Shown piece after piece: positions 1-48,931 of a stretch of 48,931 bases of DNA. Positions within the stretch are counted from its first letter, which is position 1. The number at the start of each line of letters is the position of its first letter. This DNA comes from Candidatus Desulfaltia sp. (GTDB lineage: Bacteria; Desulfobacterota; Desulfobacteria; Desulfobacterales; ETH-SRB1): positions 1 to 48,931 of the forward strand of contig JAUSPN010000078.1 in assembly GCA_030656555.1 (NCBI GenBank), written 5' to 3'. The notes beneath the pieces were generated by a model that saw nothing but the letters and a program-made list of their open reading frames with translations, searched no databases and was not told where the DNA came from. Made by a program: the position numbers and the translations under genes.

Positions 1-114
1 ATGTTTCTTTTGGTAATGCGCGGGAGTGATCAAAGAGAAAATGAAAGGTGCCGGTCATTGGCAACACCTACAAATAAAGGATTTTGAAAGGTCTGGGTGT
101 TGATAATTATGGAA

Positions 115-154
115 AGAAAGGGTGAATATAAATCGTGTTTAATTCACCCTTTCT
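115..154. repeat. 13-bp perfect inverted repeat
   Basis: AGAAAGGGTGAAT (115-127) is the exact reverse complement of 142-154, with a 14-nt loop. There is no T-run on either side, so it is not a classic terminator. The right arm overlaps the last codons of the degenerate reading frame at 144-311. A shorter 7-bp inverted pair lies at 62-68 and 96-102. Nothing else is recognised in positions 1-143. Confidence 0.5.
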
Positions 155-311
155 CTGAAGGAATTATTGCTCCAACTCTGTCATAGGTTCCAGATATACC
201 TGTAACACGGGCACCTTTTTATATTCCTCCGGCTACACCGCTTGTGTATACGGTTGGAATAGTTACGGTACCATCTGTATTTCTGGTTACATTCGTGACC
301 AGATACTGCCA
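144..311 (-). pseudogene. Degenerate C-terminal gene fragment, family unknown
   Basis: Read on the minus strand from 311, the frame gives protein-like sequence beginning WQYLVTNVTRNTDGTVTIP. An in-frame TAA lies at 219-221, and the frame then continues to a TGA at 144-146. Further upstream the frame is broken: a plausible glycine-rich stretch sits in a different frame. There is no start codon or ribosome binding site. This is best read as the tail of a decayed gene, but the family is not recognised and the call rests only on how coherent the translation looks. Confidence 0.25.
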
Positions 312-381
312 TGATGGCCTCCTATGCCTGACAAACCGTTATTCCCTATCCGATATAGTGGCTCTGCCAGTAATAAAATCA

Positions 382-1860
382 CTAAGCTACCGCGCGCATG
401 CAGTTAAGCAACTCTTTGACTTCAACAGTTGCAATGCCGGCATTAATATCAGACATCGCGTAGGGAATGACCAATTCGTTATTATGAATTATCGCACCGC
501 AGGAATAAACAACATTGGGGACATATCCCTCGCGCTCTTTTTCACGCGGGGCAAGCAACGGCTCATCCAGGCGGGAGATGATTTTTGTTGGATTTTCAAG
601 ATCAAGCAGTATTGCGCCGATGCAATACTGGCGCATGGGCCCGACGCCATGGGTGAGCACAATCCAGCCTTCATCGGTTTCGATGGGTGAGCCACAGTTG
701 CCGATCTGAACGAATTCCCATGGATATTCAGGCTCCTGGATGATTTGGGACTCTTGCCAGAAATGGATATTGTCTGAGAACATGATATGGTTATTTTCAC
801 CGTCCTGGCGCGAAAGCATGATATAATGATCGCCAATTTTTCGTGGGAAAAGAGCCATTCCCTTATTTATTACGGCTTTGCCGTTGAGCGTTAAAATGTT
901 GAAGTTGATAAAATCCTTTGTTTCGATCAGTTGCGGCAAGATCGTATGGTCGTTATAGGCGGTATAGGTCGCATAATAGGTGGCTTCACCGTTGTCATTG
1001 AAAAACTGAACGAAACGGGCATCTTCAATGCCTCTGCTTTCGTTTTTCGAAACGGGAAAGATCACCCGTTCGGATATGCAATGATCGGCGTGGAAACTCA
1101 CCTCATAATTGGAATCTGCAAGCCAGCACATGACCTCGAAGGTTCTGTTTTGGCGCGTTTCAGAAAATTGCGGTTTTGCGCGAAGTATTCCAATTTTTTC
1201 TATTAATTCATTATAAGTAAAATCTTCCGGCATCTGGTTAAGGATATGCGCGGTTATCTCATTGCTGGCCTCCATCTCGTTCAGCTTGAGCTGGAAAGGA
1301 TGGCGTTTGTAAACAGTATCTAATTGAAGATCCGGCGTTTCCACAAAATCACTGATCGGGTCGAAGAGAATCCCGTTTTGCCGGTCAAGAACGCCGCCGC
1401 GAAAGACAATTGACGAAATATGGCCTTCACCCGTTGCCCGCAGGCTCATGACAAAGCGTAAGCTGCCCTTGTCCAGATGGCTCTGATCAGGATGGGGGAC
1501 AATGGAAGGGTTGAAAAGGGCGGCTGATTCAATGGAGTACTCTTTTGTAAAGTAGGCTCCGATGAGGGACCTTTGAACGTCGCTGAGCATTGTATCCCGA
1601 GGAAGATAATCCTTCACCTCATTCAGGTGCCGCTCGAAAATGTGCCCGATGTCTTCGTGTCGTCCCGAAAAGTCAATCATTATTTGCGCCATTAAATTCT
1701 TCGCCGCTGTTTCAGACAAGCTCATTATCCGCTGAATTATTTTGGGTATGCGATACCTCTCATCGGGAAGATGAAGCCGGGCGATCACCCGTGATGTATC
1801 CCTTAAGATCTTATTTGCTTTTCTTTCAACTTTCAGCCCTTGATACTTTTTTGCTTGCAT
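382..1860 (-). CDS. Glycoside hydrolase family 130 (mannoside phosphorylase-like)
   Basis: This 492-residue protein is predicted to cleave beta-mannosidic bonds by phosphorolysis or hydrolysis, the activities known for GH130. The signature is GIEDAR at residues 277-282, matching the GIEDPR motif whose Asp (D280 here) is the proposed proton donor; the usual Pro is Ala. Other visible family blocks are NPS at 117-119 and the RATGEGHISS segment at 141-150. It is longer than the minimal phosphorylases (about 300-350 residues) because of an alpha-helical N-terminus. AAGGA lies 9 nt before the ATG. It is the third gene of a minus-strand group behind two GT4 glycosyltransferases, which suggests turnover of the glycan those enzymes make. 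No signal peptide, so cytoplasmic. Exact substrate unknown. Confidence 0.85.
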   Translation of the reverse strand: MQAKKYQGLKVERKANKILRDTSRVIARLHLPDERYRIPKIIQRIMSLSETAAKNLMAQIMIDFSGRHEDIGHIFERHLNEVKDYLPRDTMLSDVQRSLIGAYFTKEYSIESAALFNPSIVPHPDQSHLDKGSLRFVMSLRATGEGHISSIVFRGGVLDRQNGILFDPISDFVETPDLQLDTVYKRHPFQLKLNEMEASNEITAHILNQMPEDFTYNELIEKIGILRAKPQFSETRQNRTFEVMCWLADSNYEVSFHADHCISERVIFPVSKNESRGIEDARFVQFFNDNGEATYYATYTAYNDHTILPQLIETKDFINFNILTLNGKAVINKGMALFPRKIGDHYIMLSRQDGENNHIMFSDNIHFWQESQIIQEPEYPWEFVQIGNCGSPIETDEGWIVLTHGVGPMRQYCIGAILLDLENPTKIISRLDEPLLAPREKEREGYVPNVVYSCGAIIHNNELVIPYAMSDINAGIATVEVKELLNCMRAVA

Positions 1861-1946
1861 ATCGTTGTGTCCTTAATACCAATTAAAATTTTATGTAGTG
1901 ATAGGCCAAAGGCCGGCTATCTGTTTTAAGATTTTTCGCGGCCATT

Positions 1947-2966
1947 TTACAATCTTTCAGAGTCAAGAATCATTTCATAGACTTGTATGTATTCATCGAT
2001 CATGCGGTCGACTGTGAAATGCCGTTCAACATGGCGACGACAGTATGCGCGGTCAATCTCTTTAATACGTGCAACAGTCTCAATGGCCTCGTCCATGTTG
2101 CCCGCCAAAAAACCACTTTTGCCGTTTTCGATAAGTTCAGGCATGCTGCCCCTGTCAAAGGCGATCACGGGCGTACCGCAGGCCATGGATTCGATAACGG
2201 CCAGACCGAAAGGCTCATCAAACTGTATTGGGTGCAATAGCGCGCTGGCTTTGCCGAGCAGCCGGTTGCGCTCAACGGGTCCGACGCTGCCGGCAAAAAT
2301 TACCTTGTCGTTGTCTATGTGAGGGGCGACATATTGATTGTAGTAAGCCTGATCCTGGATAATACCCGCCAGTATCAGCTTTTTATTGCAGGCCCCGGCG
2401 ATTTCAATAGCTTGTCGGGCGCCCTTGTCATTGTGAATCCGCCCGAAAAAAAGCAGGTAATCGTCCGGAGCAGGCTGAAAATCAAATTGCTTGATATTTA
2501 TGCCGTGATGGATGGTTTTGATATAATCAAGATCCGGCGATCGGTCGGCATCGCTGATGGAAACATAGAAGACTTTGTTGTTGTATTTTTTGTAAACCGG
2601 CAGAATCCCGGGCGATGAAAAACCGTGAATGGTGGTCACCACAGGGGTGCTGATAAGGCCGGTATAGGTCAAGGGCAAAAAATCAAAATTGTTATGTATA
2701 ATATCAAAATCTTCAGCATGCTCAAACAGTTCTGAAATGTGGAGGCACTCCCAGACTTTTGGTATGATTGAGCGGTCTTCTTCATAACCGCGCGGGCAAA
2801 CGGCATGCAGCGTGCCGCTGGTCTGCGAATCCGCGGTTGCAAACAGGGTAACATCATGACCGCGCGCTACCAGCCCCTCGGTTAAAAGGGAGGCCACGTT
2901 TTCCCAGGGTCCATAATGTCGCGGCGGTGTGCGCCAGGCAATGGGCGAGAGCATGGCAATGTGCAT
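1947..2966 (-). CDS. GT4 family glycosyltransferase
   Basis: This 339-residue protein has a two-domain GT-B fold and is expected to transfer a sugar from a nucleotide-sugar donor with retention of configuration. The N-terminus (MHIAMLSPIAWRTPP...YGP.E) carries the glycine-containing acceptor loop. The C-terminal donor domain has the EX7E motif EPFGLAVIE (E251 and E259), then SMACGTPVIAFDRGSMPEL. AAAGGA precedes the ATG. Its start is only 10 bp after the stop of the upstream fusion glycosyltransferase and about 90 bp before the GH130 gene, so the three are probably one transcript. Acceptor and sugar cannot be told from sequence. Confidence 0.85.
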   Translation of the reverse strand: MHIAMLSPIAWRTPPRHYGPWENVASLLTEGLVARGHDVTLFATADSQTSGTLHAVCPRGYEEDRSIIPKVWECLHISELFEHAEDFDIIHNNFDFLPLTYTGLISTPVVTTIHGFSSPGILPVYKKYNNKVFYVSISDADRSPDLDYIKTIHHGINIKQFDFQPAPDDYLLFFGRIHNDKGARQAIEIAGACNKKLILAGIIQDQAYYNQYVAPHIDNDKVIFAGSVGPVERNRLLGKASALLHPIQFDEPFGLAVIESMACGTPVIAFDRGSMPELIENGKSGFLAGNMDEAIETVARIKEIDRAYCRRHVERHFTVDRMIDEYIQVYEMILDSERL

Positions 2967-2976
2967 AGGTAATCCT

Positions 2977-5289
2977 TTAAGCTGAGTCAGTTAATTGGGA
3001 CAATGGCTGCTTTAAAATCTCGTCGGCATAGAGCTTCTGCAATGTCATCAGCGAAAGCAGCCAGGCAAGGGAGGACTCGGCGCCTTCATTCTGGTTGATG
3101 CCGTCCGCCATCAACCCATCCCGGCAGCCGCCGGTCTTGGGATCATAGAGCGGCATATTCAGGTCGTTGTGTCCGAGAAACCAATTGAAGCACATGACCG
3201 CATTCTCAAACCATGTGTGGTCCCGGGTGATATTAAAAGCTTCGACGCAGGCTTCGATCATGGCATTGGCTTCGAGGGGCTGCTGGTCGAAACGTGCTCT
3301 GGGTCCGCCTCGTTCATACCAACCGTTGCTGCCGATGGGCACAAAGTGATTGTCTTCGGTCTGGAGGGTGATCAGCCACTTGAGGGCGCAGAGCCCCATA
3401 TCGACCATGTCGTTGCGTTGCATTTGATGGCCGGATAGCAGCAGGGCATGCGGCAGTTTGCCGTTAGCATAGTTTAGAGCGTTTTCAAGCCAGGGCCAAT
3501 CGTCGGTTGCATGGTTTTTAAACTGATTGAAAAGCCTGTCGGCAAGAACTTCCCGGATCCTGCGCGCTTCACTGTCGCCTGCAAATTTATACAGGTAGCC
3601 ATGAATTCCAACCAGGGTAAAAGCGATGGCGCGGGGCGAATTAAAATTCTCGACAGCTCTCAGTGCCTTGTTGAAAAGGGTCGTGCTCACTGCGAGATAC
3701 CCGGGATTTTGAAGAAAAGCCAACGATTTGCCAAGGCACCAGAGCGTTCTGCCATGCGCATCCTCGGACCCGATCTCATCCATCCACTGCCGCGAATACG
3801 TCATGAAATTGCGAAAGCGCCCGTTTTTTTCATCATAGGCATACAGAAGAAATCCGAGATAATGATCGCTGAGAAGATCAAGTCCCAAGCCGTTTGTCGG
3901 CAGGTATTTTTGACCCATGGCGGCAACCAGCAGCGCTCTGGCATTATCGTCGGTGCAGTAGCCATGGGTGCGATCGGGAATGGTATAATTGGCATGTTGC
4001 AAGATGCCGGTATCATCGGTAAAGGCTTTCAGGTGATCGAGCTTGATCTCCGGGAGCTCGAAATTTGTGATGGCCTTGATGTTTTCAACATAGGAATGCC
4101 GGGGACGGGGGTTCCGGGTTCGGTTTTGGCGCACTTCATTGAAAACCTGGAGGTATTTTCGGGACACCTCCTTCCAGACTGCGTCACGACTGAATGTATA
4201 GGCTTTTTTGCGCATGGCGTGCCGTTCGACATCGTTGTCCAGAAGTCCGATAATTTGTGCCGCCATGGCCTCCGGATTGCGGAAGGGTACAATTCGGCCC
4301 CGGCCTTCGGCAAGCATCTCGGTGGCATACCAGTACGGGGTTGAAATGACGGCTTTGCCTGTGCCCATGGCATAGGCAAGGGTCCCGGAGGTAATCTGGG
4401 CTTCTTCAAGATACGGGGTTACGTAGATATCGGCGATGCCGAGAAACTCACATAACTCTTTTAGTTCAACAAAACGATTTTGAAAAATGACATGCTCGCC
4501 GATATCGAGTTTGCGCACGAGCTGCTGCAGCATGATACGGTATGCATCCCCCTGCAACTGTAGTATATGCGGGTGGGTTGCGCCCAGGATAATATAGACC
4601 ACATCAGGGTGTTTTTTGATGACCGCCGGAAGCGCCTGCAATACATTTTCAATGCCCTTGTTTGGGGAAAGCAGGCCGAACGTGAGCAGCACCTTTTTGC
4701 CTTCCACACCGAACTTGTCTTTGTTGAAACTGGGGTCGATAAACGGCGTATCGGGAATGCCGTGATGGATAAAGGCAATTTTTTCCTCGGGCACGGCATA
4801 GATATCTTTTAGGAAGTCAGATGCCTTATTGCTCATCACGACCAGTTTGTCGGACAGATCGGATAGCTTGCACATGACGGCACGATATTCCGGCGCGGGG
4901 TCCTTCAAAACCGTGTGTAAGGTAGTTACCACCGGCATGCGCAGATCAGCCAATAGTTTCAGCAGATGACTGCCGGCCGGACCGCCGAAGAGACCGTATT
5001 CATGCTGCACGCAGACAATATCCGTCCGGCTGATATTGAGAAATTGAGATGCGACGCTGTAATCGCTCAACTTGTTCTGGTTGATCTCAAAGCGCACTTT
5101 TTCCGGATATGGATATCCCTCGGGTTTGTCATTCATTGCAGCCGCCCAGCAGTAAATATCGGTAGCTTCCGCTGATAAGCCTTCAACCAGATCCGTGGTG
5201 AAGGTTGCGATACCGCACTGGCGGGGCAGATAGTTGCCGATTACGGCAACCGAGTCGATTCCCTCATAATACTTAATAACAGATGTCAT
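2977..5289 (-). CDS. GT4 glycosyltransferase fused to an alpha/alpha-toroid domain
   Basis: About 770 residues. Residues 1-410 are a GT4-type GT-B glycosyltransferase (GNYLPRQCGIATFT near the start; FGLLSPNKGIENVLQAL at the donor domain). Residues about 430-770 form a helical repeat resembling six-hairpin glycosidase domains (TIPDRTHGYCTDDNARALLVAAMG). The open frame extends upstream to 5382, but the ATG at 5289 is preferred: it has AGGCGG before it and begins the conserved part. In the donor loop, LEEAQITSGTLAYAMGTGK lacks the second Glu of the EX7E motif, so the catalytic details differ from the neighbouring GT4. First gene of the three-gene glycan cluster. The toroid domain may bind or process the glycan; this is inference. 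Confidence 0.82.
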   Translation of the reverse strand: MTSVIKYYEGIDSVAVIGNYLPRQCGIATFTTDLVEGLSAEATDIYCWAAAMNDKPEGYPYPEKVRFEINQNKLSDYSVASQFLNISRTDIVCVQHEYGLFGGPAGSHLLKLLADLRMPVVTTLHTVLKDPAPEYRAVMCKLSDLSDKLVVMSNKASDFLKDIYAVPEEKIAFIHHGIPDTPFIDPSFNKDKFGVEGKKVLLTFGLLSPNKGIENVLQALPAVIKKHPDVVYIILGATHPHILQLQGDAYRIMLQQLVRKLDIGEHVIFQNRFVELKELCEFLGIADIYVTPYLEEAQITSGTLAYAMGTGKAVISTPYWYATEMLAEGRGRIVPFRNPEAMAAQIIGLLDNDVERHAMRKKAYTFSRDAVWKEVSRKYLQVFNEVRQNRTRNPRPRHSYVENIKAITNFELPEIKLDHLKAFTDDTGILQHANYTIPDRTHGYCTDDNARALLVAAMGQKYLPTNGLGLDLLSDHYLGFLLYAYDEKNGRFRNFMTYSRQWMDEIGSEDAHGRTLWCLGKSLAFLQNPGYLAVSTTLFNKALRAVENFNSPRAIAFTLVGIHGYLYKFAGDSEARRIREVLADRLFNQFKNHATDDWPWLENALNYANGKLPHALLLSGHQMQRNDMVDMGLCALKWLITLQTEDNHFVPIGSNGWYERGGPRARFDQQPLEANAMIEACVEAFNITRDHTWFENAVMCFNWFLGHNDLNMPLYDPKTGGCRDGLMADGINQNEGAESSLAWLLSLMTLQKLYADEILKQPLSQLTDSA

Positions 5290-5482
5290 AATCGCCGCCT
5301 TTTTGCTTTTGATTCTTAACCCATGCGATATAGATGAGATTTCCAACGGTTTCCTTTTCACCAACCAGTTGGCGCAACTCAACTAATTCCCTTATGAGCT
5401 GAATTTTTGTTTTGCGTTATCTTCCATTTGCCCAAATCGATTTCATTTTTACTTCTTTTTGTTTTTTTCGCTGAATAGTTAC

Positions 5483-6576
5483 CCCTTTAGTTTTACAGTT
5501 TAAAGATCTACAAGCTTATAGCCATTATCTTTTGCTATCTTTTCTCCTCGCTTTACAGACAAACTTACCCCTGATAATGAAAGTTTCAAATGTCTTGATA
5601 ATTCAGCCATGCTTATGCCAAGATCTCTTACAGCCCAGCAACATAATAAACTTCGTGCATTAACCCGTTTTCGTTCTTTGCCTTGTGCCCAGATCTCAGA
5701 TGGTTTAAGCTGCATTTGAGCAGACACCTTTAAAGCAATTTTATCAAGATCATATCCTTTGGCAAGCAACCCATGCTTTTTCTCTATTTGTTCTTTGGCT
5801 TCTGAAAGCACTTGTTCAACAAAATCACCATCGCCCAGGATTCGCTCATCTGATTTTAGAAATGTTTTGACCTTTCGCATTGCCTTAACAGCGGCCCAAC
5901 CCCCGTGGCTTCGAATTAGACCACCGCCAGTTAAATCAGTACGTCGTCTATGGGAAACACCTTTTTGAATAAACGCCCGGTATTTTCGACGGGCAACCCA
6001 TAAACTATCATCGTAAAGTTTTAATACCCATTCAATATCTTGCCAGTCGTTTTTAACTTTTCCCATGATAACTGTATGACCGGTATATGGGTATTTGTCT
6101 AATGCTGTAATATCTTTAACAATGTTGGCACGTATCGGATTTAGATGAATATACCGCACAAGTTCCAAAAGATAAGCATCTTCCTGACACAAAATGGATT
6201 TATACCGGTTTTGGAAAAGGTGCCCATGACGGTGGTGCCTTCTGTTGTAGGAAACAGCATATCCTGTCAGCAACCGTCGCATCACTGTAGCAATGGGAAC
6301 CTGACCGGTTTTTAGCAGCAAATGGAAATGATTAGGAATAAGGCTCCAGGCAAAACATCGGGTTTTGGTTTCCTGAATGATTCTACCGAGCCGATCTATA
6401 AAATTATTGCGATCAACGTTATCATTAAAAATTTCTGACTGATCAATTCCTCTTACTATTATGTGATGTAAAGCACCTGGTGCATCTATTCTATCTAGAT
6501 TTTCTTGGCCTAGATTTTCTTGGCATAATGACTGATAGCACAATAATAGCTATCTGTAAACTGTGAAACTAAAGGG
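5483..6576 (-). mobile_element. RAYT transposase element with 25-bp terminal inverted repeats
   Basis: The transposase gene is bracketed by 5483-5507 (CCCTTTAGTTTTACAGTTTA followed by AAGAT) and, inverted, 6552-6576; the two agree at 23 of 25 positions. The left copy overlaps the stop codon. Immediately outside the right end is a small hairpin (AATCCC 6589-6594, loop 4 nt, GGGATT 6599-6604), reminiscent of REP palindromes. No target duplication was obvious. To the right lies a truncated ATPase pseudogene, so the element may have arrived with or caused a rearrangement. Confidence 0.6.
5500..6543 (-). CDS. REP-associated tyrosine transposase (Y1 HUH family), probably frameshifted at start
   Basis: 347 codons as read. 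The Y1 transposase domain shows the HUH motif in PNHFHLLL (H72, H74) and the nucleophile region GYAVSYNRRHHRHGHLFQNRYK, typical of RAYT proteins that act on REP palindromes. The C-terminus (SLLCCWAVRDLGISMAELSRHL) resembles the DnaA C-terminal DNA-binding domain seen in many RAYTs. The N-terminus is odd. The family usually starts MPR..RIDAPGALHH; here ATG CCA AGA AAA TCT begins at 6526 but hits TAG at 6491-6493. The cause is a 15-bp tandem duplication plus a 4-bp insertion. The open frame then needs a TTG at 6543 with no evident binding site. The gene may therefore be silent. Confidence 0.75.
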   Translation of the reverse strand: MCYQSLCQENLGQENLDRIDAPGALHHIIVRGIDQSEIFNDNVDRNNFIDRLGRIIQETKTRCFAWSLIPNHFHLLLKTGQVPIATVMRRLLTGYAVSYNRRHHRHGHLFQNRYKSILCQEDAYLLELVRYIHLNPIRANIVKDITALDKYPYTGHTVIMGKVKNDWQDIEWVLKLYDDSLWVARRKYRAFIQKGVSHRRRTDLTGGGLIRSHGGWAAVKAMRKVKTFLKSDERILGDGDFVEQVLSEAKEQIEKKHGLLAKGYDLDKIALKVSAQMQLKPSEIWAQGKERKRVNARSLLCCWAVRDLGISMAELSRHLKLSLSGVSLSVKRGEKIAKDNGYKLVDL

Positions 6577-6590
6577 CGTCCCATTTTTAA

Positions 6591-7230
6591 TCCCAATGGG
6601 GATTTCTACCATATGTTCAACTTGACCGGAAAAACGCACCCGATATTCTGAATTCCTATGTTAATACTTACATTAAAGAGGAAATCAAAGAGGAAAGCAT
6701 TGTAAGGAGTCTTCCCCCATTTTTGCGCTTTTTGAGCATTGCCGGGCAACTAAACGGTCAATTGGTAAACGCTCAGAACATTTCCCGGGAGGCCGCCGTA
6801 CCACGAGGCAGTGTGGATGTATATTTTTCCATTCTGGAGGATACACTTCTTGGACACTTCCTTCCAGCTTATCGACCGAATGCAAAAGTTCGAGAACAGA
6901 CGCATCCAAAATTTTACTGGTTTGACCCTGGCGTTGCGAGCGGCCGCGGGTCTTCTTTTTGAGCCCGTTGACAGGTTCTGGAAAGGTACGGCGCTGGAAA
7001 ACATGATTTACCACGAATTAAGAGTCTATAATCTTACCCAAAACAAGAACCGGCAGATATCTTTCTATCGGACAGGCAGCGGGGTGGAAATAGATTTTGT
7101 GATTGAAATCCAGAAATGGCAAGTCTCCTCTAATGCTCACATTGTTTGCCTGGAAGTGAAAATGGCGAAAAAATGGGACAGGAAATGGGAACGCCCTATG
7201 CGTTCGCTAAGTACCTCTGACCGTATCCAT
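6591..7230 (+). pseudogene. Truncated, frameshifted AAA_14/DUF4143 ATPase
   Basis: Only the C-terminal half is present. Frame one runs from about 6591 (PYVQLDRKNAPDILNSYVNT, then FLRFLSIAGQLNGQLVN) to a stop at 6962. Near 6920-6945 the sequence shifts by one base into the frame of 6811-7377, which continues LLFEPVDRFWKGTALENMIY and SFYRTGSGVEIDFVIE...CLEVKMAKKW, the DUF4143 nuclease-like end. The Walker A and B half is missing; the left edge abuts the RAYT inverted repeat. Homology fades after about 7215 and the remnant meets the convergent intact ATPase gene. Clearly non-functional. Confidence 0.8.
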
Positions 7231-7240
7231 GTAGATCTCG

Positions 7241-8470
7241 CTATGGCAAGTCCGAAAGCCACTGGTATGCAGGAGCTACCAATATATACTGATCTCCATT
7301 TGGAATCATACGGTAACCTTCGCTTTTCTCGACAAGTTGAACAGCCGGTTTTTTCAAAACAGACTGAAATTTCTTAAGGACCGGAGACGGTTTTGTGTCT
7401 GAAAGTTTAGCCTCAATTAAAACAAGCGGTTCACCCTCGTTTGCGATGAGAAAGTCCACTTCCTGCTGTTCCTTATTCTTAATAAAATGCAAGGAAAATG
7501 TACCGTGTCCAATATCGTTCCATGCTGTAACCGCTCTATACAGTTCCACTGCCACCATGTTTTCAAACCGGGCCGCAGGTTCCTTTATCCTGGGGATGTC
7601 CCAGAGATACACCTTACGCTCTTTTTGAATTGCCCGCGCAATTTTCCGGGTCCATGGAGCAATGCTGAAAGTAAGGAAAAATCTTTCAAAAATCGACAAC
7701 CAGTTCTGAACAGAATTATATGCTACTTTCAAATCTCGAGCTAACGAAGGGACTGAGACAGAACTTCCTACCTTAGATGGCAACAGAAGGTAAAGAGTTT
7801 CCATGTCCATGATGGATTTTACCCCTGTCAGATCCCGAATATCCTCACGTATTAACTGCTTTGAATAGATGTTCGACCATCGGCGGTAGGTCGTCTTTCG
7901 CCCTGCCAGGTATGGCTCTGGGAATCCACTTAATTCAGATAGCCCCGCCCATATTTCTTTCAGTTCTTCGGTGTGTTCCGTTGTTGTTTGTAACGGATCA
8001 TTGAGGAAATGGCCAATCTCTCTGTTTTTTCCCCCCAACTCGGAAATCGTAAATGGCCATAGGTGAAATAGAAAATAACGCCCGGCCAGTGAATCCCCTC
8101 CTTGCTGATAGATATCCAGCCTCCCGCTTCCTGAGATAAGAAACCGGTATTTATCATGATGCTGGTCATATATGCCTTTAAGATAGTTTTTCCAGTCTTT
8201 GTATTTGTGGATCTCATCAAGAACAATCAATGGGATTGATGAATCTTTGCGTTCTAATGCTTCAAAGAAAGATGGGTTTTGCAGAAAATTTGTTCTATGT
8301 TCAGCAATATCCCAATTGAAATAGAGATGATTCTTAAAGGAGTCGGAAATGATTTGGGTAAGAGTGGTTTTTCCTGCCTGACGTGGCCCTACAAGGAATA
8401 TCATGTCCTTGTCAATAGCGAGATCATGCCAGATCTTAATATATGCGGTTCTCTTTATCATGATGACCAT
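7241..8470 (-). CDS. AAA_14/DUF4143 family ATPase
   Basis: This 409-residue protein is complete. Walker A is GPRQAGKTT at 28-36 and Walker B is LIVLDEIH at 81-88; an arginine-containing SGSGRLDI sensor-like segment follows. The C-terminal DUF4143 domain carries HFIKNKEQQEVDFLIANEG and LVLIEAKLSD, a PD-(D/E)xK-like core. Proteins of this family are abundant in anaerobes and archaea, often in many copies, with no settled function. The ribosome binding site is weak; ATG codons at 8470 and 8461 are both possible. It converges on the remnant of a relative at 6591-7230, but the two are not close copies. Confidence 0.85.
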   Translation of the reverse strand: MVIMIKRTAYIKIWHDLAIDKDMIFLVGPRQAGKTTLTQIISDSFKNHLYFNWDIAEHRTNFLQNPSFFEALERKDSSIPLIVLDEIHKYKDWKNYLKGIYDQHHDKYRFLISGSGRLDIYQQGGDSLAGRYFLFHLWPFTISELGGKNREIGHFLNDPLQTTTEHTEELKEIWAGLSELSGFPEPYLAGRKTTYRRWSNIYSKQLIREDIRDLTGVKSIMDMETLYLLLPSKVGSSVSVPSLARDLKVAYNSVQNWLSIFERFFLTFSIAPWTRKIARAIQKERKVYLWDIPRIKEPAARFENMVAVELYRAVTAWNDIGHGTFSLHFIKNKEQQEVDFLIANEGEPLVLIEAKLSDTKPSPVLKKFQSVLKKPAVQLVEKSEGYRMIPNGDQYILVAPAYQWLSDLP

Positions 8471-8736
8471 TATTCATAGTATTGAAAAATAGTCAAGACA
8501 ATTTTGCAACAAACTGAAATATGGTCGGAGCCTCTCCGGTGGCAACGCAAAATGATGTAGTTGGACGAAAAAGAGTTGACCAGTGGTTTTAATCAGGATT
8601 TTCTTGACTTAGTAACCACTCCTTATGATATCTATAATAACTTTAGAACATCTGGCTAAATAGCCCTTCAAAGGGTTATCCGGCGTTTCAAAAAATCCGC
8701 CTGATGGGCGCTGAATTCGTAATTTGGGGAATAGAA

Positions 8737-11181
8737 ATGCATACAAAAAATAATAAAAAATTATCGGGAGAAATATCCAAAATTCAGGATTCGATTCGCT
8801 ACCAACTTAAATATTCGGTTGGAAAATTATGGGAAGACGCATCTCAGAATGATCTTTTAAATGCGGTCTCTCTTGCAGTAAGGGAAAGAATGATTGACAA
8901 CATGTTTGAAACAGAGAAACGCTATCAAAAGAATGATGTGAAAAGGCTGTATTATTTTTCTATGGAATATCTAATAGGACGCTCTTTAGGCAACAATCTA
9001 TATAATCTAAAAATGTTTGATATTTGCAAAGAAGCTCTAATGGATATGGGTATATATTTAGAAGAGCTGCTGGAAGTTGAACGTGATGCAGCATTAGGAA
9101 ATGGGGGACTTGGTCGTTTAGCTGCATGTTTTCTTGATTCGCTGGCGACGTTGGATATGCCGGGTTTTGGTTATGGAATAAATTATGAGTTTGGTCTTTT
9201 TAAACAGCAAATTAGTAATGGATATCAAAAAGAGAAGCCTGACCAATGGTTTTCCAAAGAATCACCTTGGTTGATAGATAGGCCAGAGAACTCCTGTATT
9301 ATTCCTATTTATGGCAAAATTGAACATGCTGAAGACAGAAATGGTGATTACAATCCAATGTGGATGGATTGGAAGCTAATGATTGGTGTTCCTCATGATA
9401 TGCCGATTGTGGGTTACGGTGGCAGTACTGTTAATTATTTAAGGTTATTTTCAGCACGGTCTTCAGATGAGTTTGATATGCAGATATTTAATGAGGGTGA
9501 TTATCTTAAAGCAGTTAAACAGAAAGTATCGTCAGAAACGATTTCAAAAGTTCTTTATCCATCAGATAGTAAAGAAACCGGCAAGGAGCTAAGACTTGTC
9601 CAAGAATATTTTCTCGTTGCATGTTCAATAAAAGATATAATCAGGCGTTATTTGAAAAACCATGATTCATTTGACAGCTTTTCTGATAAGGTTGCCATCC
9701 AGTTGAATGATACCCATCCTGCTCTTACTATAGCTGAATTAATGAGAACATTAATAGATGAAAAAAGTTTGTCCTGGGGAAAAGCCTGGGATATTACTCA
9801 GGCGACCATAGGTTATACTAATCATACTTTGATGCCTGAGGCATTAGAGAAATGGCCTGTTAGCCTCATGGAACATGTGTTGCCCAGGCATTTACAGATA
9901 ATTTATGAAATTAACAAACGTTTCCTTAGTGATGTGTCGGTCAGATTTCCTAATGATTCCAAGCGGCTAAGCAATATGTCTATAATTGAAGAAAACAATT
10001 CTAATCAGGTGCGCATGGCATATCTTTCAATTATAGGCAGTCATTCAGTTAACGGAGTTTCCGCTCTTCATTCAGAGCTTTTGAAGACTTCTCTTGCTCC
10101 TGATTTTTATGAATTATGGCCCGAACGATTTAATAATAAAACAAATGGAGTTTCTCCAAGAAGATGGCTTAACAATTCTAATCGATTGTTATCTGAACTT
10201 TTTAAAAAAACAATAGGCGAAGATTGGATTACAAATCTATACAAACTTAAAGAACTTGAAAATTATGCAGAAGACAGTTCATTTCAAGAGGAATTCCTTG
10301 CCATTAAAAAGAAGAATAAGGATATTCTGGTAACTTTAATCTTTGAAACATGCAGAGTTAAAATCGATACGGATTCACTTTTTGACATACAGGCCAAACG
10401 TATACATGAGTACAAAAGGCAACTTTTGAATGTGATGTGTATAATATATCAATATTTAAGATTAATTGAAGATAAAAAAATACCATCTGTTCCAAAAACT
10501 TATATTTTTGCAGGTAAAGCTGCGCCAGAATATTTTATGGCGAAACTAATAATAAAGCTTATCAACAGTGTAGGTAAAGTTATAAACAACGACAAAAGAG
10601 CCAATAATTATATGAAAGTTGTTTTTATCCCGGACTACCGTGTTTCTTTGGCAGAAAAAATCATTCCCGGCGCTGATTTAAGTGAACAAATATCAACTGC
10701 AGGTATGGAAGCATCCGGAACTGGAAATATGAAGTTTGCCATGAACGGCGCTCTTACAATCGGCACTTTGGACGGCGCTAATATTGAAATTATGGAAGAG
10801 GTCGGATCTGAAAATATTTACATATTCGGATTAAAGGTCGAAGATATTTCTCAGATACGAAATTATTATAATCCTTTGGAATTATACAATAAAAATCCTA
10901 TGGTAAAACGAGTTATGGATGCTATAAATTCCGATATGTTTTGTAAAAGTAAACCGGATCTTTTCAAGCCCATATATGAAAAGATACTTTATAAAGGCGA
11001 TAAATATTTTTATCTTGCAGATTTTCAATCTTATATAAACACACAAGAAAAGGTTTCAAGAGATTATATAAATCGTTCAATATGGGCAAAAAAGGCTATT
11101 TTGAATGTAGCTCGAACAGGCAAGTTTTCAAGTGATCGAACTATTTCAGAGTATGCACGTGATATCTGGAAGATTATATAA
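8737..11181 (+). CDS. glgP: Glycogen/alpha-glucan phosphorylase
   Basis: GT35 phosphorylase that releases glucose 1-phosphate from the ends of glycogen or maltodextrin. 814 residues, the usual length. The pyridoxal-phosphate site is EASGTGNMKFAMNGALTIG with the Schiff-base lysine at about residue 666; GNGGLGRLAACFLDS and IQLNDTHPAL are other hallmark blocks. The frame is open from 8704, but the ATG at 8737 is chosen because GGGGA sits 8 nt before it and MHTKNNKK fits the family start. The 266 bp upstream (8471-8736) contain no gene and only a small dyad around 8665-8680. Followed after 16 bp by the endonuclease Q-like gene. Confidence 0.95.
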   Translation: MHTKNNKKLSGEISKIQDSIRYQLKYSVGKLWEDASQNDLLNAVSLAVRERMIDNMFETEKRYQKNDVKRLYYFSMEYLIGRSLGNNLYNLKMFDICKEALMDMGIYLEELLEVERDAALGNGGLGRLAACFLDSLATLDMPGFGYGINYEFGLFKQQISNGYQKEKPDQWFSKESPWLIDRPENSCIIPIYGKIEHAEDRNGDYNPMWMDWKLMIGVPHDMPIVGYGGSTVNYLRLFSARSSDEFDMQIFNEGDYLKAVKQKVSSETISKVLYPSDSKETGKELRLVQEYFLVACSIKDIIRRYLKNHDSFDSFSDKVAIQLNDTHPALTIAELMRTLIDEKSLSWGKAWDITQATIGYTNHTLMPEALEKWPVSLMEHVLPRHLQIIYEINKRFLSDVSVRFPNDSKRLSNMSIIEENNSNQVRMAYLSIIGSHSVNGVSALHSELLKTSLAPDFYELWPERFNNKTNGVSPRRWLNNSNRLLSELFKKTIGEDWITNLYKLKELENYAEDSSFQEEFLAIKKKNKDILVTLIFETCRVKIDTDSLFDIQAKRIHEYKRQLLNVMCIIYQYLRLIEDKKIPSVPKTYIFAGKAAPEYFMAKLIIKLINSVGKVINNDKRANNYMKVVFIPDYRVSLAEKIIPGADLSEQISTAGMEASGTGNMKFAMNGALTIGTLDGANIEIMEEVGSENIYIFGLKVEDISQIRNYYNPLELYNKNPMVKRVMDAINSDMFCKSKPDLFKPIYEKILYKGDKYFYLADFQSYINTQEKVSRDYINRSIWAKKAILNVARTGKFSSDRTISEYARDIWKII

Positions 11182-11197
11182 ACAAAAACTCTTACTT

Positions 11198-12454
11198 ATG
11201 CAATTTATCGCTGATTTTCATGTCCATTCTAAATTTTCAAGAGCTACTGCCAAAAATCTTGATCTTGAAAACCTCTATATCGCAGCTCAATTAAAAGGGA
11301 TTACAGTTGTCGGAACAGGTGATTTTACACATCCCGGCTGGTTTGCGGAAATAAAGGAAAAATTAGAGCCGGCAGAGGAAGGGCTTTTTAAATTAAAAAG
11401 GGAAATTGCCGGGGAATGCGATAAAAAGGTCCCGTTATCCTGCCGCGGCAAGGTTCGTTTTATTCTGGTTTCTGAAATCAGCAATATCTATAAAAAAAAC
11501 AATAAAACCCGTAAAAACCACAACCTTGTATTTGTGCCTGATCTAAATATTGCCGATAAGTTTAATTCAAAGTTAGATAAGATCGGAAATATTAAGTCTG
11601 ATGGAAGGCCTATACTTGGGCTTGATGCAAGAAATCTTCTTGAAATACTGCTTGAGACATCAGGTACATCTTTTTTGATTCCTGCCCATATATGGACGCC
11701 ATGGTTTTCTGTTCTTGGTTCAAAGTCCGGATTTAATTCTATCCGGGAATGCTTCGAGGATCTTACCCCTCATATATTTGCCGCTGAAACAGGCCTTTCA
11801 TCTGATCCGCCGATGAACTGGCGTGTGTCCAGCCTTGATAACCTTACCCTTGTATCAAATTCAGATGCCCACTCTCCGTTAAAACTCGGTCGGGAGGCAA
11901 ATCTTTTCAACACCAGGCTTTCATATTCCGCAATAAGAGAGGCAATGAAGACAGGCGATCCTAATCATTTCCTGGGCACCTTTGAATTTTATCCTGAAGA
12001 GGGAAAATATTATCTGGACGGACACCGCAAATGCTCTGTTTGTTTTTGGCCCCAAAAAACCTTAAAAAACAAAGGGATATGTCCGGTTTGCGGGAAACCT
12101 TTGACTGCCGGAGTATTATACCGTGTTGAAGAGCTGGCGGATCGGCCAAAGCATGAAAAACCGAAAAGAGCTCACCCTTATTACAGCATGGTTCCTCTGG
12201 TCAATATTTTATCAGAAATATTAAAGGTCGGCCCAGGGTCAAAAAAGGTCATGAATAATTACAATGCAGCACTTGATATTCTTGGCCCGGAATTAAGTAT
12301 ACTTCACAACCTGGAACCAGAGGCCATTGATAAGGCCGGCATTCCGCTGCTTGGCGAGGCTGTAAAAAGGATGCGCAGGAAAGAAATTGATATTTCCCCC
12401 GGATATGATGGTGAGTTCGGCCGCGTGAAGATATTTAAAGATTTTTCCCTTTAG
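11198..12454 (+). CDS. Endonuclease Q-like PHP-domain protein
   Basis: 418 residues from the ATG at 11198; an earlier GTG at 11132 would overlap glgP. MQFIADFHVHSKFSRATAKN with GTGDFTHPGWF is the PHP metal-binding start typical of EndoQ proteins, which cut 5' of deaminated bases in archaea and some bacteria. Further metal ligands appear in PAHIWTPWFS and SNSDAHSP. A zinc knuckle CSVCFWPQKTLKNKGICPVC sits near residue 275, and a helical C-terminus follows. No strong ribosome binding site, so translation may be coupled to glgP. The family is often annotated UvrD/PcrA-associated; no helicase gene is next to it here. Confidence 0.82.
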   Translation: MQFIADFHVHSKFSRATAKNLDLENLYIAAQLKGITVVGTGDFTHPGWFAEIKEKLEPAEEGLFKLKREIAGECDKKVPLSCRGKVRFILVSEISNIYKKNNKTRKNHNLVFVPDLNIADKFNSKLDKIGNIKSDGRPILGLDARNLLEILLETSGTSFLIPAHIWTPWFSVLGSKSGFNSIRECFEDLTPHIFAAETGLSSDPPMNWRVSSLDNLTLVSNSDAHSPLKLGREANLFNTRLSYSAIREAMKTGDPNHFLGTFEFYPEEGKYYLDGHRKCSVCFWPQKTLKNKGICPVCGKPLTAGVLYRVEELADRPKHEKPKRAHPYYSMVPLVNILSEILKVGPGSKKVMNNYNAALDILGPELSILHNLEPEAIDKAGIPLLGEAVKRMRRKEIDISPGYDGEFGRVKIFKDFSL

Positions 12455-12580
12455 CATAGTATGGAAATTGCAACCCGATTTTGACCCTCTATTAATTTGA
12501 ACAACAATCATGAACTCTGTGGGAATAGTCAGAAACTATATAATAAATGATTATGTTATTAAAAATGATAGAGAAAAAGA

Positions 12581-12922
12581 ATGATTAACAGATCCGCCGT
12601 TATTTTAAAATGTAAAGAACCATTTGTACGATGGATTAACGAGGCTGATCCTTATGAAGATGATCCTGGGATAACGGCAGAAAACGCTAATGAGGATCGA
12701 ACAGTATATTTAATAACAGTTGATGATGCTGAAAACATTGAGAAATGGATATCATTAAATTTCAAAACACTCTTTGAAAATGAATTAGAGGATTGGTATA
12801 CCGACAAGTCGCTTTGGCCCAAAAAGAGACATAGAAAAATATTCAATGAATGGTTTGAGGTTGAATGTCACACTATAATAATAGATACCGTCGAAGATAC
12901 AATTGAAGATGATGAAACATAA
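12581..12922 (+). CDS. Conserved-looking hypothetical protein, acidic
   Basis: 113 residues, ATG preceded by a purine-rich AGAGAAAAAG. Mixed alpha/beta composition with many Asp, Glu and Trp residues, ending in an acidic tail (VEDTIEDDET). No signal peptide, membrane segment or known motif. The coherent start, stop and amino-acid use argue that it is a real gene. Stands alone between endonuclease Q and the palindromic element. Function unknown. Confidence 0.6.
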   Translation: MINRSAVILKCKEPFVRWINEADPYEDDPGITAENANEDRTVYLITVDDAENIEKWISLNFKTLFENELEDWYTDKSLWPKKRHRKIFNEWFEVECHTIIIDTVEDTIEDDET

Positions 12923-12974
12923 CATTTAACTAAACTCGACGGGCTATAAATCGGTACAGGCTACCTATCTAAGC

Positions 12975-13021
12975 CCTGCCTGTGCGTATCCGCATGCAGA
13001 CAGGTGCAACGCACAGGCAGG
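12975..13021. repeat. REP-like long palindrome
   Basis: CCTGCCTGTGCGT (12975-12987) pairs perfectly with 13009-13021. The 21-nt interior itself contains a GCATGC palindrome and a further partial copy of the arm (CAGACAGG). It is GC-rich against the AT-rich surroundings. The rest of 12923-13202 has no gene. The form is that of REP or small non-autonomous palindromic elements mobilised by RAYT proteins; a RAYT gene lies 6.5 kb away, but its own flanking repeats have a different sequence. Confidence 0.6.
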
Positions 13022-13202
13022 TCGCTAAATCGGTAATCCGAGGCGAGAAGCTGGCAACGGCTGAGAAATATTCGCTAACCGGCAAATAAGTTGATAAGTT
13101 GAGTCCCTTAAGCCCGTGATCTTGGCTTATAATCCTTTTATGGTAATATAAAATATTAGATACAAAATCATGACCCAAGGCTTCTAATATGAGGTAAGGC
13201 TG

Positions 13203-13427
13203 ATGAAACAATTCAAAATTATCGTGGGAAAACATTCCGACACCTATGTTGCTTACCCCCTCGGAATTAAAGGAGTGGTAGTTGGCCAAGGCGATACCTA
13301 TGAAACTGCCGTGGCCGACGTCAAATCTGCAATTAAATTTCACCTCGAAACATTTGGGCCTCAAGACCTGGAAATTGATCCTCCTATTTTGGAGGCATTT
13401 GTCGCAGAAACGGGAATCGCTGTTTGA
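13203..13427 (+). CDS. hicB: HicB-family antitoxin
   Basis: 74 residues with the HicB RNase-H-like fold: MKQFKIIVGKHSDTYVAYP, then GVVVGQGDTYETAVADVKSAIKFHLE. HicB neutralises the HicA mRNA interferase and usually represses the operon. GAGGTAAGG precedes the ATG. The stop overlaps the next ATG (TGATG), the normal hicBA coupling, but the toxin gene that follows is cut short, so this antitoxin seems to be an orphan. It lies directly before the restriction cassette. Confidence 0.8.
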   Translation: MKQFKIIVGKHSDTYVAYPLGIKGVVVGQGDTYETAVADVKSAIKFHLETFGPQDLEIDPPILEAFVAETGIAV

Positions 13428-13525
13428 TGGCAAAACTTCCTGTAGATGCGCCGATTCGCAAAGTAATCAAGGACGCCGGAAGTCTTCCCAAATGTGCTTC
13501 AGCTCAAATGCAGCTTAAATCATAG
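13427..13525 (+). pseudogene. hicA: Truncated HicA toxin
   Basis: The frame starts with the family-typical MAKLPVDAPIRKVIK, then runs into unrelated residues and stops after 32 codons; intact HicA proteins have about 60-85. The double-stranded RNA-binding-like region with the catalytic His is missing. It overlaps the hicB stop by one base. Probably an inactivated toxin. Confidence 0.7.
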
Positions 13526-13934
13526 ATAAAAAGGACCTAAGGGGTTCACTGCTTTTGATTCTTGCAGAGTAAAATACTACTGATTATGACATAGCACGTC
13601 CCCCCCCCCTCAGAATAGAGTTTCAAAACACATAGTATCATGTGATGAATCGTAGTAGACGCTTTAAATCACAGGAAGTTAATGGTATCAAAGCTTGACA
13701 CCAATTTTGACATTCTGCAAACCATCCCCCCTTTTTTTTGTGCACAAGTGAACCGTTTACGATCTGCCGCCCATCGACAGGCTGGAAGGCTTTAATCCAT
13801 CCGGAAGGACATGTATCAGCTGGTGCTGGTAGCTGTGAGATCAAACCACCAGATCCTACCGGTCTGGCTTACAATTACGAGGTCGTCTATAGTGCGCTAA
13901 GGGTCGTCTCCAGGTTTTGGGAAGGATAGTTTTG
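13526..13934. other. Intergenic stretch with homopolymer tracts, no gene recognised
   Basis: Contains a run of ten C at 13600-13609 and a C6-T8 tract at 13725-13738. Short open frames on both strands over 13638-13929 show no recognisable family. It separates the hicB/hicA remnant from the promoter of the restriction cassette. Confidence 0.5.
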
Positions 13935-14007
13935 CAGAAATAACATTTTTGCATTTTAGCTATTGACAAACAGTTCTACAATTCGTATATTATACAGAAA
14001 TAACATT
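13935..14007 (+). repeat. 13-bp direct repeat bracketing the cassette promoter
   Basis: CAGAAATAACATT occurs at 13935-13947 and again at 13995-14007, exactly 60 bp apart; both copies are followed three bases later by GCAT. One copy is 15 bp upstream of the -35 box, the other covers the expected transcription start. This is the arrangement of a pair of operator sites. Confidence 0.65.
13963..13991 (+). promoter_or_regulatory. Sigma-70 promoter of the type I restriction cassette
   Basis: TTGACA at 13963-13968 is a perfect -35 box; 17 bp later TATATT (13986-13991) serves as -10. Transcription would start near 13998, about 33 nt before the first gene. Confidence 0.75.
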
Positions 14008-14030
14008 ACAGCATAATATAAGGTGTGTTT

Positions 14031-14609
14031 GTGAAATTAAAAATAAAACAATTGGCGACAGTGCAGACGGGGTATTCATTTCGGTCTCGCCTCGAAGCCT
14101 CAAAGGATGGAGAGGTCGCTGTTATCCAGATGAAAGATTTACTTCAGGATAATACTGTAGGTTGCAAGAAGCTGGTCAAGATTGAGCTGGAAACAGTTAA
14201 AGAACATCATCTGGCTCAAAAAGGTGATCTGGTGTTCAGGTCGAGAGGTCAGATTACAACCGCTGCTATTCTTCTTGAGACTCCAGGCAAGGCTGTTGTT
14301 GCAGCACCTCTGCTCAGGATCAGAATTACAAAGCCTGATAAAATCCTGCCGGAATACCTTAATTGGTATATCAGCCAAAGGGATGCCCAAATATTTCTGG
14401 CAAGTAGAGCCAAGGGGACGCTGCAGAAAATGATCAGCAAGCAGACTGTCGAGGATATGGAGGTTTACTTGCCAACCCTGGAAAAACAACAACATATCGT
14501 GGATCTGGCAAATTTATCCGCACGGGAACGCGCGATTCTGGGCATGCTGGCAGAGAAAAGAGAACAATACATTTCAACACTACTAATGCAATTGGCAAAA
14601 GGGGAATAA
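14031..14609 (+). CDS. Half-length HsdS-like specificity subunit (single TRD)
   Basis: About 192 residues, with one target recognition domain (IKQLATVQTGYSFRSRLEAS ... AVIQMKDL) and one conserved helix (LPTLEKQQHIVDLANLSARERAILGMLAEKRE), i.e. half of a normal HsdS. GTG at 14031 is preferred over GTG at 14025 because AAGG lies 7 nt before it. It opens the restriction cassette, 5 bp before hsdM. A full-length hsdS with two domains follows three genes later, so the half subunit is extra. Half-HsdS proteins can pair to mimic a whole subunit; whether this one sets an alternative specificity or has a regulatory role is unknown. No helix-turn-helix is visible. Confidence 0.75.
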   Translation: MKLKIKQLATVQTGYSFRSRLEASKDGEVAVIQMKDLLQDNTVGCKKLVKIELETVKEHHLAQKGDLVFRSRGQITTAAILLETPGKAVVAAPLLRIRITKPDKILPEYLNWYISQRDAQIFLASRAKGTLQKMISKQTVEDMEVYLPTLEKQQHIVDLANLSARERAILGMLAEKREQYISTLLMQLAKGE

Positions 14610-14614
14610 AAAAC

Positions 14615-16183
14615 ATGAGTAGTCAAATTGATCAAAAAGATATCAACAACGCAGCATGGGCTGCATGCGACACCTTCCGAGGAGTGGTTGATCCTGCTCA
14701 GTACAAGGACTACATCCTTGTGATGTTGTTTTTAAAATATATTTCGGATGTATGGCAGGATCACTATATAGATTATCAAAAACAGTGTGGTGGTGATGAT
14801 GTCAGAATTCGCCGAAAAATGGAACGCGAACGTTTTGTCCTCCCTGTAATCAAATTAACTGAAAAAGATGAGAAGACAGGGCAGAAAACTGTACTGGACG
14901 AGTTCCCTGCCACCTATTACAGCCTTTACGAACGCAGAGCCGCGGCCAATATCGGGGAACTTATCAATATTGTTCTCGACCACATTGAAGAATCTAACAA
15001 AAGCAAGCTTGAAGGCGTTTTCCGTAATATTGATTTCAACAGCGAAGCGAATCTTGGAAAAACCAAAGACAGAAACAGACGGCTGAAGCAACTTCTTGAA
15101 GATTTTCACAAGCCGCAGATGGACATGAGGCCAAGCCGAGTTTCAGAGGATGTTATTGGTAACACCTATATCTATCTGATTGAACGCTTTGCTTCCGACT
15201 CCGGAAAGAAGGCCGGAGAGTTTTTTACCCCGCTCAAAGTAACTGAACTTGTCGCCAGGCTTGCCGGACCAAAACCGGGTGATCGCATCTGTGACCCTGC
15301 CTGCGGATCGGGAGGTCTTTTGATTCAGGCAGCCAGAGAGGTTGGCGACCGGAATTTTGCCCTTTTCGGACAGGAATCTAACGGCAGCACATGGGCATTA
15401 TGCCGCATGAACATGTTTTTGCACAGCTTTGACAGTGCCCGTGTCGAATGGTGCGACACTCTCAACAGTCCTCTTCTGGTTGAAAATGACCGCCTGATGA
15501 AATTCAACTGCGTAGTAGCCAATCCACCATTCTCGCTTGATAAGTGGGGAGCAGAAAATGCGGAAAGCGATCAGTACAATAGGTTCTGGCGCGGAATTCC
15601 TCCAAAAAGTAAAGGGGACTGGGCATTTATCAGCCACATGGTGGAGACTGCTCTGGAAAAACAGGGTCGTGTTGCTGTTGTTGTTCCCCATGGGGTTCTT
15701 TTCCGGGGAGCTGCTGAAGGCCGGATTCGCCAAAAAATGATAGAGGAAAATCTTCTTGATGCAGTTATCGGACTTCCGGGGAATCTGTTTCCCACTACCA
15801 ATATACCGGTTGCCATTCTGGTTTTTGATCGGAGCCGTGAGAAAGACGGACCGAATGAAGCGTGTAAAGATGTCCTTTTTTTAGATGCCAGCCGGGAATA
15901 TGTATCCAGTAAAAACCATAACACTCTCTCGGAAGAACATCTAACTAAAATCATGGCGACCTACAAGTCACGTGAAGAAGTGGAAAAGTATGCCCATGCA
16001 GCCGGGTTCGATGAAATCAAGGAAAACGACTTTAACCTCAATATTCCCCGTTATGTGGATACGTTTGAAGAGGAAGCGGAGATCGATATCGATGCCGTCC
16101 AGATAGAGATAGACGAACTGGAAAAAGAGCTGACAGAAGTTCGGGTTAAGATGGCCAAAAAGCTTAAGGAGATCCGGCGATGA
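14615..16183 (+). CDS. hsdM: Type I restriction-modification methyltransferase subunit
   Basis: 522 residues. N6-adenine methyltransferase: the AdoMet-binding motif I is DPACGSGGLLIQA (from residue 227) and the catalytic motif IV is NPPF at 303-306. The N-terminal HsdM helical domain (DTFRGVVDPAQYKDYILVMLFLKYISD) and the C-terminal coiled coil (EIDIDAVQIEIDELEKELTE) that contacts HsdS are present. AAGGGG precedes the ATG. The stop overlaps the dinD start (ATGA). Works with HsdS to methylate the host recognition site and with HsdR to cut foreign DNA. Confidence 0.95.
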   Translation: MSSQIDQKDINNAAWAACDTFRGVVDPAQYKDYILVMLFLKYISDVWQDHYIDYQKQCGGDDVRIRRKMERERFVLPVIKLTEKDEKTGQKTVLDEFPATYYSLYERRAAANIGELINIVLDHIEESNKSKLEGVFRNIDFNSEANLGKTKDRNRRLKQLLEDFHKPQMDMRPSRVSEDVIGNTYIYLIERFASDSGKKAGEFFTPLKVTELVARLAGPKPGDRICDPACGSGGLLIQAAREVGDRNFALFGQESNGSTWALCRMNMFLHSFDSARVEWCDTLNSPLLVENDRLMKFNCVVANPPFSLDKWGAENAESDQYNRFWRGIPPKSKGDWAFISHMVETALEKQGRVAVVVPHGVLFRGAAEGRIRQKMIEENLLDAVIGLPGNLFPTTNIPVAILVFDRSREKDGPNEACKDVLFLDASREYVSSKNHNTLSEEHLTKIMATYKSREEVEKYAHAAGFDEIKENDFNLNIPRYVDTFEEEAEIDIDAVQIEIDELEKELTEVRVKMAKKLKEIRR

Positions 16184-17067
16184 ACGGAAAAGATATGGAA
16201 AAGAAACACTATCAGACTTTTGACAGCATAAAGGAAACCGGGCCTGATGGAGCAGAGTTCTGGATGGCGCGCCAGTTGTCCAAGATCTTGGACTATGCAG
16301 AGTTTCGGAATTTTCTTCCAGTTATTGAAAAAGCTAAGAAAGCCTGTGAAAACAGTGGCCAACAGATAAAAAACCATTTCGTGGAGATGCACGAGATGGT
16401 CTCAATCGGTTCTGGCGCTGAGCGGAAAATGGAGTCCTACGCCCTTTCCCGCTATGCCTGTTACCTGATTGTTCAGAATGGTGACCCGTCAAAACCGGTT
16501 ATCGCCAACGGGCAGACTTATTTTGCCATTCAAACTCGCAGGCAGGAATTGGCTGACGACGAAGCTTTCCAGCGGCTCAAGGAAGAAGAAAAACGCCTGT
16601 TTCTGCGCAACGAGATGCGGGAGCACAACAAACAACTTGTGGAGACAGCCCAGCAGGCCGGTGTGAAATCCAATCTGGACTTCGCCATCTTCCAGAACCA
16701 CGGATACAAAGGTCTTTATGGCGGACTGAACGCGAAGGCGATTCATCAGCGAAAAAAACTGAAAAAAAGCCAGCAGATTCTTGACAATATGGGCAGTACC
16801 GAACTTGCCGCCAATCTGTTCCGTGCCACGCAGACGGAAGAAAAACTTCGCAGGGAAAATATTACGAGAAAAACCAAAGCCAACAAAACTCATTTTGAAG
16901 TGGGCAAAAAGGTGCGCCAGACCATTGAGGAACTGGGCGGCACCATGCCTGAAGACCTCTCCACTCCAGAAGAAGATCTGAAAAAGCTCGAACGGCGGGT
17001 GAAGTCTGCTGAAAAGAAGCTAATCAAAAATAGTGAATTGCCAAACAAGCTGGAGAATGGGGAATGA
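16180..17067 (+). CDS. dinD: DinD-like DNA-damage-inducible protein
   Basis: 295 residues; the N-terminus (HYQTFDSIKETGPDGAEFWMARQLSKILDYAEFRNFLPVIEKAK) is the BRO-N/DinD type DNA-binding domain, and the middle YALSRYACYLIVQNGDPSKPVIANGQTYFAIQTR is characteristic of DinD. The charged C-terminus looks coiled. In E. coli DinD is SOS-induced and inhibits RecA filaments. Here it is embedded between hsdM and hsdS with 4-base overlaps on both sides, a recurrent position for the family, which suggests a role tied to restriction (for example limiting RecA repair of cut DNA); that link is inference. A second ATG at 16195 is possible. Confidence 0.85.
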   Translation: MNGKDMEKKHYQTFDSIKETGPDGAEFWMARQLSKILDYAEFRNFLPVIEKAKKACENSGQQIKNHFVEMHEMVSIGSGAERKMESYALSRYACYLIVQNGDPSKPVIANGQTYFAIQTRRQELADDEAFQRLKEEEKRLFLRNEMREHNKQLVETAQQAGVKSNLDFAIFQNHGYKGLYGGLNAKAIHQRKKLKKSQQILDNMGSTELAANLFRATQTEEKLRRENITRKTKANKTHFEVGKKVRQTIEELGGTMPEDLSTPEEDLKKLERRVKSAEKKLIKNSELPNKLENGE

Positions 17068-18266
17068 ACAACACTTACCAATTAAAACCAATAAGTGAGA
17101 TTGCGAAGGTCATAACAAGCCCGGTTGATAAAAAATCTCTCCACGATGAACTGCCAGTGTTTTTATGCAATTACACAGATGTGTATTATAATTCTGTTAT
17201 CTCAAAGGACATGGATTTTATGGGGGCAACTGCTAAGCAGAGCGAAATTGACAGGTTTTCATTGAAGCCAGAAGATGTTGTTATAACAAAAGATTCTGAA
17301 AGCGCTGATGATATTGGTATATCCACATATATCGAAAGCGTCAAAGATAATTTGCTTTGCGGCTATCACCTTACAATTCTAAGACCAAAAAAGAATATTG
17401 ATGGAAGATTCCTGTCATACGCATTAGGACATCCAAGAATTGGATATGATTTTTATCGCTATGCAAATGGCATTACAAGATTTGGTTTAACTGCAGAAAC
17501 ATACAAAAAAGTCAAAATCCTTCTCCCCCCACTTCCCGAGCAAAAAGCCATTGCCGATCTGCTTTCCACCTGGGATGAGGCCATAGAGAAAACCGAACGG
17601 CTGATTCAGGCAAAGAAAAAGCAGTTTCAACGTTTTCTGCATGATTTAATCTATATACCAAGTGTGAATGGAAAATGGAAAGAGGTTAGAACTAAATCCC
17701 TTTTTAAGGAACGTAGAGAAACAAGAAGGGACGATTTACCACTATTGTCAATTACTAATGGTGAAGGGGTTATTCATAGGGACGATACAAATCGTAAAGA
17801 CACATCTAATAATGATAAATCTAAGTACCTGCGGATTTGTCCCGCGGATATCGGCTATAACACAATGAGAATGTGGCAGGGAGTCTCTGCTCTTTCAGCG
17901 TTGGAAGGGATAGTTAGTCCAGCTTACACAATATGTATTCCGGGAGAAAAACTCTTCCCTCAGTTTGCGGCTTATTTGTTTAAAATACCATTCATGATTC
18001 ACCGCTTTTATCGCTACTCACAAGGGTTAACATCGGATACATGGAATCTGAAATATACTAATTTCTGCGAAGTGAAAATGCCGTTCCCACCACTGCCAGA
18101 ACAAAAACAAATAGCTGAAACATTATCCACCGCGCAACAGGAAATCGGCCTGCTCAAGCAGTTGACTGAAAAATACAAAGCCCAAAAACGCGGTTTGATG
18201 CAGAAACTGCTCACGGGTAACTGGCGAATCAAACCTGAAATCCTGAACAAATATAAGGAGGCGTAA
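17064..18266 (+). CDS. hsdS: Type I restriction specificity subunit, two TRDs
   Basis: 400 residues. Each half has a target recognition domain followed by a conserved helix: PPLPEQKAIADLLSTWDEAI (about residue 155) and PPLPEQKQIAETLSTAQQEI (about residue 345). The TRDs share little sequence, so the recognised site is probably asymmetric and bipartite. Start overlaps the dinD stop, with GGAG/GGGG just before. The complete specificity subunit of the cassette. Confidence 0.93.
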   Translation: MNNTYQLKPISEIAKVITSPVDKKSLHDELPVFLCNYTDVYYNSVISKDMDFMGATAKQSEIDRFSLKPEDVVITKDSESADDIGISTYIESVKDNLLCGYHLTILRPKKNIDGRFLSYALGHPRIGYDFYRYANGITRFGLTAETYKKVKILLPPLPEQKAIADLLSTWDEAIEKTERLIQAKKKQFQRFLHDLIYIPSVNGKWKEVRTKSLFKERRETRRDDLPLLSITNGEGVIHRDDTNRKDTSNNDKSKYLRICPADIGYNTMRMWQGVSALSALEGIVSPAYTICIPGEKLFPQFAAYLFKIPFMIHRFYRYSQGLTSDTWNLKYTNFCEVKMPFPPLPEQKQIAETLSTAQQEIGLLKQLTEKYKAQKRGLMQKLLTGNWRIKPEILNKYKEA

Positions 18267-18268
18267 TT

Positions 18269-18502
18269 ATGGCAAAAGGTAAAAATCAACATGTCGTAAA
18301 ACATCCTGAGGGATGGGCTGTTAAAGGAGCCGGCAACAGTAAAGCAACCAAAGTGACCAGAACACAGGTGGATGCGATTGAGATTGCTCAGAATATTGCC
18401 ATAAATCAGCAGTCGGATACCAAAATTCATGGTCGGGATGGAAAAATCCGAGCTGGCAACAGCTACGGAAACGATCCATGCCCTCCAAAGGATAAAAAGT
18501 GA
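18269..18502 (+). CDS. DUF2188 small protein
   Basis: 77 residues, start preceded by an ideal AAGGAGG. The sequence is a full DUF2188 domain: KGKNQHVVKHPEGWAVKGAGNS, then HGRDGKIRAGNSYGNDPCPP. The family is small, basic and often found beside restriction or other mobile genes; its function is not established. Sits 2 bp after hsdS and 13 bp before hsdR, within the same transcript. Confidence 0.85.
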   Translation: MAKGKNQHVVKHPEGWAVKGAGNSKATKVTRTQVDAIEIAQNIAINQQSDTKIHGRDGKIRAGNSYGNDPCPPKDKK

Positions 18503-18515
18503 GGATTGTGTGAAT

Positions 18516-21500
18516 ATGACCAACTTTGAAACCAACGAAAAACACCTTTCGCAGATACCGGCTTTGCATCTGTTGATAAACCTTGGATTTGAATACATCA
18601 CACCTGCTGAGGCCCTTTATGAGCGTCAGGAAAGAACTTCAAATGTACTTCTGGAAAACATTCTGCGTTCACAACTAAAAGAGATCAACCGTATCAGATA
18701 CAAGGCTAATGAGTATCTTTTCAGTGAAGAAAATGTGCAGTCAGCTATCCAGAAGCTTAAAAATATCAAGTATGATGGGCTGCTGAAAACAAATGAGGCG
18801 GTGTATGACCTTTTGACGCTGGGAACTGCATTAGAACAGACCATTGAGGGTAATTCCAAGAGCTTTAACCTTAATTATATTGACTGGCGCAATCCGCAGC
18901 GAAACCGTTTTCATGTAACCGTTGAGTATAGTGTTGAACGATCAAGAAGCACGGAAACAGTCCGTCCGGATATTGTATTGTTTGTTAATGGTATCCCCTT
19001 TTGTGTTATTGAGTGTAAAGCTCCTCAGATTGAAGTTGAACAGGCTGTTTCGCAATCCATAAGAAATCAGAATGATGATTTTATCCCAAAACTGTTTATT
19101 TATACGCAACTGGTACTCGCCGTTAATAAGAACAGCGCCATGTATGCGACTACTGGAAGTGCCGCAAAATTCTGGGGTATCTGGAAAGAACCTCAGATGG
19201 AAGCAGGAGATCGGAAATTTGGGAAGTTGCAGGAATTTGTCAATAAACCTTTAGGAAATCATACTCTTACAAGAATAGCTGATACTCTGAATGCAAATCC
19301 CGTTTTCTTAAAAACGGGTCGCCTTGTTACTGAGCAGGACAAATCTATTTATTCTTTGTGTCGCCCGGACAGGCTGTTGGAATTGGCATGGAACTTTACT
19401 GTGTTTGACGGTGGAATCAAAAAAATAGCCCGTTATCAGCAGTATTTTGTTATCAAATCAACTCTTAATCGTGTGAAACACTTTGATAGCAATGGTTCAC
19501 GCAAGGGTGGCATTATATGGCACACACAAGGTTCCGGCAAATCCCTGACAATGGTCATGTTGACAAGGAATCTTGCTCTGGACACTGAGATCATGAATCC
19601 TCGCATTGTTCTGGTAACAGACAGAGATGATCTGGATAAGCAGCTTGGCAACACCTTTGCTGCATGTGGCCTTGAAGCCAATCGAGCCAGCTCAGGGCGA
19701 AACCTCTTAGAATTGGTCGCTGAAAAACAATCCGGAATTATTACCACACTGATTCATAAATTTGACAAGGCGTTTGCTGTAAAGAAATATCAGGATAAAT
19801 CCCCTGACATTTTTATTCTGGTGGATGAGAGCCATCGTACTCAGTTTGGATCATTCTCAGCCCGAATGAGACAAATGTTCCCTAATGCGTGTTATTTGGG
19901 ATTTACAGGAACCCCTTTGCTAAAAAAGGAAAAAAATAGCTTTGCTAAATTTGGTGAATTGGTTGAGCCCCATTATTCTATTACACAGGCTGTTGAAGAC
20001 GGCGCGGTAGTTCCTCTTCTTTATGAAGGGCGTCATGTTGAAATGACCCAGAACAAGAAAGCAGTTGATTTGTGGTTTGAACGCCTTACCCAAGGGCTTA
20101 CAAAAGAGCAGCAAGCTGACCTGAAAAGAAAATATGCTCGGGCAGAAATGCTGAATAAAGCCGATCAGGTTATCTATATGAGAGCCTTTGATATCAGTGA
20201 ACATTATCGTTCCAACTGGCAGGGAACCGGTTTCAAAGCTCAACTTGTAACCCCAGGTAAAGCTGCAGCACTGAGATATAACTCATATTTAAATGAGATA
20301 GGCATTGTATCTTCAGAAGTTGTTATTTCTCCGCCGGATATGCGGGAAGGCTACGACGAGACCGATGATGAAACAACTGATGAAGTTGTGAAATTCTGGC
20401 AAAAAATGATGAAACGCTATGGAAATGAGGAAGAATACACCAAGCAACTTATCAATCAGTTTAAACATGGCAGCGAACCGGAAATATTGATTGTGGTAGA
20501 CAAGCTTCTAACCGGATTTGATGTCCCCAGAAATACAGTGCTGTACTTGTGCAGGATTTTAAGGGAGCATACTTTGCTGCAAGCTATTGCACGGGTTAAC
20601 CGGCTTTATGAAGGAAAGGAATTTGGTTTTATTGTTGATTATGTAAGTGTCCTGGGAGAGCTGGATAAGGCCCTGACCATGTACAGCGCGTTTGAGGGAT
20701 TTGATGAATCAGATCTTGTCGGAACCATTGCTTCGATAAAGAGTGAAATAGATAAACTGCCTCAACGCTATTCAGACCTGTGGGATGTTTTTAAATCAGT
20801 CAAATATTCTTATGATGAAGAGGCTTATGAGGTCCTTCTTGCGGATGATGAACTTCGAGAAGAATTTTACGGGCGTCTGTCAGAATACAGCAAAACTCTT
20901 GCAATTGCTTTTTCATCAGACCGTTTTTTGTTTGAAACTGATGATAAAACGTTATTCAGATATAAAGCTGATTTGCGCAAATTTCAGTTACTGAAGGCTT
21001 CCGTAAAACTTCGCTATGCTGAAGCCATTGATTATAGGGATTACGAACCGAGGATCAAAAAGCTTTTAGATACGCACATTCAGGCGAATGAAGTAATACA
21101 GCTTAACGAGCCTGTTAATATTTTCGATGATAATATGTTTAATCAGGTTAAGGAGGATCAAGGGGTTTACCAGACAAAAAAACCCACTGCTTCAAAAGCT
21201 GATACTATTGCACATGCCACCAAAAAAGTAATTACAGAAAAAATGGGTGAAGATCCGGCATTTTATGAAAAATTCTCAAAGCTCATCCAGCAGGCAATCG
21301 AAGATTTCAGGGCAAAAAGAATATCAGATTTAGACTATCTTGGAAAAGTTGTAGATATCCGAAATAAGGTTGTTGGGAAAGTTCATGACGATGTTCCTGA
21401 AAAACTTACTGGAAATGAAGATGCTATGGCATACTATGGCATATTAAAACCATTTTTCGAAAAGCATGACTTGAATGAATCTGATCTTGAAAGCATTGCT

Positions 21501-21716
21501 GCTGATACAGCAATTGCTATCCACAGTATTCTGGAATCTCATCAAAAGGTACATTTTTGGTATGATGAAGATGCGCAGAAGCAAACCGTTAATGAAATAG
21601 ATGATTATTTATATGATGAGTTGAAAGTCGGAAAAAATATTGAACTGTCACTGGATCAAATGGATGATATGATAGAAAAGGCGCTGCAAGTAGCAAAACG
21701 CAGGAGCTACAAATGA
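18516..21716 (+). CDS. hsdR: Type I restriction endonuclease subunit R
   Basis: 1066 residues from the ATG at 18516 (GAGGA upstream). The open frame reaches back to 18429, but that would overlap the DUF2188 gene. PD-(D/E)xK nuclease: RPDIVLF...VIECKAP with D152, E166 and K168. SF2 translocase: Walker A QGSGKSLTM (K342), Walker B VDESH (437-440), motif III GFTGTPL, motif VI LLQAIARVNR. The C-terminal helical domain binds the methylase core. Ends with a 4-base overlap with the peptidase gene. All catalytic residues are intact, so restriction should be active. Confidence 0.95.
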   Translation: MTNFETNEKHLSQIPALHLLINLGFEYITPAEALYERQERTSNVLLENILRSQLKEINRIRYKANEYLFSEENVQSAIQKLKNIKYDGLLKTNEAVYDLLTLGTALEQTIEGNSKSFNLNYIDWRNPQRNRFHVTVEYSVERSRSTETVRPDIVLFVNGIPFCVIECKAPQIEVEQAVSQSIRNQNDDFIPKLFIYTQLVLAVNKNSAMYATTGSAAKFWGIWKEPQMEAGDRKFGKLQEFVNKPLGNHTLTRIADTLNANPVFLKTGRLVTEQDKSIYSLCRPDRLLELAWNFTVFDGGIKKIARYQQYFVIKSTLNRVKHFDSNGSRKGGIIWHTQGSGKSLTMVMLTRNLALDTEIMNPRIVLVTDRDDLDKQLGNTFAACGLEANRASSGRNLLELVAEKQSGIITTLIHKFDKAFAVKKYQDKSPDIFILVDESHRTQFGSFSARMRQMFPNACYLGFTGTPLLKKEKNSFAKFGELVEPHYSITQAVEDGAVVPLLYEGRHVEMTQNKKAVDLWFERLTQGLTKEQQADLKRKYARAEMLNKADQVIYMRAFDISEHYRSNWQGTGFKAQLVTPGKAAALRYNSYLNEIGIVSSEVVISPPDMREGYDETDDETTDEVVKFWQKMMKRYGNEEEYTKQLINQFKHGSEPEILIVVDKLLTGFDVPRNTVLYLCRILREHTLLQAIARVNRLYEGKEFGFIVDYVSVLGELDKALTMYSAFEGFDESDLVGTIASIKSEIDKLPQRYSDLWDVFKSVKYSYDEEAYEVLLADDELREEFYGRLSEYSKTLAIAFSSDRFLFETDDKTLFRYKADLRKFQLLKASVKLRYAEAIDYRDYEPRIKKLLDTHIQANEVIQLNEPVNIFDDNMFNQVKEDQGVYQTKKPTASKADTIAHATKKVITEKMGEDPAFYEKFSKLIQQAIEDFRAKRISDLDYLGKVVDIRNKVVGKVHDDVPEKLTGNEDAMAYYGILKPFFEKHDLNESDLESIAADTAIAIHSILESHQKVHFWYDEDAQKQTVNEIDDYLYDELKVGKNIELSLDQMDDMIEKALQVAKRRSYK

Positions 21717-22438
21717 TTGAGACAACGAGTATTGATAAACGGTCTTTTTTTTACGGCCAAAAGACCATCGCCTACAGCCTCTTTTTTACAGACAGAAGAT
21801 CTTTGGAGATTGCTGTTCATCCGGATAGTACTGTAGTTGTCAAAGCTCCGCTGGATTCAGATATTTCTTTGATTGAAAAGAAATTACATAAAAGAGCGCG
21901 GTGGATATTCCGACAGCTAAATTATTTCCGGCAGTTTAACCCCAAAACTCCGGCTCGACGATACATAAATGGTGAAACGCATTTATACCTTGGAAGGCAA
22001 TATCGGTTGAAAATTTTACATGACCAGGAAAATAGCGTTAAGTTGATTAAAGGTTTCTTTCGGGTTGCTTGTAGAGAAGAACATGATCAAGGGATTGTAA
22101 AAAAGCTTATGAATAACTGGTACTTACAGAAAGCAAACATTCAATTCAACGAAAGTCTGACTCGCTGTTGTCCGAAGTTTAATGCTTTTGATCTCACCAA
22201 ACCTTCAATCTCGATCAAGCGTATGAAAAAGAGATGGGGAAGCTTATCGGATAAAGGCACGGTTACCCTTAATACTGCTCTGATTAAAGCACCGAAAGAA
22301 TGTATCGATTATGTCGTTACCCATGAGCTTTGTCATTTAAAATATCATGACCATAGCTCTGAGTTCTACAAGCTACTTGATTCCGTAATCCCAGGGTGGA
22401 AAAAAATAAAGCACAAACTCGAACTGAGTATGGTTTAA
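21713..22438 (+). CDS. M48/YgjP-type zinc metallopeptidase
   Basis: 241 residues. Zinc site HELCH at 204-208 in VVTHELCHLKYHDHSSEFYKLL, the YgjP/DUF45 signature; the third ligand is presumably in the following helix. The upstream half has the typical RWGSLSDKGTVTLNTALIKAP. No transmembrane segments, so it is a cytoplasmic relative of M48. Such genes frequently end type I restriction operons, and this one overlaps hsdR by 4 bp. HsdR turnover (as ClpXP does in E. coli) is an attractive but unproven role. The 200 bp that follow (22439-22639) contain nothing recognised. Confidence 0.88.
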   Translation: MIETTSIDKRSFFYGQKTIAYSLFFTDRRSLEIAVHPDSTVVVKAPLDSDISLIEKKLHKRARWIFRQLNYFRQFNPKTPARRYINGETHLYLGRQYRLKILHDQENSVKLIKGFFRVACREEHDQGIVKKLMNNWYLQKANIQFNESLTRCCPKFNAFDLTKPSISIKRMKKRWGSLSDKGTVTLNTALIKAPKECIDYVVTHELCHLKYHDHSSEFYKLLDSVIPGWKKIKHKLELSMV

Positions 22439-22639
22439 AAGTGGGACTTACGCGGGGACCTACTGTACATAGCTCAGTTTATAAGTTTATATCGTCAAGA
22501 AATGAACCGCAATAGCAAGCGAATCTTCAATATTGATTTTCTTTTGGAATTTTCTTCTTGTCTTTACACAAACTCCGAAAGAAACAGGTGGGGTGATACC
22601 TGCGTGGCCTGCACGGAAGGGAAGCGAACTATTTTTAGG

Positions 22640-22981
22640 TTAAATATTGTGTAAAATTATTATGCCTGTAAAAAGGAAGATCGGAACACCCACTAATGCT
22701 ATGTACTGCACATTTTTTTTAAATATACTTGTCATTAACTGAGCTAAGCAGAAACCAATAATAAGTACTATAAATGGGCTCCACCACTGAAACAGGTAAG
22801 CAGAAGCGAGTGCTGAACCTGGTAAAGAAATAAAGCTGGCAATTTTTATCAGAGAAGTATTTTTTTCATACCATTTGCTAATATGCCAGTTTTTAAGTTT
22901 AGCATAATGATCATAGGAAAGCACGACCCACGAAAAACTGGCGAGCAGAGTAAAAATACTGATTACAGTATAAGGATTCAT
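22640..22981 (-). CDS. Small integral membrane protein, unknown
   Basis: 113 residues from the ATG at 22981 (a GTG at 22993 would add four; GAAAGG lies upstream). Three or four hydrophobic helices alternate with charged loops (TLLASFSWVVLSY; FISLPGSALASAYLFQW; FIVLIIGFCLAQL; IALVGVPIFLFTGIIIL). No known motif. Alone between the restriction cassette and the methyl-cycle genes, on the opposite strand to the cassette. Confidence 0.6.
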   Translation of the reverse strand: MNPYTVISIFTLLASFSWVVLSYDHYAKLKNWHISKWYEKNTSLIKIASFISLPGSALASAYLFQWWSPFIVLIIGFCLAQLMTSIFKKNVQYIALVGVPIFLFTGIIILHNI

Positions 22982-23026
22982 GTTATGCGACACCTTTCTT
23001 TATTAAGAAATTTGAACCCGGGTTGA

Positions 23027-23167
23027 CTATATCCCTGATCGCCCGAAGTAATCTACCAGTATGCCGGGGTTATTGCTTCCAATACCATCAACACCAATAT
23101 CCATTGCCTTTTTAATAGATAACAGAGTATTTTCCGGCTCAATAGCCGCAGCCCCGCGATGTCCCAT
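23027..23167 (-). pseudogene. Internally deleted glycerophosphodiester phosphodiesterase
   Basis: A 46-codon frame joins the exact N-terminus of a GDPD enzyme (MGHRGAAAIEPENTLLSIKK, AMDIGVDGI) to what looks like its C-terminus (GSNNPGILVDYFGRSGI). About 200 residues, including the catalytic metal site, are missing. The join is at GVDGI, a motif that occurs both early and late in this family, so the loss may reflect recombination between the two coding copies. The rest of 22982-23326 has no gene. Confidence 0.7.
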
Positions 23168-23302
23168 TAATTATTTTTATAATTCTACCATAAAAAACAG
23201 CTTAAACGCAAATATCTCAATCCTGCCGAGAAGCATATTAGCAGTTAGGGAAACTTTCGGGCAACAGTTGGGGACGGGGGATATAAGGGACACGCGGTCG
23301 AA

Positions 23303-23320
23303 CCCCGCCCGAAAGCGGGG
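23303..23320 (-). terminator. GC hairpin after ahcY
   Basis: CCCCGC (23303-23308) and GCGGGG (23315-23320) form a 6-bp GC stem with a 6-nt loop, 7 bp past the ahcY stop codon. No T-run follows, so it may be a 3'-end stabiliser or a factor-dependent terminator. Confidence 0.4.
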
Positions 23321-23326
23321 CTGCGG

Positions 23327-24781
23327 CTAATACCTGTAAGAATCAGGTTTAAATGGCCCGTTAATCGGCACTCCCAGGTAATCGGCCTGGAACTGGTTGA
23401 GTTTTGTTAGTTTTACGCCAAGCTTGCCAAGATGAAGCCTGGCCACCTCTTCATCTAACTTTTTGGGAAGAGTATAAACCTTGCGTTCGTATTGTTTTGA
23501 TGCAAGTTCAATCTGCGCAAGACATTGATTTGTAAAGCTGTTGCTCATTACAAAACTAGGATGTCCTGTTGCGCATCCAAGATTTACCAGTCTTCCTTCT
23601 GCAAGAACAATAATGGATCGTCCTGATTTAAGCGTCCACTTGTCAACCTGTGGTTTAATCTGCTCCTTTTTACAATCCGGATTGTTATCCAGATAGGTCA
23701 TCTGAATTTCATTGTCAAAGTGGCCGATATTGCAGACAATCGCCTCATTTTTCATCTGTTCCATATGCTCGCCTGTAATAACATGATAACATCCTGTAGC
23801 GGTGACAAAAATATCCCCTATTGGAGCTGCAGTTTCCATGGTTACGACCTCATATCCTTCCATAGAAGCCTGAAGAGCACATATGGGATCGATCTCGGTA
23901 ATAAGCACGCGCGCGCCGTAACTGCTTATCGACTTTGCACATCCTTTGCCGACATCTCCATAACCGCATATGACTACTACTTTGCCGGCAAGCATAATAT
24001 CGGTAGCGCGTTTAATCCCATCAGCCAGAGATTCCCGGCATCCATAAAGATTGTCAAACTTTGATTTTGTTACCGAGTCGTTTACATTAAAAGCCGGAAA
24101 AAGAAGTTCGCCGCTCTTTGCGAGATGATAAAGCCTGTGAACGCCTGTAGTAGTTTCTTCGGAAACACCCCTGATTTTTGATGCAATTTTTGTCCAGCGA
24201 TTAGGATCCAGCTTATAGCTTACTTTCAAACGATTTATAAGACACTGCATATCACGGCTGTCATAAGCCTTATCTAAAAGAGCAGGGTCGTTTTCTATTT
24301 TTACGCCCTCGTGAACGTATAGGGTAGCGTCACCGCCATCATCGACAATAAGATCAGGACCGCTGTTGTCGGGCCATGTAAGGGCCTGTTCCGTACACCA
24401 CCAGAAATCCTCGAGAGTTTCGCCTTTCCATGCATATACTGCTGCAAGCCCTGATTTGGCAATTGCAGCCGCGGCATGATCCTGTGTTGAAAAAATATTG
24501 CACGTGGCCCATCGAAGATCAGCTCCAAGCTTATTTAGTGTTTGAATAAGCATTGCGGTCTGAATAGTCATGTGTAGACTTCCCATGATCTTCATCCCTT
24601 TTAGAGGCTTTTCAGACCCGTATTTTTTCTGGACCGCCATAAGACCGGGCATTTCATTTTCTGCAAGTTTCATCTCCTTGAATCCGAAATCCGCAAGTGA
24701 AATGTCGGCCACTTTATATGGAAGGGAAGGATCTATCTCTGAAAACCCATTTAAATCCTTCATTGCTTTTAAAACAGACAT
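23327..24781 (-). CDS. ahcY: Adenosylhomocysteinase
   Basis: 484 residues. Splits S-adenosylhomocysteine into adenosine and homocysteine, clearing the by-product of methyl transfer. The NAD-binding loop is [18 protein letters not shown] (268-285), with substrate-site segments [13 protein letters not shown] and [14 protein letters not shown] and the canonical C-terminus PFKPDSYRY whose Lys and Tyr reach into the partner subunit. AAGGAG precedes the ATG. Follows metK on the same strand after 125 bp of repeat-rich DNA. Confidence 0.97.
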
Positions 24782-24796
24782 TTTATTATTCTCCTT

Positions 24797-24895
24797 GGTT
24801 TACGGTTGTCGGTTTACGGTTGTCGGTTTACGGTTTTTTTACTGATTGTTTTTATGTTTTGATCAACCGTTAACTGTAAACTGTTAACCGTAAAC
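24797..24895. repeat. Tandem 14-bp repeat with inverted partner in the ahcY leader
   Basis: GGTTTACGGTTGTC is repeated at 24797-24810 and 24811-24824, with a third partial copy from 24825. AACCGTAAAC at 24886-24895 is the exact inverse of 24826-24835, giving a 10-bp stem across about 50 nt. The intervening DNA adds GTTAAC palindromes. Lies between the metK stop and the ahcY binding site. It does not match a SAM or SAH riboswitch that I recognise. Confidence 0.6.
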
Positions 24896-24906
24896 GCTTA
24901 CAGATA

Positions 24907-26076
24907 TTACAACCCGGCTTTTTCTTTGAGCACATCAACCATATTGGTGTTTTCCCATGTGAATTCCGGTTCAGTTCTTCCAAAATGTCCATAAGCGGAA
25001 GTTTTTCTATATATGGGTCGCAATAGATCAAGATATTCAATTATCGCGGCAGGCCTCAGGTCAAAAACCTCTGTGATTATTTGTTTAATTTCATGTTTTG
25101 GAAGAACTCCCGTGCCTTTAAGATCCAGCATGACAGAAACAGGTTCTGCCACGCCGATAGCATATGCAACCTGTATCTCGCAGTGTTTTGCAAGGCCCGC
25201 GGCAACTATATTCTTTGCAATATGTCTTCCCATGTAAGATGCGCTTCGATCAACCTTGGAAGGGTCTTTGCCGGAAAAGCATCCACCCCCGTGACTTCCC
25301 TGGCCGCCGTAAGTATCAACAATTATTTTTCGACCTGTTAATCCGCAGTCTCCCATTGGTCCGCCAACAACAAACTTTCCTGTGGAATTTATTAAATAAC
25401 GCGTATCACCATCTATCAGCTCCCTTGGAATTACCTTCTTTATTACCTCTTCTATGATAGCCTCTTTTAATTCAGCATGTGTAATATCCGGTTTGTGCTG
25501 CGCTGCGATTACTATTGTATCAACGCGTTTGGGAGTGCCGTTTTCATATTCTATTGTTACCTGTGCTTTGCCGTCAGGTCTTAAAAAATCGAGAGCACCA
25601 TTTTTCCGCACTTGGGCAAGACGCTTTGTCAGCTTATGGGCATACATTATGGGCATTGGCATCAATTCAGGGGTTTCATCACATGCAAATCCAAACATAA
25701 GACCCTGATCTCCGGCACCCTGTTCCTTGAACAACCCTTCTCCGATATTTACTCCTTGCGCAATATCAGGTGATTGATGGTCAATGCTGGTTATTACTGA
25801 ACAGGTCTGCCAGTCAAAACCCATCTGAGATGAATGATAGCCTATATCTTTTATTGTCTCTCTGACGATTTGGGGAATATCAACATAACATTCTGTTGTG
25901 ATTTCGCCGGCAATAAAGGCCAGGCCTGTTGTAACAAGAGTTTCACAGGCAACCCTGCAGTTTTTATCTTTTTCAATAATGGCGTCCAGGATGGAATCCG
26001 ATATTGCGTCGGCTACTTTATCCGGATGCCCCTCTGTGACTGATTCGGATGTAAAAAAGAACTGTTCATTACTCAT
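24907..26076 (-). CDS. metK: S-adenosylmethionine synthetase
   Basis: 389 residues, full length. Makes SAM from methionine and ATP. Motifs: [12 protein letters not shown] at 16-27, [12 protein letters not shown] at 120-131 and the P-loop-like [16 protein letters not shown] at 263-278 (a Cys replaces the usual Ala). AAAGGAG before the ATG. Starts 27 bp after panC and precedes ahcY, so supply and recycling of SAM lie together. Confidence 0.97.
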
Positions 26077-26103
26077 AATAAAGTATCTCCTTTATCTGAA
26101 AGT

Positions 26104-26952
26104 CTATAGTATCATGTTGTCGATCAGGCGGGTTTTGCCTACATTCACCGCAAGAGCCATCAATGCCGGCCTGTCGACTGTTTCCATATCATCAAGGGTT
26201 TCAGGATCGCATATGGCAATATAATCTATCACTGTTTCCGGGTATGATTTGATCAAAGTATATGCCGCATCAATTATTTTTTTTGCATCCTTACTTCCGC
26301 TTTCAACAAGTTTTTTAGATTGCTTTAATGATTTATAAAGGGAGAGTGCATTAATCCTCTGCTCGGGAGTAAGATAAGTGTTTCTTGAGCTCATGGCAAG
26401 ACCATCAGGCTCCCTTACTGTCGGAAATCCGACAATTTTTATATCAAAATTCAGATCTCTCACCATCCGGCGTATGACCGCAAGCTGCTGATAATCTTTA
26501 CTGCCGAATATGGCAATATGCGGTCTTACAATGTTAAACAGTTTTATAACAATCGTTGCAACCCCCCGAAAAAATATCGGCCTGGAAATTCCGCAAAGGT
26601 GTTTCGGAAGGTTTTTCAGCTCTACATATGTTTGAAAGCCATCCCGATACAGATCGTTTTTGTCTGGATAAAAAATTACATCTACACTCTCTTTTTGCAA
26701 TAATTCAAAGTCCTTGTCAAAGTCTCTTGGGTATGATTCAAAATCTTCCCCCGGAGAAAACTGGGAGGGATTTACAAAGATGCTGACAACTAAATTATCT
26801 CCGAGTTTGCGTCCCTCCTTTATCAGGGACAGGTGCCCTTCATGCAGAAACCCCATGGTCGGCACAAAGGCAACAGTTTTGCCGAGATTCCGCATACGAT
26901 CGGAATATTCCTGCATCTCTGTTGTCGTAGTAATAACCTTGATATTATGCAT
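26104..26952 (-). CDS. panC: Pantothenate synthetase (pantoate-beta-alanine ligase)
   Basis: 282 residues. Joins pantoate and beta-alanine using ATP in coenzyme A synthesis. The nucleotidylyl-transferase motif PTMGFLHEGHLSL (31-43) holds the HxGH signature; FVNPSQF and GLAMSSRNTYL are the other substrate and ATP loops. CAGGAT lies before the ATG. Divergent from lnt, with 170 bp between. First gene of a panC-metK-(ahcY) group. Confidence 0.96.
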   Translation of the reverse strand: MHNIKVITTTTEMQEYSDRMRNLGKTVAFVPTMGFLHEGHLSLIKEGRKLGDNLVVSIFVNPSQFSPGEDFESYPRDFDKDFELLQKESVDVIFYPDKNDLYRDGFQTYVELKNLPKHLCGISRPIFFRGVATIVIKLFNIVRPHIAIFGSKDYQQLAVIRRMVRDLNFDIKIVGFPTVREPDGLAMSSRNTYLTPEQRINALSLYKSLKQSKKLVESGSKDAKKIIDAAYTLIKSYPETVIDYIAICDPETLDDMETVDRPALMALAVNVGKTRLIDNMIL

Positions 26953-27105
26953 TTTAATTCATCCTGCAGCATTGCTAAAAAAATAATATTATAAACGGCT
27001 GGAATAAATGTCAACTCAAGTTTGACGGTTTTGCAAAATGACTTTTTACGAAAGCGTCAAAGTATGATAGGGTATTAAAAAATCAGGCCGTATAACCATG
27101 CAAAC

Positions 27106-27150
27106 ATGAAAGACGTTGAAAATTGCAAAATCAAAAAATTAACAAACTAA
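27106..27150 (+). other. Short upstream ORF overlapping the lnt start
   Basis: ATG at 27106 opens a 14-codon frame (MKDVENCKIKKLTN) ending at 27150, out of frame with and overlapping the TTG start of lnt at 27123. Whether it is translated is unknown. Confidence 0.25.
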
Positions 27151-28703
27151 AATTATGCCTGGCGATATTAAGCGGATTGCTCCTTACCGGCTCTTTCCCC
27201 AAAATCGGCTTCAGTATGCTTGCCTGGTTTGCCCTTGTTCCACTCCTGGTTGCCTTAAGAAATCTTTCTCCAAAAAGAGGTTTTATCCTTGGTTTTATTG
27301 CAGGGCTTGTTCATTATCTGACACTTTTGTACTGGCTTGTATATACAATGCATACATACGGCAATCTTCCCATGGCGCTATGCATGTTTGTACTCGTTCT
27401 TGCTTCGGCCTTTCTTGCTCTTTACCCTGCGGCATTTTCAGCAACCCTGTTAAATTTATGCGCAAAGCCTGGGATTTGCATATTTGCGATTCCTGTTTTA
27501 TGGGTTGCATTTGAATATATGCGCAGCCTTTTTTTTCTTGCGTTTCCATGGGAACTTATCGGCTATTCCCAATATAATAATCTACTCCTTATACAGATTT
27601 CAGATATGTTTGGCGTTTACGGCGTATCATTTTTAATTGCCTTATCAAATACAACAATTTATTTAACCCTTCTTTATTTAACCAAAAAAGACTGGAAAAG
27701 GGAAAGCGTAACAAAAAAAGCCGCTTTGGGATCAATATTTGTTTTTGCGCTGATTTTTGTTCTTGTATTGTCTTATGGAAAATGGCGGATAGATTCAATT
27801 GATAGACTTGTTTGCTCTTCTCCATCAATTAAAGCCGCAATTGTTCAGGGGAATATCGATCAGGCTGTAAAATGGAATCCTGAAATTCAACGATTAACTG
27901 TAAAAAAATATATTGAGCTTTCTTTTTTATCAAAAGCTGATAATCCAGACATTGTTGTTTGGCCTGAAACAGCCACCCCTTTTTATTTCCTTTATAATAT
28001 CGAGCTCTCAAACATGGTTAAAAAAGGGATTAATGATACAGGAACAACATTTCTGTTTGGCAGCCCATCGTTTATTTTCGGGAAAGGAGTTGTTGAATAT
28101 TACAATACTGCTTACCTGGTCAGCCGGGATGGAAAGGTATACGGCAAATATGACAAGGTGCGTCTTGTTCCATTCGGAGAATATATCCCTTTTAATAAAT
28201 GGTTGCCATTTGTCGGCAAAATGGTGGAAGGAGTTGGTGATTTCAAGCCGGGTATTAAAGGCAAAACCATTAAGTGGGGTGACTATAGTTTAGGTGTACA
28301 GATCTGTTATGAGGTTATTTTCCCGGACCTTTCCAGGTCTATGGCAAAAAACAAGGCGGCATTACTCGTAAATATTACCAATGATGCGTGGTTTGGCACA
28401 ACCAGCGCTCCTTATCAGCATTTTTCCATGGCAATATTTAGAGCCGTAGAAAACAGGCGAGCCCTTGTCAGGTCGGCCAATACAGGAATAAGCGGCTTTA
28501 TCGATCCGGTCGGCAGAATTATTGAAAAAACAGATCTTTTTAAAGAAACGGTAGTTACACGTTCCGTGCCTTTAATACAGAAAACATCCTTTTATACACG
28601 TTTTGGAGACCTGTTTGCCATAGCCTGTATGGTCGCAACATCTATTTGCTATATGTTAAAATATGTTTATAATAGATTGGTACCCGTGAACCTTGACCCC
28701 TAA
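27123..28703 (+). CDS. lnt: Apolipoprotein N-acyltransferase
   Basis: 526 residues. Adds the third acyl chain to the N-terminal Cys of lipoproteins in the inner membrane. The first 220 residues contain about six or seven hydrophobic helices; the periplasmic nitrilase domain carries the catalytic triad Glu282 (VVWPETATPF), Lys345 (YGKYDKVRLVPFGEY) and Cys395 (VQICYEVIFPD). The frame is closed by TGA just upstream, so the only usable start is TTG at 27123, with a weak binding site. Followed after 19 bp by prfB, heading a five-gene plus-strand run. Confidence 0.95.
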   Translation: MQNQKINKLKLCLAILSGLLLTGSFPKIGFSMLAWFALVPLLVALRNLSPKRGFILGFIAGLVHYLTLLYWLVYTMHTYGNLPMALCMFVLVLASAFLALYPAAFSATLLNLCAKPGICIFAIPVLWVAFEYMRSLFFLAFPWELIGYSQYNNLLLIQISDMFGVYGVSFLIALSNTTIYLTLLYLTKKDWKRESVTKKAALGSIFVFALIFVLVLSYGKWRIDSIDRLVCSSPSIKAAIVQGNIDQAVKWNPEIQRLTVKKYIELSFLSKADNPDIVVWPETATPFYFLYNIELSNMVKKGINDTGTTFLFGSPSFIFGKGVVEYYNTAYLVSRDGKVYGKYDKVRLVPFGEYIPFNKWLPFVGKMVEGVGDFKPGIKGKTIKWGDYSLGVQICYEVIFPDLSRSMAKNKAALLVNITNDAWFGTTSAPYQHFSMAIFRAVENRRALVRSANTGISGFIDPVGRIIEKTDLFKETVVTRSVPLIQKTSFYTRFGDLFAIACMVATSICYMLKYVYNRLVPVNLDP

Positions 28704-28722
28704 TTATTATGGAGGAAATAAT

Positions 28723-29821
28723 ATGTCGATAGATCTTGAACAGACGATAAAGGAACTTTTTATAAAATTAGAACAATTGCGAGGCTATCTTTGACATTGC
28801 CGGCAAAGAAAAAAGGCTAAACGAAATAGAGTATCTGGTTGCAAAAAAAGATTTTTGGGACAATCCCGAAGAGACCAGGCTTGTTTTAAAAGAGCGAACA
28901 GTTATTACCAATAAAATTAAAAGATGGAAAAGACTCTACAATGACCTTGAAGAAAGTAAAATTCTGTTTGGTCTTGCCAGGGAGGAATCAGATGCTGATA
29001 CAATTGAAGAAGCGACCCAGCAAGTTCGGGACATCAAGGGAAGAATAAAAGAATTTTCGCTTGATCTGACCTTGAGCGCCGCAGACGACCAGAACAACGC
29101 TATTGTTTCCATTAACGCTGGAGCCGGTGGAACTGATGCCCAGGACTGGGTTGAGATGCTCTTTAGAATGTATACGAGATGGGTTGAACAGAAAGGCTTT
29201 AAAATCAGTATAATTGATTATCAACCCGGTGATGAAGCAGGTATTAAAAGCGTTACCTTCACAGCAAACGGAGAATATGCGTACGGCTACTTGAAGACAG
29301 AAAACGGGGTGCACCGTCTGGTGAGAATTTCACCGTTTAATGCGAGCGGAAAACGGCAAACCTCCTTTGCTTCTGTATTTGTCTATCCGGAGCTTGATAA
29401 TGAAATCAAAATTGATATTGACGATAAAGATTTGCGTATAGACGTTTTCAGGGCAAGCGGCGCCGGAGGACAACATATTAATAAAACAAGCAGTGCCGTC
29501 CGTATTACACACCTTACAAGCGGAATTGTTGTCCAGTGCCAGCAGGAAAGATCCCAGTACAGGAACAAAGAGATGGCTATGAAGGTGTTAAAAGCGAGGC
29601 TTTACCAGCGTGAAAAGCTTAAGCAGGACGAAAAGATGCATGATCTGCATGAAAACAAAAATGAAATAGCCTGGGGAAGCCAGATCAGATCATATGTTTT
29701 ACAACCATATCAAATGGTTAAGGATCACCGGATAAACCTTGAGGTCGGGGACGTAAACAATGTTTTAAACGGAGGGCTCGATCCTTTCATAGAGGGAGTG
29801 TTGCTTTCAGGGAAAACTTAG
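28723..29821 (+). CDS. prfB: Peptide chain release factor 2 (programmed +1 frameshift)
   Basis: Reads stop codons UGA and UAA. The gene is in two frames: ATG at 28723 (GGAGG before it) runs 23 codons to CTT TGA C, where the in-frame UGA is 28792-28794. A +1 slip at CUU continues from GAC at 28793, joining 28723..28791 to 28793..29821 for 365 residues. GAGG sits just upstream of the slip site as the Shine-Dalgarno-like stimulator. RF2 specificity tripeptide SPF at 203-205; catalytic GGQ at 248-250. The frameshift lets RF2 control its own synthesis, as in most bacteria. Confidence 0.97.
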
Positions 29822-29829
29822 TTTAAATT

Positions 29830-30396
29830 ATGGATTGTCTTGATATTATAGGTGAATATTACGAAAAGGGTACTGTGCTGCATGAAATTCTCATACAGCA
29901 CAGTGAAAATGTTGCAAAAAAAGCTCTTGATGCAGCTAAAAAGGTATCCCACCTAAATCCTGATCTTGATTTTATAAAGCATGCAGCCATGCTCCACGAC
30001 ATCGGCATCTTCCTTACAAATATGCCAAAGTTTGGTTGTACAGGCAAGTATCCTTATATATGTCACGGGTATCTGGGACGCAACCTGCTGGAAAAGAAAG
30101 GGATGCCCATGCTCGCGCTTGTATGTGAACGACATGTGGGCGTTGGAATAACGCCCGAAGATATAAGGCAATATAATCTTCCGCTTCCTGAACGTAATAT
30201 GGAACCTGTCTCAATAGAGGAACAGATCATATGCTATGCTGACAAGTTCTTTTCTAAAAACCGTTATTCGGGTTCAGAGGAAAAATCTGTTGAAGAAATC
30301 AAGCTCGGCCTTGCGCAATACGGTCATGATAAAGTAGCAAAATTTCAGTCATGGTTTGATATGTTTGAAGGAGGTTTAGATGTCAAAGCTGTTTGA
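29830..30396 (+). CDS. HD-domain phosphohydrolase
   Basis: 188 residues. The HD metal site is AAMLHDIGIFLT (HD near residues 57-58), with an upstream His in EILIQHSENVAKKA and later CERHVGVGI and CYADKFFSK that complete the fold. Proteins of this size are often called HDIG-related or RelA/SpoT-like hydrolases, but the substrate cannot be assigned. Begins 8 bp after prfB and overlaps the next gene by 17 bp, so it is translated in the same run. Confidence 0.85.
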   Translation: MDCLDIIGEYYEKGTVLHEILIQHSENVAKKALDAAKKVSHLNPDLDFIKHAAMLHDIGIFLTNMPKFGCTGKYPYICHGYLGRNLLEKKGMPMLALVCERHVGVGITPEDIRQYNLPLPERNMEPVSIEEQIICYADKFFSKNRYSGSEEKSVEEIKLGLAQYGHDKVAKFQSWFDMFEGGLDVKAV

Positions 30397-31480
30397 AGCA
30401 ACAAACATAAACGGCATGACAATTAAGAACCGGTTTGTCCGGTCTGCTACCTGGGAAGGTATGGCAGAAGATGATGGAATGTGTACAGGTAAGCTTATAA
30501 ATTTAATGTGTAAATTGGCCGAAGGAGAGGTAGGCCTCATTATTACAGGTCATGCTTATGTTCATGAAAAGGGGAAAGCAGGCCCGTGGCAGTTGGGCAT
30601 ATATGAAGACAGGCTTATCCCTGGACTGTGTGAAATGACAGATGCCGTGCATAAAATGGGTGGCAAAATCGCAATGCAGCTTGCACATGCCGGCATGTAT
30701 GCAAACACCGGCATTAAAGGTGATATCCCTTTTGCTCCTTCACTTGTCAGTGGTTTTAGAAAATCTGCGATACAGGAGATGACCCTGCATGACATACAGG
30801 ATGTAGTTGAAGCATTCGGCCTGGCGGCAAAACGGGCAAAAAAAGCTGGTTTTGACGGTGTTCAGATTCATGCGGCACACGGGTATCTTGTGAGTCAATT
30901 TCTTTCTCCCGCCTTTAATAAACGGCAGGATAAATATGGGGGAGACATTGAAAATAGAGCCAATATTCTAATTGAGATTTTGAGCAGTATAAGAAAGCAG
31001 GTCGGCAATAATTATCCTGTGCTGATTAAAATAAACTCATGTGATTTTCTGGAACAAGGTCTTGAAGTTAATGATTCATTAATAATCGGAGCTATCCTGG
31101 AAAATGCCGGTATAGATGCTATTGAGTTAAGCGGTGGGACTGTTGCATCAGGAAAGAAAGGGCCTGTAAGAACAGGAATTGTATCAGGGAAAAATGAGGC
31201 ATATTTCAAGGACGCAGCTTCTGCCTTTAAAGACAAGATTGATCTTCCGATCATTCTTGTAGGTGGAATCAGGTCTTTTTCTCTTGCACAGCAGTTAGTT
31301 AACGATAATATTGCGGATTATATATCCATGAGCAGACCGTTTATCAGAGAGCCTGATCTTATAAAACGCTGGAAGGACGGTAATCATAATCAAGCTGCCT
31401 GCATTTCAGACAGCAGGTGCTTTATTCCAGCCATGAGCGGAAAGGGAATATCTTGCGTGGTAGGAGCTAAACAAAAATGA
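30380..31480 (+). CDS. Old yellow enzyme family NADH:flavin oxidoreductase
   Basis: 366 residues, a single FMN-binding TIM barrel. Family marks: FVRSATWEGMAEDDG, the substrate pair HAAHGYLVSQFLSPAFNKR, YGGDIENRANILIEI and phosphate-binding IILVGGIRS. The C-terminus CISDSRCFIPAMSGKGISCV keeps three Cys but not the full iron-sulfur set of 2,4-dienoyl-CoA reductase, and no second nucleotide-binding domain follows. Probably reduces an activated C=C bond; substrate unknown. AAGGAGG precedes the ATG. Confidence 0.9.
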   Translation: MSKLFEATNINGMTIKNRFVRSATWEGMAEDDGMCTGKLINLMCKLAEGEVGLIITGHAYVHEKGKAGPWQLGIYEDRLIPGLCEMTDAVHKMGGKIAMQLAHAGMYANTGIKGDIPFAPSLVSGFRKSAIQEMTLHDIQDVVEAFGLAAKRAKKAGFDGVQIHAAHGYLVSQFLSPAFNKRQDKYGGDIENRANILIEILSSIRKQVGNNYPVLIKINSCDFLEQGLEVNDSLIIGAILENAGIDAIELSGGTVASGKKGPVRTGIVSGKNEAYFKDAASAFKDKIDLPIILVGGIRSFSLAQQLVNDNIADYISMSRPFIREPDLIKRWKDGNHNQAACISDSRCFIPAMSGKGISCVVGAKQK

Positions 31481-31977
31481 TGCAAAAGATTGCCGGACAA
31501 TTAATATATGCTTTGTTAATAATAGGTTCGACCATTGCTTTGCCGGAAATTTTATCAACCGCTCATTCTGAACCTGCTGACAGGATAATTGTTGAAAGTA
31601 TGACATCTGCTGCTTTTGACAAGATTATTGCGGACAGAGAAAACCGGTATTTGATTATTTTTATGACATCATGGTGCGGCCCTTGCAGAGAAGAGTTGCC
31701 AGGATTAATTAATCTGAACAATAAGTATAAGGGCCGTGGCCTTAAAACAATCGGTATAAGTCTCGACTATGACGGGCCAACGGCCATCCAGCCGCTTATT
31801 GACAAAGCGCGTGTTAATTTTCCTGTATATTGGATCAACGAAGAAGCAGCAAAAAAATATAATATTTATGCCGTGCCGATGATTTTTTTAGTCAAGGAAG
31901 GCGGGATAGTTGAAAAAATTGTTGGAATACGATCAGAAAAGTATATCGACAAGAAAATAAATATTTTTTTGGAATAA
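31477..31977 (+). CDS. TlpA/ResA-like exported thioredoxin
   Basis: 166 residues. N-terminal hydrophobic segment (LIYALLIIGSTIALPEILSTAHSE) is a signal peptide or anchor. The thioredoxin fold has the redox pair in SWCGPCREELPGL and the cis-Pro in YAVPMIFLV. Expected to reduce periplasmic disulfides, for example in cytochrome c maturation. Overlaps the oxidoreductase stop by 4 bp and closes the lnt-prfB run. Confidence 0.88.
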   Translation: MMQKIAGQLIYALLIIGSTIALPEILSTAHSEPADRIIVESMTSAAFDKIIADRENRYLIIFMTSWCGPCREELPGLINLNNKYKGRGLKTIGISLDYDGPTAIQPLIDKARVNFPVYWINEEAAKKYNIYAVPMIFLVKEGGIVEKIVGIRSEKYIDKKINIFLE

Positions 31978-32020
31978 AAGTGATGAGTTGTAATTGAACA
32001 GTTACGGCTTCAGTTAAAAA

Positions 32021-32051
32021 AGAGGGGGGTGGTCGCATGCCCCCCCCCTCT
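32021..32051 (-). terminator. Rho-independent terminator of the small OB-protein genes
   Basis: AGAGGGGGG (32021-32029) pairs with 32043-32051 in a 9-bp stem. On the minus strand the hairpin is followed by TTTTTT (complement of 32016-32021), as for an intrinsic terminator, 45-75 bp past the stop at 32095. It may also stop plus-strand reads from the TlpA-like gene. Confidence 0.75.
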
Positions 32052-32094
32052 AAAGAAATGTTGCCATACGGCTCATTCTGACTTGCAGTGCTAA

Positions 32095-32430
32095 TCAATT
32101 CGGCATTGCTCTCTGTTTTCCTCCCTGGCGCTCGAAAAGCCACACGGTCATAACCTTTTTGCCATCGACTTCCTTGACCACGCCTGTTAACTTTACGTCG
32201 GAACCAACAAATGGAACCATTTTTTTCCCGGGAACGTTGTTGGCCACCGCATACTGCCCATCTTTGCACTCAATGGCGATAGGGGCAAGTGTCCCACTCG
32301 GATCGGCAGGCGCTGCAATGATCTTCCCGGTAATTTTAACTTCATCACCTGCAAGAGCGGTCATCGCGAACATTACAGAAACGATTAGAACACAGAACCC
32401 TACACCCAATAGCCTTAAGTTTTGTTTCAT
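32095..32430 (-). CDS. Small exported OB-fold-like protein
   Basis: 111 residues from the ATG at 32430, chosen because a perfect AAGGAGG precedes it; the frame is open to 32484. Signal peptide LLGVGFCVLIVSVMFAMTALA then GDEVKITGK. The mature part alternates beta strands (VKITGKIIAA; YAVANNVPGKKM; DVKLTGVVKEVDGKKVMTV) in a pattern typical of small OB-fold domains. Its C-terminal strand pair resembles that of the next gene upstream (DVEVYGVVRKAIKGRKTVTV). Function unknown; a periplasmic stress or metal role is speculation. Confidence 0.7.
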   Translation of the reverse strand: MKQNLRLLGVGFCVLIVSVMFAMTALAGDEVKITGKIIAAPADPSGTLAPIAIECKDGQYAVANNVPGKKMVPFVGSDVKLTGVVKEVDGKKVMTVWLFERQGGKQRAMPN

Positions 32431-32521
32431 TCTTGTCACCTCCTTGAATTTTAGTTTAAGCAGGGTTAGCGAATTCCCCCGCAACCCCTGTGTTTGTCAA
32501 CTTTCTTTTGGAAAAACCCAC

Positions 32522-32818
32522 TCAATCATCAGCTGTTTTCAACTTATAACTTTTCACTGTAACCGTCTTGCGACCCTTGATTGCCTTTCTGACCACGCCA
32601 TAGACCTCTACATCATGTCTTATGAATTTCAGCAGTTCTTTTCCTTTTTCATCTTGTTGAATCACATACTCCTGCTCATCCGGGGTCGAAATGGCAGCAG
32701 CGAGTGCGTTTCCTTTTTCGTCCCAATCTACTGAAACCACAATGCCTCTGACCGTGGTCGGTTTGTCACCTATTCCCTTGTTTTCTTCCACTGCTTTTTT
32801 AAATGCCGTTGTTGTCAT
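32522..32818 (-). CDS. Small cytoplasmic OB-fold-like protein
   Basis: 98 residues, no signal peptide. Contains TTVRGIVVSVDWDEKGNALA and DVEVYGVVRKAIKGRKTVTV, again an OB-like strand pattern related to the exported neighbour. The ribosome binding site is weak. Preceded by a sigma-54-type promoter at 32910-32924 and followed by the exported gene after about 90 bp, so the two are probably co-transcribed. Function unknown. Confidence 0.65.
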   Translation of the reverse strand: MTTTAFKKAVEENKGIGDKPTTVRGIVVSVDWDEKGNALAAAISTPDEQEYVIQQDEKGKELLKFIRHDVEVYGVVRKAIKGRKTVTVKSYKLKTADD

Positions 32819-32909
32819 GGTCAGATTTTACCGTCATTGTCTTCAATCACGCTTTGTTGGATGTGTATCCGATCCATTGTTAACGGGTAACGTTTCATGT
32901 TTTCTAAAA

Positions 32910-32924
32910 GCATTATCCGTGCCA
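32910..32924 (-). promoter_or_regulatory. Sigma-54 (-24/-12) promoter
   Basis: On the minus strand the sequence CTGGCACG-GATA-ATGCTTTT matches the YTGGCACG-N4-TTGCW consensus with a single change (A for the first T of the -12 element); the essential GG and GC are spaced correctly. Transcription would start near 32898, leaving an 80-nt leader before the gene at 32818. Confidence 0.7.
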
Positions 32925-33143
32925 GAGCTATAACCTATTGATGTTAAAAGGCTTGTTGGGTTAGATGCAAATTGCCATCGGAACCATCAGTTCCGATATT
33001 TGCAGAAAAACACGTCTTTTATCTGCCGCCAGAGCTATAACCTATTGATGTTAAAAGGCTTATTGGGTTAGATGCAAATTGCCATCGGAACCATCAGTTC
33101 CGATATTTGCAGAAAAACACGTCTTTTGTCTGCCGCCAGAGCT
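32921..33143. repeat. 107-bp tandem duplication with internal dyad
   Basis: Unit one is 32921-33027 and unit two 33028-33134, differing at two positions (g/a near 32955 and a/g near 33021); the first 9 bp of a third copy follow. Each unit contains ATCGGAAC-N5-GTTCCGAT (32977-32997; 33084-33104) enclosed by TGCAAAT and ATTTGCA arms. The duplication begins inside the -24 box of the sigma-54 promoter. It lies in a 560-bp gene-free stretch (32819-33380). Confidence 0.9.
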
Positions 33144-33190
33144 TTTATGATTATTTAATAGATTGACATAACAGGAAAATTTATACATCA

Positions 33191-33227
33191 GAATTCCCAA
33201 TTCCGATATTTTTGATAATTGGGATTC
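33191..33227. repeat. Inverted repeat
   Basis: CCCAATT (33196-33202) and AATTGGG (33217-33223), extended by GAAT and ATTC with one bulged base, give an 11-bp stem with a 14-nt loop. No T-run. The remainder of 33228-33380 has no certain gene. Confidence 0.45.
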
Positions 33228-33380
33228 GATGTTCCGTTTTGGAAAGTGAATTGTTCGGGCATGAGAAGGGCGTATTTACAGGAAGGATTGAAAGCATTTC
33301 CTAAACCAAACCTCAGAGAAGAACTCTGAGTACCGATATGCGACAGAGCCGACCGGATTGCTCCCCGCAAGCCCCGTCCT

Positions 33381-34277
33381 TTAGGGCTGGGTCAAGGCTG
33401 ACTTTTGCGGTTCAACAGGCTTTATAGCCGGCATTCCGGCAATCTCATAAGATATAGCTCCAAAACGGCATGATTCATTGAGGCATTTCAGGCATCTGAT
33501 ACAATCATGCTGGTTGGGCCCTTCATAGAACTTTATTCCCATTGGACAATTATTGTAACATTCCTGGCAGTGCGTACATTTTTCAGGATCATGAATCATC
33601 CTGAAAACACTGTGTTTGTTAAAAAGCGAATAAACAGCCCCCAAAGGACATGCTACACGACAAAATGGTCTGCGGCTCAATATCATCCATACGATGAAAA
33701 TAAACAATATCGTCAGTTTAAAGTAAAATAGCGCTCCTATTGATTCTTTTAAGTCAGGTTGTAGAAATATCATGGGAATACCGGCTTCTAAAGTTCCGGC
33801 AGGGCATATAAACTTGCAAAACCATGTCATTCCGTAGCTATAGTCATCTATAACCAGCGCAGGAAGAATAAAAATAAACAGCGCCAGAAACAGATACTTC
33901 ATATATGTTAGAATTTTGGGGATCTCGAACTTGGGTGAAGGGATTTTATGAATGAGTTCCTGCAGAAAACCAAAGGGACAAAGCCAGCCGCAGGGCATGC
34001 GTCCCACCAGGCTTCCAATCAGTCCCAGTGTTCCGATAATATATGTGCCAAAATGGTAATGACCTGCTTTAACAGCCGGCCGCAGACCGGCTATTATGCT
34101 CTGTAATGAACCAAGCGGGCAGGCGCCTGTTGCGGCAGGGCAGGAATAACAGTTAAGACCCGGCACACATATTGATTTAAGCGTGCCCTGATATATTCCT
34201 TTTGTGTGTGGAAACATCCAGTAGGCATTGCTTAAAGCCGTTGCAATGATCTGTATCCATCGCCTTAAAACAGGCAT
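33381..34277 (-). CDS. Membrane polyferredoxin (NapH/CcoG-like 4Fe-4S protein)
   Basis: 298 residues from the ATG at 34277 (AGGAA 7 nt upstream; the frame is open to a TTG at 34304). Several hydrophobic helices carry the paired CGWLCPFGF and CPAGTLEAG motifs of the NapH family, plus CRVACPLGAVYSL. The C-terminus holds two 4Fe-4S clusters (CTHCQECYNNCPMG and CIRCLKCLNESCRFG). Expected to pass electrons across or along the inner membrane. Start overlaps the stop of the 55-residue CxxC gene (TAATG), so it is translationally coupled to the fdhE group. Confidence 0.88.
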   Translation of the reverse strand: MPVLRRWIQIIATALSNAYWMFPHTKGIYQGTLKSICVPGLNCYSCPAATGACPLGSLQSIIAGLRPAVKAGHYHFGTYIIGTLGLIGSLVGRMPCGWLCPFGFLQELIHKIPSPKFEIPKILTYMKYLFLALFIFILPALVIDDYSYGMTWFCKFICPAGTLEAGIPMIFLQPDLKESIGALFYFKLTILFIFIVWMILSRRPFCRVACPLGAVYSLFNKHSVFRMIHDPEKCTHCQECYNNCPMGIKFYEGPNQHDCIRCLKCLNESCRFGAISYEIAGMPAIKPVEPQKSALTQP

Positions 34278-34444
34278 TACCCAATTCCTATACAGTCCAG
34301 GCAAATCTTTGTTGCTTTTTCCATGACTGTTGAGACTTCACCAAGGTTAATACCAAGGAGAATAAGGACAAGAAAAAGTATAATCAATAAAAAAGGAAAT
34401 GCTCTTTTTGGGGAGGAACTAAGCAAAATGTATTCCGCTTTCAT
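34277..34444 (-). CDS. Small membrane CxxC protein (CD1871A-like)
   Basis: 55 residues. The ATG at 34444 lies inside the last codons of fdhE and the stop overlaps the start of the polyferredoxin gene. Sequence: short charged N-terminus, one membrane helix (FPFLLIILFLVLILLGINLG), then the diagnostic tail EKATKICLDCIGIG with a CxxC pair. This is the pattern of the CD1871A family of tiny CxxC proteins, which are usually beside 4Fe-4S membrane proteins. Role unknown; a redox or assembly partner of the polyferredoxin is the obvious guess. Confidence 0.78.
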   Translation of the reverse strand: MKAEYILLSSSPKRAFPFLLIILFLVLILLGINLGEVSTVMEKATKICLDCIGIG

Positions 34445-35297
34445 ACTTCATTTCCTTAGCCTTTATGTCAAGATGCAGCGTAGCCACCTGCTCAAGGGGA
34501 GGGTATATAATACGCTCTGTTTTTCTTGTATCTATGGTTTTGATATATTTTTTACATTTATCGCACAGATCAACCCTGTATTCCTTTTCTTCTTCACTGT
34601 ATAAATAGTTGAGTGTCTTGCTGTCCGTGTTGTCACAAAACGCGCAGTACAGCCTTCTGGATGACCATTTGTGCCAACAAAAACCGCATAGCAAAAAGCG
34701 CTCACCCCCTTCTCCTTCAAACATTGAAAGCATAGGAGGACTTCCGCAAATGGGGCAGTATCCCTTTGTCCATGGTTGATCCTTAGAAAAATAGGTTGAA
34801 AGTTGCTGAGCACAGATTGATAAAGAGGGTTTTATGCTGTTGTAAACGATAAAGGCAAGGTCATCTTTTTTTATATCGTGTTTCTTTGCGGTCTTTTCAA
34901 AAACAGAGTCATCCTCTTCGAGAAGACCAAAAAACAGGGAATCAAGATCAAATTCTTTTGCGTCAATAGCCTTTAGTATTGCCCGGGCAGAAGAGGCCAT
35001 ATCTGTACTTGATAGTTTTATTATGTTGCAAATTTTTATTAAAAGCATCTTAGATGCTTTAGCATCAATTACAAATTCAGATAGATTTATCAGAGGAAAC
35101 TCTTCATTGGCCTTTATCGAAAGCATTTCCTCCGAAATCTGTATCGGGTCGATCTGCAATTTGTCTTTGGAATCTTCCTGGGCAATAAAGATTTGTTTGT
35201 AAAAATCTAAAATAGCTCCATAAGCAGGCCTAAGCTGCTTTAATGACTCTGCGGCCTTTGTTATCTGATCTTCGGTAAGTTGAATGTTGTCTGTCAT
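34419..35297 (-). CDS. fdhE: Formate dehydrogenase accessory protein FdhE
   Basis: 292 residues. FdhE binds the catalytic subunit and is needed for active formate dehydrogenase. Two rubredoxin-like metal sites are visible: CPICGSPP...LLCGFCWHKW and YCAFC...LCDKCKKYI (four CxxC pairs). AGGAG precedes the ATG. Lies downstream of fdhAB but behind its own terminator and promoter, and overlaps the small CxxC gene by 26 bp. Confidence 0.93.
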   Translation of the reverse strand: MTDNIQLTEDQITKAAESLKQLRPAYGAILDFYKQIFIAQEDSKDKLQIDPIQISEEMLSIKANEEFPLINLSEFVIDAKASKMLLIKICNIIKLSSTDMASSARAILKAIDAKEFDLDSLFFGLLEEDDSVFEKTAKKHDIKKDDLAFIVYNSIKPSLSICAQQLSTYFSKDQPWTKGYCPICGSPPMLSMFEGEGGERFLLCGFCWHKWSSRRLYCAFCDNTDSKTLNYLYSEEEKEYRVDLCDKCKKYIKTIDTRKTERIIYPPLEQVATLHLDIKAKEMKYESGIHFA

Positions 35298-35358
35298 GTG
35301 CTCTCCTGTTCAGGTATTGTCAAGTAGAAACCTTTGCAAAACCATGCTTGTCTGTGTA

Positions 35359-35388
35359 ACTATATACTCCTATCATATCTGTTTGCAA
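35359..35388 (-). promoter_or_regulatory. Possible sigma-70 promoter of fdhE
   Basis: On the minus strand TTGCAA (35388-35383) and TATAGT (35364-35359) are 18 bp apart, ending about 60 bp before the fdhE ATG and directly after the fdhAB terminator. Confidence 0.4.
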
Positions 35389-35391
35389 AAT

Positions 35392-35427
35392 AAAAGGGGA
35401 GAAGATAAAAATCTCCTCCCCTTTTTT
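35392..35427 (-). terminator. Intrinsic terminator after fdhB
   Basis: AAAAGGGGAGAAGAT (35392-35406), loop AAAA, and 35411-35425 form a 15-bp stem with one mismatch. On the minus strand the hairpin ends in a T-rich stretch (complement of 35392-35395). It lies 24 bp past the fdhB stop and separates fdhAB from fdhE. Confidence 0.82.
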
Positions 35428-35450
35428 AATTAATTACTTAAATTTAATAA

Positions 35451-36170
35451 TTAAAGCAGACGCGAAGTAATATTCGTCAACGGGCGAATCATCCGCTTCA
35501 ATGCCATCTGCCTTGTAATGTCAAAAACAGCATTTGAGGCCATAGCATTCTTGCAATACAGTTTTGGCTCATAAGCTACAAGATAAATAACACTTACAGT
35601 ATCTTCATCAATTAGCATGGCCTTTGGATTTTTCTTTTTAACCTCTCCAAGACGCTTTTTTGCAAGAGCAAGGATCTCATCCCGATCTCCGAAAGTCATG
35701 GCGCCTGTCGGGCATGTTTGAACACATGCCGGAAGCAGTCCGTTTTCAACCCTGTCTAAGCACATATCGCACTTTGCAAGTGTGCCGTCGGCTGCTTTCC
35801 GCGGAACATTATAAGGACATGCTTCAATAATTGCAGCAGTGTTCAAACGCTTGGTGTTTGCCGTAAATATAATGGCACCTGTCTTATCATCCCTGAATAT
35901 AGCGCCTGGATCTCCTGCTGTTTCAAGGCATGGCGCTTCAATACAGTGACGGCACTGTTCAGGAAAGAAGAGCCAGTTTAACTTGCCGTCAATAACCTGC
36001 TCACGCATTCTAACCACTTTATAAGTTATAAAGGATAGATCTGCGGGGTTCTCGTAAGTTCCACGGTTTTTAGTTTCTTCTGCGGGAAGGTCATGCCACT
36101 GCTTACAGGCTACCTGACATCCTCTGCAGGCCGTGCAAATAGTTGTATCTACGAAAAATGACTTACTCAT
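35451..36170 (-). CDS. fdhB: Formate dehydrogenase iron-sulfur subunit
   Basis: 239 residues. Four ferredoxin-type Cys clusters: CTACRGCQVACKQW (from residue 12), CRHCIEAPC, CPYNVPR...CDMCLDRV and CVQTCPTG. It carries electrons from the FdhA cluster to a periplasmic acceptor. There is no Tat signal and no C-terminal membrane anchor, so it should be exported by hitch-hiking on FdhA as a soluble two-subunit enzyme. AAGGAGG before the ATG; 14 bp after fdhA. Confidence 0.95.
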   Translation of the reverse strand: MSKSFFVDTTICTACRGCQVACKQWHDLPAEETKNRGTYENPADLSFITYKVVRMREQVIDGKLNWLFFPEQCRHCIEAPCLETAGDPGAIFRDDKTGAIIFTANTKRLNTAAIIEACPYNVPRKAADGTLAKCDMCLDRVENGLLPACVQTCPTGAMTFGDRDEILALAKKRLGEVKKKNPKAMLIDEDTVSVIYLVAYEPKLYCKNAMASNAVFDITRQMALKRMIRPLTNITSRLL

Positions 36171-36184
36171 TCAGCTCACCTCCT

Positions 36185-39100
36185 TTATTTCTTGGTTACG
36201 TTGACCATAAAGGCCTTGGATTCAGGTATCCTGGTATTTGGATCACCGGTCGACGGGGTGAGCAGGTTAACGCTCTCCTCAGTGCCGCTTTCAGGCCAGC
36301 GCCATCCAAAATTCCAGGGAACACCAACCTGGTGAATAGTTTTTCCGGCTATGTTGAAAGGTTTAAAACGCTTTGTTACAATAGCCGTACACTCAAGGGC
36401 ACCACGAGCAGATGAAACATCGACCCGTTCTCCATTATTAATGCCTTTGAGTTTGGCAAGCTCCTCGCTCATTTCAACAAAGACCTGTGGCTGAAGTTCG
36501 AGCAGCCAAGGCTGTGGACGCGTCATGAGACCTGACTGCCAGTGCTCTGATACACGGTATGTTGTGCAGACAATCGGGAACCTGGGATCGCATGTCATAT
36601 GTGCATCAGCATCTGTTCCATATACAGGCGCAACAGGACTCATGCGCTGTTTGCTCATGAGGTTCTTTTCAATAGGACATTCCAGCGGTTCGTAATGTTC
36701 CGGGAACGGACCATCAGCGAGGCCAGGACCAAATATTTGCGCATGCCCATGCTTTCTCATGATAAATGGATGTTTTGAATCCGTTCTCTTTGTTCCGTCA
36801 GGATTCTCGAGAGGATACCATCCACCGTCCGGAACGTCTCCGATCCACTTACTTGAGACATACTTGCCGTCTTTGGCCTCTCCTGCGAATCTGATAACCC
36901 AGTCTTTTTTGTCCCACGGCTCTCCTTTAAGATCAACAGAAGCCCGGTTGTAAATAATTCTCCTGTTGACCGGCCAGCACCACGCAAACTCAGGATAAAG
37001 ACCGATGTTGTTTGCCGCATCTACTTTGCTGCGCCTGGCTGACATGTTTCCTTTTTCCGTGTAGCTGTTGCAGTAAAGCCAGTTTGCAGACGAGGTTGAA
37101 CCGTCAGCCTGCAGGAATGCAAAGCTCGGAACAAGGGTTCCCTTTTTATAAAGTTTATCTTTTATGGTAACATCTTCCTGGAAGTAGCCGTTTATCTCTT
37201 TAGCTACCTTGTGCGGATCATACAGGCCGTCCGTCATATAATCCCATTTCAGGTTAAGTATCGGCTCAGGAAAGGCGCCGCCTTCCTTGTAAACCTCTTT
37301 GATTTTATAGCCTAATTCCATTATAATGTCGCCGTCAGAGAGGCTGTTTCCAAGCGGTTTGGGTCCCATATAACGCCACTGCATCCATCTGCCGCTGTTG
37401 GTAATGCTGCCTTCCTTTTCAACCGACACGCATGCCGGAAGCATAAAAACCTCGGTCTTTATTGTGGAAGGATTCTTTCCAGGCCCTTTCCAGAATGAGC
37501 CTGTTTCATTGTCAAAAAGGTTGACATTGACCATCCATTCAAGATTTTCCATGGCCTTGCGTGTCTTGTTTGAATTTGCGCCGCTACAGGCCGGATTCAT
37601 ACCCCAGGCAAAGAATCCCTTAAAATTACCCTTGTACATTTCATCAAAAAGGGTCAACCAGGAATAATCGGTCCCATCGTCAACCTTTGGCATCCAGTCA
37701 TACCCGAAATCGTTCGCTTTAGTGGCGTTTTCGCCAAAGTACGATTTTAAGAGACTGACCGAATACTTGGGATAATTCTGCCACCAGTTGGCTGAAAGCG
37801 GATCCTTGCTTATTGGGGTCCACTTTTTGTTGTATTCAGCAAGCGATGTGTTCGATGCCCTTGGAGTCTTAAGATATCCTGGCCAGATATGCCAGAGCAG
37901 ACACTGATCCGTGGAACCCTGTACATTTGACTCGCCTCGCAGAGCATTAATACCACCGCCTGCAACACCCATATTCCCCAAAAGGAGCTGTATTATCGCC
38001 ATTGTCCTGATATTCTGGACGCCAACAGTATGCTGCGTCCAACCCATGGCATACATGGATGTGCCGGCTTTTCCTGTGGCTCCGGTAGCAGCATAGGTCT
38101 TGTAAACCTCTGTAAGACCGGCTTCCGGGCTTCCGGTAATTTTGGAAACCAGCTTTGTATTATATCTGCTGTAATGTTGCTTTAAAAGATTCAGTACGCA
38201 ACGGCTGTCTTTTAAAGAACGGTCCAGCTTGGGGACACCGTTTGCGTCCATATCAAAAGTCCACGTGCCTTTGTCATATTTCCTGTTTTTTGCTTCATAG
38301 CCGGAAAACAGACCATCGCTAAACTTAAATTCCTTTCCAACTATAAAAGGAGCGTTTGTATAATTGGCCACATACTCTTTATTATAGAGTTTGTTGTCCA
38401 AGATATACTTTATCATGCCACCAAGAAAGGCAATATCAGTGCCTGAACGCATAGGAACGTAGATATCGGCCTTTGAAGATGTTCTTGTAAACCTTGGATC
38501 GACACTTATGACCTTTGCGCCGTTTCTTTGTGCCTCGGTAACATACTTGAATGATATGGGGTGATTTTCTGCAGCATTACTTCCCATGATAAGTATGCAA
38601 TCGCTGTTTTTGATGTCAATCCAGTGATTTGTCATTGCGCCGCGTCCGAACGACTCTGCCAGAGCCGCAACAGTAGCGCTATGTCAGATACGGGCCTGAT
38701 GTTCAATATAGACAAGTCCGATTGCTCGCATCAGAGCCTGGTAAATCCAGCACTCCTCGTTATCCATGGCAGCACTTCCAACCGAAACAATATTTGTTGA
38801 CCGGTTTACCACCTGCCCTTTGGCATTTTTGTATTCAAATGCCGCATCCCTTGTCTTTTTAACTCTTTCGGCGATTTGGGTCAGCGACCAGTCCCATGAA
38901 ACCTTTTTCCACTCTTTAGCATACGGCGCTCTGTACATGGGCTCAACAAGTCTGTTTTCATTCTCAGTAAGCTGAGAGATCGAAGCGCCCTTTGAACAAA
39001 GCGAACCCCTGTTGATTACATGGTCCGGATCACCTTCGATGTTGATGACACGACCGTCGCCCTTCTTACTGGTATGCACAATAGCACCGCATCCCACCGC

Positions 39101-39259
39101 GCAATAGCAGCAGATTGTGGTGGTCTCTTTGGCATACTTTGTCTTGAGCATTTGCGCATGGGCTTTGACCGGTGAAAGGTCAAACCCAAGGCCGCTTACC
39201 GCAAGACCGGCTGCCGAAGCACCAGTAATTTGGATAAACTCCCTTCGAGTAACGTTCAT
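36185..39259 (-). CDS. fdhA: Selenocysteine-containing formate dehydrogenase catalytic subunit
   Basis: 1024 residues with an in-frame UGA at 38684-38686 read as selenocysteine 192 in the active-site sequence EHQARI-U-HSATVAALAESFGRGAMTN. A plain gene caller would split it there. Tat signal at the N-terminus (TRREFIQITGASAAGLAVSG) and a 4Fe-4S motif CCYCAVGCGAIV...GSLCSKG precede the molybdopterin domains; the C-terminal cap ends near NVTKK. AAGGAGG lies before the ATG. A small hairpin (UUGC / GCAG with a 7-nt loop) begins 14 nt after the UGA, where a bacterial SECIS belongs. Oxidises formate to CO2 in the periplasm. moaA lies immediately upstream. Confidence 0.96.
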
Positions 39260-39303
39260 AAACTCTACCTCCTTTTTAAATCTCCGGTTAATATTAATTA
39301 ATA

Positions 39304-40329
39304 TTATCCACCAATTGCCGACATCTGCCCCGCGACTTTGCCGGGTTGATTACAGGCAATGTTGTGATCAAATGGTTTGTGGCTTACAGCTCGCAAAAAC
39401 ACATCGGCCAGCTCGCTGTCAAGACATCCCTTTCTGAGAGGGTTTTTAAGATCATCTTGACGATCTGACAAAAGGCATGCTCGCAGTTGGCCACTTGCCG
39501 TTAATCTCAAACGATTGCATTGTTTGCAGAAATGGCGGCTTATTGCATCAATGAAACCGATTTCCCCTTTTGCGCCTTTAAACTTATAACGCTTTGCAGG
39601 ACCGTCATTGATTCCGTTTTTAACAGGAATTAATTCCCCTATTTCATTGATGCGTTTTTTTATTTCAGGAGCAAGCAATTGCTTGCCGATATTATTAGTA
39701 CGAGGAATTCCTATCGGCATGTACTCGATAAATCGAATATGAAACGGATAAGAAAAAGATAATTTGGCAATATCTGTTAATTCATCATCGTTGATTCCAT
39801 TTAGTGGAACGACATTAATTTTTATAGGACTAAAGCCCTCCCTTTGGGCTGATTCTATGCCTTCCCAGACCTGATCGAACATGTCGTGCCCTGTTATGTC
39901 TTTATATTTTTGTCTGCTTAATGTATCCATGCTGACATTGATTCTTTTTATGCCGGCTGATTTAATTTTTTTAATATTATCTCTCAATAAAACACCGTTG
40001 GTTGTTAGAGACACATCCGCAACGCCCCTTATCTTAGTTAACTCGCCAAGAAAATCATAAACCCCTTTTCGTATAAGTGGTTCTCCACCGGTAATTCGGA
40101 CCTTGGATATTCCAAGCCGCACCCCGATCCTGACAAGACGCAGGATTTCTTCATATCTTAAAATTTCTTTATGCGGAAGGCGTTGATGTATATCATCAGG
40201 AACGCAGTATATGCATCGCAGATTGCAACGGTCGGTAATAGAAATACGCAAATAGTTCAAGCATCGATTGTGCTTGTCGATTAATTTTATACCTGGTAAT
40301 TTTATTAAACCATCGTTACGCTTATACAT
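39304..40329 (-). CDS. moaA: GTP 3',8-cyclase MoaA
   Basis: 341 residues from the ATG at 40329; the frame is open to a TTG at 40356. Radical-SAM cluster CNLRCIYC (C35, C39, C42), GGEPLIRKG, and the second C-terminal cluster CKQCNRLRLTASGQLRACL; ends in the required Gly-Gly (SAIGG). First step of molybdopterin synthesis, supplying the cofactor of FdhA, whose gene starts 44 bp downstream. Binding site weak (AAAGA). Confidence 0.95.
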   Translation of the reverse strand: MYKRNDGLIKLPGIKLIDKHNRCLNYLRISITDRCNLRCIYCVPDDIHQRLPHKEILRYEEILRLVRIGVRLGISKVRITGGEPLIRKGVYDFLGELTKIRGVADVSLTTNGVLLRDNIKKIKSAGIKRINVSMDTLSRQKYKDITGHDMFDQVWEGIESAQREGFSPIKINVVPLNGINDDELTDIAKLSFSYPFHIRFIEYMPIGIPRTNNIGKQLLAPEIKKRINEIGELIPVKNGINDGPAKRYKFKGAKGEIGFIDAISRHFCKQCNRLRLTASGQLRACLLSDRQDDLKNPLRKGCLDSELADVFLRAVSHKPFDHNIACNQPGKVAGQMSAIGG

Positions 40330-40345
40330 GAATTTGTCTTTTTGA

Positions 40346-40368
40346 TATATTTGCAACTATATTTGCAA
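40346..40368. repeat. 11-bp direct repeat in the moaA leader
   Basis: TATATTTGCAA occurs at 40346-40356 and 40358-40368, a 12-bp period that puts both copies nearly on one face of the helix. The second copy is directly before the moaA coding region. A TTGACA (minus strand, 40449-40444) lies about 75 bp upstream as a possible -35 box. Confidence 0.5.
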
Positions 40369-40492
40369 TAAGAGACAACTATGAGGGAACCGAAGATAGA
40401 TGATAACTGTCTAAAAAATATACTTAATACTATAATAAAAATATGTCAATAAATTATTTTTAATCGTTTTCTGCCTTTTAAATGCAAGACAG

Positions 40493-40963
40493 TCAATTTT
40501 CTTCTTCAGAATCAATCTCATCATCTTCTATCTCATCTTCTGCCACTTTAATGGAGCAAACATTTTTTAATATTTTATGATCATCAAAATCATCCTCAAA
40601 CAATTCATCGTCCACGGGCACCTTATCTTCAACTTCTTCTAACTCTATACCATCTTCTATTTTTTTTGAAAACGATATAGCATCATCAAAAAAAAGTTTA
40701 ATGGGTTCTTTGTATCCTGTGCTATACATACTTATAACCGATTCGGCTAATTTGTCTGCATATAACCCAACAGGATACATATTGTTTGTTCTCAACACGG
40801 AGACCAGATGCTTCTCACCTTTTGCAATAGCCGATTCTATATTATTATTGTCGTATGTCTCTTCGCAGACAAGTGAAAAGGTTTCTTTAGTTATTTCTAA
40901 GAACTCTCTAATTATCAACTCGTTTTTTTCGTCATCTTTAAGGATTAAATATTTTTGTTTCAT
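40493..40963 (-). CDS. Hypothetical protein with acidic tail
   Basis: 156 residues, GGAAGG before the ATG. The first 105 residues are an alpha/beta mix (KYLILKDDEKNELIIREFLE; HLVSVLRTNNMYPVGLYADKL); the last 50 are dominated by Asp and Glu. No motif recognised. Lies 52 bp downstream of the MerR-like gene on the same strand, at the end of the ribosomal/PheRS block. Function unknown. Confidence 0.6.
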   Translation of the reverse strand: MKQKYLILKDDEKNELIIREFLEITKETFSLVCEETYDNNNIESAIAKGEKHLVSVLRTNNMYPVGLYADKLAESVISMYSTGYKEPIKLFFDDAISFSKKIEDGIELEEVEDKVPVDDELFEDDFDDHKILKNVCSIKVAEDEIEDDEIDSEEEN

Positions 40964-41015
40964 TATTTACCTTCCAAAATTTTCTGTTGCGGTTCAAATG
41001 TCTTACTTTTAATGA

Positions 41016-41363
41016 TCAGACAAGAAGATCACGGATACTTTTAAGTTCTGATCGGATATCATTGAGTATGTTTGACGAAGAATCCGCTTCTTTTTCAGGC
41101 TGTTTGGATTTAAGATGTTGCTTTGCGCCCTGGATAGTATATTTTTTGTTATGCAAGAGATGCTTGATTTTCAAGATAAGCTCGACATCATTTTTGCTGT
41201 ACAGTCTCTGTCCCGAAGATGTCCTTTTTGGTTTTATCTTTGTGAACTCGGCTTCCCAGAATCGCAATACATATGTTGGAAGCTCTGCGATTTCGCCGAC
41301 CTCTCCTATTTTAAAGTATAGTTTGTCCGGCAATTCTTTTTGATATGGCCTGTTATTTTGCAT
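41016..41363 (-). CDS. MerR-family transcription regulator
   Basis: 115 residues. MerR winged helix: KIGEVGEIAELPTYVLRFWEAEF then RTSSGQRLYSKNDVELILKIKHLL, followed by a short coiled tail. No effector-binding Cys set. Begins 15 bp after pheT, a position where a MerR-like gene is common in this group of bacteria. Target unknown. Confidence 0.9.
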   Translation of the reverse strand: MQNNRPYQKELPDKLYFKIGEVGEIAELPTYVLRFWEAEFTKIKPKRTSSGQRLYSKNDVELILKIKHLLHNKKYTIQGAKQHLKSKQPEKEADSSSNILNDIRSELKSIRDLLV

Positions 41364-41378
41364 ATGTAAAATAATTAA

Positions 41379-43796
41379 TCAAACAGGAAGTATAGCATTA
41401 AATTCCTTTATAAGCCTGCCTGTAATGTTTTTTTGAAGGGAGTTTATCCTTTCATCCTCAAGTGTTTCAAAAGCTGACCTGTATGTTATTCTAAGTGAGA
41501 TGCTTTTTTTGCCGGTCGGGATTGGACTGCCTTCATAAACATCAAATAAATGTAAATTTTCTACCAGATTTTCGTTAAGAACTTCAACACTTTTTATAAT
41601 ATTAAATGCTTCGATATCCTTATCGACAATCAGAGTAACATCTCTGGATGTTGACGGAAACTTTGGCAATGGTTTTGCCGACTTAATATCAGGTATAAGT
41701 TCAATAAGATTATCGGTATTAAGTTCAAAAATATATGCCTGTTGTTTTAGATCATAATTCTTAAGCACCTTAGGAAGAACCTCTCCGAGAATGCCTATTG
41801 ATTTATTTTCAACAAAAAGTTGGGCTGTATGTCCGGGTTTCGTATAACAGCAGTCTTCAGGCTGCATGCTGGTAAACTTTACGTTTGCTATGCACAGATT
41901 TCTTAAAAGTGCTTCAACAACTCCTTTTATGTCATAAAAATCACAGGTTTTCCCCATAGAAAGCCAGGAGTCATCCATTCTGTTTCCAGTCCACAGGCCC
42001 GCCAACATTTCAACCTCATCAGGCTGGCTGTCCTCTTTGCCGGTATTGAAAAAGACATTGCCGATCTCAAACAGCTTAAGATTCTTATTCTGCATAGCCA
42101 TGTTGTAATGCATTGTTTCAAGTAGGCCTGGAATAAGTGACGTCCGCAAAACCGATTGATCCTCTGCAATTGGATTTAATATGTTTATTAAGTGCCTTTT
42201 ATGATCATTTAATTTAAGTTCAAGACGATCGCATGACAATTTGTTGATAAAACTATAGGTTATTGTTTCGGTAAAATCAAGGCCCACAAGCAGGCGCTTG
42301 ACATGATACCTTGAATCGATTTTTTTTGACGGTCTAACAGCTTTGGCCTGTATAAGCGGAAAGGTTGTTTCAATATGGTTATAACCGTAAAGACGCGCAA
42401 TTTCCTCTACAAGGTCTTCAAACCTACTTATATCCACCCTGAAAGATGGCGGAATAACTCGAAGTTGATCATCATCAATCTTTTCAATCTTAAATTCAAT
42501 GGAACTTAAGTATTGCTTAATATCATTTTGGCTTAACTTAGTGCCTAGTCTGCGATTTGTAGCGTCGATGCTAAGGGTGATAACCCTGACAGGAACAGGT
42601 TTTGGATATTCATCAATTGTATTGCCGATTATATTGCCGCCGCAAATTTCTAAAATGAGTTGCGTTGCCCGATTTAACGCAAAGATAGTGCCGTTGGGAT
42701 CTGTTCCGCGTTCAAAACGGTGGGATGCGTCTGTGGCAAGCCCTGTTTTTTTAGAAGTTTTACGAATGCAGATAGGATCAAAATATGCGCTTTCAAGCAA
42801 AATTCTTGTTGTGGACTGTTCAATTTCAGAATTTAATCCGCCCATAACGCCTGCAAGAGCCACCGGTTTTTCACCATCGCAGATCATGAGCATTTCCGGA
42901 GTAAGAAGGCGCTGTTTCTGGTCAAGAGTTGTAAATTTCTCACCTTTTTTAGCTGTTCTGACAACAATTTTATTTTTTGCAAGGTGGTCAAAATCAAAGG
43001 CATGAAGCGGTTGGCCGGTTTCCATCATTACAAAATTAGTGATGTCAACAATATTGTTTATCGGCTTTAACCCTACAGATACCAGGCGGTCCTGAAGCCA
43101 GAAAGGTGACGGCGCAATTTTAACATCAAAAATAAGCCGTGCGCTATATCTTGGGCAAAGATCAGGATCTAATATTGTAACCGAAGTAAAATTTGTAATG
43201 TCTCCATCAGATTCGGGGAGGCTGATCTCAGGGTAGGTTAGCTTTGTAGCTTCAAATGCAGCAATTTCTCGTGCCGTCCCAATTACACTGAGGCAGTCCG
43301 GCCTGTTTGGAGTAAGGTCGATTTCAAGCACAGGGTCTGACAGGTTAAGTGCTTGATGAAGCTTATCTCCAACAGCAAAACTTTCTTCGAGCTCCATTAT
43401 GCCGTTGCTGTTTGCTCCAAGCCCTAATTCAAAAGCGCTGCAAAGCATTCCTTCCGACACCTCTCCACGTATAGAGCATTTTTCCAGTATGGTTCTGTTA
43501 GGAAAAATAGTTCCGGGTAGAGCGCATGGCGCAAGAATACCGTTTTTTACATTTGGCGCGCCACAAACAACAGGAATAACCTGCTTACCTATATCCACAT
43601 TACAAAGCTTAAGCTTATCGGCATTGGGATGTATTCTGATTTCTACAATACGGCCTATGACAACGGTGTTGAGATAGCTGTATCTGTCTGAAACAGATTC
43701 GACTTCAAGTCCTGCCATAGTAAGAGCATCGGCTAAGTCGTCAATATTCTTATTGACGGAGATATAGTCTTTTAACCAGCTTAAACTAACCTTCAT
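41379..43796 (-). CDS. pheT: Phenylalanyl-tRNA synthetase beta subunit
   Basis: 805 residues. N-terminal tRNA-binding domain (VVIGRIVEIRIHPNADKLKLCNVDIG), B3/B4 editing domain (LTPNRPDCLSVIGTAREIAA, CPRYSARLI), B5 domain, and the C-terminal anticodon-binding FDX-ACB domain (FPSTSRDVTLIVDKDI ... DVYEGSPIPTGKKS). Starts one base after the pheS stop. Confidence 0.97.
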   Translation of the reverse strand: MKVSLSWLKDYISVNKNIDDLADALTMAGLEVESVSDRYSYLNTVVIGRIVEIRIHPNADKLKLCNVDIGKQVIPVVCGAPNVKNGILAPCALPGTIFPNRTILEKCSIRGEVSEGMLCSAFELGLGANSNGIMELEESFAVGDKLHQALNLSDPVLEIDLTPNRPDCLSVIGTAREIAAFEATKLTYPEISLPESDGDITNFTSVTILDPDLCPRYSARLIFDVKIAPSPFWLQDRLVSVGLKPINNIVDITNFVMMETGQPLHAFDFDHLAKNKIVVRTAKKGEKFTTLDQKQRLLTPEMLMICDGEKPVALAGVMGGLNSEIEQSTTRILLESAYFDPICIRKTSKKTGLATDASHRFERGTDPNGTIFALNRATQLILEICGGNIIGNTIDEYPKPVPVRVITLSIDATNRRLGTKLSQNDIKQYLSSIEFKIEKIDDDQLRVIPPSFRVDISRFEDLVEEIARLYGYNHIETTFPLIQAKAVRPSKKIDSRYHVKRLLVGLDFTETITYSFINKLSCDRLELKLNDHKRHLINILNPIAEDQSVLRTSLIPGLLETMHYNMAMQNKNLKLFEIGNVFFNTGKEDSQPDEVEMLAGLWTGNRMDDSWLSMGKTCDFYDIKGVVEALLRNLCIANVKFTSMQPEDCCYTKPGHTAQLFVENKSIGILGEVLPKVLKNYDLKQQAYIFELNTDNLIELIPDIKSAKPLPKFPSTSRDVTLIVDKDIEAFNIIKSVEVLNENLVENLHLFDVYEGSPIPTGKKSISLRITYRSAFETLEDERINSLQKNITGRLIKEFNAILPV

Positions 43797-43797
43797 A

Positions 43798-44805
43798 TTA
43801 AAACTGCCTTAAGAATCTTAAATCATTTTCATAGTATTTGCGGATGTCATCAATTCCGTATTTCAGCATGGCAATCCGTTCTATCCCCATCCCAAAGGCA
43901 AATCCTGTGAAAAGCGATGTATCGTATCCGACATTTTCAAAGACAGCAGGGTGAACCAGGCCGGCGCCGATTATCTCAAGCCATCCTGTTTGTGAGCAGA
44001 CCCTGCACCCCTTTCCCCTGCACATGACGCAGCGTATATCAATCTCGGCGCTTGGTTCTGTAAAAGGGAAGAAGCTGGGGCGAAATCTCAGATTTGTTTG
44101 TTCATCAAAAATCTGGTGAATAAAGGTGGTAAGTATTCCCTTGAGATCTCCGAAAGACACGTGCCTGTCCACAAGAAGACCCTCCACCTGTTGAAACATC
44201 GGGGTGTGTGTCAAATCGGAATCACACCTGTAAACCTTGCCGGGAGCAATAATCCTTAATGGAGGCTTCTGCTTTTCCATTATTCTGGGCTGAGTTGGAG
44301 AAGTATGAGTGCGCAGAACTATATTTTGTGATATATAAAAGGTATCCTGCATATCCCTGGCAGGATGATTTTTCGGGATATTAAGGGCTTCAAAATTATA
44401 ATAATCTGTTTCAACTTCAGGCCCTTCAGCTATAGCAAAACCCAGCCTGGAAAAAATATCACATATTCGCATGGTAATTTGTGTAATGGGATGCAAAGAA
44501 CCATGGCCTACAATTCTTCCGGGCAGCGAAACATCAATGCTGTCTTCAATTGCCGCTGACTTGGTTTCTATCTGTATTAATGCTTCTTTGAATGCTTTAT
44601 CCAGGCTCTTTTTTGTTTCATTAGCCTTTTTTCCTGCTTCTGCTCTTTTTTCCTTTGGCAGGTTCGCAACAGTTTTTAAGAATTGAGTAACATCACCTTT
44701 TCGCCCCAGATATCTTACTGAAAGATCATTAATCTTTTTGATGTCAGAAGCGGCCTCAAGCTCTTTAAGCGCATCCTCCTTAATCTGTTCTATGGTTTTA
44801 TTCAC
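43798..44805 (-). CDS. pheS: Phenylalanyl-tRNA synthetase alpha subunit
   Basis: 335 residues, GTG start with AAGGGATG upstream. Class II motifs: motif 2 around TSPTQPRIMEKQKPPLRII, the GLVDRHVSFGDLKG region, and motif 3 GFAFGMGIERIAMLKYG. A C-rich insert CVMCRGKGCRVCSQTGW resembles a zinc knuckle and is seen in some bacterial homologues. Followed directly by pheT. Confidence 0.97.
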   Translation of the reverse strand: MNKTIEQIKEDALKELEAASDIKKINDLSVRYLGRKGDVTQFLKTVANLPKEKRAEAGKKANETKKSLDKAFKEALIQIETKSAAIEDSIDVSLPGRIVGHGSLHPITQITMRICDIFSRLGFAIAEGPEVETDYYNFEALNIPKNHPARDMQDTFYISQNIVLRTHTSPTQPRIMEKQKPPLRIIAPGKVYRCDSDLTHTPMFQQVEGLLVDRHVSFGDLKGILTTFIHQIFDEQTNLRFRPSFFPFTEPSAEIDIRCVMCRGKGCRVCSQTGWLEIIGAGLVHPAVFENVGYDTSLFTGFAFGMGIERIAMLKYGIDDIRKYYENDLRFLRQF

Positions 44806-44863
44806 TTATTGCTTTACATCCCTTATCAGATGGTATCAAAAAGTTGTAACCGTTTACAGTTAT

Positions 44864-44898
44864 CGTTTCATAGTTCACGGTTTTTGAACTATGAAACG
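44864..44898. repeat. 13-bp perfect hairpin before pheS
   Basis: CGTTTCATAGTTC (44864-44876) pairs with 44886-44898 across a 9-nt loop, between rplT and pheS. No T-run directly after it on the minus strand. It could be an attenuator stem or an RNA processing site. Confidence 0.55.
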
Positions 44899-44934
44899 AC
44901 TGAAGCATGTTGGATTTTAATGGTTACTCAGAAT

Positions 44935-45285
44935 TTATATCTGTTGTGCAGCCAGGTTGGCTATCTGTGTAAATGCTAAAGGATCGGATATTGCCAGCTC
45001 TGCAAGCACCTTGCGGTCAAGCTCGATATTTGCAACTTTTAACCCGTGGATGAATTTACTGTATGACATGTCATTCATGCGGGTTGCCGCATTAATCCTG
45101 AGAATCCAGAGTCTTCGAAAATCCCTTTTGCGAACTCTTCGATCCCTATAAGCATACATGAGTGCTTTATCTACAGTATCAGCGGCAGTACGAAATAATT
45201 TGCTGTGGCCTCCACGAAACCCTTTTGCTAATTTTAAAACCTTATTGCGACGTCTTCTTGCTTTAAACCCTCTCTTAATGCGCAT
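44935..45285 (-). CDS. rplT: 50S ribosomal protein L20
   Basis: 116 residues, the family length. Starts [34 protein letters not shown], the classic basic extension, and ends with the globular RNA-binding part ([27 protein letters not shown]). AAAGGAG before the ATG. In E. coli and Bacillus L20 represses this operon. Confidence 0.98.
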
Positions 45286-45404
45286 AATTTACTCCTTTTG
45301 CTATAAGCTTGGCTGCTACTTATAGAACTTAGCTCCACTTCGTTCCGCTTAACAACTCGACCAAAGTCGCTGGAATTTCAATAAGTTGTAGAAATTCCGA
45401 GACG

Positions 45405-45602
45405 TTATGAATTAGGAAGAAGCAGCCGTATTTCCTTTTTGTTGGATTTATCGATAATCTGGCCCTTTCTCAAAGACCTTTTACGTTTGGTGGTCTTTTT
45501 AGTTAGTATATGGCTTGCATTCGATTTTGAAAAGGTGAATTCGCCAGTGCCTGTTTTTTTGAAACGCTTTGCAGCGGATCTGTTTGTCTTGATCTTTGGC
45601 AT
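45405..45602 (-). CDS. rpmI: 50S ribosomal protein L35
   Basis: 65 residues: [20 protein letters not shown] then [16 protein letters not shown], full length. AAAGGAG before the ATG. An 8-bp hairpin (GGAATTTC 45372-45379 with 45391-45398) follows its stop in the 119-bp gap to rplT, which also contains CTATAAG/CTTATAG arms at 45301-45325. Confidence 0.97.
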
Positions 45603-45633
45603 GTTATATTTTCTCCTTTACAGATCAAAAATT

Positions 45634-45691
45634 GATGGCGTGAGCGATTGACAAATACCGGCCCACGCCATCGAAACCTTTTTTAAAAGGT
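45634..45691 (-). promoter_or_regulatory. Structured leader between infC and rpmI
   Basis: Two hairpins: ACCTTTT/AAAAGGT (45676-45691) and GATGGCGTG (45634-45642) with 45664-45672, 9 bp and a 21-nt loop. On the minus strand the second is followed by AATTTTTGAT and then the rpmI binding site, so it can act as an attenuator. In other bacteria L20 binds mRNA upstream of rpmI; this is a candidate site. Confidence 0.5.
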
Positions 45692-45729
45692 CTCATTAAG
45701 GAAATTATTATTAATCCGGTTTTCGGTTA

Positions 45730-46269
45730 TTATTTTGGCGACAGAATCATAACAATGTTGCGTCCTTCAAACTTGGGATGTTGCTCAATAAATGCTATGT
45801 CATCGATTTCTTTGGTGATTTGTCCTAACAAATCCCTGCCTAGCTGTGATAGCACAATTTCCCTGCCTCTTAAAATGACGGTTACCTTGACCTTATCCTT
45901 ATTGCCTATAAATTTCTTTATATAATCTATCTTGGTCATGAGATCGTGATTCCCGGTCTTTGGGCGTATCTTTATCTCTTTTACCTGAAATGCGCTCTGC
46001 TTTTTTTTTGCTTCCTGCAATTTCTTGGTTAGTTGATACTTATACCGCCCATAATCCATTATTTTGCAAACAGGAGGGTTTGCGTTAGGAGAAACTTCTA
46101 CCAGGTCAAGACCAAAATCCGCGGCTGTTGCGAGCGCCTTATAAGTTGGAATAATGCCGATCTGATTGCCGTCGGGATCTATCACCCTTACCTCTTTTGC
46201 TCTTATCTTATTATTAATGTTTATTTTGTCTGATCCGGCTGGTCTATTTGTATGTCTTAATATTGCTAT
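45730..46269 (-). CDS. infC: Translation initiation factor IF-3, AUA start
   Basis: 179 residues when started at ATA 46269. The first ATG/GTG in frame (GTG 46185) would delete the conserved N-terminus INNKIRAKEVRVIDPDGNQIGI, which is plainly encoded upstream. A strong AGGAGGTG ends 5-7 nt before ATA GCA ATA TTA. E. coli infC also uses a non-AUG start (AUU) that IF-3 itself discriminates against. The C-terminal domain (KEIKIRPKTGNHDLMTKIDYIKKFI, GREIVLSQLGRDLL) is complete. First gene of the infC-rpmI-rplT-pheST run; thrS is not next to it. Confidence 0.93.
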   Translation of the reverse strand: MAILRHTNRPAGSDKININNKIRAKEVRVIDPDGNQIGIIPTYKALATAADFGLDLVEVSPNANPPVCKIMDYGRYKYQLTKKLQEAKKKQSAFQVKEIKIRPKTGNHDLMTKIDYIKKFIGNKDKVKVTVILRGREIVLSQLGRDLLGQITKEIDDIAFIEQHPKFEGRNIVMILSPK

Positions 46270-46304
46270 GCCTTCACCTCCTAATGTTGCAGTTCAATCA
46301 ACCA

Positions 46305-46327
46305 TTGTAAAAAGCTTAATTTTACAA
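46305..46327. repeat. 8-bp hairpin in the infC leader
   Basis: TTGTAAAA (46305-46312) and TTTTACAA (46320-46327) form a stem with a 7-nt loop about 36 bp upstream of the infC start. The AT-rich DNA beyond it (to 46453) contains TTGCAT-like -35 candidates but no unambiguous promoter. Confidence 0.4.
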
Positions 46328-46453
46328 TCCTTATTTGCAAAACTATCGCATATATAACAACATTAATAAATGCAAGAAAAAAATACGATTTAAAGCATTG
46401 ATTTAAATATAACGCAACCTTATTGCTAAAAAACAAGAACTTGCGCTGTAGTA

Positions 46454-46966
46454 CTATTGTATAAGTGTATAGTTAGCCAACAGGCTTCCCTGCCAGTAAG
46501 CATTATTCGGATTTGCGAAATATTGCCTGAAAAGTCTTAGGCTCTTTGCACGCAATATGTTTGGAATAATTGAAATTTTACTATTTCTATACAAAGGGGA
46601 TAATTTTGTCAAATCAGACTTTGTGAATCCTCCCATTACATCTTCATATGCATAAACAATTTTGCCGATATTGCTTAAAACAAGAGCGCAGTAGCACATA
46701 AGGCAAGGTTCCATTGTGCAGAACATGGTTGTTTCTTTTTTGTTCAAAACCCCTTTAAAATCGGCAAGATGCCTTAAAGCAACTATTTCTGCATGGTCTA
46801 TTTCATTTGTAAAAGTTCCTGAGGTGCCTGCCCGGGATCCGGTTGCGACAATCTTATCCTGATGCACTATCACACCCCCCACAGGGAATTCTCCGGCTGA
46901 TAATGCCTTTTTTGCCTGTTCAAGCGCTTTTTCCATAAAATAATTATAATTTATAAGTCGCGTCAT
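46454..46966 (-). CDS. tadA: tRNA adenosine deaminase (TadA-like nucleoside deaminase)
   Basis: 170 residues from the ATG at 46966; another ATG lies 12 bp upstream. Zinc site HAEIVAL (H58, E60) and PCLMC (C88, C91). EFPVGGVIVHQDKIVATG fits TadA, which makes inosine at the tRNA wobble base. Some features (NPNNAYWQGSLL tail) fit guanine deaminase-like relatives, so the tRNA assignment is likely rather than certain. Overlaps the upstream gene by a few bases. Confidence 0.8.
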   Translation of the reverse strand: MTRLINYNYFMEKALEQAKKALSAGEFPVGGVIVHQDKIVATGSRAGTSGTFTNEIDHAEIVALRHLADFKGVLNKKETTMFCTMEPCLMCYCALVLSNIGKIVYAYEDVMGGFTKSDLTKLSPLYRNSKISIIPNILRAKSLRLFRQYFANPNNAYWQGSLLANYTLIQ

Positions 46967-47493
46967 ATTGAGCAGCATCCATCAATTTCAAACACATAAA
47001 CAATTCTTGCTTCCATCATGGCATGCTTTTCCGAAATCGATGTAAAATCAGCATGTTCGACAATTTCGAGGATCTCAGGTTTTGAAGGTATTGAATCAAT
47101 GCCTTGTGAAACAACATCGCCGGTCGATCCGCTAATAACCTCTGCATCCTCTCCGTTAGATACAACAACGACAGGCACCTGATAACCGGAAACAAGTCTT
47201 GATACTGAAAGAGCGGGCCGGCGCCTGGTTACCAGGGAACCGGGGCCGTATTTTATTATCATGCAGATCATGCCTGATAAAGTAATCATAAAATCAACAT
47301 TTATAAAAGCTGTTTTATCTCCAGCATTTACAAGAAGTTGGTGGCGGGCTTTGATCTCATTTTTTTGATAACCCTTATCATCTATCAGTATCCGTGCCAA
47401 TTTTTGTATATACCGCTCGTCATGGGTGTCTTTTATGGTTTTGCCGGTAATATAATCTTCAATTTCACCAAGTATCAGACAACCTTTGCCCAT
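46963..47493 (-). CDS. HsdR N-terminal domain-like protein
   Basis: 176 residues from the ATG at 47493 (GAGG and AAAGGAG upstream; the frame opens at a TTG 12 bp earlier). DTHDERYIQKLARILIDDKGYQKNEIKARHQLLV and the VDFMITLSGMICMIIKYGPG core match the type I restriction R-protein N-terminal fold (HSDR_N_2). The nuclease ExK is replaced by IIK, so cleavage is doubtful. The VVVVSNGEDAEVISGSTG block follows. A stand-alone protein with no methylase nearby, coupled to tadA. Function unknown. Confidence 0.82.
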   Translation of the reverse strand: MGKGCLILGEIEDYITGKTIKDTHDERYIQKLARILIDDKGYQKNEIKARHQLLVNAGDKTAFINVDFMITLSGMICMIIKYGPGSLVTRRRPALSVSRLVSGYQVPVVVVSNGEDAEVISGSTGDVVSQGIDSIPSKPEILEIVEHADFTSISEKHAMMEARIVYVFEIDGCCSI

Positions 47494-47649
47494 TTTAAAC
47501 CTCAACTCCTTTAGAAAAAAATAATATTTTTCACCACAGAGTACACATAGAGATTACAGAATCCGTCAGCTATCAATTGAGAGTTATATTTTATTTTATA
47601 ATTTCTTTGACTTGATTTTGGCGTATAAAATTAATATAAGCATATTATT

Positions 47650-48705
47650 ATGTCTATCCGGGAAGATTTTGAAAAACGCGAAAAAAGCTTTATGTCCTCA
47701 TATGGCTGCCTGAGTTCCAATTCACAGGGGCGTGTGAAAAAAGAAACACCCTGCCCGATCCGCACCGTCTTTCAGCGGGACAGGGACCGCATTATTTACT
47801 CAAATGCTTTCAGACGGTTAAAGCACAAAACCCAAGTTTTTTTATCTCCTTTGGGCGATCATTACAGAACACGCCTTACACATACACTGGAAGTGGCGGA
47901 AATTGCAAGAACAATAGCAAGGGCTATGCGGTTGAACGAAGATCTGGCTGAAGCCATTGCACTGGGACATGACCTCGGGCATACACCGTTCGGACATGGT
48001 GGTGAAACAGCTCTAAAAGAGATTTATTCACAGGATTTTTCTCACAATGAGCAAAGCCTTCGAGTTGTTGAAATATTGGAAAACAACGGCAAAGGTCTTA
48101 ATTTAACCTACGAGGTTCGTGACGGGATATTAAAGCATTCAAAGGGTTACGGGTCGATTCTCCCAAACACCCATGAAGGCTGTGCTTCAACCGTTGAAGG
48201 GAGAATATTACGGGTTGCCGATATAATCGCATATTTAAACCATGATCTTGATGATGCGATACGCAGCCGTGTTATCAGCTCGAAACAGGTGCCTGAATCA
48301 TGTTTAAGGGTTATTGGGAGGAGCCATTCAGAGCGAGCCAATACCATGATAAGGGATATTATTAATTCAAGCAAGGTTGTTAATGGTGAATTATGCATAC
48401 TCATTAGCGATGAGGTATTTTCAGCCATGACCACATTAAGAGAATTCCTTTATGAAAATGTATATCGTTCACCACAAGTCCATAATGAATTTGTTAAGGC
48501 AAAGAAGCTATTAACGGATCTTTACACATATTTTTTAACAAACGAAAATCTACTCAAAAAAAAGCTTGAAGAAATGGAAATGTCAGCCTGCTATAATAGC
48601 GAACTGCCCAGAGAAAGGATAGTTTGCGATTTTATTGCGAGCATGACCGATAGATATGCTCTAAATCTTTATGAGGAAATCTTTTTTCCCACGCCTATTG
48701 TTTGA
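47650..48705 (+). CDS. dgt: dNTP triphosphohydrolase (Dgt-like)
   Basis: 351 residues. Releases triphosphate from deoxynucleoside triphosphates. HD-domain residues: H in RTRLTHTLEVAEIA (H78), GHDLGHTPFGHGGE (H107, D108) and the later ADIIAYLNHDLDDA. The N-terminal FQRDRDRIIYSNAFRRLKHKTQVF is the dGTPase signature. No clear ribosome binding site. Divergent from the HsdR-N-like gene. Confidence 0.93.
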   Translation: MSIREDFEKREKSFMSSYGCLSSNSQGRVKKETPCPIRTVFQRDRDRIIYSNAFRRLKHKTQVFLSPLGDHYRTRLTHTLEVAEIARTIARAMRLNEDLAEAIALGHDLGHTPFGHGGETALKEIYSQDFSHNEQSLRVVEILENNGKGLNLTYEVRDGILKHSKGYGSILPNTHEGCASTVEGRILRVADIIAYLNHDLDDAIRSRVISSKQVPESCLRVIGRSHSERANTMIRDIINSSKVVNGELCILISDEVFSAMTTLREFLYENVYRSPQVHNEFVKAKKLLTDLYTYFLTNENLLKKKLEEMEMSACYNSELPRERIVCDFIASMTDRYALNLYEEIFFPTPIV

Positions 48706-48706
48706 C

Positions 48707-48791
48707 GAATTCGTAAAAAATCGAATTCATCAGGTGTTAGGTGTTAAGTGTTAGGTTAAAGCAATCAACTGTTTTATCAAACACTTAACAC
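48707..48791. repeat. Heptamer repeat and inverted repeats after dgt
   Basis: GAATTCG/CGAATTC (48707-48713, 48722-48728) form a hairpin just past the dgt stop. Then AGGTGTT is repeated (48732-48738, 48739-48745) with variants AAGTGTT and AGGTTAA, and GTGTTAAGTGTT (48741-48752) pairs perfectly with 48780-48791. Confidence 0.6.
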
Positions 48792-48820
48792 ATTGGTAAC
48801 GTTCAAAAGTTCCGGCATCG

Positions 48821-48931
48821 TTACGAAACCACTAAAATCTCAATGTTGAAATAGCCCTTGATGCCGAGTTTTTCTTTCCAGTATTTCTCCCACTTGTCCC
48901 TGGAGTATTGTCTGATCATAATCATTTTAGA
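48821..48931 (-). CDS. Partial ORF at window edge
   Basis: The last 36 codons of a minus-strand frame that runs off the window: ...MIMIRQYSRDKWEKYWKEKL, then GIKGYFNIEILVVS and TAA. Composition looks coding but no family is recognised. It may start inside the window at an ATG near 48925. Confidence 0.4.
   Translation of the reverse strand, partial: SKMIMIRQYSRDKWEKYWKEKLGIKGYFNIEILVVS

Follow-up and report, generated by a model that had tools for sequence, protein, structure and literature searches.

Genes of the operon

The window analysed here is a stretch of 48,931 nucleotides from Candidatus Desulfaltia sp., and it carries a type I restriction-modification operon headed by a half-HsdS gene, S1 (Table 1). 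A sequence-only reading had described a seven-gene cassette, and this description stood up to the junctions: all seven genes are intact, lie on the plus strand between 14025 or 14031 and 22438, and are closely packed, with the S1 stop at 14609 and the hsdM start at 14615, overlaps of 4 nt at hsdM/dinD, dinD/hsdS and hsdR/peptidase, and a gap of 2 nt between hsdS and the DUF2188 gene. The listed start of hsdR falls inside the DUF2188 gene; judged by inspection of the translation, the true start more likely lies near 18516, after that gene.

Table 1. Operon genes and promoter-region features, in window coordinates
Feature	Position	Strand	Remarks
Candidate operator 1	13934..13952	+	GCAGAAATAACATTTTTGC (CAGAA N7 TTTTG); just 5' of the -35 box; direct repeat family D1
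Sigma-70-like promoter	13963..13991	+	TTGACA-N17-TATATT; 11/12 consensus matches
Candidate operator 2	13994..14012	+	ACAGAAATAACATTACAGC (CAGAA N7 TACAG); spans the expected transcription start; direct repeat family D1
S1, half-HsdS	14025..14609	+	one TRD and one long C-terminal helix; GTG start at 14025 or 14031
hsdM, N6-adenine methyltransferase	14615..16183	+	TIGR00497
dinD, guest gene in the hsdM-hsdS slot	16180..17067	+	PADLOC PDC-S13; 7/80 related loci
hsdS, full specificity subunit with two TRDs	17064..18266	+	two Methylase_S stretches
DUF2188 protein, 77 aa, guest gene	18269..18502	+	PADLOC PDC-S16; 7/80 related loci
hsdR, restriction/translocase subunit	18429..21716 (as listed)	+	TIGR00348, motifs
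YgjP-like (PF01863) metallopeptidase	21713..22438	+	HELCH active site

Against Pfam and NCBIfam, S1 gives a single Methylase_S match of 41 bits, and HsdM matches N6_Mtase, HsdM_N and, at 298 bits (cut-off 243), TIGR00497, which we take to be the model for EcoR124I-like HsdM of the type IC kind. HsdR matches TIGR00348 (475 bits, cut-off 285), DinD matches NF008573 (490 bits, cut-off 242) and the DUF2188 protein matches PF09954 (73 bits). The last gene had been called an M48 peptidase; it is a peptidase, but its family match is to PF01863, YgjP-like, with 193 bits. Motifs are intact in HsdM (DPACGSG, NPPF), HsdR (ECK, GSGKS, DESH, TGTP) and the peptidase (HELCH), and no Rfam match was found in 12400-23300. 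With HsdM, a two-TRD HsdS and an HsdR bearing nuclease and translocase motifs in one operon, the system is type I, probably IC-like, and it belongs to a distinct, widespread subfamily with the core order S1-M-(slot)-S-(slot)-R-peptidase.

Among 80 related loci surveyed, S1 adjoins hsdM in 68 of the 76 with enough upstream DNA, and in one more (L093) it is present 3.3 kb from hsdM; beside less similar HsdM it was absent from all 27 loci that had 900 bp or more upstream, a set chosen by hand from the match list and counted by hand. The peptidase comes after hsdR in 50 of 52 related loci, and HExxH is kept in all 52 peptidase sequences. The half-HsdS and the YgjP-like peptidase are core parts of a recurring unit, as had been proposed. 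The same proposal did not survive for DinD and the DUF2188 protein, each present in 7 of the 80 loci (one DinD being a fragment, and six of the seven DUF2188 genes lying between S1 and hsdM) and missing from most of the related cassettes that were looked at, the outcome that the proposal itself had named as refuting it; a core role for DinD was rejected on this count and on where DinD lies elsewhere. The two are guests, and elsewhere the same slots are occupied by Fic, RhuM, Schlafen, Piwi, CD-NTase-like and other genes, several of them of defence families.

The DinD of the window, which presumably has RecA-filament activity, has a relative in E. coli (69% identical) whose surroundings include gmk, rpoZ and spoT; it is not in a type I operon. 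In the stretches fetched from 18 other DinD genomes, some on short contigs, profiles placed DinD beside hsdS in three (L047, L052, L061). PADLOC matches DinD to PDC-S13 (E 1e-122) and the DUF2188 protein to PDC-S16 (E 8e-36), and treats these as separate candidates rather than as parts of an operon. DinD also matches the first 280 of the 717 positions of the PADLOC 'Specificity_I' profile PDLC03083, which suggests that DinD-HsdS fusions exist.

S1 as a separate half-HsdS lineage

S1 has the make-up of a half-HsdS, one TRD and then one long helix (residues 150-189 of the 192-aa form), and its AlphaFold2 model, with a mean pLDDT of 97.2, shows a full TRD fold of the HsdS recognition-domain type. 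The best Foldseek match in the PDB is Esub1 (8vsq; with Prx, 8vsr), with 8vsr_B at E 1.3e-13, TM 0.72 and 17% identity. Esub1 is a single chain similar in length to S1, but it scores only 65 bits against the S1 profile, below several full HsdS; a literature search found no paper on either entry.

The best hit of S1 is another S1 in 70 of 70 cases, and set against 138 TRD units of full HsdS, the 70 S1s form one clade with a support of 0.989; the top-scoring S1-TRD match is 29% identical, and one TRD unit has an S1 as its best hit. S1 also tracks the divergence of HsdM more closely than the TRDs do (rank correlations of 0.48 for S1 and of 0.27 and 0.34 for the TRDs), and in the 21 pairs with 80-95% HsdM identity, S1 is 51% identical and the TRDs 29% and 27%. 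S1 is a conserved lineage of its own.

The sequence-only reading had seen in the cassette a built-in switching of specificity. On this view S1 would offer a spare TRD, either for recombination or for pairing with the full HsdS. Duplicated hsdS genes can indeed recombine to switch specificity in many type I systems, according to an excerpt of PMC7394358. The hsdS copies with shared recombination repeats that mark a phase-variable system were not found, however, and we reject switching because S1 and the TRDs fall into separate clades and, within the window, S1 and hsdS share no long repeat; we give this reading next to no credence. It would be just as surprising if S1 were a decaying hsdS copy in an otherwise ordinary type I system located at a defence hot spot. 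The slots do hold varied genes, several from defence families, the hsdS-hsdR site is called a potential recombination hotspot in the available part of the RptR paper (PMC12255303), and for DinD and DUF2188 the guest-gene view does hold; yet S1 is an open frame retained in loci of many phyla, and decay sits badly with a complete TRD fold modelled at a mean pLDDT of 97.

Interrupted palindromes upstream of S1

The sigma-70-like promoter is the best of 15 such sites in 13400-22700; as 17.9 are expected in shuffles, it is the score and the place of the site that count and not the number, the call itself being by consensus match only. Around it, within 13930-14014, two 25-nt stretches that are 80% identical lie 60 bp apart, and they are the first direct-repeat family listed for 13880-22450. 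This region is the most telling part of the locus and falls outside the coordinates of the earlier reading. A third copy of the repeat, at 21784 and 72% identical, looks unrelated. The two window sites are imperfect palindromes, and neither is GTA-N7-TAC, the form most enriched upstream of S1. Paired sites occur also in loci related to the window; among the matches listed, all 10 held-out loci whose S1 reaches 60% identity with the S1 of the window or of L074 carry the shared 13-mer with at most 3 mismatches. In the operon of an environmental relative, Hyphomicrobium sp. PB1.3.35 (L136), two perfect sites accompany a good sigma-70 promoter. The window and part of the related loci have the layout of an autoregulated operon, with S1 encoded within it and repeated palindromes at or flanking the promoter.

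For the wider survey, 69 survey loci, the window and 10 extra loci gave 80 S1 regions, of which 79 were kept after L039 was dropped as a duplicate. Plain direct repeats reached p<0.05 in only 12 of 70 upstream regions in the first scan, and a pair score its smallest p in only 13 of 70; the upstream signal became plain once spacing was tested. Among 64 triplets and 9 spacers, GTA-N7-TAC ranks first, with 44 sites in 29 of the 79 regions (1.9 sites and 1.8 regions expected) and at least two sites in 15 (0.04 expected), and the excess is seen at N7 and not at other spacings. The density upstream of S1 is 3.71 per kb, whereas the remainder of the loci have 0.129 per kb. Of 152 control intergenic regions, which themselves have some excess of palindromes, 5 contain the motif (Fisher 4e-11); of 29 regions preceding less similar hsdM, none does. 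The inner A/T bases are a free result for GTA-N7-TAC and were built into the later patterns. The exact motif is absent from 50 of the 79 regions, and three motif forms at N7, two of them shaped after inspecting the data, are all absent from 57 of 118. A few loci resemble N6 or N8 variants; no link between N8 spacing and S1 helix length was apparent by eye.

Held-out loci were taken from the best 30 matches per scan, and the counts apply to the matches listed. The first scan gave 29, reduced to 26 as L178 and L184 were too short and L187 redundant, and 8 of these 26 have GTA-N7-TAC; in 13 later regions, neither this motif nor the exact GCATCA N7 TGATGC was found (0/13 each), and the joint count is 8 of 39, against 0.85 expected and at most 6 in any of 200 shuffles. 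The form CAYYA N7 TRRTG is present in 9 of those 13 regions, and in none of the 13 when the spacer is 4-6 or 8-10; it was drawn after reading the 13 sequences, the control being other spacers and shuffles and not a fresh sample. GCATCA N7 TGATGC is known from only 4 loci, all of one S1 group, and in 12 of the 13 held-out regions the nearest S1 belongs to that group. The half-site varies with the S1 group. L093 is the locus in which S1 is separated from hsdM; there, S1 has two CAGTA N7 TACTG sites beside it, and GTA-N7-TAC is missing from the surroundings of hsdM: the palindromes stayed with the displaced S1. Two of 11 loci without an adjacent S1 (L097, L115) have one GTA-N7-TAC near hsdM, about the number expected under even base use.

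The candidate sites appear to have the form of a half-HsdS target, and we infer that S1 is their reader. They could instead serve another regulator, host-encoded or phage-borne, with S1 merely the first gene 3' of them; the presence of a motif is no proof of its reader, and almost half of the 118 regions have none of the three forms. We think this improbable, as the motif is missing upstream of less similar hsdM, goes with S1 and not with hsdM in L093, shifts its half-site with the S1 group and has the spacing published for the EcoR124I half-HsdS, as given in an excerpt of that source. Somewhat less improbable, though still doubtful, is that S1 serves as an alternative specificity subunit: its homodimer would, together with HsdM, methylate a second palindromic motif throughout the genome and, with HsdR added, restrict DNA carrying it. 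Engineered half-HsdS dimers are active methyltransferases (PMC6158711) and those of NgoAV are active naturally (PMC3874165), both according to excerpts, and the upstream sites carry adenines at a workable distance; but such a target would be rare if full half-sites of 5-6 bp count, the sites crowd one promoter, S1 is not swapped the way TRDs are, and the loci show no depletion of the core motif (71 occurrences, compared with 51-90 for other spacers, a count neutral as to a genome-wide role in methylation).

Possible autoregulation and known systems

Our preferred reading, to which we give a probability of about three in four, is that S1, probably together with HsdM, autoregulates the operon through the promoter palindromes and does not choose restriction targets. 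An S1 homodimer, probably carrying HsdM, would bind interrupted palindromes at its own promoter, each a half-site ending in A, seven bases and the mirrored half-site, often paired around the promoter. Once bound, it would limit transcription of the operon, in the way of the C proteins of type II systems or RptR of some type I systems, and the guests in the slots, here DinD and DUF2188, would share that control. The likely task of the peptidase is to clear away HsdR that has engaged the cell's own DNA; turnover of HsdR, as the sequence-only reading had it, is a fair guess from the sequence.

A bolder extension, speculative and in our view unlikely, makes S1-HsdM both repressor and sensor: by methylating and occupying its own operators, the complex would let promoter activity report the level of free methyltransferase. 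DNA-mimic anti-restriction proteins (Ocr, ArdA) would strip it from the operators, so that restriction genes and guest defence genes come on together, an anti-restriction alarm arming a swappable second line of defence; upon entry into a new host, HsdR would be held back by the same loop until methyltransferase is plentiful.

How type I systems are controlled at their promoters is little known. If S1 acts as autoregulator, the recognition domain of a restriction enzyme has been turned into a transcription factor, and its operators can be read from sequence in several phyla. It would form a regulator family in which half-sites and TRD sequences can be paired up, opening a route to the TRD code, would explain the 'spare' half-HsdS heading a whole group of type I operons, and would offer a testable answer to how nested defence genes stay quiet.

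The comparisons with known systems draw on excerpts of the cited papers. In these, the EcoR124I half-HsdS homodimer recognises GAA N7 TTC with 7 nt between the methylated adenines, and the EcoDXXI half-HsdS keeps 8 nt (PMC3874165); the sites upstream of S1 share with EcoR124I the seven bases between the inner adenines. The spacing is not fixed in all enzymes, since the engineered CC398-1 half-S differs, with ACC N5 GGT and adenines 9 rather than 8 bp apart (PMC6158711). EcoR124I HsdS(delta 50), the EcoDXXI truncations, NgoAV and the CC398-1 half-S all have, like S1, one TRD, one dimerising helix and an interrupted palindrome, the S1 sites being candidates. Those proteins replace the full HsdS, however, whereas the operon of S1 also encodes one, and S1 is a lineage of its own with candidate sites at its own promoter.

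The cassette had been thought undescribed as a unit. One published system does combine type I genes with guests in the hsdS-hsdR interval and a terminal M48 peptidase, the RRDM island of enteropathogenic E. coli (RptR-HsdM-HsdS-DarTG2-HsdR-M48 peptidase; PMC12255303), while in the open-licence literature searched, partly seen as excerpts, neither the form led by a half-HsdS nor a C-protein-like role for a half-HsdS was found. RRDM resembles the window in having first the gene of a small DNA-binding regulator (as S1 would be), then type I genes with guests between hsdS and hsdR, an M48 peptidase last and palindromic repeats at the promoter. It differs in its regulator, RptR being a four-helix protein of 79 aa that reads a 6-bp palindrome, whereas the operon in the window starts with a half-HsdS and has interrupted palindromes with type I geometry as its sites. 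The type II C proteins are likewise regulators encoded with their restriction system (PMC12255303), as we propose for S1, but they are helix-turn-helix proteins. The fold of S1 is that of an HsdS recognition domain, neither the C-protein helix-turn-helix nor RptR, so that S1 may act like a C protein or RptR but is a member of neither family.

Composition of the cassette and its relatives

Family models bore out the gene content claimed by the sequence-only reading: S1 (a half-HsdS), hsdM, dinD, hsdS, a DUF2188 gene, hsdR and a YgjP-like metallopeptidase gene lie close-packed on the + strand, with unbroken catalytic motifs in HsdM, HsdR and the peptidase. The structure predicted for S1 by AlphaFold2 comprises a confident target recognition domain (TRD) and a single 40-residue helix; its top fold match is Esub1, followed by HsdS and related subunits. 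The HicB-like protein upstream of the cassette (see table) has no Pfam match and, with the short ORF of HicA-like beginning that follows it, is possibly a broken toxin–antitoxin pair. The hsdS pieces on another contig may represent a second type I system in this Candidatus Desulfaltia genome.

Features by position
Sequence	Positions	Feature
Window	13203-13520	small protein, presumably resembling HicB antitoxin
Window		short ORF after the HicB-like protein, in the same interval (13203-13520); presumed HicA-like beginning, stop after ~32 codons
Window	about 13600-13610	run of ~ten C, intergenic, upstream of the cassette
Same genome, contig 7 (short; L004, L005)	163-1012	more hsdS pieces
Locus L114	15160-16959	Piwi-domain protein nested in type I operon
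Locus L131	11526-12752	CD-NTase-like protein nested in type I operon

The neighbourhood survey that the earlier reading had called for, queried with an alignment of seven related HsdMs against one genome per species, gave at least 588 pattern matches, 575 of them confirmed; the best 80 loci were kept, and genes were called with profiles built from the window's own genes and run on six-frame ORFs. The expanded unit recurred in part. In 68 of the 76 loci whose upstream DNA spans 900 bp or more, S1 adjoins hsdM; it lies 3.3 kb away in L093, is absent in seven, and is also adjacent in L144, one of four loci with shorter upstream DNA. Of the 52 loci that extend at least 700 bp past hsdR, 50 have the peptidase after it. 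DinD and DUF2188 did not recur as core members, DinD being found between hsdM and hsdR in 7/80 loci and DUF2188 in 7/80. In L076, L080, L081, L082, L096 and L126 the DUF2188 gene separates S1 from hsdM, unlike in the window, where it lies between hsdS and hsdR. A Neisseria gonorrhoeae record (L032) reads hsdM-dinD-split hsdS-hsdR; dinD is present in NgoAV-type loci, a placement for which we found no paper among open-licence ones.

Guest genes occupy two slots, the hsdM-hsdS gap (>250 bp in 46/75 loci) and the hsdS-hsdR gap (>250 bp in 47/65). Slot ORFs of at least 70 aa formed 123 clusters, some surely spurious, and 13 of 19 scanned proteins matched Pfam families (RhuM with Fic, Fic, Schlafen AlbA, PD-(D/E)XK, DUF3800 twice, HAD, DUF6119, Piwi, KilA-N, SMODS/DncV-like, KAP NTPase and DUF4917), the other six having no match.

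Among 40 further loci from the window's phylum, chosen by HsdM similarity, S1 was found in 10/10 of the close HsdM group and in 0/27 with less similar HsdM and at least 900 bp upstream. Nine loci have a long HsdM (809-938 aa); seven retain the peptidase and two end before hsdR. Since long-HsdM loci without S1 still carry the peptidase, the latter is more widespread than S1. L157, one of the nine, has only 415 bp upstream, and its HsdM shows no Pfam match past the methylase domain; we speculate that the extra part replaces a role held by S1 elsewhere. L158-L162 and L164 combine an HsdM of about 810-940 aa and a YgjP-like peptidase with no S1 beside hsdM, and the type I loci L047, L048, L049 and L154 have a tandem hsdM pair.

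Candidate operators ahead of S1

In the window, two 25-nt stretches, 80% identical and 60 bp apart, flank TTGACA-N17-TATATT right before S1. Perfect palindromes in 70 S1 regions were in excess mostly at odd spacings 1-9, and more weakly at 14. When all 64 triplets were scanned at spacers 3-11 in 79 non-redundant S1 upstream regions (69 survey loci, the window and nine extra loci), GTA-N7-TAC came top, with 44 sites in 29 regions (expected 1.9 and 1.8) and at least two sites in 15 regions (expected 0.04), 14 of which hold them 55-77 bp apart; counts for this triplet with spacers of 4, 6 and 8 were 2, 5 and 5 (about 2 expected in each case). The motif occurred in 5/152 control intergenic regions from the same contigs and in 0/29 regions upstream of less similar hsdM, and its density fell from 3.71 per kb upstream of S1 to 0.129 per kb elsewhere in these loci. 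In L093, a locus outside the set of S1 regions, two CAGTA N7 TACTG sites, 58 bp apart, precede the displaced S1, and no GTA-N7-TAC was found near hsdM.

Fresh loci were sought with an alignment of 66 S1s in 345 genomes from the phylum of the Flavobacterium locus L122 (39 with matches, some to full HsdS) and 349 from that of the Acidovorax locus L147 (15 with matches), yielding, among the matches listed, 26 and 13 held-out non-redundant upstream regions. GTA-N7-TAC was present in 8/26 of the first (expected 0.58) and 0/13 of the second, or 8/39 together (expected 0.85). The window's 13-mer occurred at up to three mismatches in all ten loci with S1 nearest the window's group (expected 0.108 per locus), twice in three of them, and at up to four mismatches nine of the ten have at least two copies (expected 0.565); at up to three it was found in 2/16 other held-out regions, 10/76 other survey regions and one of L074 and L078. 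For 12 of the 13 regions of the second scan, the nearest S1 is from the group that, in the survey, goes with GCATCA N7 TGATGC; CAYYA N7 TRRTG, a pattern drawn up after viewing these sequences, occurs in 9/13, three with two copies, and in 0/13 at spacers 4-6 or 8-10. Any of three motif forms at N7 was found in 61/118 regions (expected 3.5), compared with 3-8/118 at any one of the remaining spacers between 3 and 11.

S1 as a separate lineage

The best match of every S1 is another S1 (70/70), the 70 form a single clade (support 0.989) in a tree of 208 recognition units, and among the 138 TRD units a single one is matched best by an S1. Median identity over the 46 loci with all parts was 25% for S1, 23% for TRDs, 37% for the peptidase, 44% for HsdR and 58% for HsdM. 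At HsdM identity of 80-95% (21 pairs), S1 was 51% identical and the two TRDs 29% and 27%; where HsdMs were only 50-60% identical, TRDs reached 61-62% between loci and S1 at most 35%. Judged by these identities, TRDs are exchanged among loci and S1 is not.

Proposed feedback loop and known systems

Our sequence comparisons make S1 feedback through two operators the most likely way in which the operon works. S1, with or without HsdM, would occupy both sites, and the loop would restrain expression of the entire operon, guest genes included. Participation of HsdM is suggested by the HsdS-type conserved region that S1 retains, and repression, rather than activation, by operator position: the window's downstream candidate spans the expected transcription start, and 10 bp separate its upstream counterpart from the -35 box that follows. 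Our search of open-licence papers found no half-HsdS regulator and no core order led by S1.

By analogy, our best guess is that the peptidase clears HsdR acting on self DNA, which would put it in the place that ClpXP has for EcoKI (PMC4231737, PMC12255303).

A review of type I enzymes (PMC3874165) gives GAA N7 TTC as the target of the EcoR124I half-HsdS, which leaves 7 nt between the methylated adenines; for the EcoDXXI half-HsdS the distance stays at 8 nt. The A-N7-T inner edge is common to GTA-N7-TAC and the EcoR124I target, which makes S1 the probable reader of the sites, and the relative L078 has CAGAA N7 TTCTG, which contains GAA N7 TTC. L089 and L091 have sites resembling CAGTA N8 TACTG; more broadly, sites in L089, L091, L112, L114 and L121 resemble N8 or N6 forms of the same palindrome. 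Such sites could link spacing to the S1 helix. An engineered half-HsdS that reads ACC N5 GGT (PMC6158711) speaks against a simple spacing rule. The same source compares half-HsdS dimers, for both their targets and their structure, with transcription factors like BmrR, and the window's operon looks like a natural case of such a half-HsdS. RptR (PMC12255303) shows that a first-gene repressor with palindromic sites can exist in type I operons.
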